Source of the DNA: a virus
Strand: one strand, 5' to 3'
Length of the DNA stretch: 39,652 bases
Virus record (IMG/VR): IMGVR_UViG_3300050821_007279
Location: 1-39,652 of that record
Both the position numbers and the translations under genes were made by a program. This document shows, piece after piece, positions 1 to 39,652 of this stretch (positions are counted from its first letter, which is position 1; every line of letters starts with the position of its first letter). The notes under the pieces were generated by a model that saw only the letters and a list, made by a program, of their open reading frames with translations, did not search any database and was not told the DNA's origin.

Positions 1-66
1 AACAGAAAGCGAATTGCCAAATGAATATGTTTACATATAAATTTTGGAGCAGGCTGATACTCAAAG
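1..66. repeat. Direct terminal repeat, left copy (66 bp)
   Basis: These 66 bases are identical to 39587-39652. A short exact repeat at both contig ends is the usual sign that the assembly closes into a circle. Joining the ends gives about 39,586 unique bases. With an Sf6-type terminase this fits a circularly permuted headful-packaged genome, but the repeat may simply be an assembler overlap and not a physical terminal redundancy. Confidence 0.95.
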
Positions 67-119
67 CTCACTCTTTCCCAAACGCGATGGGAGAGGATAT
101 TTACCTAATTGGCTGCAAA

Positions 120-518
120 TTAATTTTTCTTGACAATTGAATGCGCGCCAACGCCATATAGCAATCCAAGAAGGTATAGCAAATCGCTAGATTGCATCGG
201 GAATTTATCGACTGTACCTGAATGGATTGCGTTGGCTCCCCACACGTAAGTGCAGATCAAAATTTGCGGCGCGTAGAAAATAAGTATCAGCAATCCGCAT
301 GTCCAGCCTAGCATCGGGATGTACGCGGAGTTAAAAAATATCGCGGATGAGGCGTATATTTTCTGCAAGTCGATGGTGGCTAATTGTGGTTTTTGGGTGA
401 CTTCTTTTAGCTTTGTTTCTGCGTCAATGCGCTCTTTGTCTGTAGTGTAGAGCGTGCCAATCGCTTCAATGGGTTGAGATATTTCTTTGCCGATTCCTAG
501 CCAGTTGAGTATGCTCAT
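120..518 (-). CDS. Holin, three-TM GTA-holin type
   Basis: A 132-residue protein with an N-terminal amphipathic stretch and hydrophobic segments near residues 57-75 (IFFNSAYIPMLGW region), 75-95 and 110-125, the last before a short basic tail (VKKN). This matches the size and layout of the 3TM holin family found in gene transfer agents and many phages. Holins form lesions in the inner membrane that let the endolysin reach the cell wall. Its start overlaps the end of the endolysin gene (518), so the two are probably translationally coupled, endolysin first. It is the last gene of the minus-strand replication/lysis operon. No spanin was recognised beside it. Confidence 0.75.
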   Translation of the reverse strand: MSILNWLGIGKEISQPIEAIGTLYTTDKERIDAETKLKEVTQKPQLATIDLQKIYASSAIFFNSAYIPMLGWTCGLLILIFYAPQILICTYVWGANAIHSGTVDKFPMQSSDLLYLLGLLYGVGAHSIVKKN

Positions 519-943
519 TATAGTTCATCCGTTCGCATAATGTTAGCTAGTTGGCTGTATCGCGCGGGGCATTGTTCAGCGGCTTTTGAAAAAAGTATCT
601 CATTTGCGGCGGTTTCATAGTCTTGTTTTTCCAGTGCATCGAACATTTTTCTGAAGCCAAGCAAGCCTTGGACGCCGAGATTAAAGCACATATCAACGAG
701 GCATATTTTTCTGTTGTCAGATAGATCATTGAAGAAAGTAACATACTGACTGAGCTTGTCAGTAAAATAAATTATGTCATCGTCGCAAAGATATAGACTT
801 TCATTTACTGAAATTCCGCGGGTAGTTAAATTTCTACCTATCCCGATTGTGAGATGTCCCGTAGTATCAACGTAGGGAAACTGTTTGAGTTCTTCGTGCT
901 TGATGAGTAAATTCTTGAGTTTCTGCTTCGCTTCCGGCGTCAT
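518..943 (-). CDS. Endolysin, T4-type lysozyme (GH24)
   Basis: A 141-residue glycoside hydrolase family 24 lysozyme that cleaves the MurNAc-GlcNAc bond of peptidoglycan. The catalytic triad spacing is intact: Glu17, Asp26 and Thr32 lie in KHEELKQFPYVDTTGHLTIG, the E-x8-D-x5-T pattern of T4 lysozyme. The following GIGRN and the DMCFNLG motif near residue 83 are also family hallmarks. There is no signal peptide or N-terminal TM, so export depends on the holin gene just downstream, whose start it overlaps. The C-terminus is short (ends NIMRTDEL) but the length is normal for phage GH24 enzymes. Confidence 0.92.
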   Translation of the reverse strand: MTPEAKQKLKNLLIKHEELKQFPYVDTTGHLTIGIGRNLTTRGISVNESLYLCDDDIIYFTDKLSQYVTFFNDLSDNRKICLVDMCFNLGVQGLLGFRKMFDALEKQDYETAANEILFSKAAEQCPARYSQLANIMRTDEL

Positions 944-1076
944 TATTGCATTCCGTGGCTAACAAACTTAGATCTATCGTAGCACAATGTCGGTTACAAT
1001 TAATACAACAATAATACGAATCGGATTCAGCGCATATAAGGAAAACATCTTTTTTGCAGCAACGACTTACGACCAT
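867..1076 (-). CDS. Small cysteine-rich putative Zn-binding protein
   Basis: A 69-residue ORF preceded by a good ribosome site (AAAAGGAA, about 8 nt before ATG 1076). The first half is Cys-rich (RCCKKDVF...C...YYCCINCNRHC), the pattern of the minimal zinc ribbons common in phage genomes; the second half is polar. Its last 77 bases overlap the endolysin start in another frame. It follows the minus-strand terminator at 1104-1130 and heads the lysis block. I do not recognise a named family. The strong SD and clustered cysteines argue against a shadow ORF. Confidence 0.6.
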   Translation of the reverse strand: MVVSRCCKKDVFLICAESDSYYCCINCNRHCATIDLSLLATECNNDAGSEAETQEFTHQARRTQTVSLR

Positions 1077-1103
1077 ATGTGAAATTCCTTTTAAAAAATG
1101 GTG

Positions 1104-1130
1104 AAAAAAAAGCCCAGATATCCACTGGGC
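1104..1130 (-). terminator. Rho-independent terminator after VRR-NUC gene
   Basis: On the minus strand, GCCCAG-N7-CTGGGC is followed by eight T (1111-1104). It ends or attenuates the replication operon before the lysis genes, so lysis expression would need read-through or antitermination. Confidence 0.8.
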
Positions 1131-1178
1131 ACATGACGAGTATATTAGAACATGAAGGAAGAGTGTTCGTATGCAATG

Positions 1179-1571
1179 TTATGCAGCAGTATAAATGTCT
1201 TTCAAATATTCCTCAATACTTTCTTTTGCTTTGACCCAGTCGTCAAAATATTCTGCCTTATATCCTTGTGTGCGCACTTTTTCCATAAATATATACTGGT
1301 TCCCGCGTGGGCGTTCACCAGGTCTCTTCAGTTCTATAAAATATCCATGATATTTACTATTAGAAATAGGCATAAAAAGATCAGATGCGCCGGCAGTTAG
1401 ACCTGTACTTTTTTCACGCATACTCATAGCGAATGATCTTTTTGCAGCGTTGGGGATTGATATTATCAATATCCCAAGCATTCTACACCAATTTACTAGT
1501 GCCGCTTGGATTTGCCACTCTTTTACGCAAGTATCGTTTATCGTGCTTGATTTTCTTTCCGTTTTCTTCAT
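1179..1571 (-). CDS. VRR-NUC domain nuclease
   Basis: A 130-residue single-domain protein of the VRR-NUC branch of the PD-(D/E)xK superfamily. An N-terminal helix (KEWQIQAALVNWCR) is followed by the core motifs GASDLF (metal-binding Asp) and the FIELKRPG strand (Glu and Lys of the active site). Phage VRR-NUC proteins are stand-alone Holliday-junction/flap nucleases that sit in replication modules, as here. I place the start at ATG 1571, preceded by GGAGG at 5-nt spacing; a GTG one codon upstream would leave only 2 nt. The start lies inside the preceding small gene, suggesting coupled translation. A terminator follows the stop. Confidence 0.88.
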   Translation of the reverse strand: MKKTERKSSTINDTCVKEWQIQAALVNWCRMLGILIISIPNAAKRSFAMSMREKSTGLTAGASDLFMPISNSKYHGYFIELKRPGERPRGNQYIFMEKVRTQGYKAEYFDDWVKAKESIEEYLKDIYTAA

Positions 1572-1668
1572 CACTACCTCCGTGTAGTTTTTTCAGAAAT
1601 TCTATATACTTGACTCTGTTCTTTTTGCATTTCATACGCCAGCGATAGTCCTTTTCGTATTGTTCCAT
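1483..1668 (-). CDS. Small basic protein of unknown function
   Basis: A 61-residue, very basic ORF starting MEQYEKDYRWRM, with GGAG 5 nt before ATG 1668. It is rich in Lys and Arg (for example GKKIKHDKRYLRKRV), so nucleic-acid binding is plausible but unproven. Its 3' third overlaps the VRR-NUC start in a different frame, and that gene's SD lies within it. It could be a short leader whose translation opens the VRR-NUC start. No family recognised. Confidence 0.5.
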   Translation of the reverse strand: MEQYEKDYRWRMKCKKNRVKYIEFLKKLHGGSDEENGKKIKHDKRYLRKRVANPSGTSKLV

Positions 1669-1704
1669 AATAACTCCGTGTGCCACGTAGAACATTCCAT
1701 CGTC

Positions 1705-2130
1705 CTAGACTTCCAAATTATATCCTTGTAAAATTTTTATATTATTTTCAATATACAATAACTTTTTTTCGATATATTTTTTCTTTTTTACTCCGATAAT
1801 TACCTGCCTTTTTAGTCTTCCTGATAACTCATTTATCTCCTCATCTTTCCAAATCGGTATAGATAATATTCTTTCAAACCTCATGCGATATTTTAATAAC
1901 AAATAATCGCATCTCGATAAAAAAGTATAATACGGCCTATTTCCTAGTAAAGAATTACAAAGCAAACAAGATCTTACTAAAAACCTTTCAGTTTCTTCAT
2001 AATGATCAGGATATGAAATCGGAGGTACATGGTCTTTAGACTCCCCTAATTCTCCACAATAAAAACATATTGTGTCTTCCATCGAAAAATGACGTTTATA
2101 AGAATAAATAATCTTTTTTTTCCTGTCCAT
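1705..2130 (-). CDS. HNH-type endonuclease-like protein
   Basis: A 141-residue protein. An N-terminal zinc-knuckle HNH-like core is visible: CFYCGELGESKDHVPP near residues 22-37, then SCLLCNSLLGN near 54-64. The CxxC...DHxxP...CxxCN arrangement is that of recombination-endonuclease-VII/HNH-like proteins, with DH as the catalytic pair. The C-terminal half is Lys/Arg-rich and helical (RLKRQVIIGVKKKKYIEKK). It could be a free-standing homing-type nuclease or a resolvase of the replication module. Met17 (MEDTICFYCG) is a possible later start. Confidence 0.65.
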   Translation of the reverse strand: MDRKKKIIYSYKRHFSMEDTICFYCGELGESKDHVPPISYPDHYEETERFLVRSCLLCNSLLGNRPYYTFLSRCDYLLLKYRMRFERILSIPIWKDEEINELSGRLKRQVIIGVKKKKYIEKKLLYIENNIKILQGYNLEV

Positions 2131-2191
2131 TGAAATGCCCCAAATTTAACTTTTAATCAATGATTATTTTAGACCACCCCAAATTGATGGT

Positions 2192-2473
2192 TTAAAAGAT
2201 CTCTTTACCTTGAAGCTCCAATTCGCTCTCAGCAATATCCTTTATATCATTCTCCGGGTATCTCGCAATTTCCTTTAGCATTTCCAATTCGCTCTTGTCC
2301 GCGTAAAACTTTCGTGCTATGCGCTTTAGCTTAGTAAACCGCTCTGCTACATCTTGATAACATTTTGACCAGTGCGTGTCAATGTGGTAGATAGCTTTCA
2401 GCTTTTCGCACACCGTTTGCCCCAAGTTCATCATGATCAATAGATCGTCTCTGCTCGCCATTTTCTCGTCCAT
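2192..2473 (-). CDS. Small helical protein of the replication operon
   Basis: A 93-residue mostly helical acidic/basic protein (MDEKMASRDDLLIMMNLGQ...). ATG 2473 has AGAGGAA 5-6 nt upstream, supporting this start even though the gene overlaps the last 95 bases of the P-like gene in another frame. Overlap of this kind points to coupled expression with the putative helicase loader. No family recognised. Confidence 0.6.
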   Translation of the reverse strand: MDEKMASRDDLLIMMNLGQTVCEKLKAIYHIDTHWSKCYQDVAERFTKLKRIARKFYADKSELEMLKEIARYPENDIKDIAESELELQGKEIF

Positions 2474-2921
2474 GAGAAATTCCTCTGTTTGCCAATGCCA
2501 GTTTTTTTCTATCTTCTCTGAATTTTCCTATTTCGATAGCGTGCCATTCTTTGAATTTTTTTATTAGCACAGCTTCAGAATCGTGTTGCATATCCCAGCT
2601 ACCAATTTTTTCGAATATAGTTTTTACAATGGGCTTGGTGAAATCGCGGCGAATGGCTAATTGCATGGCTTCTTGCGGTGTAGGCATTCCAGCGGCTTTG
2701 TCGCAAAGATCAATAAATTCGGACATTGCTGGTGCCCATTTCAAGTTAAATTTACAATAATCTAATGCCGCTTTTATATAATTTAGATCAATTCCTGTCA
2801 GTCCATCGCCCCACTCTTCCCACCAAGCCTGTATGGCCATGTCATTTGGATAATCCTTAGTAAACTTGTGGCCGTAAATAATTGTAAACTTTAAATACAA
2901 TTTTCTGGATATATCGTTCAT
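2379..2921 (-). CDS. Replication protein P-like helicase loader (putative)
   Basis: A 180-residue protein directly downstream of the O-like initiator, the position of lambda P. Residues about 18-75 (KFTKDYPNDMAIQAWWEEW...GIDLNYIKAALDYCKFNLKWAPAMSEFIDLC) carry the aromatic-rich N-terminal pattern I associate with phage P-type loaders, which recruit the host DnaB helicase to the phage origin. There is no Walker motif, so it is not DnaC-like. Its start region folds into a 10-bp hairpin with AGGAG in the loop (2920-2944). The C-terminal 30 residues overlap the next gene. Confidence 0.6.
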   Translation of the reverse strand: MNDISRKLYLKFTIIYGHKFTKDYPNDMAIQAWWEEWGDGLTGIDLNYIKAALDYCKFNLKWAPAMSEFIDLCDKAAGMPTPQEAMQLAIRRDFTKPIVKTIFEKIGSWDMQHDSEAVLIKKFKEWHAIEIGKFREDRKKLALANRGISHGRENGEQRRSIDHDELGANGVRKAESYLPH

Positions 2922-2944
2922 TAACTAAACTCCTTTTAATTAAT
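2920..2944 (-). promoter_or_regulatory. SD-in-loop hairpin before the P-like gene
   Basis: On the minus strand, a 10-bp stem (one U-G pair) holds the loop AGGAG. The 3' arm runs into the ATG at 2921. It belongs to the recurring SD-presenting hairpin series. Confidence 0.75.
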
Positions 2945-3673
2945 TGAGCTATTAGTACACATACGCCATGCTCTTTCTGCTCCAGATTCTTTTTCTTTCT
3001 CATTTTCACTTTGCGCAAGTGTTAGAGCATCATCCCATCGCTCATTGCGCAAATATGTGGAAGGGTGCGGAATGAATCGCTCCGTTTTCCAGCTTTCTTC
3101 ATTCAAATTTCTATTGATTACATCATCAATTATTCTTTTAGCAATTTTATCGTATCCCAGTTTTATCCATATTTGGCAGGCTTTTTTCTTGTCTTTCTTT
3201 TTCGGATAAACATTCCAAAATTCGTCAAAACTCGCACGCGCATTGCTTTCAAATGCGCATATGTTTTTAAAAGCTTTTTCTTTATTTATATTCTTATTAT
3301 TAAGCTTCTTATTATTATGAGCCGACTTGGCGGCCGGGGGGGGGGCGACTTGGCGGCCGGGGGTAGCCGACTTGGCGGCCGGGGTATTTTCTGTTTTAAT
3401 TGATCTTTCTGGTTGCACAAAATATCTTTGTCCTTTAATTGTTTTTCGTTTCAATTCTCCATGTTTTTCAAAAAAGACTAACGCATCTTTTACAGTAGAA
3501 ACTGAAGATATGCCGGTTCTTTTTTTTATAGCTTTATTTGATAGGTAACATTGATTACCTTTGTTCAAGAACTGGAAAATAGTTTCGTAAACTCTTAAGT
3601 AAGATAAAATTAAACCTGGTAATTCTAAAATTCTTGATGGAACGACGAAAAATGCAGATTTATATTCTGACAT
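2936..3673 (-). CDS. Replication initiator, O-like, with winged-helix and DnaT-like C-terminus
   Basis: A 245-residue protein starting MSEYKSAFFVVPSRI; ATG 3673 has AAGGAAAA upstream and is preferred over the in-frame TTG at 3730. Residues about 10-85 look like the winged-helix domain of phage O/replisome-organiser proteins (LSNKAIKKRTGISSVSTVKDALVFFEKHG). A low-complexity linker follows (PAAKSATPGRQVAPPPAAKSA), encoded by GC-rich direct repeats. The C-terminal domain has the FDEFWNVYPKKKDKKKA pattern and ends HPSTYLRNERWDD, typical of DnaT/phage replication proteins. By analogy with lambda O, it would bind the iterons inside its own gene and recruit the P-like protein encoded next. Confidence 0.8.
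   Translation of the reverse strand: MSEYKSAFFVVPSRILELPGLILSYLRVYETIFQFLNKGNQCYLSNKAIKKRTGISSVSTVKDALVFFEKHGELKRKTIKGQRYFVQPERSIKTENTPAAKSATPGRQVAPPPAAKSAHNNKKLNNKNINKEKAFKNICAFESNARASFDEFWNVYPKKKDKKKACQIWIKLGYDKIAKRIIDDVINRNLNEESWKTERFIPHPSTYLRNERWDDALTLAQSENEKEKESGAERAWRMCTNSSIN
3321..3384 (-). repeat. Three GC-rich iterons inside the O-like gene (candidate origin)
   Basis: Three copies of a unit containing CGACTTGGCGGCCGGGG start at 3323, 3346 and 3368, spaced 23 and 22 bp. They are conspicuously GC-rich in an AT-rich genome and contain the palindrome CGGCCG. An AT-rich stretch (about 3270-3320) lies directly beside them. Iterons within the initiator gene next to an AT-rich block is the lambda ori arrangement. 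Confidence 0.65.
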
Positions 3674-3696
3674 ATAGCTTTTTCCTTGATTTATGG

Positions 3697-3724
3697 TTGA
3701 CCTGTCCGTAGTCACTGCTATAAT
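3697..3724 (+). promoter_or_regulatory. Candidate plus-strand sigma70 promoter antisense to the replication operon
   Basis: TTGACC (3697-3702), a 16-bp spacer and TATAAT (3719-3724), pointing away from the O-like gene whose start is at 3673. A short palindrome GGTTA-GGA-TAACC (3736-3748) follows at about the expected start site and could be an operator. The transcript would run antisense to the 3' end of the 3809-4018 gene. Confidence 0.5.
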
Positions 3725-3762
3725 AAGCATGTCACGGTTAGGATAACCTGATTTTCAAAATT

Positions 3763-3784
3763 CCGCCTAGCACCAACTAGGCGG
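3763..3784. terminator. Strong hairpin between gene 3809-4018 and the O-like gene
   Basis: Perfect 8-bp stem CCGCCTAG/CTAGGCGG with a 6-nt loop. On the minus strand it is followed by AATTTTG, a weak T run, so it may attenuate transcription into the O-like gene. In the plus direction there is no T run. Confidence 0.5.
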
Positions 3785-3808
3785 GGTTGCCTAAAACACT
3801 ATCTTACT

Positions 3809-4018
3809 TTAGTCTTTCTCTATTTCCCATTCATAGTTTGGATCTGGAACAAAAACCATAGATTGACTGCATGTTGTAGATAAATTGTCATTACCGTCTA
3901 CAACTGCGCCACTGTTTTTGCTTAAAATTATCCATCCCCCTTTCACTTTTGCTCTGAAAGTTGCATCAGCTTGGACTTGATCTCTTGTTGAAAATATATT
4001 TTCCCATTCGAATTTCAT
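3809..4018 (-). CDS. Small protein of unknown function
   Basis: A 69-residue protein, MKFEWENIFSTRDQ..., with start ATG 4018 preceded by GGAGGA at good spacing; the longer in-frame start lacks a site. Sequence is mixed beta-like with no TM or clear motif (GGWIILSKNSGAVVDG, ending NYEWEIEKD). It is the first gene of the minus-strand replication operon, divergent from the ribbon-helix-helix gene at 4084, and could be an early regulator. Not recognised. Confidence 0.55.
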   Translation of the reverse strand: MKFEWENIFSTRDQVQADATFRAKVKGGWIILSKNSGAVVDGNDNLSTTCSQSMVFVPDPNYEWEIEKD

Positions 4019-4083
4019 TGTATTCCTCCGCCATCGTGATATCATTATATCATTATATATAATTATTAAAAAAGGATTGTACC
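4019..4083. promoter_or_regulatory. Divergent AT-rich control region
   Basis: Sixty-five bases separate the divergent genes at 4018 (minus) and 4084 (plus). They contain the direct repeats ATATCATT-ATATCATT and overlapping TATAAT-like boxes on both strands, for example 4058-4063. No matching TTGACA box was seen. The repeats may be operators for the ribbon-helix-helix protein encoded at 4084; that is inference from position. Confidence 0.45.
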
Positions 4084-4254
4084 ATGACAGATATTAAAAC
4101 ATTTAATGTGAGAATGCCAAAAGAAACTTGGCGTTTTCTTAAGAAATTAGCAATTGAACAAGAAAGATCTATGACTGATATTATCGTTTGCTGCGTAAAT
4201 AAATATAAAAAAAGATTAGAAAATAAGTTGACAGAGCATGATGCTAATGTATAA
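4084..4254 (+). CDS. Ribbon-helix-helix (Arc/MetJ-like) DNA-binding protein
   Basis: A 56-residue protein. It has the RHH layout: a short basic beta strand (TFNVRMPKETW), then two helices (FLKKLAIEQERSMTDIIVCCVNKYKKRL). RHH proteins dimerise and insert the paired strand into the major groove. It is the first gene of the rightward early operon, preceded by AAGGATTGTACC. This position and the short repeats just upstream suggest it autoregulates and/or silences the divergent operon; this is inference. Confidence 0.75.
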   Translation: MTDIKTFNVRMPKETWRFLKKLAIEQERSMTDIIVCCVNKYKKRLENKLTEHDANV

Positions 4255-4290
4255 TGATGCTTATCAACACTAAAAAATAAGGATTTAAAA

Positions 4291-4497
4291 GTGAAAGAAC
4301 AAAAAGAACAAAATAAAGTAACTTCTGCAATTTCTGCAAAATGCAGAACTGAGCTAGGTTTACTTTCGGAGTATATGAATTTAACTTTGCAGGAAACAGT
4401 TAAGTATGTCTTAGAAAAGAATGTTTCTACATTATATATAAAAGCAGCACAAAAACATTTAAAAAGTATAGAGAATAATATGAAAGAGGAAGAATAG
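4291..4497 (+). CDS. Small helical protein, possible RHH paralogue
   Basis: A 68-residue protein with GTG start at 4291 and AAGGA upstream. It is helical, with a central stretch (ISAKCRTELGLLSEYMNLTLQETVKYVLEKN) that resembles an RHH domain, following a polar N-terminus. It directly follows the RHH gene. Function unknown; weak regulator call. Confidence 0.5.
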   Translation: MKEQKEQNKVTSAISAKCRTELGLLSEYMNLTLQETVKYVLEKNVSTLYIKAAQKHLKSIENNMKEEE

Positions 4498-4509
4498 GTT
4501 TAAATAGGT

Positions 4510-4540
4510 GTGTGTGTATAGCTTAACCCTATACACACAC
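4510..4540 (+). promoter_or_regulatory. 12-bp intergenic hairpin
   Basis: GTGTGTGTATAG (4510-4521) pairs perfectly with CTATACACACAC (4529-4540) around a 7-nt loop. No T run follows, so it is not a standard terminator. The downstream tail ATCAACTTAACAACTAAGG resembles the tails of the hairpins at 37721, 37951 and 38330. Confidence 0.65.
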
Positions 4541-4590
4541 GGTATCAACTTAACAACTAAGGTGTCCATAATCCACTTAGGGGGTAAATC

Positions 4591-4803
4591 ATGAACGAAA
4601 ATATTTTAAACACAATTGATAGGAAATATCAACAACTTATTAAAATGGGCGTAACTCTAGCCCACACAGTAGAAGGGCTAATGGATTGTAGCCCAGAATT
4701 AATAAATAATGTACATGCTAAAAAAGCTTATGATATTGCAAAAGAGTGGAACCAAATAGCAATAGATATTTATGAGCAAACATTTTCCAGGGAGGGAAAA
4801 TAA
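4591..4803 (+). CDS. Small helical protein of unknown function
   Basis: A 70-residue, largely alpha-helical protein (MNENILNTIDRKYQQLIKMG...). The start is supported by GGGGGTAAATC before ATG 4591. No TM, cysteine cluster or known motif. It ends one base before the next gene and lies upstream of the annealase gene in the same operon. Confidence 0.6.
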   Translation: MNENILNTIDRKYQQLIKMGVTLAHTVEGLMDCSPELINNVHAKKAYDIAKEWNQIAIDIYEQTFSREGK

Positions 4804-4804
4804 C

Positions 4805-5128
4805 ATGAAAAATATCGCCAAAAAACATTTCTGTAAATCAGTAATCGAAGAACATATAAAACGAGACAGTGACGGTTACTTCCTTTTCGTTCATCAAATT
4901 CCTTTTAAAGAAATGAAAATATTCATTTCACACTTCCTTGAAGTACCAGACTACATTGACGCAATGGAAAGTGATACTCGTATGCGTGCGTATATCGATG
5001 AATATCGGGAATTGATGCAGGAGTTTATTGATGCTGAAGTAGACAAAAAGAACTCAGCATTTATGGAAGAACATGGATTAATTTGGCTCAGGACTGGTAA
5101 CGGTGACTTAACTTGCGTGAGGAGATAA
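4805..5128 (+). CDS. Protein of unknown function in the recombination operon
   Basis: A 107-residue protein starting MKNIAKKHFCKSVIEE; ATG 4805 has GGGAGGG 7-8 nt upstream and is chosen over an in-frame ATG at 4772 that lies inside the preceding gene. It has a mixed alpha/beta pattern and acidic helix (DYIDAMESDTRMRAYIDEYRELMQEFIDAEVDKK). It ends two bases before the Bet-like gene, so it is probably translated with it. Not recognised. Confidence 0.55.
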   Translation: MKNIAKKHFCKSVIEEHIKRDSDGYFLFVHQIPFKEMKIFISHFLEVPDYIDAMESDTRMRAYIDEYRELMQEFIDAEVDKKNSAFMEEHGLIWLRTGNGDLTCVRR

Positions 5129-5130
5129 AA

Positions 5131-6036
5131 ATGAGTTTATCTACATTTGTTGAAAATGATACTAATTTGTCTGTAATGAACGTATTAAAAGAATCTTTAT
5201 ACCCAACGGCTTCAACCGATGAATTAGTGATGTTACTAAATTATTGTAAAGCTAGAAGAATTGACCCCATTTTAAAAGTAATACATTTAGTTCCTATGTC
5301 TGTAAAAACAGGAGAAAAAGATAAATCAGGTAAAGACGTGTATAAAAAGAAAAACGTAATAATGCCTGGTATTGGATTGTATAGAATCGACGCTGTTAGA
5401 ACTGGACAATATGCAGGAATAAGTGCTCCCGAATTTGGAGAAGATGTTACAGAGCAACTTGGAGAAATAAAAGTTACTTATCCGAGATGGTGTGAGATGA
5501 CAATACGTAAAATTTTACCTGATGGAACAATTGCAGAATTTACCGCTAAAGAGTACTGGAAGGAGAACTATGCAACTAAAAATAATTTTGTTATTGAACC
5601 AAATACAATGTGGTTAAAAAGACCTTACGGTCAATTAGCTAAATGCACAGAAGCTCAAGTGTTGAGAAAAGCATTCCCGGATGCAGTTGGACAAGAATAT
5701 ACAAAAGAAGAAATGGAAGGTAAGTACTTAGATAATTTTAAAGAGCCATCAAAAATATCTTTAATAAAAGAAACTGCAAAAATTACCCAATGTATCGAGC
5801 AATCTAATGATAAAGAAGAAGATGCTCTGTTAGAACTTGACTTCAAAGCAGATGAACAAAGATTAGAAAAAGTATCTACACTGGAAGAACTAGAAGAAGT
5901 ATACAAAGCTTCATACAAATTCTGGGCTGAAAAGAGAGATGCAAAAAGACTTAAGAAAATTGTAGATATTAAAGATATCCGTAAAAAAGAGTTGCAAGAA
6001 CTACCAATATTTACAACCGTTGATGAGGATAAATAA
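5131..6036 (+). CDS. bet: Phage recombination protein Bet/RecT-family ssDNA annealase
   Basis: A 301-residue single-strand annealing protein of the lambda Bet/RecT superfamily. The N-terminal portion has the family signature LLNYCKARRIDPILKVIHLVPMSV, the middle has a GIGLYRIDAVRTGQYAG stretch, and residues near 170 have LAKCTEAQVLRKAFPD, the diagnostic annealase motif. The C-terminal third is charged and helical and diverges from Bet; lambda Bet is about 261 residues. ATG 5131 with GAGGAG upstream is the start. No lambda exo-like partner was recognised; the following Gp157-family gene is a frequent neighbour of annealases. Confidence 0.88.
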   Translation: MSLSTFVENDTNLSVMNVLKESLYPTASTDELVMLLNYCKARRIDPILKVIHLVPMSVKTGEKDKSGKDVYKKKNVIMPGIGLYRIDAVRTGQYAGISAPEFGEDVTEQLGEIKVTYPRWCEMTIRKILPDGTIAEFTAKEYWKENYATKNNFVIEPNTMWLKRPYGQLAKCTEAQVLRKAFPDAVGQEYTKEEMEGKYLDNFKEPSKISLIKETAKITQCIEQSNDKEEDALLELDFKADEQRLEKVSTLEELEEVYKASYKFWAEKRDAKRLKKIVDIKDIRKKELQELPIFTTVDEDK

Positions 6037-6038
6037 CC

Positions 6039-6578
6039 ATGAACACATCTAAAAACTTAAGTCTATGGCAATTAACAAGTGAACATCAAAAGTTGCTATC
6101 TGAGTTATATGATAACGAAACAGGTGAATTTAACGAGATAGCAGAGGCTAAACTAAATTTGTTAGAAACAGATATAGAGAAAAAGTGTATCGCAGTTGGT
6201 GGATACATCCGTAAAATTGAGTCGGAACAAAGGGAATTGGAATCACTTCTAATGGAAGTTGAAAACAGGATTAAATACTATGACAATGAAAGACAAAAAT
6301 ATAGGAACTATTTGCAAAGCAACATGGAAAAACAAGGTATAACTGAAATTAAATGTCCTTACTTTAATGTTCGTATAAAGAAAAATCCTTATTTTACGGA
6401 TATCATTAATGAAGAATTAATACCGGATGAATTTATGCGTGAACGCGAGATCGTTCGAGTGGAAGTTAAACCTGATAAAAATGCTATAAAGGAAGAGGTA
6501 TTGAGCACTGGCGAACAAGTACCAGGCGCATATGTCTCACAGAAAAATAAACTTGAGATAACAACGTCTAAAATATAA
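6039..6578 (+). CDS. Gp157-family protein (siphovirus Gp157-like)
   Basis: A 179-residue protein of the Gp157 family (first described in Streptococcus phage Sfi11). An N-terminal helical half with a long coiled coil (about 15-110, including IRKIESEQRELESLLMEVENRIKYYDNERQKYRNYLQSNME) is followed by a beta-rich C-terminus (FNVRIKKNPYFTDIINEELIPDEFM...). The family is usually found beside recombination/ssDNA genes and sometimes linked to phage resistance; its biochemical role is not established. It starts 2 nt after the bet stop. Confidence 0.8.
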   Translation: MNTSKNLSLWQLTSEHQKLLSELYDNETGEFNEIAEAKLNLLETDIEKKCIAVGGYIRKIESEQRELESLLMEVENRIKYYDNERQKYRNYLQSNMEKQGITEIKCPYFNVRIKKNPYFTDIINEELIPDEFMREREIVRVEVKPDKNAIKEEVLSTGEQVPGAYVSQKNKLEITTSKI

Positions 6579-6605
6579 TATGCAAATTCATTCAAGCGAA
6601 TGTAA

Positions 6606-6772
6606 GGGCGATGATACTTTCATTTTTCAATTGTATGTAAGTAAAGTCGCCCAATATTTTATGCCACTCACGGCGTGGACAGTGACACGCCTCTATCGAG
6701 ATCGTGATAATGGGTAAGCATAAGGTGATCAACCGTTCCCTACCCAAGTCAGTGCAATTCTGACTGAGTGGC
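6606..6772 (+). ncRNA. Structured noncoding RNA candidate with tRNA-like closing helix
   Basis: This is a visibly less AT-rich stretch between genes. The 5' hairpin GGGCGA...CTTT/AAAG-TCGCCC (6606-6652) has a 5-nt bulge. Then comes a multibranch element closed by GCCACTCA/TGAGTGGC (6663-6670/6765-6772). Inside are arms GGCGTG/CACGCC (6672-6691), TATC/GATA (6694-6709), TGGGTA/TACCCA (6711-6746) and a 5-bp stem with 7-nt loop, GTCAG-TGCAATT-CTGAC (6748-6764). The last arm stacks directly on the closing helix, as a T arm does on an acceptor. There is no TTCRANY loop and no CCA, so it is not called a tRNA. It may be a leader element of the gene at 6795 or a free RNA. Confidence 0.5.
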
Positions 6773-6794
6773 AATATTAAAAAGGAAAATTAAC

Positions 6795-7208
6795 GTGTAT
6801 GACTTAGACGAAGCTACAGAAAAAGAAATAAAAAGTTTGTGCGATAAAATTATAGGTGGTAGAGAAATAATAGAAAAAAAATTTAGTAATATGATGAATG
6901 ATTTTTTTGATGAGAGCTGGAATAATTTTATTGAATATTTAGAAAATGATTCGGAAATTAATCTTTCTCTATGTATAAAAAGGCGAGTGGATACATTAAT
7001 GGAAGGTTTGTTAAGTGGTGATACAAAATATTTAAAAGATTACAAAATAATATCAGAATATGATTTTGGAAGATTAAAACGGATAAGATTAGCTATATGG
7101 GAATCAGCAGGAGGAGAAATTGCTGATTCAACTATTGATGCACTGACTAAAGAAAATGAAGAATTAAAAAAACAATTAAAAAATGAAAGAAGATATAGGA
7201 ATTATTAA
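6795..7208 (+). CDS. Protein of unknown function with C-terminal coiled coil
   Basis: A 137-residue protein. I choose GTG 6795 (MYDLDEATEKEIKSL) because AAAGGAAA lies 6 nt upstream; an earlier in-frame GTG at 6768 falls inside the folded RNA element and has no ribosome site. The protein is acidic and helical, ending in a short heptad-like run (TKENEELKKQLKNERRYRNY) suited to oligomerisation. Not recognised. Its mRNA leader would contain the structured element 6606-6772. Confidence 0.6.
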   Translation: MYDLDEATEKEIKSLCDKIIGGREIIEKKFSNMMNDFFDESWNNFIEYLENDSEINLSLCIKRRVDTLMEGLLSGDTKYLKDYKIISEYDFGRLKRIRLAIWESAGGEIADSTIDALTKENEELKKQLKNERRYRNY

Positions 7209-7220
7209 AAAGGACTACCA

Positions 7221-7544
7221 ATGCCAGACAGAATACTTATAAGACAAGCACAATGTAAGCAGTGCAGTAAGGATTTTCTTATGCCGACTATTTTTGATTA
7301 CTGCCAAAATTGCAATGAAGAATATAAAAACGAATTGCACACACTTGTAGAATTTGAAAAGATTAAAAATGAAATAAAATGGCGAAAGAGAAAAAGAATT
7401 TCGTATATTTCTTTGATATATTTATCATTGTTTGGTTTTATTGGAATAAAATTTGGGTTAATTTATGAATTGTTGTCAATTGCAATTTTTTCTATTGGCG
7501 TGTATGCAGAAGATTTAGTAAATTTTCTTTGCGATAAATTTTAA
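7221..7544 (+). CDS. Zinc-ribbon membrane protein of unknown function
   Basis: A 107-residue protein. The N-terminal treble of cysteines (CKQCSKDF...YCQNCNEEY, residues about 12-36) looks like a zinc ribbon. A basic linker (KWRKRKR) follows, then two hydrophobic segments (ISLIYLSLFGFIGIKFG and LLSIAIFSIGVYAED). The ribbon would face the cytoplasm by the positive-inside rule. It follows the 6795 gene by 12 nt. No function assigned. Confidence 0.6.
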   Translation: MPDRILIRQAQCKQCSKDFLMPTIFDYCQNCNEEYKNELHTLVEFEKIKNEIKWRKRKRISYISLIYLSLFGFIGIKFGLIYELLSIAIFSIGVYAEDLVNFLCDKF

Positions 7545-7619
7545 AAAACAATAACACAAAACGCAAACTAACTAAGGAATTAATTATTATAATAAGGTCA
7601 ACTTTTAGGAAAATTTAAA

Positions 7620-7766
7620 ATGTTAAATAAAGTAATTTTAGGAATAATCATGAGTATTTCTATTGTATCAATTAGTTTTGCAAACAATAATATACATTAT
7701 AAATGTATAGATTGTCCTTGCACTCCGTGGGGTTGTGGCTGTTGTACAGTGCCTGACGGTCTTTAA
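7620..7766 (+). CDS. Sec-exported cysteine-rich micropeptide
   Basis: A 48-residue ORF with TTAGGAAAA before ATG 7620. The first 21 residues are a clear signal peptide ending ISFA. The mature peptide of about 27 residues carries six cysteines in a short stretch (C-IDC-PC-TPWGC-GCC). After cleavage it would be a small periplasmic disulphide- or metal-rich peptide. It is the first of three consecutive exported proteins. Function unknown. Confidence 0.65.
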   Translation: MLNKVILGIIMSISIVSISFANNNIHYKCIDCPCTPWGCGCCTVPDGL

Positions 7767-7798
7767 AATTTAGATATTTTTATTTATTTTTATAAATT

Positions 7799-7836
7799 AT
7801 CCCAGTCATGAGATGGCTTTGATATATGACTGGGAT
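7799..7836 (+). promoter_or_regulatory. 11-bp leader hairpin with conserved loop GATGGCTTTGAT
   Basis: ATCCCAGTCAT (7799-7809) pairs perfectly with ATGACTGGGAT (7826-7836). The 16-nt loop contains GATGGCTTTGAT. TTTTAAAAGGAAATTGTA and ATG 7854 follow. The loop is nearly identical to that of the hairpin at 8797-8836 although the stems differ. Confidence 0.7.
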
Positions 7837-7853
7837 TTTAAAAGGAAATTGTA

Positions 7854-8368
7854 ATGAAAAAGTTAATATTGTCTTTAATATCAATAGTTGTATGCTCATC
7901 ATCTTTTGCTTTAACATCTGTACAAAAACCATATCCTGAACCACATGCAGTATTGATATATGAATCTTGTAAAGGTGTTAAAGATTGCGGGATAAAACAT
8001 ATTGATTCAAAAAAAAAATTCAATTATCGCCGCAGTATGTTAGCGCAATCACGGAAGTAAAAGATTTAATAGGTAAATTATTTACATACAGAATAGTAGA
8101 TTCTTCTCATCGTATTTTTATTAAGAACGAAACTTCTGATATTCAAAGATTTACTTACACGTATAAAGTTAGTGGCGGAAATGCAGAGCACATTAGAACA
8201 TATCAAATTGATCTTTATCCAGATCAATATTGGAATGATCAAGCGACTCTTTGGGTAAACATGTATTTAGAAGTGGAGGGAACATTTCCGTTGCTTGCAC
8301 AAACATCAATAGCAGGTATTGAAAGTGTTTCACATGATAATTCAGCTATATTAATCGTTAATCAATAA
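7854..8368 (+). pseudogene. Sec-exported protein with -1 frame break at an A10 tract
   Basis: The first frame (7854-8060) encodes a signal peptide (MKKLILSLISIVVCSSSFA) and ends early after a run of ten A (8009-8018). Moving to the -1 frame at this run gives an open frame to TAA 8366-8368, making one exported protein of about 171 residues ending ...SHDNSAILIVNQ. The continuation has a beta-rich periplasmic look like the next gene. The A run could be a programmed -1 slip, transcriptional slippage, an indel that inactivates the gene, or a sequencing error. I list the whole span as one broken or frameshifted gene. It has AAAGGAAA upstream and a conserved-loop hairpin in its leader. Confidence 0.65.
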
Positions 8369-8378
8369 AGGAATAAAA

Positions 8379-8771
8379 ATGAAAAAAATATTATTTTTAT
8401 TATCTATAATGACTTCCACTCCTTCGTTTGCTGATTATGCGTGGATGACTGCATATGCTGAACCAGCGTACGGTAAGGTGAATGAAGATATAAAAGTCAA
8501 CTCAAAACATTCAGTTAATATATGCAACGATACTGGGATTGCAAAGCAATATAAAATAACTTACAAAATAAATTGTTATAACATGACTAGCATTATTGAG
8601 ACTAATGTTAATGTTCCTAACGACAAATGTGTTTATTATTCTCATGATTATAATACTGGTCAGGTAAAAATACCTGTAGTGGGAAATTATGATATAAAAG
8701 CTATAACAATGGTTGAAGGTGTTAATGATCATCCAATAGAAAATTTGGCGACCCTTCAAGTGGTTTATTGA
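8379..8771 (+). CDS. Sec-exported small protein of unknown function
   Basis: A 130-residue protein with a signal peptide MKKILFLLSIMTSTPSFA and likely cleavage before DYAW. The mature part is beta-rich with three cysteines (about residues 49, 66 and 83) and resembles an immunoglobulin-like or pilin-like sandwich only in composition. It starts 10 nt after the frameshifted gene and is the third exported product in a row. Possible roles are modifying the host envelope or excluding superinfecting phages; the sequence does not decide. Confidence 0.6.
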   Translation: MKKILFLLSIMTSTPSFADYAWMTAYAEPAYGKVNEDIKVNSKHSVNICNDTGIAKQYKITYKINCYNMTSIIETNVNVPNDKCVYYSHDYNTGQVKIPVVGNYDIKAITMVEGVNDHPIENLATLQVVY

Positions 8772-8796
8772 TTTTTAAAATTAAATAATTATAAAC

Positions 8797-8836
8797 TTAT
8801 CCAAGCCACAGATGACTTTGATTGTGGCTTGGGTAA
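8797..8836 (+). promoter_or_regulatory. 14-bp leader hairpin with conserved loop GATGACTTTGAT
   Basis: TTATCCAAGCCACA (8797-8810) pairs with TGTGGCTTGGGTAA (8823-8836), with one U-G pair. The 12-nt loop is GATGACTTTGAT. It lies directly before the SD (AAAAAGGAAG) of the gene at 8852, and its loop matches that of the hairpin at 7799. Confidence 0.7.
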
Positions 8837-8851
8837 AAAAGGAAGTAAATA

Positions 8852-9166
8852 ATGAATAAAAATGTAAATATGTTCCATGGATTTGTTGATTCTAGAGTAA
8901 GAGATAAAATTCTGAAGGAAAATGAAACAATTGCAGATGACATTGACATTGAGTTAACTTGTAAATTATTTTCTAAAATTGAAGTTTATCTTCGAAGCAA
9001 AGAAGAATGCCCTATTGGACGCGGGAATTGGGTAATTGATTTTTTCGTAAATAAAGATGATCTCATACCTGCTGTTTGTTTAAAACTTCCGGCAGAAATG
9101 ACAAAAGAACATATTGTTAAATATATGAAGCCTTTAATGGACAAAGTAAAAGAGAAAATGAATTAA
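8852..9166 (+). CDS. Protein of unknown function
   Basis: A 104-residue protein (MNKNVNMFHGFVDSRVRDKIL...). It has mixed alpha/beta character with a WVIDFFVN strand and a C-terminal helix (HIVKYMKPLMDKVKEKMN). No signal peptide, TM or known motif. The start follows AAGGAAGTAAATA and the conserved-loop hairpin 8797-8836, hinting that it is controlled together with the exported protein at 7854. Confidence 0.55.
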   Translation: MNKNVNMFHGFVDSRVRDKILKENETIADDIDIELTCKLFSKIEVYLRSKEECPIGRGNWVIDFFVNKDDLIPAVCLKLPAEMTKEHIVKYMKPLMDKVKEKMN

Positions 9167-9175
9167 GGAAATAAA

Positions 9176-9520
9176 ATGATCAGCAAATTATATTACAAAT
9201 TAGACGAAAACAAAAATGTTGTTCCTGCCACAATGGAAGAAGCAAATGACATTTTAATTAATCGTGATAAATACATAGTTAAACAAGATAGTATTAATGG
9301 TAATTTTATATCTACAGTATTTTTACCGATTAATCATAATTATAATCCACTCACTAATTATAATCCTCCGATTATATTTGAGACAATGATTAAAAATAAA
9401 ATCACTAATTCTTGGCTTGATTACCAAGAACGCTATGCAACATGGAAAGAAGCAGAAGAAGGCCACGAAAAATCTGTACAATGGGTAAAAGATGGATGCC
9501 AGGAGACTGATAAATTATGA
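9176..9520 (+). CDS. Phage protein of unknown function
   Basis: A 114-residue protein. It contains YIVKQDSINGNFISTVFLPINHNYN and later IFETMI...WLDYQERYATWKEAEEGHE, a pattern I associate with a widespread family of small phage early proteins of unknown role that predicts 'how a value is updated' in no known pathway, so no function is given. Its TGA overlaps the ATG of the next gene (ATGA at 9517-9520), indicating coupling. Confidence 0.6.
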   Translation: MISKLYYKLDENKNVVPATMEEANDILINRDKYIVKQDSINGNFISTVFLPINHNYNPLTNYNPPIIFETMIKNKITNSWLDYQERYATWKEAEEGHEKSVQWVKDGCQETDKL

Positions 9521-9696
9521 CAATCAATGAAATGTTAAGATGCGATATTTGTAATAAGTTCATATCATATAAATCTTTTGACCATGGTGCTACAAGAAAA
9601 CTTAAAAGACCAGATAATGAATTTTCATCAGAAGATTTTGAAACAATATGCAGTAAATGTAATGCAATACAAAAAAAGAGGGTGCAAAGAATATGA
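9517..9696 (+). CDS. Small zinc-ribbon protein
   Basis: A 59-residue protein starting MTINEMLRCDICNKF. Two CxxC pairs (CDIC near residue 9 and CSKC near 47) bracket a polar middle, the layout of a minimal zinc ribbon. It overlaps both neighbours by ATGA junctions (9517-9520 and 9693-9696), so three genes are probably translated in series. Function unknown. Confidence 0.6.
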   Translation: MTINEMLRCDICNKFISYKSFDHGATRKLKRPDNEFSSEDFETICSKCNAIQKKRVQRI

Positions 9697-9998
9697 CTGA
9701 TGAAAATGATGATTATCATAGAGGATATACACAAGGGCATGTGCATGGTTATAACGAAGGATATATTCAGGCAAAAGAAATATATTATCCTGAGTGGATA
9801 AGTGTTGGAGATGAGATTCCAGAAGAAGGAAAAAAAGTTCTAGTTTCAGATGGTAATCAATGTGTAGTTGCCAGTTATAATTATAATTTATCATCCATAA
9901 AAAATACAGATGAAATAGTATGGGATTATTCAGATTGCTGTGGATGTCATAAAACTGGTATTACACATTGGATGCCAATACCTAAACTATCAGAATAA
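9693..9998 (+). CDS. DUF551-family protein
   Basis: A 101-residue protein. After an N-terminal polar segment (YHRGYTQGHVHGYNEGY) comes the DUF551 core: WISVGDEIPEEGKKVLVSDG near residue 35, then a VVASYNY strand and the closing THWMPIP motif near residue 93. DUF551 proteins are common in phage early regions and prophages with no known activity. A CCGCH cysteine cluster just before the closing motif is unusual. It overlaps the zinc-ribbon gene by 4 bases. Confidence 0.8.
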   Translation: MTDENDDYHRGYTQGHVHGYNEGYIQAKEIYYPEWISVGDEIPEEGKKVLVSDGNQCVVASYNYNLSSIKNTDEIVWDYSDCCGCHKTGITHWMPIPKLSE

Positions 9999-10016
9999 AT
10001 ATCATAAGGAAAACAA

Positions 10017-10289
10017 ATGAATAATCCTATAGAAGAAGAATTACTAGATAAATTTACTCATGAAATGCTCGACTGTGTCGAAAAAAATCTTGAAAATGGT
10101 GAAAGTATTTCTGAGGTACTTTCTACGATATTGAGTGTAAATATTAGTTGCGCATTTAGAATAATGCTATTTATAACATACGACGTACCTAAACTTCATA
10201 GAGAGGTTAAAAAATTTATTGATAATGTTTCAACGTGTATATTAGAGCAAGACATTACTAAAAAAATTGAAACTAATTGTCTAGATTAA
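10017..10289 (+). CDS. Small helical protein of unknown function
   Basis: A 90-residue acidic helical protein (MNNPIEEELLDKFTHEMLDCVEKNLENG...), with ATAAGGAAAACAA before ATG 10017. A moderately hydrophobic stretch (ISCAFRIMLFITYDV) near residue 45 is too short to call a TM helix with confidence. It is the last gene before the repeat-bearing AT-rich region 10290-10579. Not recognised. Confidence 0.5.
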   Translation: MNNPIEEELLDKFTHEMLDCVEKNLENGESISEVLSTILSVNISCAFRIMLFITYDVPKLHREVKKFIDNVSTCILEQDITKKIETNCLD

Positions 10290-10579
10290 ATATCATAAAT
10301 TACGATTCATAGTTTATGCATATTTTTCATACTATCTATAACAACCCTTATCGATAGTTGATTGTGAATATTATAGTTTTAATGGGTTTAAATAAATAAC
10401 GTTATATAACGATAAATGTTAAATAAAATAATCAGGCATTCGGGCATTCATATAGGCATTCAGGCATTCAGGCATTCAGGCATTCAGGCATTCACGATAT
10501 TCACGATATACACCACAAATTAATTGCATCTGATTAAAAAAAAATATATTATTCACGGCTAAATTTATAAGAGGTGTTT
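10290..10579. other. AT-rich intergenic region with tandem octamers (origin-like)
   Basis: No gene found. The left part (10290-10433) is extremely AT-rich and has short inverted repeats, for example CTATC...TATCGATAG and ATAACGTTATATAACG. The right part contains tandem repeats of AGGCATTC (10434-10493), followed by two ACGATATTC-like units. An AT-rich block beside iterated short repeats resembles a replication origin or a protein-loaded regulatory site. No DnaA-box consensus TTATCCACA was found. Confidence 0.4.
10434..10510. repeat. Tandem AGGCATTC octamers
   Basis: Five perfect contiguous copies of AGGCATTC occupy 10454-10493. They are preceded by AGGCATTC at 10434 and the variant GGGCATTC at 10442, and followed by ACGATATTC and ACGATATA. 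Slippage-type expansion is likely. Confidence 0.9.
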
Positions 10580-10876
10580 ATGGAAATTAAATTAGCCGAA
10601 GCATTGCTTAGGAGAAAGGAATTAAAAGATAAGGTAGATATCCTTAAGAAATTCAAGGAAAACCAAGTATATTATGAAGTACGTGGACAACGAGTAAAAG
10701 TAACAGAAGGACTTGAAGATATTAACGCAAATTATCCCAAAATGACCGCAAGCCAAGTTACTGCGGAATTTGATTGGCACGCGCGTCAGCTAAGGATAAT
10801 TGATGCAGTAATCCAACAAGCTAACTGGTCTACAGTTTTAAAAGTTGAGGACACCGTAATGGGTGACTTCAAATAA
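10580..10876 (+). CDS. DIP1984-like protein (tentative)
   Basis: A 98-residue protein starting MEIKLAEALLRRKELKDKV; AGAGG lies just upstream of ATG 10580, while the earlier GTG 10574 would overlap that site. The opening KLAEALLRRKELKDKVDILKK and the closing DAVIQQANWSTVL resemble the small helical DIP1984 family as I remember it (starts KLAEAL, ends with a paired-helix N-x-x-T motif). Activity is unknown. The gene stands between the octamer repeat and the large tRNA-like element, outside the main early operon. Confidence 0.5.
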   Translation: MEIKLAEALLRRKELKDKVDILKKFKENQVYYEVRGQRVKVTEGLEDINANYPKMTASQVTAEFDWHARQLRIIDAVIQQANWSTVLKVEDTVMGDFK

Positions 10877-10877
10877 C

Positions 10878-11064
10878 GAGTATTGGACAATCTAGGGCGT
10901 TATGGGAAAGGCCGCTAGGAGCCTAAATCCTCAGTGGATGGCCATTCACGTAGACAGCGCACCACTGTAAAGGTGCAACGCCCTGTTAAGGCACCAGACT
11001 TTGGGTCTGTTTTAAATTGGCAAATAAACCTTCGGGTTTTATGGTTCGAATCCATCGGGTACTC
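10878..11064 (+). ncRNA. tRNA-like composite RNA candidate
   Basis: A T-arm-like hairpin ATGG-TTCGAAT-CCAT (11041-11055) has a consensus T loop. Upstream are a long variable-arm-like hairpin AAACC-TTCG-GGTTT (11026-11039), an anticodon-like arm CAGA-CTTTGGG-TCTG (10995-11009; UUG would be Gln) and a D-arm-like GCC-CTGTTAA-GGC (10980-10992). A normal 5' acceptor strand is missing there. Instead GAGTATT (10878-10884) pairs with GGTACTC (11058-11064) and encloses an inner element closed by AGGGCGTT/AACGCCCT (10894-10901/10977-10984) with a stacked hairpin GCACC/GGTGC. GGTGC can alternatively pair with GCACC at 10991. It may be a degenerate tRNA with an insertion or a new tRNA-mimicking RNA. Confidence 0.5.
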
Positions 11065-11090
11065 ACACCTTGAAAGAACGTGGGATAAAT

Positions 11091-11172
11091 CCGATTAAGA
11101 TAACATTGAACTTATTACGTCCGAATTACCGATTTTTATAACACCCGATTTCCGATTAACATAAGCCCGAAT
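11091..11172. repeat. Six CCGATT/CCGAAT short repeats
   Basis: CCGA(T/A)T occurs at 11091, 11121, 11129, 11145, 11152 and 11167. The spacings of 30, 8, 16, 7 and 15 are close to multiples of about 7.5. They lie in the noncoding stretch between the tRNA-like element and the gene at 11264, and could be a protein-binding array. Nothing else is visible from 11173 to 11263. Confidence 0.6.
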
Positions 11173-11263
11173 AACCAACCCATGACTAGGTTGTCCTTTT
11201 AATTGGTTAATAAATCCTATATTTAATGTATACTTGACATTATTAAATAACGGATTATTTATT

Positions 11264-11566
11264 ATGCAAGCATACAAAGAAGATGACACTTACACCCGCA
11301 TTGCAGTACTAGAAACCATTACCTCAAAAACAGAACAGACCCTACTCAGAATAGAAAACAAAATAGATGACGGATTTACAAAAATAGACGATAAATTTGC
11401 AGAAAATACGCAAAAATTCGATAATTTTGATGAAAAATTAGAAAATGTCAGGAAAGAGAACACTAGCCACTTCCGGACGACAATATTTACATTACTAACA
11501 CTCATCGGGACTCCACTCTTCGTGAAGTCCATTGAGCTATTGACTAAGTTCTTGGGCGGTACTTAA
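11264..11566 (+). CDS. Coiled-coil protein with C-terminal TM segment (XhlA-like architecture)
   Basis: A 100-residue protein starting MQAYKEDDTYTRIAVLE. A long coiled coil with repeating units (ENKIDDGFTKIDDKFAENTQKFDNFDEKLENV, residues about 25-60) is followed by one hydrophobic helix (TTIFTLLTLIGTPLFVKSIELL) and a short tail. Haemolysin XhlA-type phage lysis accessories have the same layout, but no sequence motif secures that. An in-frame TTG 30 bases upstream has no advantage. Its last 4 bases overlap the end of the convergent 1805-residue fibre gene. Confidence 0.55.
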   Translation: MQAYKEDDTYTRIAVLETITSKTEQTLLRIENKIDDGFTKIDDKFAENTQKFDNFDEKLENVRKENTSHFRTTIFTLLTLIGTPLFVKSIELLTKFLGGT

Positions 11567-14500
11567 CGTACACGTCTTGCACCTATAAAACCATATGCAG
11601 TCATCGTGCTGACTGAAAATATAGCTTCTGCAACTAGGAAAACGGTAGTTGTTCCAGACAATGACAATCTAGTGCTTCCCACCCCAACACTGTAAGATGT
11701 TACCCCAGATGCACCTACTCCGAATGCAAGATTGTTTTCAGAGCCCGCTGTCGGTAAAGTTGCTGATGTGGTACTAATGCCTCCTTCTAATACGTTTGTA
11801 ACAGTAGAGCCGCCTGCCTGGAAAAACACGGTACCAGATATCATCCAATCTCCGGCTGTGAGAGATATAGATGTGACGTTTGCTGGAGTAACAGTAGTCA
11901 ATGATACTGCTGAACCAACTAACACAGACGAACTAATGTATTCCTGAATATTTCCAACGGGCGCATTATCGTTCGTTGTCGTGCCTTTTATAGAATGCGA
12001 TAGACTTTGAAATACGACATTTGTTGCCATCGTTGCGCCACCACTAAAGGTAGGAACAACAGATAGTAAATCAGGGCTAAACGTAACGTTTGTAAGGTTT
12101 ACAGAAATAGCAGTAAAACCATCGCATCCTGTTGAATTAAATAATGTGCTACCACCACCAGAAGTACCAGTGACTGAAAGAGTGCTACCAGAATAATTAT
12201 TTCCAGAGCCATAAACATTTAGCACTCCGCTACTTCCTGAAGTACTAAAGGTCAAAGCACAACCAAAAAATGAACTCCCATTTAAAAAAACAGTATGAGT
12301 ACCTGAACCACTTGTTGTATTAAAGTTAACAGTGCCTGCAAAATAACAATTAGTAATAGACCCAGCAAAATTTTGGATAGTGCCAAATATATTACTTGCC
12401 ACGTTAGATATAGTTAAACTTCTAACGTTTTCTATAATTCCATTAATTGTCCCGTTCGAAGGTCCTGTTATGTTCCAGTTTCCTTGAGTGGCAAGTTTAA
12501 GATTTCCTATGTAAACTCTTGGCGTTACATTGGTAGAAGCAAAGTTCCAAGTAATTGCACTACTCGCAACACCAGATGCAACGATAAAATTATTTATGTA
12601 GCAAAGTCCATTTGTAGTGCTTACAAAACTAGAATCTAAATTAAAAGTAGTACCGTTAGTTATTATCGAACCATTTCCCTCAATTAACACCCAAGGTTTC
12701 ATCGACACGGTATCAGTGAATGAACCTTGACAAGAAACAACATATCTTTTTGTTGCTGTATTATCTGTTATTTGAGTGAGAGCAAATGTGATAGTTAAAT
12801 ATGGTTTTAATATACTTCCGTTACCAACAGCATCAACCCCACCATTTGAACAAACATATACCATAGTAAAAGGATTTGTAGCAGGGCTAATTACACCAAG
12901 TTTATTATCAATACCTCTTAAATTTGCGTGGACTGATGTTGTTAAATCCGGGGCTGTCGCGACCGGAGTGTAATTTACTGGGGTGTAGTTAGCATTTAAT
13001 GCATTAGAAACAGTCCTTAAGTTAATAGTTGCTGTCGATGCACCAGCACCCGTCGGCACTACATAACTTACACTATCAGTATCTATTAATGCGTTACTGC
13101 CATTTATAGTTAGAGAAGTAGTATTGCAACCAGAAAGAACAATCTGTTGTTGAGAACCGGCAGCGCCAGACACTACTATTCCACCGCCAAAAGTAGAAGG
13201 ATGGCAATCGCCGTATTTGAGAGCATGTAGTGTGACACTAGTACTAATCGTACCGAAAGATTGAGGTTTATTAAACAGACATCCGGTTGAAGAATACAAA
13301 TCCGTACAATCAATAAAAGAAGTATTATAGAATAGACAATTAAACAGAATTGCAGCATTGTTAACAACAAAACCATTTCCCCTTACAGAGAACACACCGA
13401 AGAACTGGCAGTTATTAAATGTTACTTGGGTACCAGAACCAGGTGTTGATAGTAATGTACTAAAATCAGCCGTAACATCATTTCTAAAATAAATATTACT
13501 ATAACAAGCACGAGGGGTAGTTCCTGCCCATGATGAAGTATTAACAATAGTTGTTAATGTCGTAGTAACACGTGTATTTGGTGAGTAAGCAAAAATATTT
13601 ACGTTTTCTTTTAATTGTATTTGCACGGTTTCATTATATAAATTAGAAAGTAAAACCATAGTATAGATATTGGTAACACTTGGACTTGTAATACTATTCA
13701 TAGCAAATGCAATGGTCTGATATGGCTTATTAAAACTTCCATTACCAGTTGAATCGCTGCCAGTATTAGAAACATAAACTAGCTGCCCAGGCGTAGTTAT
13801 TCCACCACCCAATACTGCATCAATTGCTTGTAAGTGACTTTTAACTTGTGGAGTGGCTGGCGTGTAATTTACAGGTGTAAATCCTGCTGTAATAGATGCT
13901 GCCAATGAAGCATATGAAATATTAGTAGCAGAAGCACCGCCAGAAAAAGTCGGTGTAACAGAAAGCATGTCAGGAATAAATGTTGAATTAGCACCACTTA
14001 AAGTTATAGAGTTGAAACCTGTAGCATTATTACAAGAAAAAGTAGGAGCACCTGTTGGAGCTGTAATAGTTAAAGCAGTTCCCTGGAATATATTACCAGA
14101 TGCAGCAGCGAATACACCTGCCGTGGAAGATGTTGTTAAACTTAGAGAACTAGAAGAACCACTTAAAAAACTGTTTCCAATTAAATATAAATAATAAACA
14201 GGTGAAATATGAATACTATAAGTAAATGAGACAGCTCCCAATGAACAATTTTGTATATTGCACGAACAATTAGTGATTGAAAGTGCTATCTTACTTCCTA
14301 CTGAATTTTCACAACCTACAATATTTAATTGTGTAACACCTGTAAAAGTAAATGTGGGCGTGGTGAGAGGATTAATTAATTTTTCTAAATAAATAATTGT
14401 AGGAGCAGTATTGGCCGATAAATCCATTGTGATGTTAGCATTTAATTGGAAATTGCTAAAATATACTGTACCTGCTGTGGTGCTCCATGCTACATCTTTA

Positions 14501-16980
14501 CCGATAGGATTACTTGAAGTTAATGAAGAATTATTCCCATTAATAAATACCCAGGGTTTTAAATTTAAAGTAACAGGTGTAAATATTCCATAGCATTGCA
14601 TAAAATATATGTTACTACTCGATGCAGTAGTTATCTGTGACAATGCAAACTCTATAGTTAAATATGGCTTTAATATACTTCCATTACCTACTGCGTCAAC
14701 TCCCCCATTTGAATTAACATACACAGTATTAAAAGGATTAGTCGCAGGAGAAATTATCCCTAACTTTGCATCAATACCAGCTAAATGCGCATGTACTGAG
14801 GTTGGAAGATCGGGAGCTACTGCAACCGGAGTATAATTTACTGGGCTGTAGTTTGCGCTCAATCCATTGGAAATGCTTGTAAGGTTTATTACTCCACCAC
14901 CACTTACTGTCGGTACTTTATATGAAACTGCATCTATATTAACAGCCGCATTAACATTGTTAATTGTTAATGAGCCAGCTATCCTGCTTGAGTAGAAATG
15001 TATAGTTGATAATATACCGCCACTCGTAGCACCAGTAATTGTTACATTTGCACCAATACGGTTTGCAAGCAAATAAGCTGTAGCAGTTGCAACGATAGGA
15101 TTGAACTGCCCCATTAAGAACGAGCCAGATAAAATATTACTATTTAAATACGCTATACTGTTTTCTACTACATAACTAAATAATAAACAATTTGAGCAAT
15201 ATGAAGTTGGTACAGTATTAGTACTACCATAAACACTAATTGATCTACCAAGAGAATTAATATTTGAGAAAATAATTGTATGCGTAGCGACATTGGTCTC
15301 AGATGAGAAATCTAAAACAATGTCAAAAGTATTAAAACTAAAATTAGAAAATACAACCATACCAGCAGAAGTTGTTGACCAAGAAGCATCAAGTGCCATC
15401 AGACCACTTAACTGCCAAATTACATTTTCAGAAGATGCTGTAACATTAATAAATGGCTTAAGCGTAACTGAACCGCTTTCAATTATAGTTCCACCTATCA
15501 TTACGATAGTAAATGGATTATTTGAAGTTGCTGTAGTAATTACTGTTTCTGCATGAGCAACAGTTGCATATGGTTTTTCTATAGAACCGTTTCCTGAAAC
15601 ATCATTACCAGTATTTGAAACATAAATATAGTTATTTGAAGATGTAATTGAAGTAAGGGCGTTATCAATACCATGTAAATGTGCTTGTACTGATGATGTT
15701 GACGTAGGTGGGGTTGCAACCGGAGTGTAATTTACTGGCGTATAATTTGCTAATAATCCATTTGAAATACTAACAATATTAGAAGTAGCACTGTTTAATA
15801 ATATTGGTGATACATAACTAGAAGCGTCTTGTAATAATAGTACCGTTAAACCATCACCAGTCAATCCACCAGTTGAAAACCTTGTTCCATAAAATGTTGC
15901 TGTAGTTGAGGGACCAGAATTTTGGCCTGCAATGATTGTTGTTCCCAATGTACAACCAACACTATACAAAGTATTTGGTGCAAGGTTTGCGTCAAGTTTT
16001 GCAGAATTTGCTTTGAGTGTAACAACTTGTGAAGAATCTAGTTGAACAAAGCAATTGCTGTAATTCATCGAAATCAATACGCAATCAGAAATAAAGAAAT
16101 TAGGATTATTGTTTGCGCTGCCTTTACATACTAGCCCACTACTTCCAAATACGTTGTTTATATAAATTATTGGAGAATCGACGTTAGTAAATGCACTAAA
16201 ATCCATAAAAATAGGATTGCTGTTCCAAGTAAAATTACTTAATGTCATTGTTGCACCTGTGGTCGTTCCCCAAGATGCATCTAATGAAGTTGATGCTAAA
16301 TGCCAAATAACACTTTCTGATAATCCAACGATTGAAACAAATGGTTTAAATGCTAACGACAATGTTTCTGTAATTGTTCCACCAAGTAAACAAATATTAA
16401 ATGGTGTAGTAATAGTGTTTGTCGTTATCGTAGACATCGCCTTAACGACAGTTTTATATGGTGCATTTATACTTCCATTTCCAGTGCTGTCATTTCCATC
16501 TCCGGAAACATAAACAGCATATTTAGAATGGCTCGTTGCTGATGCAACAGTTTTCCAAGTACCATCACCTGCCCAAAATGTATTTGATACAGCATTTATT
16601 CCACTGTTTAGACTTCCTGTGCTGACTTGCACTAAAGCGGGCAAAGCACTGGAACCTTCAACTTTATTTCCAACAGCAGGATAAACAGCAATTTGGTTTT
16701 GTAGTCCTGGCAATACAGTGCCGCTAGTAACGCCACCGAGTAAAATTAATGACGAAAAAGTATTATCAGTAAATTCATATAGTGCGTTGCCATCTATTGC
16801 AGCAACTAATACCGTATCTGAAATAAACCATCCCCATACGCCACGGTTCAATTCATTAATGACTGGCATTTGGTTGAGTATATAATCGGGTGTTGCAACG
16901 GTCGCCAATGTGTCTGTGGTGCTTATTCTTACCAGACTGACATTATTAGGGGTGTCTCTTGATATACTGATAATTGGCAT
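11563..16980 (-). CDS. Giant modular beta-helix tail fibre/spike protein
   Basis: 1805 residues. A ~150-residue N-terminal part (LVRISTTDTLATVATPDYI...) resembles the start of the 35858-36436 product and may attach to the virion. Five modules follow, starting near residues 160, 460, 765, 1080 and 1390. Each opens with YVS(N)-x-G-x-D-x-x-GNGS-x-x-KPY-x-T and continues as parallel-beta-helix-like repeats. Adjacent modules are joined by a linker such as NYTPVNYTPVA...VHAHL-GID. A ~100-residue C-terminal domain ends GFIGARRVR. Spikes of this fold bind or cut surface polysaccharide; no catalytic residues were identified. It is the last gene of the late operon, with an SD hairpin before its start. 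Confidence 0.8.
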   Translation of the reverse strand: MPIISISRDTPNNVSLVRISTTDTLATVATPDYILNQMPVINELNRGVWGWFISDTVLVAAIDGNALYEFTDNTFSSLILLGGVTSGTVLPGLQNQIAVYPAVGNKVEGSSALPALVQVSTGSLNSGINAVSNTFWAGDGTWKTVASATSHSKYAVYVSGDGNDSTGNGSINAPYKTVVKAMSTITTNTITTPFNICLLGGTITETLSLAFKPFVSIVGLSESVIWHLASTSLDASWGTTTGATMTLSNFTWNSNPIFMDFSAFTNVDSPIIYINNVFGSSGLVCKGSANNNPNFFISDCVLISMNYSNCFVQLDSSQVVTLKANSAKLDANLAPNTLYSVGCTLGTTIIAGQNSGPSTTATFYGTRFSTGGLTGDGLTVLLLQDASSYVSPILLNSATSNIVSISNGLLANYTPVNYTPVATPPTSTSSVQAHLHGIDNALTSITSSNNYIYVSNTGNDVSGNGSIEKPYATVAHAETVITTATSNNPFTIVMIGGTIIESGSVTLKPFINVTASSENVIWQLSGLMALDASWSTTSAGMVVFSNFSFNTFDIVLDFSSETNVATHTIIFSNINSLGRSISVYGSTNTVPTSYCSNCLLFSYVVENSIAYLNSNILSGSFLMGQFNPIVATATAYLLANRIGANVTITGATSGGILSTIHFYSSRIAGSLTINNVNAAVNIDAVSYKVPTVSGGGVINLTSISNGLSANYSPVNYTPVAVAPDLPTSVHAHLAGIDAKLGIISPATNPFNTVYVNSNGGVDAVGNGSILKPYLTIEFALSQITTASSSNIYFMQCYGIFTPVTLNLKPWVFINGNNSSLTSSNPIGKDVAWSTTAGTVYFSNFQLNANITMDLSANTAPTIIYLEKLINPLTTPTFTFTGVTQLNIVGCENSVGSKIALSITNCSCNIQNCSLGAVSFTYSIHISPVYYLYLIGNSFLSGSSSSLSLTTSSTAGVFAAASGNIFQGTALTITAPTGAPTFSCNNATGFNSITLSGANSTFIPDMLSVTPTFSGGASATNISYASLAASITAGFTPVNYTPATPQVKSHLQAIDAVLGGGITTPGQLVYVSNTGSDSTGNGSFNKPYQTIAFAMNSITSPSVTNIYTMVLLSNLYNETVQIQLKENVNIFAYSPNTRVTTTLTTIVNTSSWAGTTPRACYSNIYFRNDVTADFSTLLSTPGSGTQVTFNNCQFFGVFSVRGNGFVVNNAAILFNCLFYNTSFIDCTDLYSSTGCLFNKPQSFGTISTSVTLHALKYGDCHPSTFGGGIVVSGAAGSQQQIVLSGCNTTSLTINGSNALIDTDSVSYVVPTGAGASTATINLRTVSNALNANYTPVNYTPVATAPDLTTSVHANLRGIDNKLGVISPATNPFTMVYVCSNGGVDAVGNGSILKPYLTITFALTQITDNTATKRYVVSCQGSFTDTVSMKPWVLIEGNGSIITNGTTFNLDSSFVSTTNGLCYINNFIVASGVASSAITWNFASTNVTPRVYIGNLKLATQGNWNITGPSNGTINGIIENVRSLTISNVASNIFGTIQNFAGSITNCYFAGTVNFNTTSGSGTHTVFLNGSSFFGCALTFSTSGSSGVLNVYGSGNNYSGSTLSVTGTSGGGSTLFNSTGCDGFTAISVNLTNVTFSPDLLSVVPTFSGGATMATNVVFQSLSHSIKGTTTNDNAPVGNIQEYISSSVLVGSAVSLTTVTPANVTSISLTAGDWMISGTVFFQAGGSTVTNVLEGGISTTSATLPTAGSENNLAFGVGASGVTSYSVGVGSTRLSLSGTTTVFLVAEAIFSVSTMTAYGFIGARRVR

Positions 16981-16998
16981 ATTTTCATCCTTGAAAAT
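16981..16998 (-). promoter_or_regulatory. SD-in-loop hairpin before the giant fibre gene
   Basis: ATTTTCA-AGGA-TGAAAAT: 7-bp stem, loop AGGA, directly abutting ATG 16980. The same hairpin, base for base, precedes the plus-strand gene at 28262. Confidence 0.85.
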
Positions 16999-17025
16999 AA
17001 GTGTTTAATTTACTTTAACTTCATC

Positions 17026-17259
17026 CTACGTTAATTGTACCCATGTTATACCGTTCCAAAATTCCATCCTACTTATGCTTGAATTATAACCAAGTGTTCC
17101 AGGATTAGGTGTTAAAGGACGACCAGCAGTATTCCACGACAGAGGAAAAGAAATTTGTATATTTGCACCGCCCGATGGAGACGTAACACCCACTAGACTA
17201 TTGGTTGGATTGGATAAACTTGCCTGCGCAAATTCACTAAATTTCACAACATTGACCAT
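17026..17259 (-). CDS. Small fibre-associated/structural protein
   Basis: A 77-residue protein of the type MVNVVKFSEFAQASLSNPTNSLVGVTSPSGG...LGYNSSISRMEFWNGITWVQL. The ending 'GYN...MEFWNG-x-xW-x-x-L' is the common short motif by which phage fibre and capsid-decoration proteins display a surface strand. It lies between two fibre genes in the late operon and is preceded by an SD hairpin. It is probably a virion component; exact role unknown. Confidence 0.6.
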   Translation of the reverse strand: MVNVVKFSEFAQASLSNPTNSLVGVTSPSGGANIQISFPLSWNTAGRPLTPNPGTLGYNSSISRMEFWNGITWVQLT

Positions 17260-17260
17260 G

Positions 17261-17276
17261 ACTGCGTCCTTGCAGT
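17261..17276 (-). promoter_or_regulatory. SD-in-loop hairpin before gene 17026-17259
   Basis: ACTGC-AAGGAC-GCAGT: perfect 5-bp stem with AAGGAC as loop, one base before ATG 17259. The stem sequence is unrelated to the other members. Confidence 0.75.
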
Positions 17277-17279
17277 TAT

Positions 17280-17618
17280 TTAAGTAGATTGTACTAGCAA
17301 TAATGATACACCAACCTGCGGCGTTCCTGTACTGATAAAACTTAAAGTATCGCCGCCTTTGACGTATCTTGCCATGCCAGGATATACACGTTCTTGATTG
17401 TTAGTCGTGACCGCACTTCCTGATATCGGTGCGACTGCTACACCATTTAATCTCACCCAAACATCTGCCGTTGTACTTGCTGAAAATTCAGCACGATATA
17501 GCATCGTAGGCGTACCTGGAATTGTCCAAGGAAGTGCAGTAGATGCAATGACTAATGCCTGCAATCCAGTATCAGAAAAAGGTTTAGCGTGGTCGAAACT
17601 ATTGCTATATGGGGTCAT
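17280..17618 (-). CDS. Putative virion/fibre accessory protein
   Basis: A 112-residue beta-rich protein (MTPYSNSFDHAKPFSDTG...VRLNGVAVAPISGSAV...YVKGGDTLSFISTGTPQVGVSLLLVQST). Alternating hydrophobic strands and no cysteines fit a jelly-roll-like decoration or fibre head domain. A weak hairpin TAAA-AGGAC-TTTA (17621-17633) exposes its SD. Family not recognised. Confidence 0.55.
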   Translation of the reverse strand: MTPYSNSFDHAKPFSDTGLQALVIASTALPWTIPGTPTMLYRAEFSASTTADVWVRLNGVAVAPISGSAVTTNNQERVYPGMARYVKGGDTLSFISTGTPQVGVSLLLVQST

Positions 17619-17630
17619 GATAAAGTCCTT

Positions 17631-19766
17631 TTAAAATATACCTAAAAGTGAGTTTGCTGTCCATTGTGCTCCAGTTATAACATCTGTTATTGGAGATCCT
17701 GATACGCTCACAATAGGGATTCCTGTGGATTGAGTGCTAAGATAACTTGGATCTGAATTTGCTACTACATCATTATTTGGAGGATTTGTTATTCTAGCAG
17801 TAACAGCATTAATAGTTCCTGTTTTTGCTGCATACCAAACAACTAAAGGAGTTCTTATTTTTTCAACTTTAAAAGGTCTATCTAGTCCATAAACAGATAG
17901 TAAACCTTGATCATAGACAGTTGATGCTCCTATATATGTTGTAGCACCTGGAAATACAGAAACATCATAACTTTTTTCATAATAGGCTTGGCACTTTCTT
18001 AAACTAGAATCAAACGTTTCTACTGATGCATCAATTGCAAAATCATTGGGAACAAGAGATACACGATCAAATATTACTGAGTCAAGATTTCCAAGAACAT
18101 TATTAAGCGGAGAATTAATATAAATTACTATACCAAGATAAAGTGGTACGACTGTACTTGTTGCAATTGGCAATTGAAATTGATCATATGCCATTGCAGG
18201 AAATTGATTTGTATTAAGTAATGTAGATGCATTGATCAATGTATAATTAGGGTCATTTATTGCGGCAATACCAGGCGCAATAGAAGCGGGAACAGCGTTC
18301 CATCCTGAAGCAAATAGTAAATCACCTGTAGCAATATCCCACCCTGTAATTGGTTCAGACGCACTAAGTACAGGTATAGGAGTATCTCTCCATATTAATC
18401 GCATTTTTAATTTAGGAGCTGCAATAGCACCAGACGTATGTAACAAAACTGCTCTTACTAAGCATGACAATTTTTGACCCCAATAAGGTTTCATTGTACT
18501 TACATCTATATATTGAATAATTGCAAATCTATTAGCATTCACCCCATTGACGGTCGTTAATTGAAGTCCGTAATTATATAATTGAGACGCTTGTCTAACG
18601 ACGAACGCACCTGCTGTTTCTTGGTGCAATATTGTTTGATCAGCTATGTATTGAGTTTGGTTAGGGACTGGTGTATTACTTAAATTAACTTTATCTGTAA
18701 ACTGATATGGATTTAAGCCAAATGTCCATCCAGCTAATAGACTTTCTTTAGGCTGCATTACCAATGAATTTCTATACACATTAAATTCATGGTCTACTGT
18801 GCGTTCGTAAGTCTGCTGTCTATAAATAGGTGCAGCAGAAGGCAATGGGCTACTTAATAATGGTGTTGTTTGTCCAACAACTTGAATATTAGTAAAATCA
18901 AGTATAGAACCAGGAAAGATAGTAAATTGAATTTCTACATACCCCAATGGAGCTGAATCTTGGTTATTTGCGGTATTAATATTTATTGCATTTGCATATT
19001 CATTAAAATTACCAATCGCAATAGGTGCATTAAAAATAATTTGTCCTGATGTTGTTGGATTTGATGGTACATATGAAACAGTCAACGGTTGAGGACTATT
19101 ATAAGCTTGTGCAGTAAATGATAATGCAACCGCACCTTGTTCGAATATAAATGGATTATTAGAAAACCTTTGTATTAACTTAATAGAAGTAAAACCAGTA
19201 CCTCCACTTGTATCGATATGTAAGTAATAATTTGGGTCACCCACAGTAGGTGGTTGTGGTATACCTGGAAATGCAATTTGAGATAATGTAATTGAGCCAG
19301 AACCTTGCAAATCGATACGCCAACCTGGTGCAATTGGTATTGAAAAATTCCCAGGAGAAGTTTGTGTGTAAGTAAATGGTGATACAAAATAAACATCAGA
19401 AAACGTAGGATTTGTAATCATATTTTCTGCATCTAAAAAAGGAGTATTGTTTGGTGTTACTCCTCCTTCTCCACCAGGTACGAAATTCTCTATCAACCAT
19501 ATCAATGGGTCAGAACTCGTATTGCCATGGCGTATTTCAATCCTATAAACCAATGTCGGGTCAAAATATAAATTATTAGGCAATGTTCCAGATGGTTGGA
19601 ACTCTAATATATAAGGCCACGCAGATATACCATTCGGGTCTTGAAACGGTGCCTGAGGTGCATATGGCAAATCATTCGTCAGGAAGAACGCATAATATTC
19701 ATCATTCAACGATAGACCAGTCAGGTCTGGTAACCACCAAATCGGGTTTGCTGCTCTTACTAACAT
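17631..19766 (-). CDS. Large tail/fibre structural protein
   Basis: 711 residues. The N-terminus (MLVRAANPIWWLPDLTGLSLNDEYYAFFLTNDLPYAPQ) is a compact module. A putative carbohydrate-binding-like jelly-roll follows (about residues 115-310: ENMITNPTFSD...GWRIDLQGSG...). The second half begins near YERTVDHEFNVYRN and includes ESLLAGWTFGLNPYQF and SLRKCQAYYEKSYD, motifs that I associate with phage tail-fibre proteins. It probably forms the body of the adsorption apparatus upstream of the giant fibre. An SD hairpin precedes it. Confidence 0.65.
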   Translation of the reverse strand: MLVRAANPIWWLPDLTGLSLNDEYYAFFLTNDLPYAPQAPFQDPNGISAWPYILEFQPSGTLPNNLYFDPTLVYRIEIRHGNTSSDPLIWLIENFVPGGEGGVTPNNTPFLDAENMITNPTFSDVYFVSPFTYTQTSPGNFSIPIAPGWRIDLQGSGSITLSQIAFPGIPQPPTVGDPNYYLHIDTSGGTGFTSIKLIQRFSNNPFIFEQGAVALSFTAQAYNSPQPLTVSYVPSNPTTSGQIIFNAPIAIGNFNEYANAININTANNQDSAPLGYVEIQFTIFPGSILDFTNIQVVGQTTPLLSSPLPSAAPIYRQQTYERTVDHEFNVYRNSLVMQPKESLLAGWTFGLNPYQFTDKVNLSNTPVPNQTQYIADQTILHQETAGAFVVRQASQLYNYGLQLTTVNGVNANRFAIIQYIDVSTMKPYWGQKLSCLVRAVLLHTSGAIAAPKLKMRLIWRDTPIPVLSASEPITGWDIATGDLLFASGWNAVPASIAPGIAAINDPNYTLINASTLLNTNQFPAMAYDQFQLPIATSTVVPLYLGIVIYINSPLNNVLGNLDSVIFDRVSLVPNDFAIDASVETFDSSLRKCQAYYEKSYDVSVFPGATTYIGASTVYDQGLLSVYGLDRPFKVEKIRTPLVVWYAAKTGTINAVTARITNPPNNDVVANSDPSYLSTQSTGIPIVSVSGSPITDVITGAQWTANSLLGIF

Positions 19767-19767
19767 G

Positions 19768-19787
19768 TTTAATCATCCTTGATTAAA
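19768..19787 (-). promoter_or_regulatory. SD-in-loop hairpin before gene 17631-19766
   Basis: TTTAATCA-AGGA-TGATTAAA: perfect 8-bp stem, loop AGGA, one base before ATG 19766. Confidence 0.85.
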
Positions 19788-19788
19788 G

Positions 19789-21183
19789 TTACTTATTTAA
19801 TAATTGTTTCAATATATCGTATGCACCATATGAAGCCGCACTAATACCAACTGGTACTCCAAAATTCTTTAAAGTATTTATTTGAGATTTTTTATTTTTT
19901 GACTTTTTTAACATTTCTTCCAATTCTGGATGAATTTCTTTAAATTTTGAAAATGGTTTTGATATTTCAGAAAATACTTTTTCTGGATTTTTTGGTATAA
20001 GTCTTTTATTCTGATCAACCATTTTTGATATTGCTCTAGTAGCAGGAGTTGCAGTTTTAGTGGCTGTATTGTGATATGTTTTTATATAATCTTTATAATC
20101 TGCTCTAGCTTCTTGTAATTTATCAGCTAAATCATTACGACCTACATTTTTAAAATGTTCATGTATCGCATCATTAATTTTCTCTCTTAATGATAACATT
20201 TCAATTCCTTTATATCTTTCAGCTTGTAATTTTGATGACGTATGAGAAACTCCAAAATTTCCTAAATCTGATTGCAAACTTCTTAAAGATTCATAATCTC
20301 CTGTTTTTGCTTTATCTAATAATTTATTAAACGCATCAGATTTTGGTAAATAGTTTTCATCTTCAATAGTTTTTACTATTTTATCTGCATCAGGAATTTT
20401 ATCTATTCCACTTTCATAAGCTTCATTTTGTATAGAAGAAAATTTATTTTCTGATGCCTCTTTTCTTAAATCATGTTTAGACTGTATTTCGGAAATTGGT
20501 TTTTCAAAATCTATTTTATTAAATACTGCTGGTCTTTCAATCTTTGATAATGATTTTCCTAAACCCTTAGCTAAAGACATACCTGGTTTTATTCCACCAA
20601 TAATATTAGAGCCAACAGGTAATGCTTCTCTAAATAATTCCTCTCCTTTCTCTCCAGTCAATCCAACAGTATCACCTATTGCTTTTGACATGTCTGGAGT
20701 ATTAAAATATTTTGTTAGTTTATTTAATTCTTTAGGTAATAATCCTACTTTTTCAGCATAATTTATTGCATTACCAGGTATATTTAATAAACTATATGCT
20801 AAATCTGGTATTCCTGCTGATGCTGCTCTAGCAGCATGAGAGGAATCTTTTTTTCCTAATTCATATGATTCTTTCCATTTCTGGGGCAAATTACTTACCC
20901 AATTTCCTGCTTTATAAACTTGGTTTTTTAAATCTTCTGCTACTTGCGGAATTGCTTTTATTTGCTGTCTAGGATTCATAGGATTTTCAGACAACATTTC
21001 AAGTAAATCATGAGGATTAAAAATACTTCTTTCTCGTGGTTTTTCAACATTAGAATTTTCTTCTTGTTGTTCATTTGAATTTAATCTTTTTAATAATTCT
21101 GGGTCGGTAACGTGTCTACCTTCAGACTCTTCTTCTGAGGAATTTAATCTCTTTAATAATTCTGGGTCAGTTACTCTCTGCAT
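19789..21183 (-). CDS. Ejection (DNA-injection) protein, gp16-position
   Basis: A 464-residue protein in the position of P22 gp16. The N-terminus carries two copies of VTDPELLKRLNS (residues about 4 and 25), a short motif seen at the start of many internal virion proteins. A mostly helical body follows, ending in a small Gly/Ala-containing hydrophobic segment (FGVPVGISAASYGAYDILKQLL). Such proteins are packaged in the head and help form the DNA channel across the envelope. Its ATG overlaps the stop of the preceding gene (TAATG), so it is translationally coupled. Confidence 0.65.
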   Translation of the reverse strand: MQRVTDPELLKRLNSSEEESEGRHVTDPELLKRLNSNEQQEENSNVEKPRERSIFNPHDLLEMLSENPMNPRQQIKAIPQVAEDLKNQVYKAGNWVSNLPQKWKESYELGKKDSSHAARAASAGIPDLAYSLLNIPGNAINYAEKVGLLPKELNKLTKYFNTPDMSKAIGDTVGLTGEKGEELFREALPVGSNIIGGIKPGMSLAKGLGKSLSKIERPAVFNKIDFEKPISEIQSKHDLRKEASENKFSSIQNEAYESGIDKIPDADKIVKTIEDENYLPKSDAFNKLLDKAKTGDYESLRSLQSDLGNFGVSHTSSKLQAERYKGIEMLSLREKINDAIHEHFKNVGRNDLADKLQEARADYKDYIKTYHNTATKTATPATRAISKMVDQNKRLIPKNPEKVFSEISKPFSKFKEIHPELEEMLKKSKNKKSQINTLKNFGVPVGISAASYGAYDILKQLLNK

Positions 21184-22793
21184 TAGTATTCCCAGTCTCC
21201 ATTTGCATTTTTAGTATAGGTAATACCATCAATTGTTTTTGAAGTTTTACCTTGAGTATTTTCATTCATTCCAGATTTATTGGAACTAGATGCACTAGCA
21301 ACACCAGTTGAAACAGACAATCTTGCTTTTAATCCTTCCTCTAAAGCATCAGTAAATGCTTTCTGTGCTTCTGCTCTTGCTGTTGAAGATAATCTTGGCC
21401 AAAATGCTTTTATTCTTTGCATACCTGATTTAATTAATTCATGAGTATTTGTAACGCCAGAACGTGAACCAGCTTGATTAGTTTGTAATTGTGCAATTTC
21501 AAATTGTATCTGTTGACCTGCTATAAATTTTCCTAATCTTTTTTGTGATGCTTCATCAGTTTTAAAAGTATCTAAAAATTGCTCAGGCGACATATTCGCA
21601 TAAGTTGTTGCATATGGTTCATTATATTTTATTGCCAGAGGACTTAAAACGTTTATTTCTGCTGATGCCTGTTTAGCCCTAACAAGAGGAACTATTACAC
21701 CAGAATATGTTCCTGTTTTTGCAAGAGCATTTAATTGATCTAAAGAAGCAGGAGACAAAGGGTTTAATTTTTTTCCTTTATATGTATCTCCACCTGATCT
21801 AAGTATATTAGCAGCATTTCTTATATCTTCAGGAGTTTTTAATTCAGGATTATCACGTGCAACTTCATTTTGATAAGCATTTGCTAATTGTATAGAAGCT
21901 ACTCCACGACCACTTTCTCCTTCTGATACTCTATCTGCATATCTTAAAGATTTTTTATATTCATTACTATCCACACCATATTTCTGTAAAATTTTGTCAG
22001 AATCTTCTAATGCTTTTCCATAACTAGCTGACATAGATGATTCATCTTTATTTAATAATTTCTGCGCTCTTATTTCTCCATTAGGATAAGTATCATAACG
22101 AATACCATTAATATTTGTTGTATCGACTTTTGGTATCTTAAAACCACCATGTTCATAACCAGGAAATTTATTCCAATTATTACGAGAAGAATCTCCTTTT
22201 CTAAAAATAATTTCTTCCCCTGCATCTAACCTTTTTTTCATATTTTTCAGATTGTCCATAGGAGATAATTGTTGAGGTTGTCCTAATTGGTTTGAAGGAT
22301 TTCTTCTATTCATTAATTCAATAAAATTATTTCTATCACGAAGTTGATCTTCTTTAGCAGCCCTGTTTGGACTATTTACTCTATTCATTAACTCCATAAA
22401 ATTATCTTTATCTCTTTGCTGATAATTTTGTTGTGAAGGATTCATTCCACCTAATTGTTGATTACCCATAGTGGATGGAACGCCTTGTTGTCCTGTATTT
22501 CCTTTTCCAACACCAAATAGTTCATTGAAAATTCTTTGTTCTCTAGCGTCTTTTTCAGCAGCACGTTGCTTCTCTTGTCGTTGTATATCAACTAATGCTT
22601 GATGATATTTAGTGGTTTCCGCTAATTCCTTGGCCTGCTGCGCTAACGAACCCTGATGATATCGTCCAGTCTCTGCCAGTTCCTGTTGCTTAATTCTGTT
22701 CTGCATTATATTGTGCAAAATATTACGATAGTCTTGTGAAGCACCGACAAGTTGTTCACCAGGATCTCCAGGTAAAGGTATATTTAATGGCAC
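21183..22793 (-). CDS. Ejection (DNA-injection) protein, gp20-position
   Basis: A 536-residue protein, start GTG 22793 with AAGGAG upstream. It is highly helical, with a Gln/Arg-rich coiled N-terminal third (residues 15-75) and a repeated FMELMNRVNSPNRAAKEDQLRDRNNFIELMNRRNPSN segment. The centre (about 290-420) has an ordered helical domain. By order it matches P22 gp20, an ejection protein released into the host periplasm. No enzymatic motif such as transglycosylase Glu was recognised. It overlaps the next gene by one base. Confidence 0.6.
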   Translation of the reverse strand: MPLNIPLPGDPGEQLVGASQDYRNILHNIMQNRIKQQELAETGRYHQGSLAQQAKELAETTKYHQALVDIQRQEKQRAAEKDAREQRIFNELFGVGKGNTGQQGVPSTMGNQQLGGMNPSQQNYQQRDKDNFMELMNRVNSPNRAAKEDQLRDRNNFIELMNRRNPSNQLGQPQQLSPMDNLKNMKKRLDAGEEIIFRKGDSSRNNWNKFPGYEHGGFKIPKVDTTNINGIRYDTYPNGEIRAQKLLNKDESSMSASYGKALEDSDKILQKYGVDSNEYKKSLRYADRVSEGESGRGVASIQLANAYQNEVARDNPELKTPEDIRNAANILRSGGDTYKGKKLNPLSPASLDQLNALAKTGTYSGVIVPLVRAKQASAEINVLSPLAIKYNEPYATTYANMSPEQFLDTFKTDEASQKRLGKFIAGQQIQFEIAQLQTNQAGSRSGVTNTHELIKSGMQRIKAFWPRLSSTARAEAQKAFTDALEEGLKARLSVSTGVASASSSNKSGMNENTQGKTSKTIDGITYTKNANGDWEY

Positions 22794-22805
22794 AATAAAA
22801 TCTCC

Positions 22806-23477
22806 TTATGATAAGAATCCACCACCACCTCCACCCATTTGACCTCCACCATACATATTCGCACCAGCTCTCAAAAATTGTCCGAAAAGATTACCAGGTG
22901 CTCTTTCTTGTCCGAATGCCATTTGAGCCATTCCCTGTCCATACTGATTCCCTTGACCTAACAAATTACCAGCATAATTCCCAGCCAAATTAGCACCTGT
23001 GTTATACATATTCTGTGAAAGTCCTAATCCTTCCAAATATTGCGCCATCATCATCTTTAGATACTGCTCACGTTCTTTAGAGACGATATCACCAGCACCT
23101 TGCTGTATATTCCCAAGTGCTGCGCTACTGCCATTCAATCCCATAGAACTCGCTGCATCGAGTCCTGCGCCCTTATTCATCTCAAGCATACGTTGAGCAT
23201 AAGGAGATGTTTCATAACTTAATGCAAATCGACCCATTAGTTGTTCTGGGTTCATTAACGATTGGATGCCTTGATTAAGTGTTCCGTATTGGTCTAACCC
23301 GTGTTGATTGTAGGGGTCAATATAGCCTTGAGATTGCCTGCGCGCTTCTTCATATTGTTTACGATATTCTTCTGCTGCTTTTTCATATGCTTCTTCTGGG
23401 TGTAAGAAAGAATGAATAGATTTACCGAATACTGGTTTTCCCAATCCGCCTTCTACAATATCATCTAAAAATCCCAT
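22806..23477 (-). CDS. Ejection protein, gp7-position
   Basis: A 223-residue protein resembling P22 gp7-type and related phage internal proteins: MGFLDDIVEGGLGKPVFGKSI, a tyrosine/glutamine-rich helix (EEYRKQYEEARRQSQGYIDPYNQHG), then Ala/Gly/Met-rich amphipathic segments and a glycine tail (GGGGGGFLS). First of three consecutive ejection-type genes. The preceding gene ends only 10 bases upstream, inside a CCTCA-AGGA-TGAGG palindrome. Confidence 0.7.
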   Translation of the reverse strand: MGFLDDIVEGGLGKPVFGKSIHSFLHPEEAYEKAAEEYRKQYEEARRQSQGYIDPYNQHGLDQYGTLNQGIQSLMNPEQLMGRFALSYETSPYAQRMLEMNKGAGLDAASSMGLNGSSAALGNIQQGAGDIVSKEREQYLKMMMAQYLEGLGLSQNMYNTGANLAGNYAGNLLGQGNQYGQGMAQMAFGQERAPGNLFGQFLRAGANMYGGGQMGGGGGGFLS

Positions 23478-23487
23478 ATTTATGTCC

Positions 23488-23880
23488 TCATCCTTGAGGG
23501 TTTTGTGAAAATGCCTGATATGCTATTATAGCAGAAGCACCAGGGTCTGCACTAAATGTGACTGTAAATTGGTTAGTTCCAGGTGTAACACTTCCAATAG
23601 TTGTTGGATTTGTTGAAAATACTAATCTCGCTTGTACAAATCCATTCATTGTTAATCCTATTTGTGGAACTACATATGGAGTCGCAGGAGATACCCATAC
23701 TGCAAAACCACCAATATCCAAAGTATTAACAGACAAAATATTATTATTGATATTGCTAATCGTAATAATAGTAGAATTAAGTATATCAACGGAATTGCTC
23801 AACCAGTTTTTCATGTCAGGACCAAATTCTGTTTGCTCTAGAATTGGTGAATCAAGCACGTTAAAATTAATTGGATCCAC
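23488..23880 (-). CDS. Small tail protein at the tail-needle position
   Basis: About 130 residues. I favour GTG 23880 (adjacent GTG 23883 and an upstream in-frame ATG 23898 are alternatives) because AGGAGG lies 7 nt before it. In P22 this slot encodes the gp26 needle, a long trimeric coiled coil. Here only a short helical stretch (MKNWLSNSVDILNSTIITISNINNNIL) precedes a beta domain (VNTLDIGGFAVWVSP...FTVTFSADPGASAIIAYQ), so the needle would be very different or this is a fibre adaptor. It overlaps the end of the gp10-like gene. Confidence 0.5.
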   Translation of the reverse strand: MDPINFNVLDSPILEQTEFGPDMKNWLSNSVDILNSTIITISNINNNILSVNTLDIGGFAVWVSPATPYVVPQIGLTMNGFVQARLVFSTNPTTIGSVTPGTNQFTVTFSADPGASAIIAYQAFSQNPQG

Positions 23881-25699
23881 CACTGACCCTCCTAACATTC
23901 ATTACGCCACCTAATACAACAATAGGTACCATACTAACGCAAACTAATTTGTATGTTCGATTACGAGAACATCCTAATTGATACCAACGCATTTTCCATA
24001 TATATTCACCCATTTGCGCAAACTGCCTAACATCAGCAGAATTAAATGATACACCACCATCATCAGACCAATAGAGTTCTACCGTTGGATTGAATACATT
24101 GTTGTATGTATTATCTAAAACAGAAGGTGTATTTGAACCATCTCTAATTATATAAATTGGTTGTCCTTCAATATCAGGTTCCTCATCAACCATATATATT
24201 GGTGAACCAGGCAAAGAATTTTCACCAATTATAAAATTAGTATTAACAAAAGGGTTTGTTGAAAAACTAATATTGCTCTCACCAAACACAAAATCAATTT
24301 CTGCATATTCAGTTTCAAATTCTGAATAATCTTTTTCAGAAATAATCGGTAATACACGTTCATATCTCATTGGATAAGCAATATAAGCATCAGGGGCTTG
24401 TGGATTTGTTTGGTTGTCATTTCTTACTTCATTAAAGTAATACTGTCCAGACATGTTATAAATAGTATTTTCACCGATTACTGATACCAAATGTTTGTAA
24501 TTAAAAAATATATGAAATTGCACACGATTACGTTCACCATTTAATTCTATTAATCTGTGCCAGTCATTTGTTTCAAAATTAAATTCAATACTATCGTTTT
24601 GTATTTCCTGGTCTAAAATTCCTGTTCCAGTATAATCACCACCAGAAAATCGATAAAAAATAGTGTTTTCATATTGGTACAAAAACCCATTTGAATTAGG
24701 AGATAAAAAAGGATTTGCCGCGCCAAAGTCATTAGTATATTTTTGAAGAAGTGTATCGACTGCTTTTGTACTTAATACTTTTGGTTGATCAGAACCATAA
24801 CTGACCATGAATTGCAATAAACCATCACTGTTTCTTGCTAAAAATACCATCTGCCCGAAATCAATATCTAGTGACGTTGGATTAGCAATTCCAAAATTCC
24901 AATCGTATGACGAGTTTTTCTTCCATGGAAAAGTAACGCCCGTTCCAGAAAATAAAGCAGGAGTATTTGACCATACCCCAGTTGTGTAATCAGTGAAAAT
25001 ATATAATTGATTGTTCAATACACCCATTTGTCTAATCAAACCATTTTCTTGAGCAAAAACGGCACCTGTTGGATTTGTAAAACAAGTAGTAGGATTAAAT
25101 GTATTTCCTCCAAGATTAATAATAGATAAAAAAACCTGTGAACTATTAGCTACTGATACTGCTATTCTATTTCCAAATGTAGCAATAAAACCTGGTTTTG
25201 TTAATTTACCATCTTGCATAAATATTCCAGGAGAATTAGGGTCATCTACTTGACTGAATATTCCAGTATCTTCCCTGTAAATATAAATATGGTTTTCATC
25301 AACAAAACATGAAAATACAATTGTATTAATAACTAAAAACGCAAAATATATTGGTCCTGCAAAAGTAGACAATGGCACTAATGAAGTAATATTTACCTGA
25401 TTATATTGAGTATCAATCCTTAAAATACTGTTACCAACTACAACATATGAATAATTGATGCTCTTAAATATTTCTCGCGGTTCACTTGCAAATATTAATT
25501 CATTAGTACCAAGATAATTAATATGTGATCTGCCCATTGCTGGATACATTGCAGTAGTTTTTTTACCATCTTTTGCTTGTACAACATACCAATTGGCTGC
25601 ATCTTCAGGAGAAAATTGTTTAAAACGTTGGACATTGTATTTTCCAACGATGGGGAGTTCTTTTATTTCAAATTGTCCATCTTTAGTAGCGGCACCCAT
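23867..25699 (-). CDS. Head-closure/tail protein, P22 gp10-like
   Basis: A 610-residue protein matching the P22 gp10 'packaged DNA stabilisation' family: an N-terminal YNVQRFKQFSPEDAANWYV segment near residue 22, repeated propeller-like beta blades, and the closing WYQLGCSRNRTYKLVCVS region. gp10 sits under gp4 at the portal vertex and binds the needle/tailspikes. I choose ATG 25699, which overlaps the gp4 stop (TAATG); a TTG eight codons upstream also keeps the frame. It is about 140 residues longer than P22 gp10. Confidence 0.8.
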   Translation of the reverse strand: MGAATKDGQFEIKELPIVGKYNVQRFKQFSPEDAANWYVVQAKDGKKTTAMYPAMGRSHINYLGTNELIFASEPREIFKSINYSYVVVGNSILRIDTQYNQVNITSLVPLSTFAGPIYFAFLVINTIVFSCFVDENHIYIYREDTGIFSQVDDPNSPGIFMQDGKLTKPGFIATFGNRIAVSVANSSQVFLSIINLGGNTFNPTTCFTNPTGAVFAQENGLIRQMGVLNNQLYIFTDYTTGVWSNTPALFSGTGVTFPWKKNSSYDWNFGIANPTSLDIDFGQMVFLARNSDGLLQFMVSYGSDQPKVLSTKAVDTLLQKYTNDFGAANPFLSPNSNGFLYQYENTIFYRFSGGDYTGTGILDQEIQNDSIEFNFETNDWHRLIELNGERNRVQFHIFFNYKHLVSVIGENTIYNMSGQYYFNEVRNDNQTNPQAPDAYIAYPMRYERVLPIISEKDYSEFETEYAEIDFVFGESNISFSTNPFVNTNFIIGENSLPGSPIYMVDEEPDIEGQPIYIIRDGSNTPSVLDNTYNNVFNPTVELYWSDDGGVSFNSADVRQFAQMGEYIWKMRWYQLGCSRNRTYKLVCVSMVPIVVLGGVMNVRRVSGGSN

Positions 25700-26424
25700 T
25701 ACACGCCAGCCCGTAATCGCCAACTACCATTAAGGTAACTTTCATTAGCGCTATCAATTACTAAATCCATAGCAGATGAAGATTCCATTTCATCCATAGC
25801 AGCCTGTAATTTTCTTTCTAATTTCTCATCCCATCCAGATGACCTTCCTTTATAAAATGCTAACTGTTCAGCTAGTGCCAACTTCAAAAATTTATACTGG
25901 TACAAAGGAAACATCGACATATTGTCATTCTGTCCTAAATATGGAAGCTCAAACTTTCCATATACGAACAATGTATATAATTGAGATGGAGCAGGATAAA
26001 GTTGCATAGTCGTTAAATTAAGATCATTTGTAATAATAATAAAACGAGGCAACCCTTGTTGAGGTTGGAATTTATAACTACCAAAAAACACACCGCGAGA
26101 TTCGTCAATCAATGGATAATCAACACCATCAAGGTTCAACCATGCTCTTTGTAAATTTGCTAATCTGCCTTCTATTACATCAGGCAAAGGTATTACACTA
26201 GGATCTCCAAATGTTACAAACTGCTGCCCAATAGCAACATTAAATGTGATCTTTTTTGCGATAGTCAGATAAAGTGCAATTGCGCTATACGATTTTATTA
26301 ATTCGTTGAGAAACTGAATGCCTTTTTCCATATCGTTGCCATACGGAGGAATAGTAGGGCTATTGGCACTAATCAGTTGATAAGAATCTTGTACAAATTG
26401 TTTAACTGTCTGAGAAAACAACAT
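25699..26424 (-). CDS. Head-completion/tail accessory protein, P22 gp4-like
   Basis: A 241-residue protein of the P22 gp4 family: it starts MLFSQTVKQFVQDSYQLI and has the GMEK-like FLNELIKSYSA helix, and an LYKGRSSGWDEKLERKLQAAMDEMESS C-terminal helix pair. Twelve copies attach below the portal after packaging and extend the DNA channel. P22 gp4 is about 166 residues, so this one carries a larger beta insertion. Its start overlaps the previous gene by 23 bases. Confidence 0.8.
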   Translation of the reverse strand: MLFSQTVKQFVQDSYQLISANSPTIPPYGNDMEKGIQFLNELIKSYSAIALYLTIAKKITFNVAIGQQFVTFGDPSVIPLPDVIEGRLANLQRAWLNLDGVDYPLIDESRGVFFGSYKFQPQQGLPRFIIITNDLNLTTMQLYPAPSQLYTLFVYGKFELPYLGQNDNMSMFPLYQYKFLKLALAEQLAFYKGRSSGWDEKLERKLQAAMDEMESSSAMDLVIDSANESYLNGSWRLRAGV

Positions 26425-26653
26425 CCTTTTGCTTCCTTGTCTTAGGAACAGTTACAAGTCCTTCCTGGACTTGTGTGGAAAACCAAATACCACTAGACGT
26501 CAACTCTTCAAATTCTTTATAAGAATTTGCAAGTTTTGTATCTCCATTCTTCGCGTATACCCAAGACCTAAATGTTGCTTTATCAACCCATCTTCCTAAA
26601 TATTGGAATTGTCCTGCATGTACGTCTTTTATGTTTTTTAATTTATTTTCCAT
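26402..26653 (-). CDS. Small conserved protein between coat and gp4
   Basis: An 83-residue protein starting MENKLKNIKDVHAGQFQYLGRWVDKATFRSWVYAKNG; ATG 26653 has GGAGTG 6 nt upstream. Small proteins with a 'GRWV-x-K-x-x-FR-x-WVY' core are often found after phage coat genes with no known role. It follows the coat-gene terminator and overlaps the start of the gp4-like gene. Confidence 0.65.
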   Translation of the reverse strand: MENKLKNIKDVHAGQFQYLGRWVDKATFRSWVYAKNGDTKLANSYKEFEELTSSGIWFSTQVQEGLVTVPKTRKQKDVVFSDS

Positions 26654-26665
26654 CGTATTCACTCC

Positions 26666-26705
26666 AAAAAAAGACCGTCATTCAAAGGAATTAAAATGAC
26701 GGTCT
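26666..26705 (-). terminator. Rho-independent terminator/attenuator after the coat gene
   Basis: On the minus strand AGACCGTCATT pairs with AATGACGGTCT (11 bp, 12-nt loop) and is followed by seven T. The SD of the next gene begins just after the T run. It would lower expression of tail genes relative to coat, as expected for stoichiometry. Confidence 0.9.
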
Positions 26706-26710
26706 AACGT

Positions 26711-27967
26711 TTACGACATCACTCGGACTGCAAACTCAGGGTTATTTTCTTCACCTGCAATGATATCTATACGATCTAATTGCAAGTAATTACGAATATC
26801 TGCACCAAGAGAATAAGTCATCGCCACTTTATACAGATCACTATATGAAGTGACTGCTTCAACACCACCTTTCAATTCTTTGATTGGAGGTGCAGCAAAC
26901 ACTATTGCTTGGTTGTGAAATGCGATAGATACATTATGGTTTGTGGCTAAATATACAAATGCGCCGTTTGGAATAGCTTGAGAAATGTTTTGTCTTGCCC
27001 CACTGATTACTATCGTAGGACTTACTGTAACAGTTGCAACTCCACTACCATTTGATGCAGTTGTTGATAAAACAACAAATTGAGCAGTCTGTGATAATGG
27101 TTGATATGTTAATGGATTTACCATAAACACACCTGATGCTGCATCAATAGTAAGAATGTCTCCTACATTGAAGGGCGCAGGATTATTAATGGTAAGGCCT
27201 GTTAAAGTTAATGTATTTCCACCTACAACGGGGCCTAATGTAATTGCACCCGCTGAAACATACCCAGTTGGAGGAGTACCAACAGCTCCGCCAGGTACAC
27301 CAGCAATTTGTCTATTCAAGAAGTTAGTCTTGAAGAAATCAAATCCAGACAAATGTCCAATAAACCCATCTAATAATGCACCTCGGTTTACCGTCATATT
27401 GAAGGTACCGAATAATGCTTTATTTAAACTTGCTGAAACAGCAGGACTATTTGCAAAATAACGGTTTCCATCTTCAGGGATACCTAGTTCTGTCATGTAT
27501 GCATCTACATCGAACACTGTATCTTGAGTAATCGGTACTGTTCCGCCAGGCGTACCAATAGCTTGGTAGGTAGACAACTGGAATTTAGTACCAATGAAAG
27601 ATTCGACCATATTTGCTAAACGTTTAGCACGAGGGTTTAACATCATGTCTAAGTAAGGTTGATCACGCGCACGGTCGAAAGTTAGTTCGAAACCAGAAAA
27701 TTCAACCATAGTATGAAATTGCTGATCAATAGTAAGCGGCCTGACGACTTGAACGCGCGCTTCAGACGTTGCAGTAGCACCAAATCCTCCGATATATCTT
27801 TCTTCCAAGCGATAATTGATCGTTTGGCCAGTAGCGTATTTTAGCCCTTTGAAGTCACCTTCAAGATTGCGATTAGCTACCTTGGCAAAATTTAAATAAT
27901 TAATAAATCGAACGAAAGTTTCATCAAGAATATATTGCGTAGTTTGAAAAGAATTAGATAAAGACAT
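26711..27967 (-). CDS. Major capsid (coat) protein, P22 gp5-like
   Basis: A 418-residue HK97-fold coat protein of the P22 gp5 family (P22 gp5 is 430). Evidence is gene position, length and a layout of N-terminal helix (NSFQTTQYILDETFVRFINYLNFA), E-loop region, then a Gly/Ala/Thr-rich beta segment (GAITLGPVVGGNTLTLTGLTI...) corresponding to the I-domain insertion. The reading frame extends upstream to a TTG (28003), but ATG 27967 has GGAG in a hairpin loop and fits the other genes. It is the most highly expressed gene expected here. The leader (28004-28241) is long and structured, and a strong terminator follows. Confidence 0.85.
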   Translation of the reverse strand: MSLSNSFQTTQYILDETFVRFINYLNFAKVANRNLEGDFKGLKYATGQTINYRLEERYIGGFGATATSEARVQVVRPLTIDQQFHTMVEFSGFELTFDRARDQPYLDMMLNPRAKRLANMVESFIGTKFQLSTYQAIGTPGGTVPITQDTVFDVDAYMTELGIPEDGNRYFANSPAVSASLNKALFGTFNMTVNRGALLDGFIGHLSGFDFFKTNFLNRQIAGVPGGAVGTPPTGYVSAGAITLGPVVGGNTLTLTGLTINNPAPFNVGDILTIDAASGVFMVNPLTYQPLSQTAQFVVLSTTASNGSGVATVTVSPTIVISGARQNISQAIPNGAFVYLATNHNVSIAFHNQAIVFAAPPIKELKGGVEAVTSYSDLYKVAMTYSLGADIRNYLQLDRIDIIAGEENNPEFAVRVMS

Positions 27968-27969
27968 AT

Positions 27970-27988
27970 TTTGTCGCTCCGTGACAAA
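27970..27988 (-). promoter_or_regulatory. SD-in-loop hairpin before the coat gene
   Basis: TTTGTC-ACGGAGC-GACAAA: perfect 6-bp stem with the 7-nt loop ACGGAGC that contains GGAG. ATG 27967 lies two bases beyond the stem. Confidence 0.8.
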
Positions 27989-28003
27989 TAAATTTAAAGC
28001 CAA

Positions 28004-28241
28004 CGAATTGGCTATCCATTTTTTGTCCGGCGGAGGACATTTAGAGTAAATCTATCTAATTTTAGTAGCCGGCGGCACTACTCGAATCACACCCGAAATT
28101 ACATTAGATAATTTATCTAAAACCAGCCACAACACCATTTGCCCACATCTATTTAATGTCCGAAGGAAGACTGCAAATGATAAGAGATTTTTATCTCTTA
28201 TTTAAATTATGTTCCAAATTTGATACAATTTCAATATGCGT
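28004..28241 (-). promoter_or_regulatory. Structured untranslated leader of the coat gene
   Basis: About 240 bases with no minus-strand gene. It contains an AGCCAA-TTCG-TTGGCT hairpin at its 3' end and two hairpins whose loops share GCC(G)CC-type sequence on the transcribed strand (28025-28038, and 28064-28082 with stem AGTAG/CTACT). It also contains the perfect palindrome TTAGATAA-T-TTATCTAA (28104-28120) and a 9-bp hairpin ATAAGAGAT-TTTT-ATCTCTTAT (28180-28201). It probably holds a coat promoter and RNA-stability or control hairpins, but no consensus promoter was certain. Confidence 0.45.
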
Positions 28242-28243
28242 AA

Positions 28244-28261
28244 ATTTTCAAGGATGAAAAT
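28244..28261 (+). promoter_or_regulatory. SD-in-loop hairpin before plus-strand gene 28262
   Basis: ATTTTCA-AGGA-TGAAAAT directly before ATG 28262. It is identical to the hairpin of the giant fibre gene at 16981-16998, on the opposite strand. Confidence 0.85.
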
Positions 28262-28510
28262 ATGCAACCAGCATCACCAAAAATGTCAAGGAAGCAAGCT
28301 AAGTTATTCTGGAACCATCTTACTAATGATCAGAAAATAGAATTCAATAAAATGATGGTAAAATTAGGCCGTAAAGAACTAATGATTACTAATGTTATTG
28401 TTGATGATAACGAACAAATACAAAGAATTATATTAGAAAACAAAAACAAACCGAGTAAACCTGTCGAGCCATTTGCTAAGCATTTTCATTACGAGGATTC
28501 ACATGACTGA
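28262..28510 (+). CDS. Lone plus-strand small protein inside the late operon
   Basis: An 82-residue helical, basic-then-acidic protein (MQPASPKMSRKQAKLFWNHLTNDQKIEFNKMMVKLGRKELM...). It has a strong ribosome site in a hairpin loop. TACAAT at about 28225, in an AT-rich stretch, is a possible -10. It runs against the late operon, ending 16 bases from the small gene at 28527. Transcribing it would produce antisense to the leader side of the late mRNA only upstream of the coat gene. Function unknown; a late-expression modulator is possible but unproven. Confidence 0.6.
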   Translation: MQPASPKMSRKQAKLFWNHLTNDQKIEFNKMMVKLGRKELMITNVIVDDNEQIQRIILENKNKPSKPVEPFAKHFHYEDSHD

Positions 28511-28526
28511 CATTCTTCATCTCCAC

Positions 28527-28685
28527 TCATAACATTTCCCTATCTTCAGAATTGTAATCAACATCAGTACCCAATGGGGGAATATACTCATAGAGACATT
28601 TTATACAATAAAATGATTCTACATGAGGACATATAACATTTTGTTTTTCATGTTGATTATTATATAAATTATCAACACGTTTCAT
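28527..28685 (-). CDS. Micro-ORF with CxxC zinc-knuckle
   Basis: A 52-residue ORF: MKRVDNLYNNQHEKQNVICPHVESFYCIKCLYEYIPPLG... It has one C-P-H...C-x-x-C zinc-knuckle-like motif and an acidic tail. It overlaps the upstream micro-ORF by ATGA (28682-28685), so it belongs to a chain of coupled tiny genes. No family recognised. Confidence 0.5.
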   Translation of the reverse strand: MKRVDNLYNNQHEKQNVICPHVESFYCIKCLYEYIPPLGTDVDYNSEDREML

Positions 28686-28792
28686 TTTTTCTTTTTTCCA
28701 TGTTCCTTTATTTTCTTTTCAGATACATGTGACATTTCTTTTTTCTTTTCTTTGTTTTTTTCATGCATTTTCTTTTCGTGATGTTTTTGCAT
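28682..28792 (-). CDS. Lys/His-rich micro-ORF
   Basis: A 36-residue, extremely basic ORF (MQKHHEKKMHEKNKEKKKEMSH...GKKKK) preceded by GGAG about 8 nt upstream, within the end of the previous gene. TGATG and ATGA junctions link it to both neighbours. The composition resembles a DNA-condensing tail or a packaged internal peptide; this is a guess. It could also be only a translational bridge. Confidence 0.4.
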   Translation of the reverse strand: MQKHHEKKMHEKNKEKKKEMSHVSEKKIKEHGKKKK

Positions 28793-28983
28793 CAGTGATG
28801 CTCCTTAATAGTGTAATTAACTGATGAAACTAATGATTTATTATCAATATATTCTTTGAGAAATTTATCTCGCTTCTTTCTAAATTTGTTAAAACATTTT
28901 TTACATACCTGAAAAACAATAGGTAATTCATATTTTATTGCTTCTAAGCATAATTTTCTACAATTACACTCTATAACTTTCAT
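28792..28983 (-). CDS. Small zinc-finger-like protein
   Basis: A 63-residue ORF with cysteines grouped as CNCRKLC and CKKC (MKVIECNCRKLCLEA...FQVCKKCFNKFRKKRDKF). It probably binds one zinc ion. Its ATG overlaps the stop of the His-rich gene upstream. Basic C-terminal half. No function known. Confidence 0.5.
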   Translation of the reverse strand: MKVIECNCRKLCLEAIKYELPIVFQVCKKCFNKFRKKRDKFLKEYIDNKSLVSSVNYTIKEHH

Positions 28984-29279
28984 TATCTATGCTCTTTATG
29001 ACGGTGATGTGATGAATGACTCGATGAATGTTTTTTAGAATGTTTTTTAGGAATATGTGCACCTGATTCTCGTGCTTCATTTAAACTTGCTGCAACCGCT
29101 TGGTCATGCGGATGGCCTGATTCCTGCATCTCAGAGATATTTTCACCAATTACTTTTTGCGATTTTCCCTTGTGCAATGGCATTTTATTCTCCCTCTTTC
29201 CCATACTATAATTCGGTGCACGCTGGTTTTCCATACTTGGTACGTCTGAACCACCATTATAATATGATTTGATAGACAC
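28983..29279 (-). CDS. DUF6496-like protein with His-rich tail
   Basis: A 98-residue protein. The core (residues about 33-72, MPLHKGKSQKVIGENISEMQESGHPHDQAVAASLNEAR) is the short 'HKGKS...I-x-x-NI-x-E-x-x-x-SG-x-P-x-x-QA-x-A-x-x-L' motif recurrent near capsid genes in phages, which I would file under DUF6496. The tail is remarkably Ser/His/Lys-rich (KKHSKKHSSSHSSHHRHKEHR). It is overlapped by neighbours on both sides by one base. Probably a minor virion or assembly protein; function unknown. Confidence 0.7.
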   Translation of the reverse strand: MSIKSYYNGGSDVPSMENQRAPNYSMGKRENKMPLHKGKSQKVIGENISEMQESGHPHDQAVAASLNEARESGAHIPKKHSKKHSSSHSSHHRHKEHR

Positions 29280-29479
29280 TACCGATATTCCTTATGCCTA
29301 CTATGATGCACGCCAGACTTAACGGCCTTAGTAGTCTTCATTGTATAATTGTCCTGCGGCATTTTACTTGCTTTGCCAAATTGCTTATCACCATCAGGCA
29401 AACCACGTTTAACATTTATTTCCTTGGGTCCGCCTTCTTCATACGCAGGTTGTACAGAATCATATTCTGAAGAATCCAT
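29279..29479 (-). CDS. Small protein with His/Arg tail
   Basis: A 66-residue hydrophilic protein (MDSSEYDSVQPAYEEGGPKEINVKRGLPDGDKQFG...) ending VHHSRHKEYR, similar in ending to the HRHKEHR of its downstream neighbour. It may therefore share an attachment or condensation function, or reflect a partial duplication. Overlaps both neighbours by one base. Confidence 0.55.
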   Translation of the reverse strand: MDSSEYDSVQPAYEEGGPKEINVKRGLPDGDKQFGKASKMPQDNYTMKTTKAVKSGVHHSRHKEYR

Positions 29480-29649
29480 TATTTAATTTTCTCCATTCCA
29501 GATTGATCATATCCATCACTGTTCCATTTCTTGTGTTCGTAGTTATTGCACAATGGTTCATCCCAATACTCAGACAAAATACTTTGACCACCGATACCAT
29601 GGGTCATTTCTTCATAGCAGCAATTATCATAATACTGACGTTTACTCAT
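29479..29649 (-). CDS. Small acidic protein of unknown function
   Basis: A 56-residue ORF starting MSKRQYYDNCCYEEMTHGIGG; ATG 29649 has GGGAGAA upstream. It is rich in Tyr, Asn and Asp, with a CC pair and no TM. It is part of the cluster of tiny coupled genes between scaffold and coat. Confidence 0.55.
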   Translation of the reverse strand: MSKRQYYDNCCYEEMTHGIGGQSILSEYWDEPLCNNYEHKKWNSDGYDQSGMEKIK

Positions 29650-29651
29650 GA

Positions 29652-29807
29652 TCAAATTCTCCCAAATATACAATTTTCTTTTGGCTCCATCTTATTCATT
29701 TTAACCTCTTTTTGCACGCATGCGCCAGTATCAGCAACATTTGTAATGCGTTTTTCTTGGTCTTCTTTTTCTTTCATTGGATTACCATTATCCCCAGGTA
29801 TAGGCAT
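29652..29807 (-). CDS. Small charged protein of unknown function
   Basis: A 51-residue ORF (MPIPGDNGNPMKEKEDQEKRITNVADTGACVQKEVKMNK...). ATG 29807 has AAAAGGAG 8 nt upstream, which argues that it is real and not a fragment of the longer frame overlapping the scaffold gene. No family recognised. Confidence 0.5.
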   Translation of the reverse strand: MPIPGDNGNPMKEKEDQEKRITNVADTGACVQKEVKMNKMEPKENCIFGRI

Positions 29808-29811
29808 TTCT

Positions 29812-30681
29812 TTATCTCCTTTTCTGTTTAGCGTACTGATGTATTCTTTCATCAATTGATGGTTGATTAGCAAAAGTTTTCGATGGCATATCACTTGAAA
29901 CTGCTTCAAGTGGTTTATGAGAACCGCTAATAACATTCTTAGATTTAATCATTTTTTCATGCAGCCGTCCAATCTCCGCAGCTTGCGCATAAGGATCAGA
30001 AATTTTAGATATACGTTCTAGTTCCGGTGCATGCATTTTAGCTGCACCATAAACAAATGCAGCGGGGTTTTCTAAATTTCTTGCTGCAAGCATCATAGTA
30101 TCAGTTATCGGTTTACCATAAACTACTTGTTGAAAATCTTGATATTTATTCATACCACTTGCAAATCTTGCCTCAAATTCTGCTTGTCTTGCTGATTCTT
30201 GTTGTTGCCATTGTTGTTGTGCTAGTTCTTGTTGCGTTTCTGCAAATGTTTTCTTAATAACAGTCTTTAACTGTTGTTCCCAATCTTCTTCTTGCGCAGG
30301 TTGTTCCTGTGCTTGTGGTTGATATTGTTGTTGAGGTGGAACATATTCTGGTTGTTTAGCACGTGCTAATCTTTCTCTTACTACTCGAGCTACTTCTTCC
30401 TCACTGTACATCTTTGGTTTTTCAATAGGATTTCCATATTCATCAATTGTTTTATCTGGTTCTTGTTTGTTTTCTACTGGTTTACTAACAGGTCCTGTTT
30501 TTCCTAATGCTTCAGTAGGTTGTGCAGTGGTATTTGCTGCTTCTGGTAATTCATCTGGTTGAATGGGGTCATTAACAGGGTCACTAGGTGTAGGAGCCGA
30601 AACAGACTCAACATTTTTTTTTTCAACCGTATTATCTTGCATTGCTGCTATTAACTGGTCATCGATATTTTTCGCTTCCAT
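29812..30681 (-). CDS. Scaffolding protein, P22 gp8-like
   Basis: 289 residues, near the 303 of P22 gp8, and directly between portal and coat. It has an acidic/Pro-rich N-terminus, a central Gln-rich coiled region (PQQQYQPQAQEQPAQEEDWEQQLKTVIKKTFAETQQELAQQQ), and a basic C-terminal tail (SIDERIHQYAKQKRR) that would act as the coat-binding helix-turn-helix. Scaffold directs procapsid assembly and portal incorporation and exits through the shell. AAAGGAG precedes ATG 30681. Confidence 0.8.
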   Translation of the reverse strand: MEAKNIDDQLIAAMQDNTVEKKNVESVSAPTPSDPVNDPIQPDELPEAANTTAQPTEALGKTGPVSKPVENKQEPDKTIDEYGNPIEKPKMYSEEEVARVVRERLARAKQPEYVPPQQQYQPQAQEQPAQEEDWEQQLKTVIKKTFAETQQELAQQQWQQQESARQAEFEARFASGMNKYQDFQQVVYGKPITDTMMLAARNLENPAAFVYGAAKMHAPELERISKISDPYAQAAEIGRLHEKMIKSKNVISGSHKPLEAVSSDMPSKTFANQPSIDERIHQYAKQKRR

Positions 30682-30716
30682 GCGAATTTCTCCTTTAGTT
30701 AAATATTTACTTAAAT

Positions 30717-32888
30717 TTATTCACGTTTTACATGTGTTTTTTCCGCTGCTTTATGTTGTAATTCCTTATGGTGCATTTCCTTTTCATGATGCAATTGACT
30801 TGCATGTGTTAGCATCTTTATCATGTTCTGCGAATTTGTTATTTGAAGGTCTACTCCCATGCGTTGGCTCTCAGCCTGATACCTCAAGATTGTCTCTTGC
30901 AATTGTGCTGCTTCTTTCTGTTTATCAGCCTCTAACTTCGCAAACCCAAGTGACATGTCTTGCTGTGTTTCAAGTGCTTTGCGTTGTAGTTCCTGTTTCT
31001 TCAGTTCTATTTCTTGCATCTTCATTTGCGCTTCTTGCTGTGCTTGTTGCGCTTTCATTTGCAATTCTTGTTGCTTGAGTTGTAACATCATTGCATCAGG
31101 CGAAGGTTGTGGAGGTTTAGGTGGCAAAGGCTTACCCGTTTTTCCTGCTTCAATTATTTCAGGCGGCACTAGAGTTCGTAATCGATTTCGTAATTCCATA
31201 TTGTTATCTAGAGGCAGATTCTCTGCATATAAATCAGCAATCATGGGAAATACCTTTCCTTCTCGATCTGCTTGTAATACGGATTGTAAGGAAAGCAATG
31301 CCTCTTGCTTTTGCCCTTCATATGATGGACCTGCTTTTAACCTGATATTATATTTTCCCTTAGTCATGTCATTCTTCATTTGCAGACCATATTCATCCAT
31401 AGGCTGATTAATATTGACTGTCTGCGATTCGGATTCAGGCATATTCAATACGAGTGAACGCTGAGTGTCGTATATTTCAGGTATCCATTCGTTTATTACT
31501 TCCCCGCCTGTAGCAATTGCAATATTTATAGAATTGAATGGTGTTGCAGTATTTCTCGTACCACGATTTGTACGGGCTTCAATTGCGGTACCTGACACTT
31601 CATTGCCAAGTTCGCCCATTTGTGTATCATACATCCCTGTGCCGCTCTGGATATCCATTAAGGTACGTTCGTATTGTTGTACCAGGGATTGTGATAACTC
31701 GGGCGGCTTTAACTGTTCAGGCTTCGCCCCACTTGCTGTTTCATCATAATATAACGCACCATTAACGACCGAAGGGTCACGCCATTGTTGTTGTGCATCA
31801 GGCGATGCAGCACATTTACGAGGCATAATAAATTGATCAAACCTAGATATTTTCAGCATGTATGCTGATTGTGTTGCGAGATAATTCAAATATTTTTGCG
31901 CGTCTTTTACATCTTTGAAGAACGAACGTGTGATTTGCTGGCCTTGCTTAGAAAAATAACTTTTCTGGTCAACAAAAATAACGGGCAATAATGTCGCTTG
32001 AGATGGCAAATATGTCTCATCAAGCAAAAAATCACCCGCTATCTGGGTATGCTTGATTTTATACTTTATAGATTCACGTTTATCAACAACTAAGACAGGT
32101 ACGCCATTGCTGATTAAATATTTTTTACCATCGAATTTTACTTTCTCTAACTTTTTAAATTCTTTATCGTTAACAATAGAACCATCTGACAGCTTATAAA
32201 TAGTGATTTTCTCAGGTTCTTTTTCATAATCATCAACTATCGTAATAGAATCATCGTCAGCAAATGCAATCGTGCTATCTTCAGTTATAGCAGTTGTACC
32301 AATTTGCGATTCAATATCGCGTCCATATTTATCACGGAATTTTCTACGGGATATACGTGTTTTATATCCTCCAAACATGCCATCGACTTTACATACATGC
32401 TTAGCAGAAATATCCCAGTAACAACGATTAGGGTCTTCAAAAGAATAAACTTTAATTATCTGGTCAAAACTTTCGTTGTCTTTATATTCTGTATCAAGTC
32501 GATATGCGCCAAATCCAGCAACAATGGCCTGGCCAAACGCTGTTTGATATACACTTTTAGCATCTGAATTAAAACTGATATCTTTTATGATTGCTGCACG
32601 TACTTGTGCAGTTTCAGGCGGAACATCCTCAGAAGGCATGACTTGCAGATTGGGAGTATTGAATATCTGCTCGCCGCAAAGATGGTTGTAAAGCACACCA
32701 AGCTTGTTAAACACTAACGGGATTTTGTTATAACGCTCGAATAGTTTGGACTCGTCTTCTCGCCATTGGTCTCCCATGACGAAATCCATCCATTCATAGT
32801 ACATAGACCTATTAATAGTCCAGTACTTCTCCCACTTATCGACCCTGTCCCTGATCTTCCGGCATAGCTCCGGTTCTTTACTCGGCAT
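30717..32888 (-). CDS. Portal protein, P22 gp1-like
   Basis: 723 residues, the same size class as P22 gp1 (725). The N-terminus (RDRVDKWEKYWTINRSMYYEWMDFVMGDQWREDE) and the EDPNRCYWDISAKH segment near residue 150 are characteristic of the P22-like portal family. The C-terminal ~150 residues are a long Gln/Lys-rich coiled coil (QAQQEAQMKMQEIELKKQELQRKALE) that corresponds to the barrel of P22-type portals. Twelve copies form the DNA entry vertex and sense headful packaging. Its start has an SD hairpin. Confidence 0.9.
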   Translation of the reverse strand: MPSKEPELCRKIRDRVDKWEKYWTINRSMYYEWMDFVMGDQWREDESKLFERYNKIPLVFNKLGVLYNHLCGEQIFNTPNLQVMPSEDVPPETAQVRAAIIKDISFNSDAKSVYQTAFGQAIVAGFGAYRLDTEYKDNESFDQIIKVYSFEDPNRCYWDISAKHVCKVDGMFGGYKTRISRRKFRDKYGRDIESQIGTTAITEDSTIAFADDDSITIVDDYEKEPEKITIYKLSDGSIVNDKEFKKLEKVKFDGKKYLISNGVPVLVVDKRESIKYKIKHTQIAGDFLLDETYLPSQATLLPVIFVDQKSYFSKQGQQITRSFFKDVKDAQKYLNYLATQSAYMLKISRFDQFIMPRKCAASPDAQQQWRDPSVVNGALYYDETASGAKPEQLKPPELSQSLVQQYERTLMDIQSGTGMYDTQMGELGNEVSGTAIEARTNRGTRNTATPFNSINIAIATGGEVINEWIPEIYDTQRSLVLNMPESESQTVNINQPMDEYGLQMKNDMTKGKYNIRLKAGPSYEGQKQEALLSLQSVLQADREGKVFPMIADLYAENLPLDNNMELRNRLRTLVPPEIIEAGKTGKPLPPKPPQPSPDAMMLQLKQQELQMKAQQAQQEAQMKMQEIELKKQELQRKALETQQDMSLGFAKLEADKQKEAAQLQETILRYQAESQRMGVDLQITNSQNMIKMLTHASQLHHEKEMHHKELQHKAAEKTHVKRE

Positions 32889-32890
32889 AA

Positions 32891-32910
32891 CAAGTTAATC
32901 CTTTAACTTG
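32891..32910 (-). promoter_or_regulatory. SD-in-loop hairpin before the portal gene
   Basis: CAAGTTAA-AGGA-TTAACTTG: perfect 8-bp stem, loop AGGA, two bases before ATG 32888. Confidence 0.88.
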
Positions 32911-32953
32911 ACTTGCTTTATTATATCATTCTGATGGATTTTCCACCAATATC

Positions 32954-33238
32954 ATCCTTGCCTTAGTTTGCGTAATATGGCCTTACCTCACAAAACACTA
33001 CAAAACACCACATCACATTACAGCATTAAAAACCCTTACATTTCCATACACTACAAGACGTGACATCACAAGACACCACATTACAATATTTATAAAAACC
33101 CTTACATTGCCTTACGTTGCATGACAAAACATGACACCACATCACACAACATCACTAAAAACCCTTACATTGCCTTAACTTACGTAACATAACTCTACTC
33201 CACGACGCATGACAAAACATCTCCCTACAATACGTTAG
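32954..33238 (-). repeat. Pentamer-periodic array, downstream part (four modules)
   Basis: No gene in the ~350 bases between RAMP-like gene and portal. On the plus strand the bases fall into consecutive 5-nt words ending in AC (for example ATGAC AAAAC ATGAC ACCAC), i.e. GTNNN on the transcribed strand. They are broken by a core of type AAAAACCCTTACATTGCC. Cores lie at 32956 (variant CCTTGCCTTA), 33033, 33099 and 33162, spaced 78, 66 and 63. Word phase is kept between cores. Confidence 0.85.
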
Positions 33239-33784
33239 TTAATTCCTTTCTCTCCAATTAGTTACAACAAATCTCCCATATATTCCTTTGCGTGCTGGCC
33301 TGAAGTCACCTAATCCGACCTTGCTCCCAGCATCGTCAACCAACGTACGAATGAATTTAGGACTAAACATTTTCAAATCCAATGTCAAAGTAAAGTCTAC
33401 ACACCAATTGTCCAACCTTGGCCTATGGCAAACAATACGGCCGCCAGTAGAAGGCACAACAACTGCCCTGCTATCTACTTCCCATGTTTCTGGCGACTTG
33501 AAATATACGATTTCACCATCAATCATAACGCCAGCAGGAACTAAAGAACTCCTAGCCGTAGTTACTTTTACCTTTCCGTCCTTGTGAAATTTACCGGCTT
33601 CAACTAAGCAAGCGAATATATTTACAGTTGGATAATATAATCTGTCTTGCTCATCAACATAGCAAACCCGCTTGGCCGCTTCACGCGGCAATATGTCCTT
33701 GTCCTTTTTTACTTTCTGCTCATCAATATTAAAACGGTTCATCAACAACGGTGTTATCCCTGTTATTTCTATATCTATCTTCAT
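33239..33784 (-). CDS. RAMP-like (Cas7-like?) phage protein of unknown function
   Basis: 181 residues, start ATG 33784 with the SD AAGGTAAGGAT supplied by the last repeat core. The N-terminus IDIEITGITPLLMNRFN looks like the first strand and loop of RAMP proteins (Cas7/Csm3: ...G-x-TPL...). The middle has YYPTVNIFACLVEAGKF, similar in place to the 'IP-S-L-G-R' segment, and the C-terminus has a glycine-rich VGLGDFRPARKGIYGRF like a RAMP G-loop. I recall related hypothetical proteins in other phages, but no experimental function. The gene interrupts the usual terminase-portal junction and has the pentamer array on both sides, pointing to a joint unit. Confidence 0.5.
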   Translation of the reverse strand: MKIDIEITGITPLLMNRFNIDEQKVKKDKDILPREAAKRVCYVDEQDRLYYPTVNIFACLVEAGKFHKDGKVKVTTARSSLVPAGVMIDGEIVYFKSPETWEVDSRAVVVPSTGGRIVCHRPRLDNWCVDFTLTLDLKMFSPKFIRTLVDDAGSKVGLGDFRPARKGIYGRFVVTNWRERN

Positions 33785-33792
33785 TTTTATAT

Positions 33793-33985
33793 CCTTACCT
33801 TAGATTGCAAAACTTTACGCTACGACACATGACATCACTATACAACAAAATTAAAAATCCTTGCCTTAGTTTTCAGAACACTACACTACAATACATCACA
33901 TCACAGTACAAAATTAAAATCCTTACCTTGCATTACAGGACAACACAGGACTTCACAAAACAACACATCACTACACTACATTATT
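33793..33985 (-). repeat. Pentamer-periodic array, upstream part (three modules)
   Basis: Same 5-nt rule as 32954-33238. After the core at 33921 nine words in a row end in AC (among them ATTAC AGGAC AACAC AGGAC); seven do so after the cores at 33859 and 33793. Cores are AAAAATCCTTGCCTTA-like and spaced 66 and 62 bases. On the transcribed strand the core reads AAGGTAAGGATTTTTA, and the last one serves as ribosome site of the RAMP-like gene. Confidence 0.85.
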
Positions 33986-33991
33986 AATTCT

Positions 33992-35512
33992 CTACCGAAA
34001 CATCCCTCTTTCATGCGGCATTAACTTTGGCACTTCAATTGCACTCTGTACACCGTGAAAACCGCCAGCAAATGTGAGACATAATGCATCAGCGCCATCT
34101 GGACTAGGCAATCCTCTTGCCCGTAAATCATCCTTAGATTCTATCTGTACCTGCCCACTAGAATTCTCCTTGAACCCCAATGAACACAACTCACCATGTA
34201 ATTCATCCTCATCCGGAATCTGCACAGGCATATCTTGATACAACCAATCTCGCATATCGCCCCACAATTCAGCGCGTTGGTTCTTATAACGTTCCTTGTC
34301 ATTAGCACTGCGAGCGACATTAATTCCTTCCACACAGTCATATCCCATTTCATTCAACCTGTCTACAACGCCGGCACCTATCCCGATGCAATCGATATAG
34401 ACTTTGTCCGGTTTTTCTTCGGTAATGATGCGTTTCACACGACCTGCAATTTCCATCGTATTCAAGTGTGAGACTCTTTCCAAATTGTAGGCGCACCGTC
34501 CTTTGCGTCTGATAATTGCCGTTCTATCTCTGTCACTGATTGCAACATCGACACCAATAATAAGCTTATTTCCTGGTTCAACATTAGCTTTGCGGGCAAA
34601 CTCAACATATTTACTGTTGATAAACACGTTATGTATCGGGTTTTTGAATGCCTCAACGCTATTAAAGGGGTATTCAACGTTAAATCGTTCTCGTCCTGCA
34701 TCAAAATCCTTAGAAAACTCGTTAATTTTGAGTCTACGCCATGATAAATTATCCTTAGTTAACCCATTTTGTCCATACTGGCTCATCAAAAACTCTTCTT
34801 CGTCCGATAGATGCATATTTTCGGAATTGTGGCTATATTCGTCATTCCAATACCATGGCAAAAAGATACTTTGATACTCACTATCAGGCGACATTCCCGA
34901 TAACCAACGCTCATGGAAGTAATTTCCGATGCCATTAGCTGTAGATTCGAGGATAATTTCCGTGCCAGCCTCGTTACTGACTGTTTGCAATATTCCTTTC
35001 GAGTGTTCCTCCGCGAATGCCCAAAATGCTACTTCTGAACCGTGGAACAATTGCACCGTTTGCGAACGTCCTACAGCTTTGTTGCCTGCTGTGCCAATCG
35101 CATATCCGCTATCAAGCTGCTTAAAGTTGAGTTCTTTCGCATTGTCCGTATTTGGCTTGGGTGCTAATCCAGGTTCTAGGTTTTCGTTGAACCTCTTGGC
35201 CATGTTAAAAAGATTATTTGTGGCCTCTTTGTCGTGGGTAAGAATAAAGGCTTTTTTACCACGTGAAGTGATGACTTGGTGGAAATAGCGACCAGAAATT
35301 AGCGTACTCACACCTTGTTGTCTACCCTTAAGTATACAGGCACGCACACGCCCGGTAGATTCCTTCTGCCGTTGCAAACGTCCGTGCAAGAAGAGCTGTG
35401 CGCGATTAAACCGAAAATACTTTTTGACACCCGCTTTGTCTTTTACAATCAGAAATCTTTCTGCAAATTTCTGAAAATCTCTTATAGAATCTAGTTTCTC
35501 TTGACTTATCAA
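33992..35512 (-). CDS. terL: Terminase large subunit
   Basis: A 506-residue packaging motor. The ATPase part has a Walker A-like KGRQQGVST (residues about 62-70) and a Walker B-like QLFHGSEVAFW near 155. The C-terminal nuclease has the RNase H-like motifs IIGVDVAISDRDRTAI, VYIDCIGIG and DGADALCL. It translocates DNA into the procapsid through the portal and makes headful cuts. The start is TTG 35512, supported by an SD hairpin; no upstream ATG is present. It is preceded by a terminator-like hairpin (35552-35588). Confidence 0.93.
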   Translation of the reverse strand: MISQEKLDSIRDFQKFAERFLIVKDKAGVKKYFRFNRAQLFLHGRLQRQKESTGRVRACILKGRQQGVSTLISGRYFHQVITSRGKKAFILTHDKEATNNLFNMAKRFNENLEPGLAPKPNTDNAKELNFKQLDSGYAIGTAGNKAVGRSQTVQLFHGSEVAFWAFAEEHSKGILQTVSNEAGTEIILESTANGIGNYFHERWLSGMSPDSEYQSIFLPWYWNDEYSHNSENMHLSDEEEFLMSQYGQNGLTKDNLSWRRLKINEFSKDFDAGRERFNVEYPFNSVEAFKNPIHNVFINSKYVEFARKANVEPGNKLIIGVDVAISDRDRTAIIRRKGRCAYNLERVSHLNTMEIAGRVKRIITEEKPDKVYIDCIGIGAGVVDRLNEMGYDCVEGINVARSANDKERYKNQRAELWGDMRDWLYQDMPVQIPDEDELHGELCSLGFKENSSGQVQIESKDDLRARGLPSPDGADALCLTFAGGFHGVQSAIEVPKLMPHERGMFR

Positions 35513-35516
35513 AGTA

Positions 35517-35530
35517 CAGCATCCATGCTG
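35517..35530 (-). promoter_or_regulatory. SD-in-loop hairpin before terL
   Basis: CAGCA-TGGA-TGCTG: 5-bp stem with loop TGGA, four bases before the TTG start. Its presence supports this unusual start codon. Confidence 0.65.
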
Positions 35531-35551
35531 ATATTGTTGTCAAAAAATCCA

Positions 35552-35588
35552 ATTAAAACCGCCAATCCGTTACATTTGCGGTTTTAAT
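35552..35588 (-). terminator. Terminator-like hairpin upstream of terL
   Basis: ATTAAAACCGC and GCGGTTTTAAT form a perfect 11-bp stem with a 15-nt loop. On the minus strand GGATTTTTTG follows after the stem. It probably attenuates transcription from the terS side into terL. Confidence 0.75.
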
Positions 35589-35597
35589 CTTAGTTGG

Positions 35598-35837
35598 TTA
35601 TCTGTTTTTATCGTAGTCAAAATCATTTTCACCAGGCATTTCAGGAGATAATTGCACGTTACGTTTAGCACCTTCCATTTTAGTTGCCGGATGTGCAGTA
35701 TTTGCCATATCTGACATATTGTTGTAGCCCATGCCTTTGTTCATTTCGCGATTATTTCGCGCTTCCCAAGATTTTTGCATTGCTACATAATGTTCATCTT
35801 TGACATTTTCAACCGCTCCGGAGCGTCCGTCATCCAT
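35598..35837 (-). CDS. Small hydrophilic protein of unknown function
   Basis: A 79-residue, polar, probably disordered protein (MDDGRSGAVENVKDEHYVAMQKSWEARNNREMNKGMGYNNMSDMANTAHPATKMEGAKRN...). TAGGAG precedes the ATG, within a weak ATAAA/TTTAT hairpin. Small methionine/asparagine-rich proteins in this place may be packaged or assembly aids. No family recognised. Confidence 0.6.
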   Translation of the reverse strand: MDDGRSGAVENVKDEHYVAMQKSWEARNNREMNKGMGYNNMSDMANTAHPATKMEGAKRNVQLSPEMPGENDFDYDKNR

Positions 35838-35857
35838 GATATAAATCTCCTAATGCT

Positions 35858-36436
35858 TTATGTTGATCGCCAATCAAAATTGTCTACCCCGACAAATTGT
35901 ACCGTTGCCTGAGGAGCTAAAGGATATGCTACGTTAGTGCCAAGATTGTTAATGTTGTCGCCTAAAAACGGGAATATGTTTAACGAGTTAGCACCAGTAT
36001 TTGTCACAATCACTGTCTGTCCGACAACATCGTCGGGAAGCTTAACGCTATCTCCGGCTGTAGCTACGACTGCAACTACGTTAATCCCTAAATTCAAAGG
36101 CCAAGCGTTTGCTTGTCCACCGCCAGCGTGTGCAGTGATATTCTGCAGATTGGGCAGGATGGGAATAATAGGATTTAAACTACGACGATCACCGAATACG
36201 CTAAATAAATTTACATATACGGCTAGTCCGGGATTTGCCACATTAGTAGGCGGGAGTATGATAGTAAGTAGTACACTATCGCCGGGAGACCACTCGAAAG
36301 GTCCGTTGTTTGCAATTTCAATGTCTGCTTCTTGCGCTGCAAGCCAGCCGCCTGCAATTATTGTCTCAATTGCATCGTCAGTTGTAATCCTGACTAAGCT
36401 AGGTATTCCGTAGTCGCGATATATGCTATACAACAT
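35858..36436 (-). CDS. Putative virion protein with fibre-like N-terminus
   Basis: 192 residues from ATG 36436 (MLYSIYRDYGIPSLVRITTDDAIETIIAGGWLAAQ); the GTG at 36484 lacks a site, while ATG 36436 has AGGA in a hairpin loop. SLVRITTDDAIETIIAGGWL resembles the start of the giant fibre (SLVRISTTDTLATVATPDYI), suggesting a shared attachment module. A beta-rich domain follows, ending VAYPLAPQATVQFVGVDNFDW, a motif typical of virion decoration proteins. Likely head or fibre component; exact role unknown. Confidence 0.55.
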   Translation of the reverse strand: MLYSIYRDYGIPSLVRITTDDAIETIIAGGWLAAQEADIEIANNGPFEWSPGDSVLLTIILPPTNVANPGLAVYVNLFSVFGDRRSLNPIIPILPNLQNITAHAGGGQANAWPLNLGINVVAVVATAGDSVKLPDDVVGQTVIVTNTGANSLNIFPFLGDNINNLGTNVAYPLAPQATVQFVGVDNFDWRST

Positions 36437-36437
36437 A

Positions 36438-36457
36438 TTTGATAATCCTTTATCAAA
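36438..36457 (-). promoter_or_regulatory. SD-in-loop hairpin before gene 35858-36436
   Basis: TTTGATAA-AGGA-TTATCAAA: perfect 8-bp stem, loop AGGA, one base before ATG 36436. It decides the start of that gene. Confidence 0.88.
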
Positions 36458-36502
36458 AATTTCTCTTGTTACATTATGAGCCACGCTACAGACAAATGCA
36501 AT

Positions 36503-36916
36503 CTAAGCAATTATACGTCGATCATAGTTGCGAAAGTATTTTGCAGCTTTCTCCGCAAAGTATCGCTCGTCCATGTCTAACATTGCACAATATCCGAAAA
36601 ATACCTTGTTTTTAGCATCGAAGAAACACCGCGCTTCATAGGCTCTGAGCTCGTTGTAATATGACCTTCGTTTTTTTACCAACTTTGCTAACGTTTTTAT
36701 CAACGTATCTAATACAATGAGTATGTGTGAAGTATGTTCCGATTTGCTACATATATTATATATAGTAGTTGCGATGATTTTTATTTTACGATTGCACTGC
36801 TTGAGTATCTTAGTTGCAATTGCGGGCGGCTTTGGATATCTGTGTGATCTTGCATCTTCAATTGCACGGGCAATTATTGCAGCAATGAGAGCACGTTCTC
36901 CATCCGGGTTTTCCAC
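36503..36916 (-). CDS. Protein of unknown function between terminase subunits
   Basis: 137 residues, GTG start 36916 (MENPDGERALIAAIIARAIEDARS). The beginning DGERALIAAIIARAIEDA and the end EARCFFDAK...GYCAMLDMDERYFAEKAAKYF match a compact type of small phage protein that I remember as normally about 80 residues. Here a basic helical segment of about 55 residues (PPAIATKILKQCNRKIKIIATTIYNIC...) separates the halves. Possible DNA-binding regulator or packaging accessory. An SD hairpin precedes it. Confidence 0.5.
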   Translation of the reverse strand: MENPDGERALIAAIIARAIEDARSHRYPKPPAIATKILKQCNRKIKIIATTIYNICSKSEHTSHILIVLDTLIKTLAKLVKKRRSYYNELRAYEARCFFDAKNKVFFGYCAMLDMDERYFAEKAAKYFRNYDRRIIA

Positions 36917-36917
36917 G

Positions 36918-36932
36918 TATCATTCCTTGATA
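36918..36932 (-). promoter_or_regulatory. SD-in-loop hairpin before gene 36503-36916
   Basis: TATCA-AGGAA-TGATA: 5-bp stem, loop AGGAA, one base before the GTG start. The stem can extend to GT/AC with one bulged base. Confidence 0.7.
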
Positions 36933-36949
36933 ACGTTATCTATATATGT

Positions 36950-37372
36950 CTACAATTTATCGACTATCTTTTCGAGTAGTGATTCGCTCGCTCCAAGCTC
37001 TATCTTTTGCATGCCATACTTTTTTGGCTGCAACTTAGATGCTGCCCATTTGATTGTATCTACGATTAGCCTGTCACGATTGACCGCTGCATTGCTAAAA
37101 ACGGGGTCGCCATTGCTCTTTTCTGCTTTGTCCGATGATCTGTCACTGGCTATTTCTAAAGCTTCTTCCGCCAACCAGTCTATTTGTAGAGCTTTAGCTC
37201 GCGCGTAGCGGTCGTGGAATTCTGGATGATCGGCACACCACATAAATATGTTTGACTTATCAGGCCAATGCGGATTCAGAGCGCATAGCCTTTTGAGCCC
37301 AAATGTTGACGTAGATATAGCTTTACATATCTCGTCTGCTATCTTTTGACTGTATTTTACTGATTGTTTCAT
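36950..37372 (-). CDS. terS: Terminase small subunit, Sf6 gp1-like
   Basis: 140 residues, the length of Sf6 gp1. It shares the domain order: N-terminal helix-turn-helix DNA-binding part (KIADEICKAISTSTFGLKRLCALNPHWPDKSNIFMWCADHPEFHDRYARAKALQ), a central helical oligomerisation segment (EEALEIASD...), and the RLIVDTIKWAASKLQPKKYG motif. TerS rings recognise the pac site, often within this gene, and start headful packaging with TerL. It is the first late gene. A TATAAT lies only 8 bases before the ATG, so the mRNA may be leaderless. Confidence 0.88.
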   Translation of the reverse strand: MKQSVKYSQKIADEICKAISTSTFGLKRLCALNPHWPDKSNIFMWCADHPEFHDRYARAKALQIDWLAEEALEIASDRSSDKAEKSNGDPVFSNAAVNRDRLIVDTIKWAASKLQPKKYGMQKIELGASESLLEKIVDKL

Positions 37373-37380
37373 GGTTATAA

Positions 37381-37386
37381 ATTATA
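37381..37386 (-). promoter_or_regulatory. Candidate -10 box of the late (terS) promoter
   Basis: TATAAT on the minus strand, ending 8 bases before ATG 37372. There is no consensus -35 (only TTATTT), as expected for an activated or phage-specific late promoter. Transcription would begin within 1-2 bases of the start codon, giving a leaderless terS mRNA with no SD. Confidence 0.4.
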
Positions 37387-37422
37387 CATGTAAAAATAAT
37401 TAAAATAAAGTGTTAAATAGTG

Positions 37423-37451
37423 TTGACACAGTGTTCTATTCAGAATACTAT
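37423..37451 (+). promoter_or_regulatory. Near-consensus sigma70 early promoter
   Basis: TTGACA (37423-37428), a 17-bp spacer and TACTAT (37446-37451) drive the rightward operon 37486-39335. Several TGTT repeats in and around the -35 region (TGTTAAATAG TGTTGACA CAGTGTT, 37411-37435) look like operator half-sites. The region is shared with the divergent terS promoter, so one regulator could switch early and late transcription. Confidence 0.75.
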
Positions 37452-37485
37452 GCGTTCATCAACTAACAAACACGGAGATACAGAA

Positions 37486-37719
37486 ATGAGAAACGCAATA
37501 CAACATTACAACATGTTATTAAATTCTTCGGAAGAAGATGCAGCACAACAAGCGCAAGATTATTCTGATGCTTGCACTCGGTTAATGAATGATGATTTTG
37601 TGACAGCGGTGAGTGAGATAGTTTTTTCAAAATATGAAAATTTCAATCAAGAAATATTCCTGAAAGAATATTGTGATTTTTTCAAAAAGAAAACGGGTAA
37701 AGAATTTATCGTTAACTAG
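37486..37719 (+). CDS. Small early protein of unknown function
   Basis: 77 residues from ATG 37486 (MRNAIQHYNMLLNSSEEDAAQQAQDYSDAC...), with GGAGATACAGA upstream; the longer frame to 37420 runs over the promoter and is rejected. It is acidic and helical, ending FFKKKTGKEFIVN. First gene of the second early operon, a place where phages often encode host-takeover proteins; no evidence beyond position. Confidence 0.6.
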   Translation: MRNAIQHYNMLLNSSEEDAAQQAQDYSDACTRLMNDDFVTAVSEIVFSKYENFNQEIFLKEYCDFFKKKTGKEFIVN

Positions 37720-37720
37720 C

Positions 37721-37762
37721 TTAATCCCCAGCTAGTCCTCACCAGGGCTAGCGAGTGATTAA
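37721..37762 (+). promoter_or_regulatory. Nested intergenic hairpin, copy 1
   Basis: Outer stem TTAATC/GATTAA; internal loop CCCA/GAGT; inner stem GCTAGTCCT/AGGGCTAGC (one U-G) with loop CACC. The tail ...TTAACTTAACTAACTAAGG carries the next gene's SD. The same architecture recurs at 37951 and 38330. Confidence 0.75.
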
Positions 37763-37790
37763 ATTAACTTAACTAACTAAGGGTATAAAA

Positions 37791-37949
37791 ATGATAATTT
37801 CAAAACAAAAACTGGAAGAAATTTTACGGAAAAAAGTCCAAAAAATACTGAAGCAAAAAGGAGAAAATTGTCATCTGAGTATTAATATTGATGACGATAA
37901 TGACGATAAATTAATTAAGTATTATTTTAATAATGATGATTTAATCTAG
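37791..37949 (+). CDS. Small acidic early protein
   Basis: A 52-residue ORF (MIISKQKLEEILRKKVQKILKQKGENCHLSINIDDDNDDKLIKYYFNNDDLI). A basic amphipathic helix is followed by a very acidic C-terminal strand region (DDDNDDK). It lies between nested hairpins 1 and 2, with TAAGGGTATAAAA before the ATG. Not recognised. Confidence 0.55.
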   Translation: MIISKQKLEEILRKKVQKILKQKGENCHLSINIDDDNDDKLIKYYFNNDDLI

Positions 37950-37950
37950 C

Positions 37951-37992
37951 TTGATTATCAGCGTGCTCTCACAAGAGTACGCGAGTGATCAA
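37951..37992 (+). promoter_or_regulatory. Nested intergenic hairpin, copy 2
   Basis: Outer stem TTGATT/GATCAA (one U-G), internal loop ATCA/GAGT, inner stem GCGTGCTCT/AGAGTACGC with loop CACA. Tail ACTAAATAACTAAGG leads to the SD of the gene at 38016. Stem bases differ from copy 1 by compensating changes. Confidence 0.75.
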
Positions 37993-38015
37993 ACTAAATA
38001 ACTAAGGAAATACAA

Positions 38016-38327
38016 ATGAAAAAAGTAATCAACGGCAAATTATACAACACGGAAACGGCTACAAAAATAGCGTCAAACTGTAGTAGCGGGATTGGCATGA
38101 GTGATTTTAGATTTTTTGACGAAAGTCTTTATGTCACAAAAAATAAAATGTTTTTCTTGGCAGGAGAAGGTCATGCAATGACAAAATGGGCTAGTGATAA
38201 TGGCAATACCAGAAGTTGGGGGGAGGGAATAAAACAAATGTCATACGAAAAAGCTTTAAAGTGGTGTGAAGATGCGGAAATTGAACCTGAAATAATCGAA
38301 AAATATTTCACGATTACAGAAGCTTAG
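38016..38327 (+). CDS. Phage early protein of unknown function
   Basis: 103 residues (MKKVINGKLYNTETATKIASNCSSGIGMSDFRFFDESLYVTKNKMFFLAGEGHAMTKWASDNG...). The pattern 'LY-x-TKN-x-x-FFLAGEG-x-x-x-T-x-x-A' followed by 'Y-x-x-ALKWCEDAE' is one I know from many small phage and plasmid proteins without known function. AAGGAAATACAA precedes the ATG. It sits between nested hairpins 2 and 3. Confidence 0.65.
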   Translation: MKKVINGKLYNTETATKIASNCSSGIGMSDFRFFDESLYVTKNKMFFLAGEGHAMTKWASDNGNTRSWGEGIKQMSYEKALKWCEDAEIEPEIIEKYFTITEA

Positions 38328-38329
38328 GG

Positions 38330-38370
38330 TAATCCCCAGCTTGCATTCTCAGAGTGCAAGCGATGGATTA
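38330..38370 (+). promoter_or_regulatory. Nested intergenic hairpin, copy 3
   Basis: Outer stem TAATCC/GGATTA, internal loop CCA/GAT, inner stem GCTTGCA/TGCAAGC extended by three more pairs. Tail ACTTAACTAACCAAAGG before the next gene. Third member of the family with a different stem sequence. Confidence 0.75.
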
Positions 38371-38397
38371 ACTTAACTAACCAAAGGAAAAATGAAA

Positions 38398-38688
38398 ATG
38401 TATCAGAAAATTACAAAATCAATGTTTCACGATGCTTTTAGAAATTACGGCAGATTAGAAAATTTCAGCTACGAGGGCAGAGAAGCGCTATTTGATTTTC
38501 TCGAAGAATGCCATGAAGATGAAGAAGTTGGACTAGAACTCGATATTATCTCTTTGTGCTGTGATTATTCTCAAGACAAAATAGAAAATGTTTTGAAAAA
38601 TTACAGTTTATCTTCTCTCGAAGAATTACATGAAAATACAGTGGTTGTGTGGTCGAATGATGAAGAAGTTTTGTATCTTAATTACTAA
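38398..38688 (+). CDS. Acidic early protein of unknown function
   Basis: 96 residues from ATG 38398; an ATG two codons earlier (38392) lies too close to the SD (AAAGGAAAA). Strongly acidic helical protein (FLEECHEDEEVGLELDIISLCCDYSQDKIENVLKNYSL...), possibly a DNA mimic by charge only. The YDF-like LFDFLEECHEDE...LDIISLCCDY pattern occurs in small phage proteins of unknown role. The following gene has an identical ribosome site. Confidence 0.6.
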   Translation: MYQKITKSMFHDAFRNYGRLENFSYEGREALFDFLEECHEDEEVGLELDIISLCCDYSQDKIENVLKNYSLSSLEELHENTVVVWSNDEEVLYLNY

Positions 38689-38700
38689 GGAAAAATGAAA

Positions 38701-38874
38701 ATGATTAAATATAAATTACATAAATCTGAAAAATCACAAGAAGGTTTGTATCAAATACTAGAATGCACTACGGATTTTCCTAACGGATTAACGTGCGGAA
38801 TTTATTTTAATAAAAAGGACGCGATTGAAGATTTAAAAAAATTAAAAGAAAGGATTAACCAATGGCCACAATAA
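38701..38874 (+). CDS. Small early protein of unknown function
   Basis: 57 residues (MIKYKLHKSEKSQEGLYQILECTTDFPNGLTCGIYFNKKDAIEDLKKLKERINQWPQ): a short beta meander followed by a helix. ATG 38701 follows AAGGAAAAATGAAA, the same leader as the previous gene. It overlaps the next gene by 13 bases. Not recognised. Confidence 0.55.
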   Translation: MIKYKLHKSEKSQEGLYQILECTTDFPNGLTCGIYFNKKDAIEDLKKLKERINQWPQ

Positions 38875-39032
38875 TCAAGCGCACAACGATTGCGCTCACG
38901 CAATCTGACGTTGATAAACTGGAAGCCCTCTCGCGAAGAGAGGGTGAAAATTGGACTCAGGTACTACGGCGAGCATTGTTTTTGATGCACTATGTTACTT
39001 TTAAAGAAGGTAAAAAAAATGAAATTAAATAA
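38862..39032 (+). CDS. Ribbon-helix-helix regulator
   Basis: 56 residues: MATIIKRTTIALTQSDVDKLEALSRREGENWTQVLRRALFLMHYV... A beta strand (KRTTIALTQSDV) plus two helices (KLEALSRREGENWTQVLRRALFLM) is the Arc/MetJ/CopG layout. The base composition is visibly more GC-rich than its neighbours, suggesting recent acquisition. It may regulate the divergent promoters at 37381-37451. It overlaps both neighbouring genes. Confidence 0.75.
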   Translation: MATIIKRTTIALTQSDVDKLEALSRREGENWTQVLRRALFLMHYVTFKEGKKNEIK

Positions 39033-39204
39033 AATGGAAAGCGATGAATTATTAGAAATATACATAGCAGTTAAAGATATTTTGTCATCTAGAGGGTGGG
39101 AGCCTTGTCATTGCGGAATGCCATTGCCACTCGTTGATGATGATGAAATTCCATATGAATTTTGCTCACAAAGATGCAAAAATATTTACGGGGAAAAAAA
39201 ATGA
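39019..39204 (+). CDS. Small zinc-binding protein
   Basis: 61 residues from ATG 39019 (MKLNKMESDELLEIYIAVKDIL...), with AAGG upstream in the RHH gene. A helix is followed by a four-cysteine zinc site (PCHCGMPLP...FCSQRCKNIYG), similar to small zinc proteins with a terminal FCS-x-x-C-x-x-x-YG motif. Overlaps the RHH gene by 14 bases and the next gene by 4. Confidence 0.6.
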   Translation: MKLNKMESDELLEIYIAVKDILSSRGWEPCHCGMPLPLVDDDEIPYEFCSQRCKNIYGEKK

Positions 39205-39335
39205 CAGACTCAGAAAATGAAACAGACCGTGTAATAAATTTCATGAACGGTGATCAAGTTGTTTTGCCAAAATATCAGATTGGTGTGCAATATGTAATAA
39301 AAAAAATAGGAGAAAAGGAGGTAATGATATTTTGA
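39201..39335 (+). CDS. Last small gene of the right early operon
   Basis: A 44-residue ORF (MTDSENETDRVINFMNGDQVVLPKYQIGVQYVIKKIGEKEVMIF). Its ATG overlaps the previous stop (ATGA). It looks like a small beta-barrel-like or incomplete domain. There is an unused SD-like AAAAGGAGG near its end. Function unknown. Confidence 0.45.
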   Translation: MTDSENETDRVINFMNGDQVVLPKYQIGVQYVIKKIGEKEVMIF

Positions 39336-39586
39336 ATTTAAAAATATAGTAATATGTTCATTATTAACATATAATGCTAACGTTTTAATTGCGGAGGTTC
39401 CGCAATAATTACTTCCAATAAACCGATGCGCATTACAAATTGATTCCGTAAGGAAGTAAATTTTACCGAAAGGGGATGTGCTGAAGATAGGAAATAATTT
39501 GCAGAAAGCGCATGTATATGCGAATTGACTGCCGTTCGGTTGAAACTGCTCAACCAGGATTCTAGTTACACCTTTAATCGGGTATT
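39336..39586. other. Convergent noncoding region with several hairpins
   Basis: No convincing gene lies between the end of the plus-strand early operon (39335) and, across the circle, the end of the holin gene (base 120), about 370 bp in all. The segment holds a perfect 8-bp hairpin ATTGCGGA/TCCGCAAT with loop GGT (39388-39406). It also holds TTACTTCC (39409-39416) paired with GGAAGTAA (39452-39459), which encloses an alternative TTCC-GTAA-GGAA hairpin (39444-39455). Further right are CGCAT-GTAT-ATGCG and GGTTGA/TCAACC hairpins. The first hairpin could end plus-strand transcription, although it has no long T run. The rest may be a structured RNA, a packaging site or an origin; nothing here decides which. 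Confidence 0.4.
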
Positions 39587-39652
39587 AACAGAAAGCGAAT
39601 TGCCAAATGAATATGTTTACATATAAATTTTGGAGCAGGCTGATACTCAAAG
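39587..39652. repeat. Direct terminal repeat, right copy (66 bp)
   Basis: Exact copy of 1-66. The convergent intergenic region therefore runs from 39336 through this repeat to base 119 of the left end on the circular map. Confidence 0.95.

Follow-up and report, generated by a model that had tools for sequence, protein, structure and literature searches.

VIPR (Viral Interference Programmable Repeat) systems, described by the Doudna laboratory in a preprint of April–June 2026 (PMC13142463), combine a minimal RAMP protein, Vipr, with vrRNAs composed of 9–16 YNNGG pentamers and a 3′ tail. Vipr proteins are reported to co-purify with these pentamer-repeat vrRNAs, which guide Vipr to double-stranded DNA, one base being skipped for each NN; competing phages and satellites are repressed (PMC13142463). 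Seven VIPR types are reported there, all with GGY/NN "or a related consensus". For phage SUSP1, the preprint reports that Vipr binds double-stranded DNA, that repression is obtained from either strand, that the vrRNA tail forms a pseudoknot, and that satellites exploit the head genes (PMC13142463). CRISPR effectors have been proposed to descend from VIPR, which is also proposed to be one of the smallest RNA-guided DNA binders.

Here, we analyzed a 39,652-nucleotide stretch of viral DNA (IMG/VR record IMGVR_UViG_3300050821_007279; hereafter the window), in which a Cas7/RAMP-like protein had been predicted from the sequence between terL and the portal gene, next to periodic pentamers. We consider it quite probable (about 0.87) that this locus is a VIPR system carried by the phage and lacking an accessory gene, consisting of Vipr and vrRNA arrays that would repress the DNA of a competing element. 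The basis is the protein family, the predicted fold, the anatomy of the arrays, their constant and variable positions, conservation in relatives, guide turnover, and a codon-like composition of the NN positions. The features are collected in the table below.

Features of the vipr locus in the window, and loci of distant homologues with other pentamer codes (numbered within their own records)
Feature	Position	Strand	Remarks
terL, upstream neighbor	33992..35512	-	phrog_2, E = 4.2e-27; same transcriptional direction; context, outside the system
array V1, vrRNA-like	33916..33976	-	NN = GT GA GT TT GA CC GT CC AA; tail GCAAG GTAAG GATTTT
array V2, vrRNA-like	33853..33909	-	NN = AC GA GA AT AG AG TC; tail CTAAGGCAAGGATTTTT
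array V3, vrRNA-like	33785..33843	-	NN = AT GA CA GT AG AA TT AA; tail CTAAGGTAAGGATAT
vipr	33239..33784	-	181 aa; minimal RAMP (Cas7-like) protein
array V4, vrRNA-like	33157..33233	-	NN = AT AG GA TT CA GT GG AG TA TA AA; tail TTAAGGCAATGTAAGGGTTTTT
array V5, vrRNA-like	33094..33155	-	NN = GA TG GA GG CA TT CA AA; tail GTAAGGCAATGTAAGGGTTTTT
array V6, vrRNA-like	33028..33084	-	NN = AA GG CT GA CA CT AG AT; tail GAAATGTAAGGGTTTTT
array V7, vrRNA-like	32953..33021	-	NN = AA GA GG TT AG TT GA AA CC; tail CTAAGGCAAGGATG
P22-type portal, downstream neighbor	30717..32888	-	PF16510, E = 3.6e-94; same direction; context
other pentamer code, L070	2000-2900		
other pentamer code, L073	380-720		
other pentamer code, L048	3134-3380		

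The vipr ORF is the sole gene between terL and the P22-type portal gene, which bears out the predicted insertion, and its product is homologous to the minimal RAMP Vipr. The sole significant PDB sequence match of the 181-aa protein is SUSP1 Vipr (36pp chain D, E = 4.1e-8 from the single sequence), and a profile of the 23-sequence family (A4) matches the same chain over its full length with E = 1.8e-20. Among PHROGs, the protein falls into phrog_4652 (E = 2.1e-20), a family annotated as of unknown function that is also matched by all 23 aligned homologues; this family thus gains a functional lead, with the proposed function resting on the SUSP1 homologue. Pfam and PADLOC searches with the protein gave no match, and bacterial genome contigs yielded no copy of Vipr itself, while tblastn retrieved 132 phage records, dominated by the SUSP1/Felixounavirus group and including Gordonia, Pseudomonas and Vibrio phages. 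The best matches of terL, portal and RecT are mostly in phages of Gammaproteobacteria. The N-terminal motif MKIDIEITGITPLLMN and the C-terminal glycine-rich VGLGDFRPARKGIYGRF, from which the RAMP assignment had originally been made by eye, are present as described and rank with the best-conserved regions of the family. Compared with relative L001, whose terL is also 94% identical to that of the window, the Vipr protein is 94% identical, with dN 0.041 and dS 1.66; the resulting dN/dS of about 0.025 lies below that of neighboring terL (0.037), and vipr is under strong purifying selection.

The AlphaFold2 model built from 23 homologues (pLDDT 88, pTM 0.83), which supersedes a poor model from 10 sequences (pLDDT 47), predicts a Cas7-type fold, with a β-α-β-α-β (ferredoxin/RRM) core and a low-confidence, flexible glycine-rich loop near residues 161–170. 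In Foldseek, the best 50 listed PDB matches are all CRISPR RAMP-type chains (Csm3, Cmr, type VII Cas7 and Cas7-11), with E values of 7.7e-7 to 2.2e-5, TM scores of 0.45–0.61 and identities of 11–14%, and a viral structure library returned a "Cas system-associated RAMP superfamily protein" at 3e-8. The predicted RRM core and flexible glycine-rich loop are thus shared with Cas7-family RAMPs such as Csm3, Cmr4, type VII Cas7 and Cas7-11. In contrast to these proteins, to which identity is only 11–14%, the window protein stands without a CRISPR array or cas genes, and its putative guide takes the form of a pentamer array, where theirs is a spacer with a handle. A tandem-repeat search of the window found no CRISPR-like array, and the genes beside vipr are terL and portal, not cas genes.

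Pentamer arrays that share the strand of vipr fill most of the two gaps flanking it (207 and 350 nt). There are seven arrays of 7–11 pentamers, three upstream (33785-33976) and four downstream (32953-33233), with unbroken GTNNN runs of 9, 7, 7, 5, 7, 8 and 8 units. Simulating the same sequence 2000 times with a first-order Markov model gave longest runs of 2–4 units in nearly all cases and none above 7; likewise, 70 array units in seven arrays were counted near vipr vs. 0.0 in Markov shuffles. The periodic pentamers originally predicted are therefore real, with runs of up to nine units, but their reading as GUNNN, with three free bases, is ruled out. Across 828 units, taken from the window and the relatives closest to it, G occupies the first position in 94% (0.44 bits) and T/C the second in 95% (0.76 bits), the next two positions are close to random (1.91 and 1.90 bits), and the fifth is T in 64%, A in 17%, G in 12% and C in 8% (1.49 bits), so only two positions per unit are truly free. 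The window pentamer is best written [T>A>C]-G-Y-N-N, in which a constant GY and two variable bases are followed by a T-rich base. This HGY/NN reading is the published GGY/NN frame with its first G replaced.

In the window and its relatives, most arrays end in a conserved 3′ tail, AAGGYAAGGRTTTTTA or close to it. Tails of the form CTAAGGCAAGGATTTTTA and close variants stay in pentamer register. A structure check of the tails revealed no consistent fold, leaving a structured tail unsupported; searches within the arrays found no promoter or terminator above chance, and none of the Rfam RNAs, hammerhead included, was detected in the window. The ribosome-binding site of vipr, correctly placed within the repeats by the original prediction, is the tail CTAAGGTAAGGATAT of V3, the nearest upstream array (33785-33800, minus strand), and the same arrangement is seen in most relatives. 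Vipr could therefore repress its own translation. A perfect hairpin also lies upstream of the portal gene (window 32890-32915, minus strand), whose loop carries the ribosome site of portal (CAAGTTAA-AGGA-TTAACTTG). At the same place in L001, L002 and L005, this AGGA is likewise enclosed by stems, of differing sequence. This suggests selection on the structure, perhaps for translational control of portal.

The window belongs to a clade of 12 loci (with L001-L006, L008, L009 and L011-L013; L007 is near-identical to L006), and all 12 members carry same-strand flanking pentamer arrays. GY-core arrays were present in 16 of the 17 further homologues scored, the exception, L070, having period-5 TGA/TGG arrays. 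Of the two outcomes that were to count against the original prediction, a model lacking an RRM/RAMP core and homologues regularly devoid of neighboring repeats, neither was observed. With one fixed procedure, GY-core chains exceeded the Markov-shuffled expectation in 28 of 29 loci, and as a positive control the same method recovered the TNNGG (=GGYNN) arrays of SUSP1, LESphi2 and Gordonia phages. The base preceding GY differs among lineages. Among the 12 clade members, 11 have mostly T (54–83% of units) and L009 has A and T in roughly equal shares; the base is G in 90–100% in the Gordonia, LESphi2 and L071 loci and in 75% in SUSP1; and it is mixed in L064, L065, L068 and L072. Farther from the clade, the triples are GGY, GC or others. 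A single change on the tree accounts for the T-first group (support 87/87; no value as low in 500 shuffles), and GGY is scattered. These patterns suggest that G-Y alone is the obligatory part of the scaffold in most lineages. Other pentamer codes occur in distant Vipr homologues, namely TGR/NN in L070 and GCA/NN in L073 and Vibrio phage phiHSIC. The latter two, Vibrio (Listonella) phage phiHSIC, with its ORF22, and IMG/VR locus L073, likewise combine a homologous gene with pentamer arrays, downstream of the gene in phiHSIC and upstream in L073, but differ from the window in their constant triple, GCA, and form a separate supported pair on the tree. Such a graded series of relatives (TGY, GGY, GC, GCA, TGR) could be used to locate the residues that recognize the scaffold.

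Comparison of the window with the type II VIPR systems of phage SUSP1 and a P. fulva prophage, as reported in PMC13142463 and PDB 36pp, reveals the same overall organization. Both have a homologous, phage-borne Vipr; same-strand intergenic pentamer arrays with a constant triple, free NN positions and a conserved 3′ tail; and several vrRNAs on either side of the gene. However, there are differences between the systems. The window triple is HGY rather than GGY, so that the strict GGY form is not present; the arrays have 7–11 units vs. the published 9–16; and the tail, (GYAAG)n GRTTTTTA, keeps pentamer register and lacks a clear fold, unlike the tail reported for SUSP1. In further contrast to those systems, the locus lies between terL and portal and has no vap gene. 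No vap accessory gene is conserved beside vipr among the loci compared, most of which have only the vipr and portal families in common, a P22-type portal being present in 11 of 14 neighborhoods and the adjacent terL family varying. As the preprint describes vap as only "typically" present (PMC13142463), we do not treat its absence as grounds for exclusion. The system goes beyond the original prediction in three respects: it is of a kind already described, each unit carries two guide letters, and the target reported for such systems is double-stranded DNA read with a one-base skip (PMC13142463). The matched protein-RNA filament that had been proposed corresponds, by analogy, to what VIPR is reported there to be.

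Between the window and L001, guide similarity does not exceed that of shuffled guides (best-match values of 0.33–0.57 vs. 0.38 ± 0.08 after shuffling); guides therefore change between close relatives, while the scaffold and tails are retained. Of six frame models for the NN dinucleotides, the best was sense codon positions 1+2 of the window's own genes, which beats base composition by 17.6 nats (665 units, no fitted parameter), a fit that the published one-base skip predicts. Guides matched to the sense strand of coding sequence, skipping the wobble base, would be expected to have such an NN composition, though an N1 purine preference of other cause could contribute. Searches for targets gave no candidates. 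Five window guide cores had 4, 9, 12, 49 and 6 exact 8-unit matches in IMG/VR, none of which extends by more than one further unit; one 10-unit window guide had no match in bacterial genome contigs; and all 74 arrays with 7 or more units in the window and its relatives, searched against their own genomes (0.67 Mb, both strands, skips 0–3), showed no excess over shuffled guides at skips 0, 1 and 2, the matches at skip 3 being the arrays themselves. Of the 49 IMG/VR matches of V7, 45 lie in coding frame (KEGFSLDN-like peptides), but they fall in many unrelated proteins and were rejected as chance. Since exact matching misses mismatched targets, and the host and satellites may lie outside the collections, these null results neither support nor refute a function.

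For transcription, RNP formation, the skip rule, DNA binding, repression and competitor targets, our account follows the SUSP1 and P. fulva VIPR systems as reported (PMC13142463). By this analogy, terL, arrays, vipr, arrays and portal would most likely be transcribed late, as part of the head-gene operon, and vrRNAs of 7–11 HGYNN pentamers with a short 3′ tail would be released by some further step. Copies of the 181-aa Vipr would line the vrRNA, one per pentamer, holding the H-G-Y triple unpaired and presenting the two variable bases. The complex would then pair with double-stranded DNA such that each NN is matched and one target base, mostly the codon wobble base, is skipped. The effect would be to block transcription of a competing element that shares the cell, whether a satellite, a prophage or a co-infecting phage. 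Elements that exploit head genes would be fitting targets for a system expressed from the head-gene operon.

Alternatively, the filament could act on RNA rather than DNA, with transcripts of this phage or of others as targets, or the arrays could be spacer RNAs that tune terL and portal expression. The closest folds, those of type III Cas7 proteins (Csm3, Cmr), belong to binders of RNA targets, and the arrays lie inside a late operon, both of which would suit such a role. However, the NN composition fits the sense and not the antisense strand, and a guide in coding-strand sense cannot pair with that mRNA, which leaves the template DNA strand as its only partner. The own-genome search also found no self targets, and SUSP1 Vipr is reported to bind double-stranded DNA and to repress from either strand (PMC13142463). 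We therefore regard an RNA-directed function as unlikely.

That the pentamers are DNA sites, either terminase iterons or a pac site beside terL, with the RAMP-like gene as an unrelated passenger, is very improbable. The arrays do adjoin terL, and periodic repeats near terminase genes occur in other phages. Yet arrays follow vipr where the terL family differs (clusters C3, C7 and C13) and flank it where the neighbors are not terL (SUSP1 and Gordonia Trine); they lie on the vipr strand, and they have two free positions per unit, unlike a protein-binding iteron. A degenerate, inactive VIPR locus hitch-hiking in the head cassette would account for units that depart from GY, for arrays as short as 7 units and for the lack of a detected target, but the dN/dS of vipr, lower than that of terL, and the renewal of guides on a retained scaffold and tails in relatives make decay highly unlikely. 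The locus is thus best explained as a VIPR system lacking an accessory gene, and the clade to which it belongs would represent a single-gene version with a different constant triple. What is new is the variant scaffold code and the absence of an accessory gene; this novelty is limited by the VIPR preprint, and the variant may already be included in its fig. S17 (PMC13142463). It is conceivable, though rather doubtful, that the clade forms a distinct VIPR lineage, with an HGY/NN scaffold in which only GY is obligatory, no accessory protein, guides cut from a late head-gene transcript, and a Vipr that controls its own translation through the tail and ribosome site.

Two further observations concern the arrays of relatives. 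In L001, two pairs of vrRNAs (2997-3056 and 3153-3212; 1893-1952 and 2037-2096) are duplicates with slight divergence inside this single phage, an indication that arrays grow by being duplicated and that their guides change afterwards. L009 harbors an expanded locus (4338-8251), with about 20 vrRNA-like arrays distributed over 4 kb between small ORFs.
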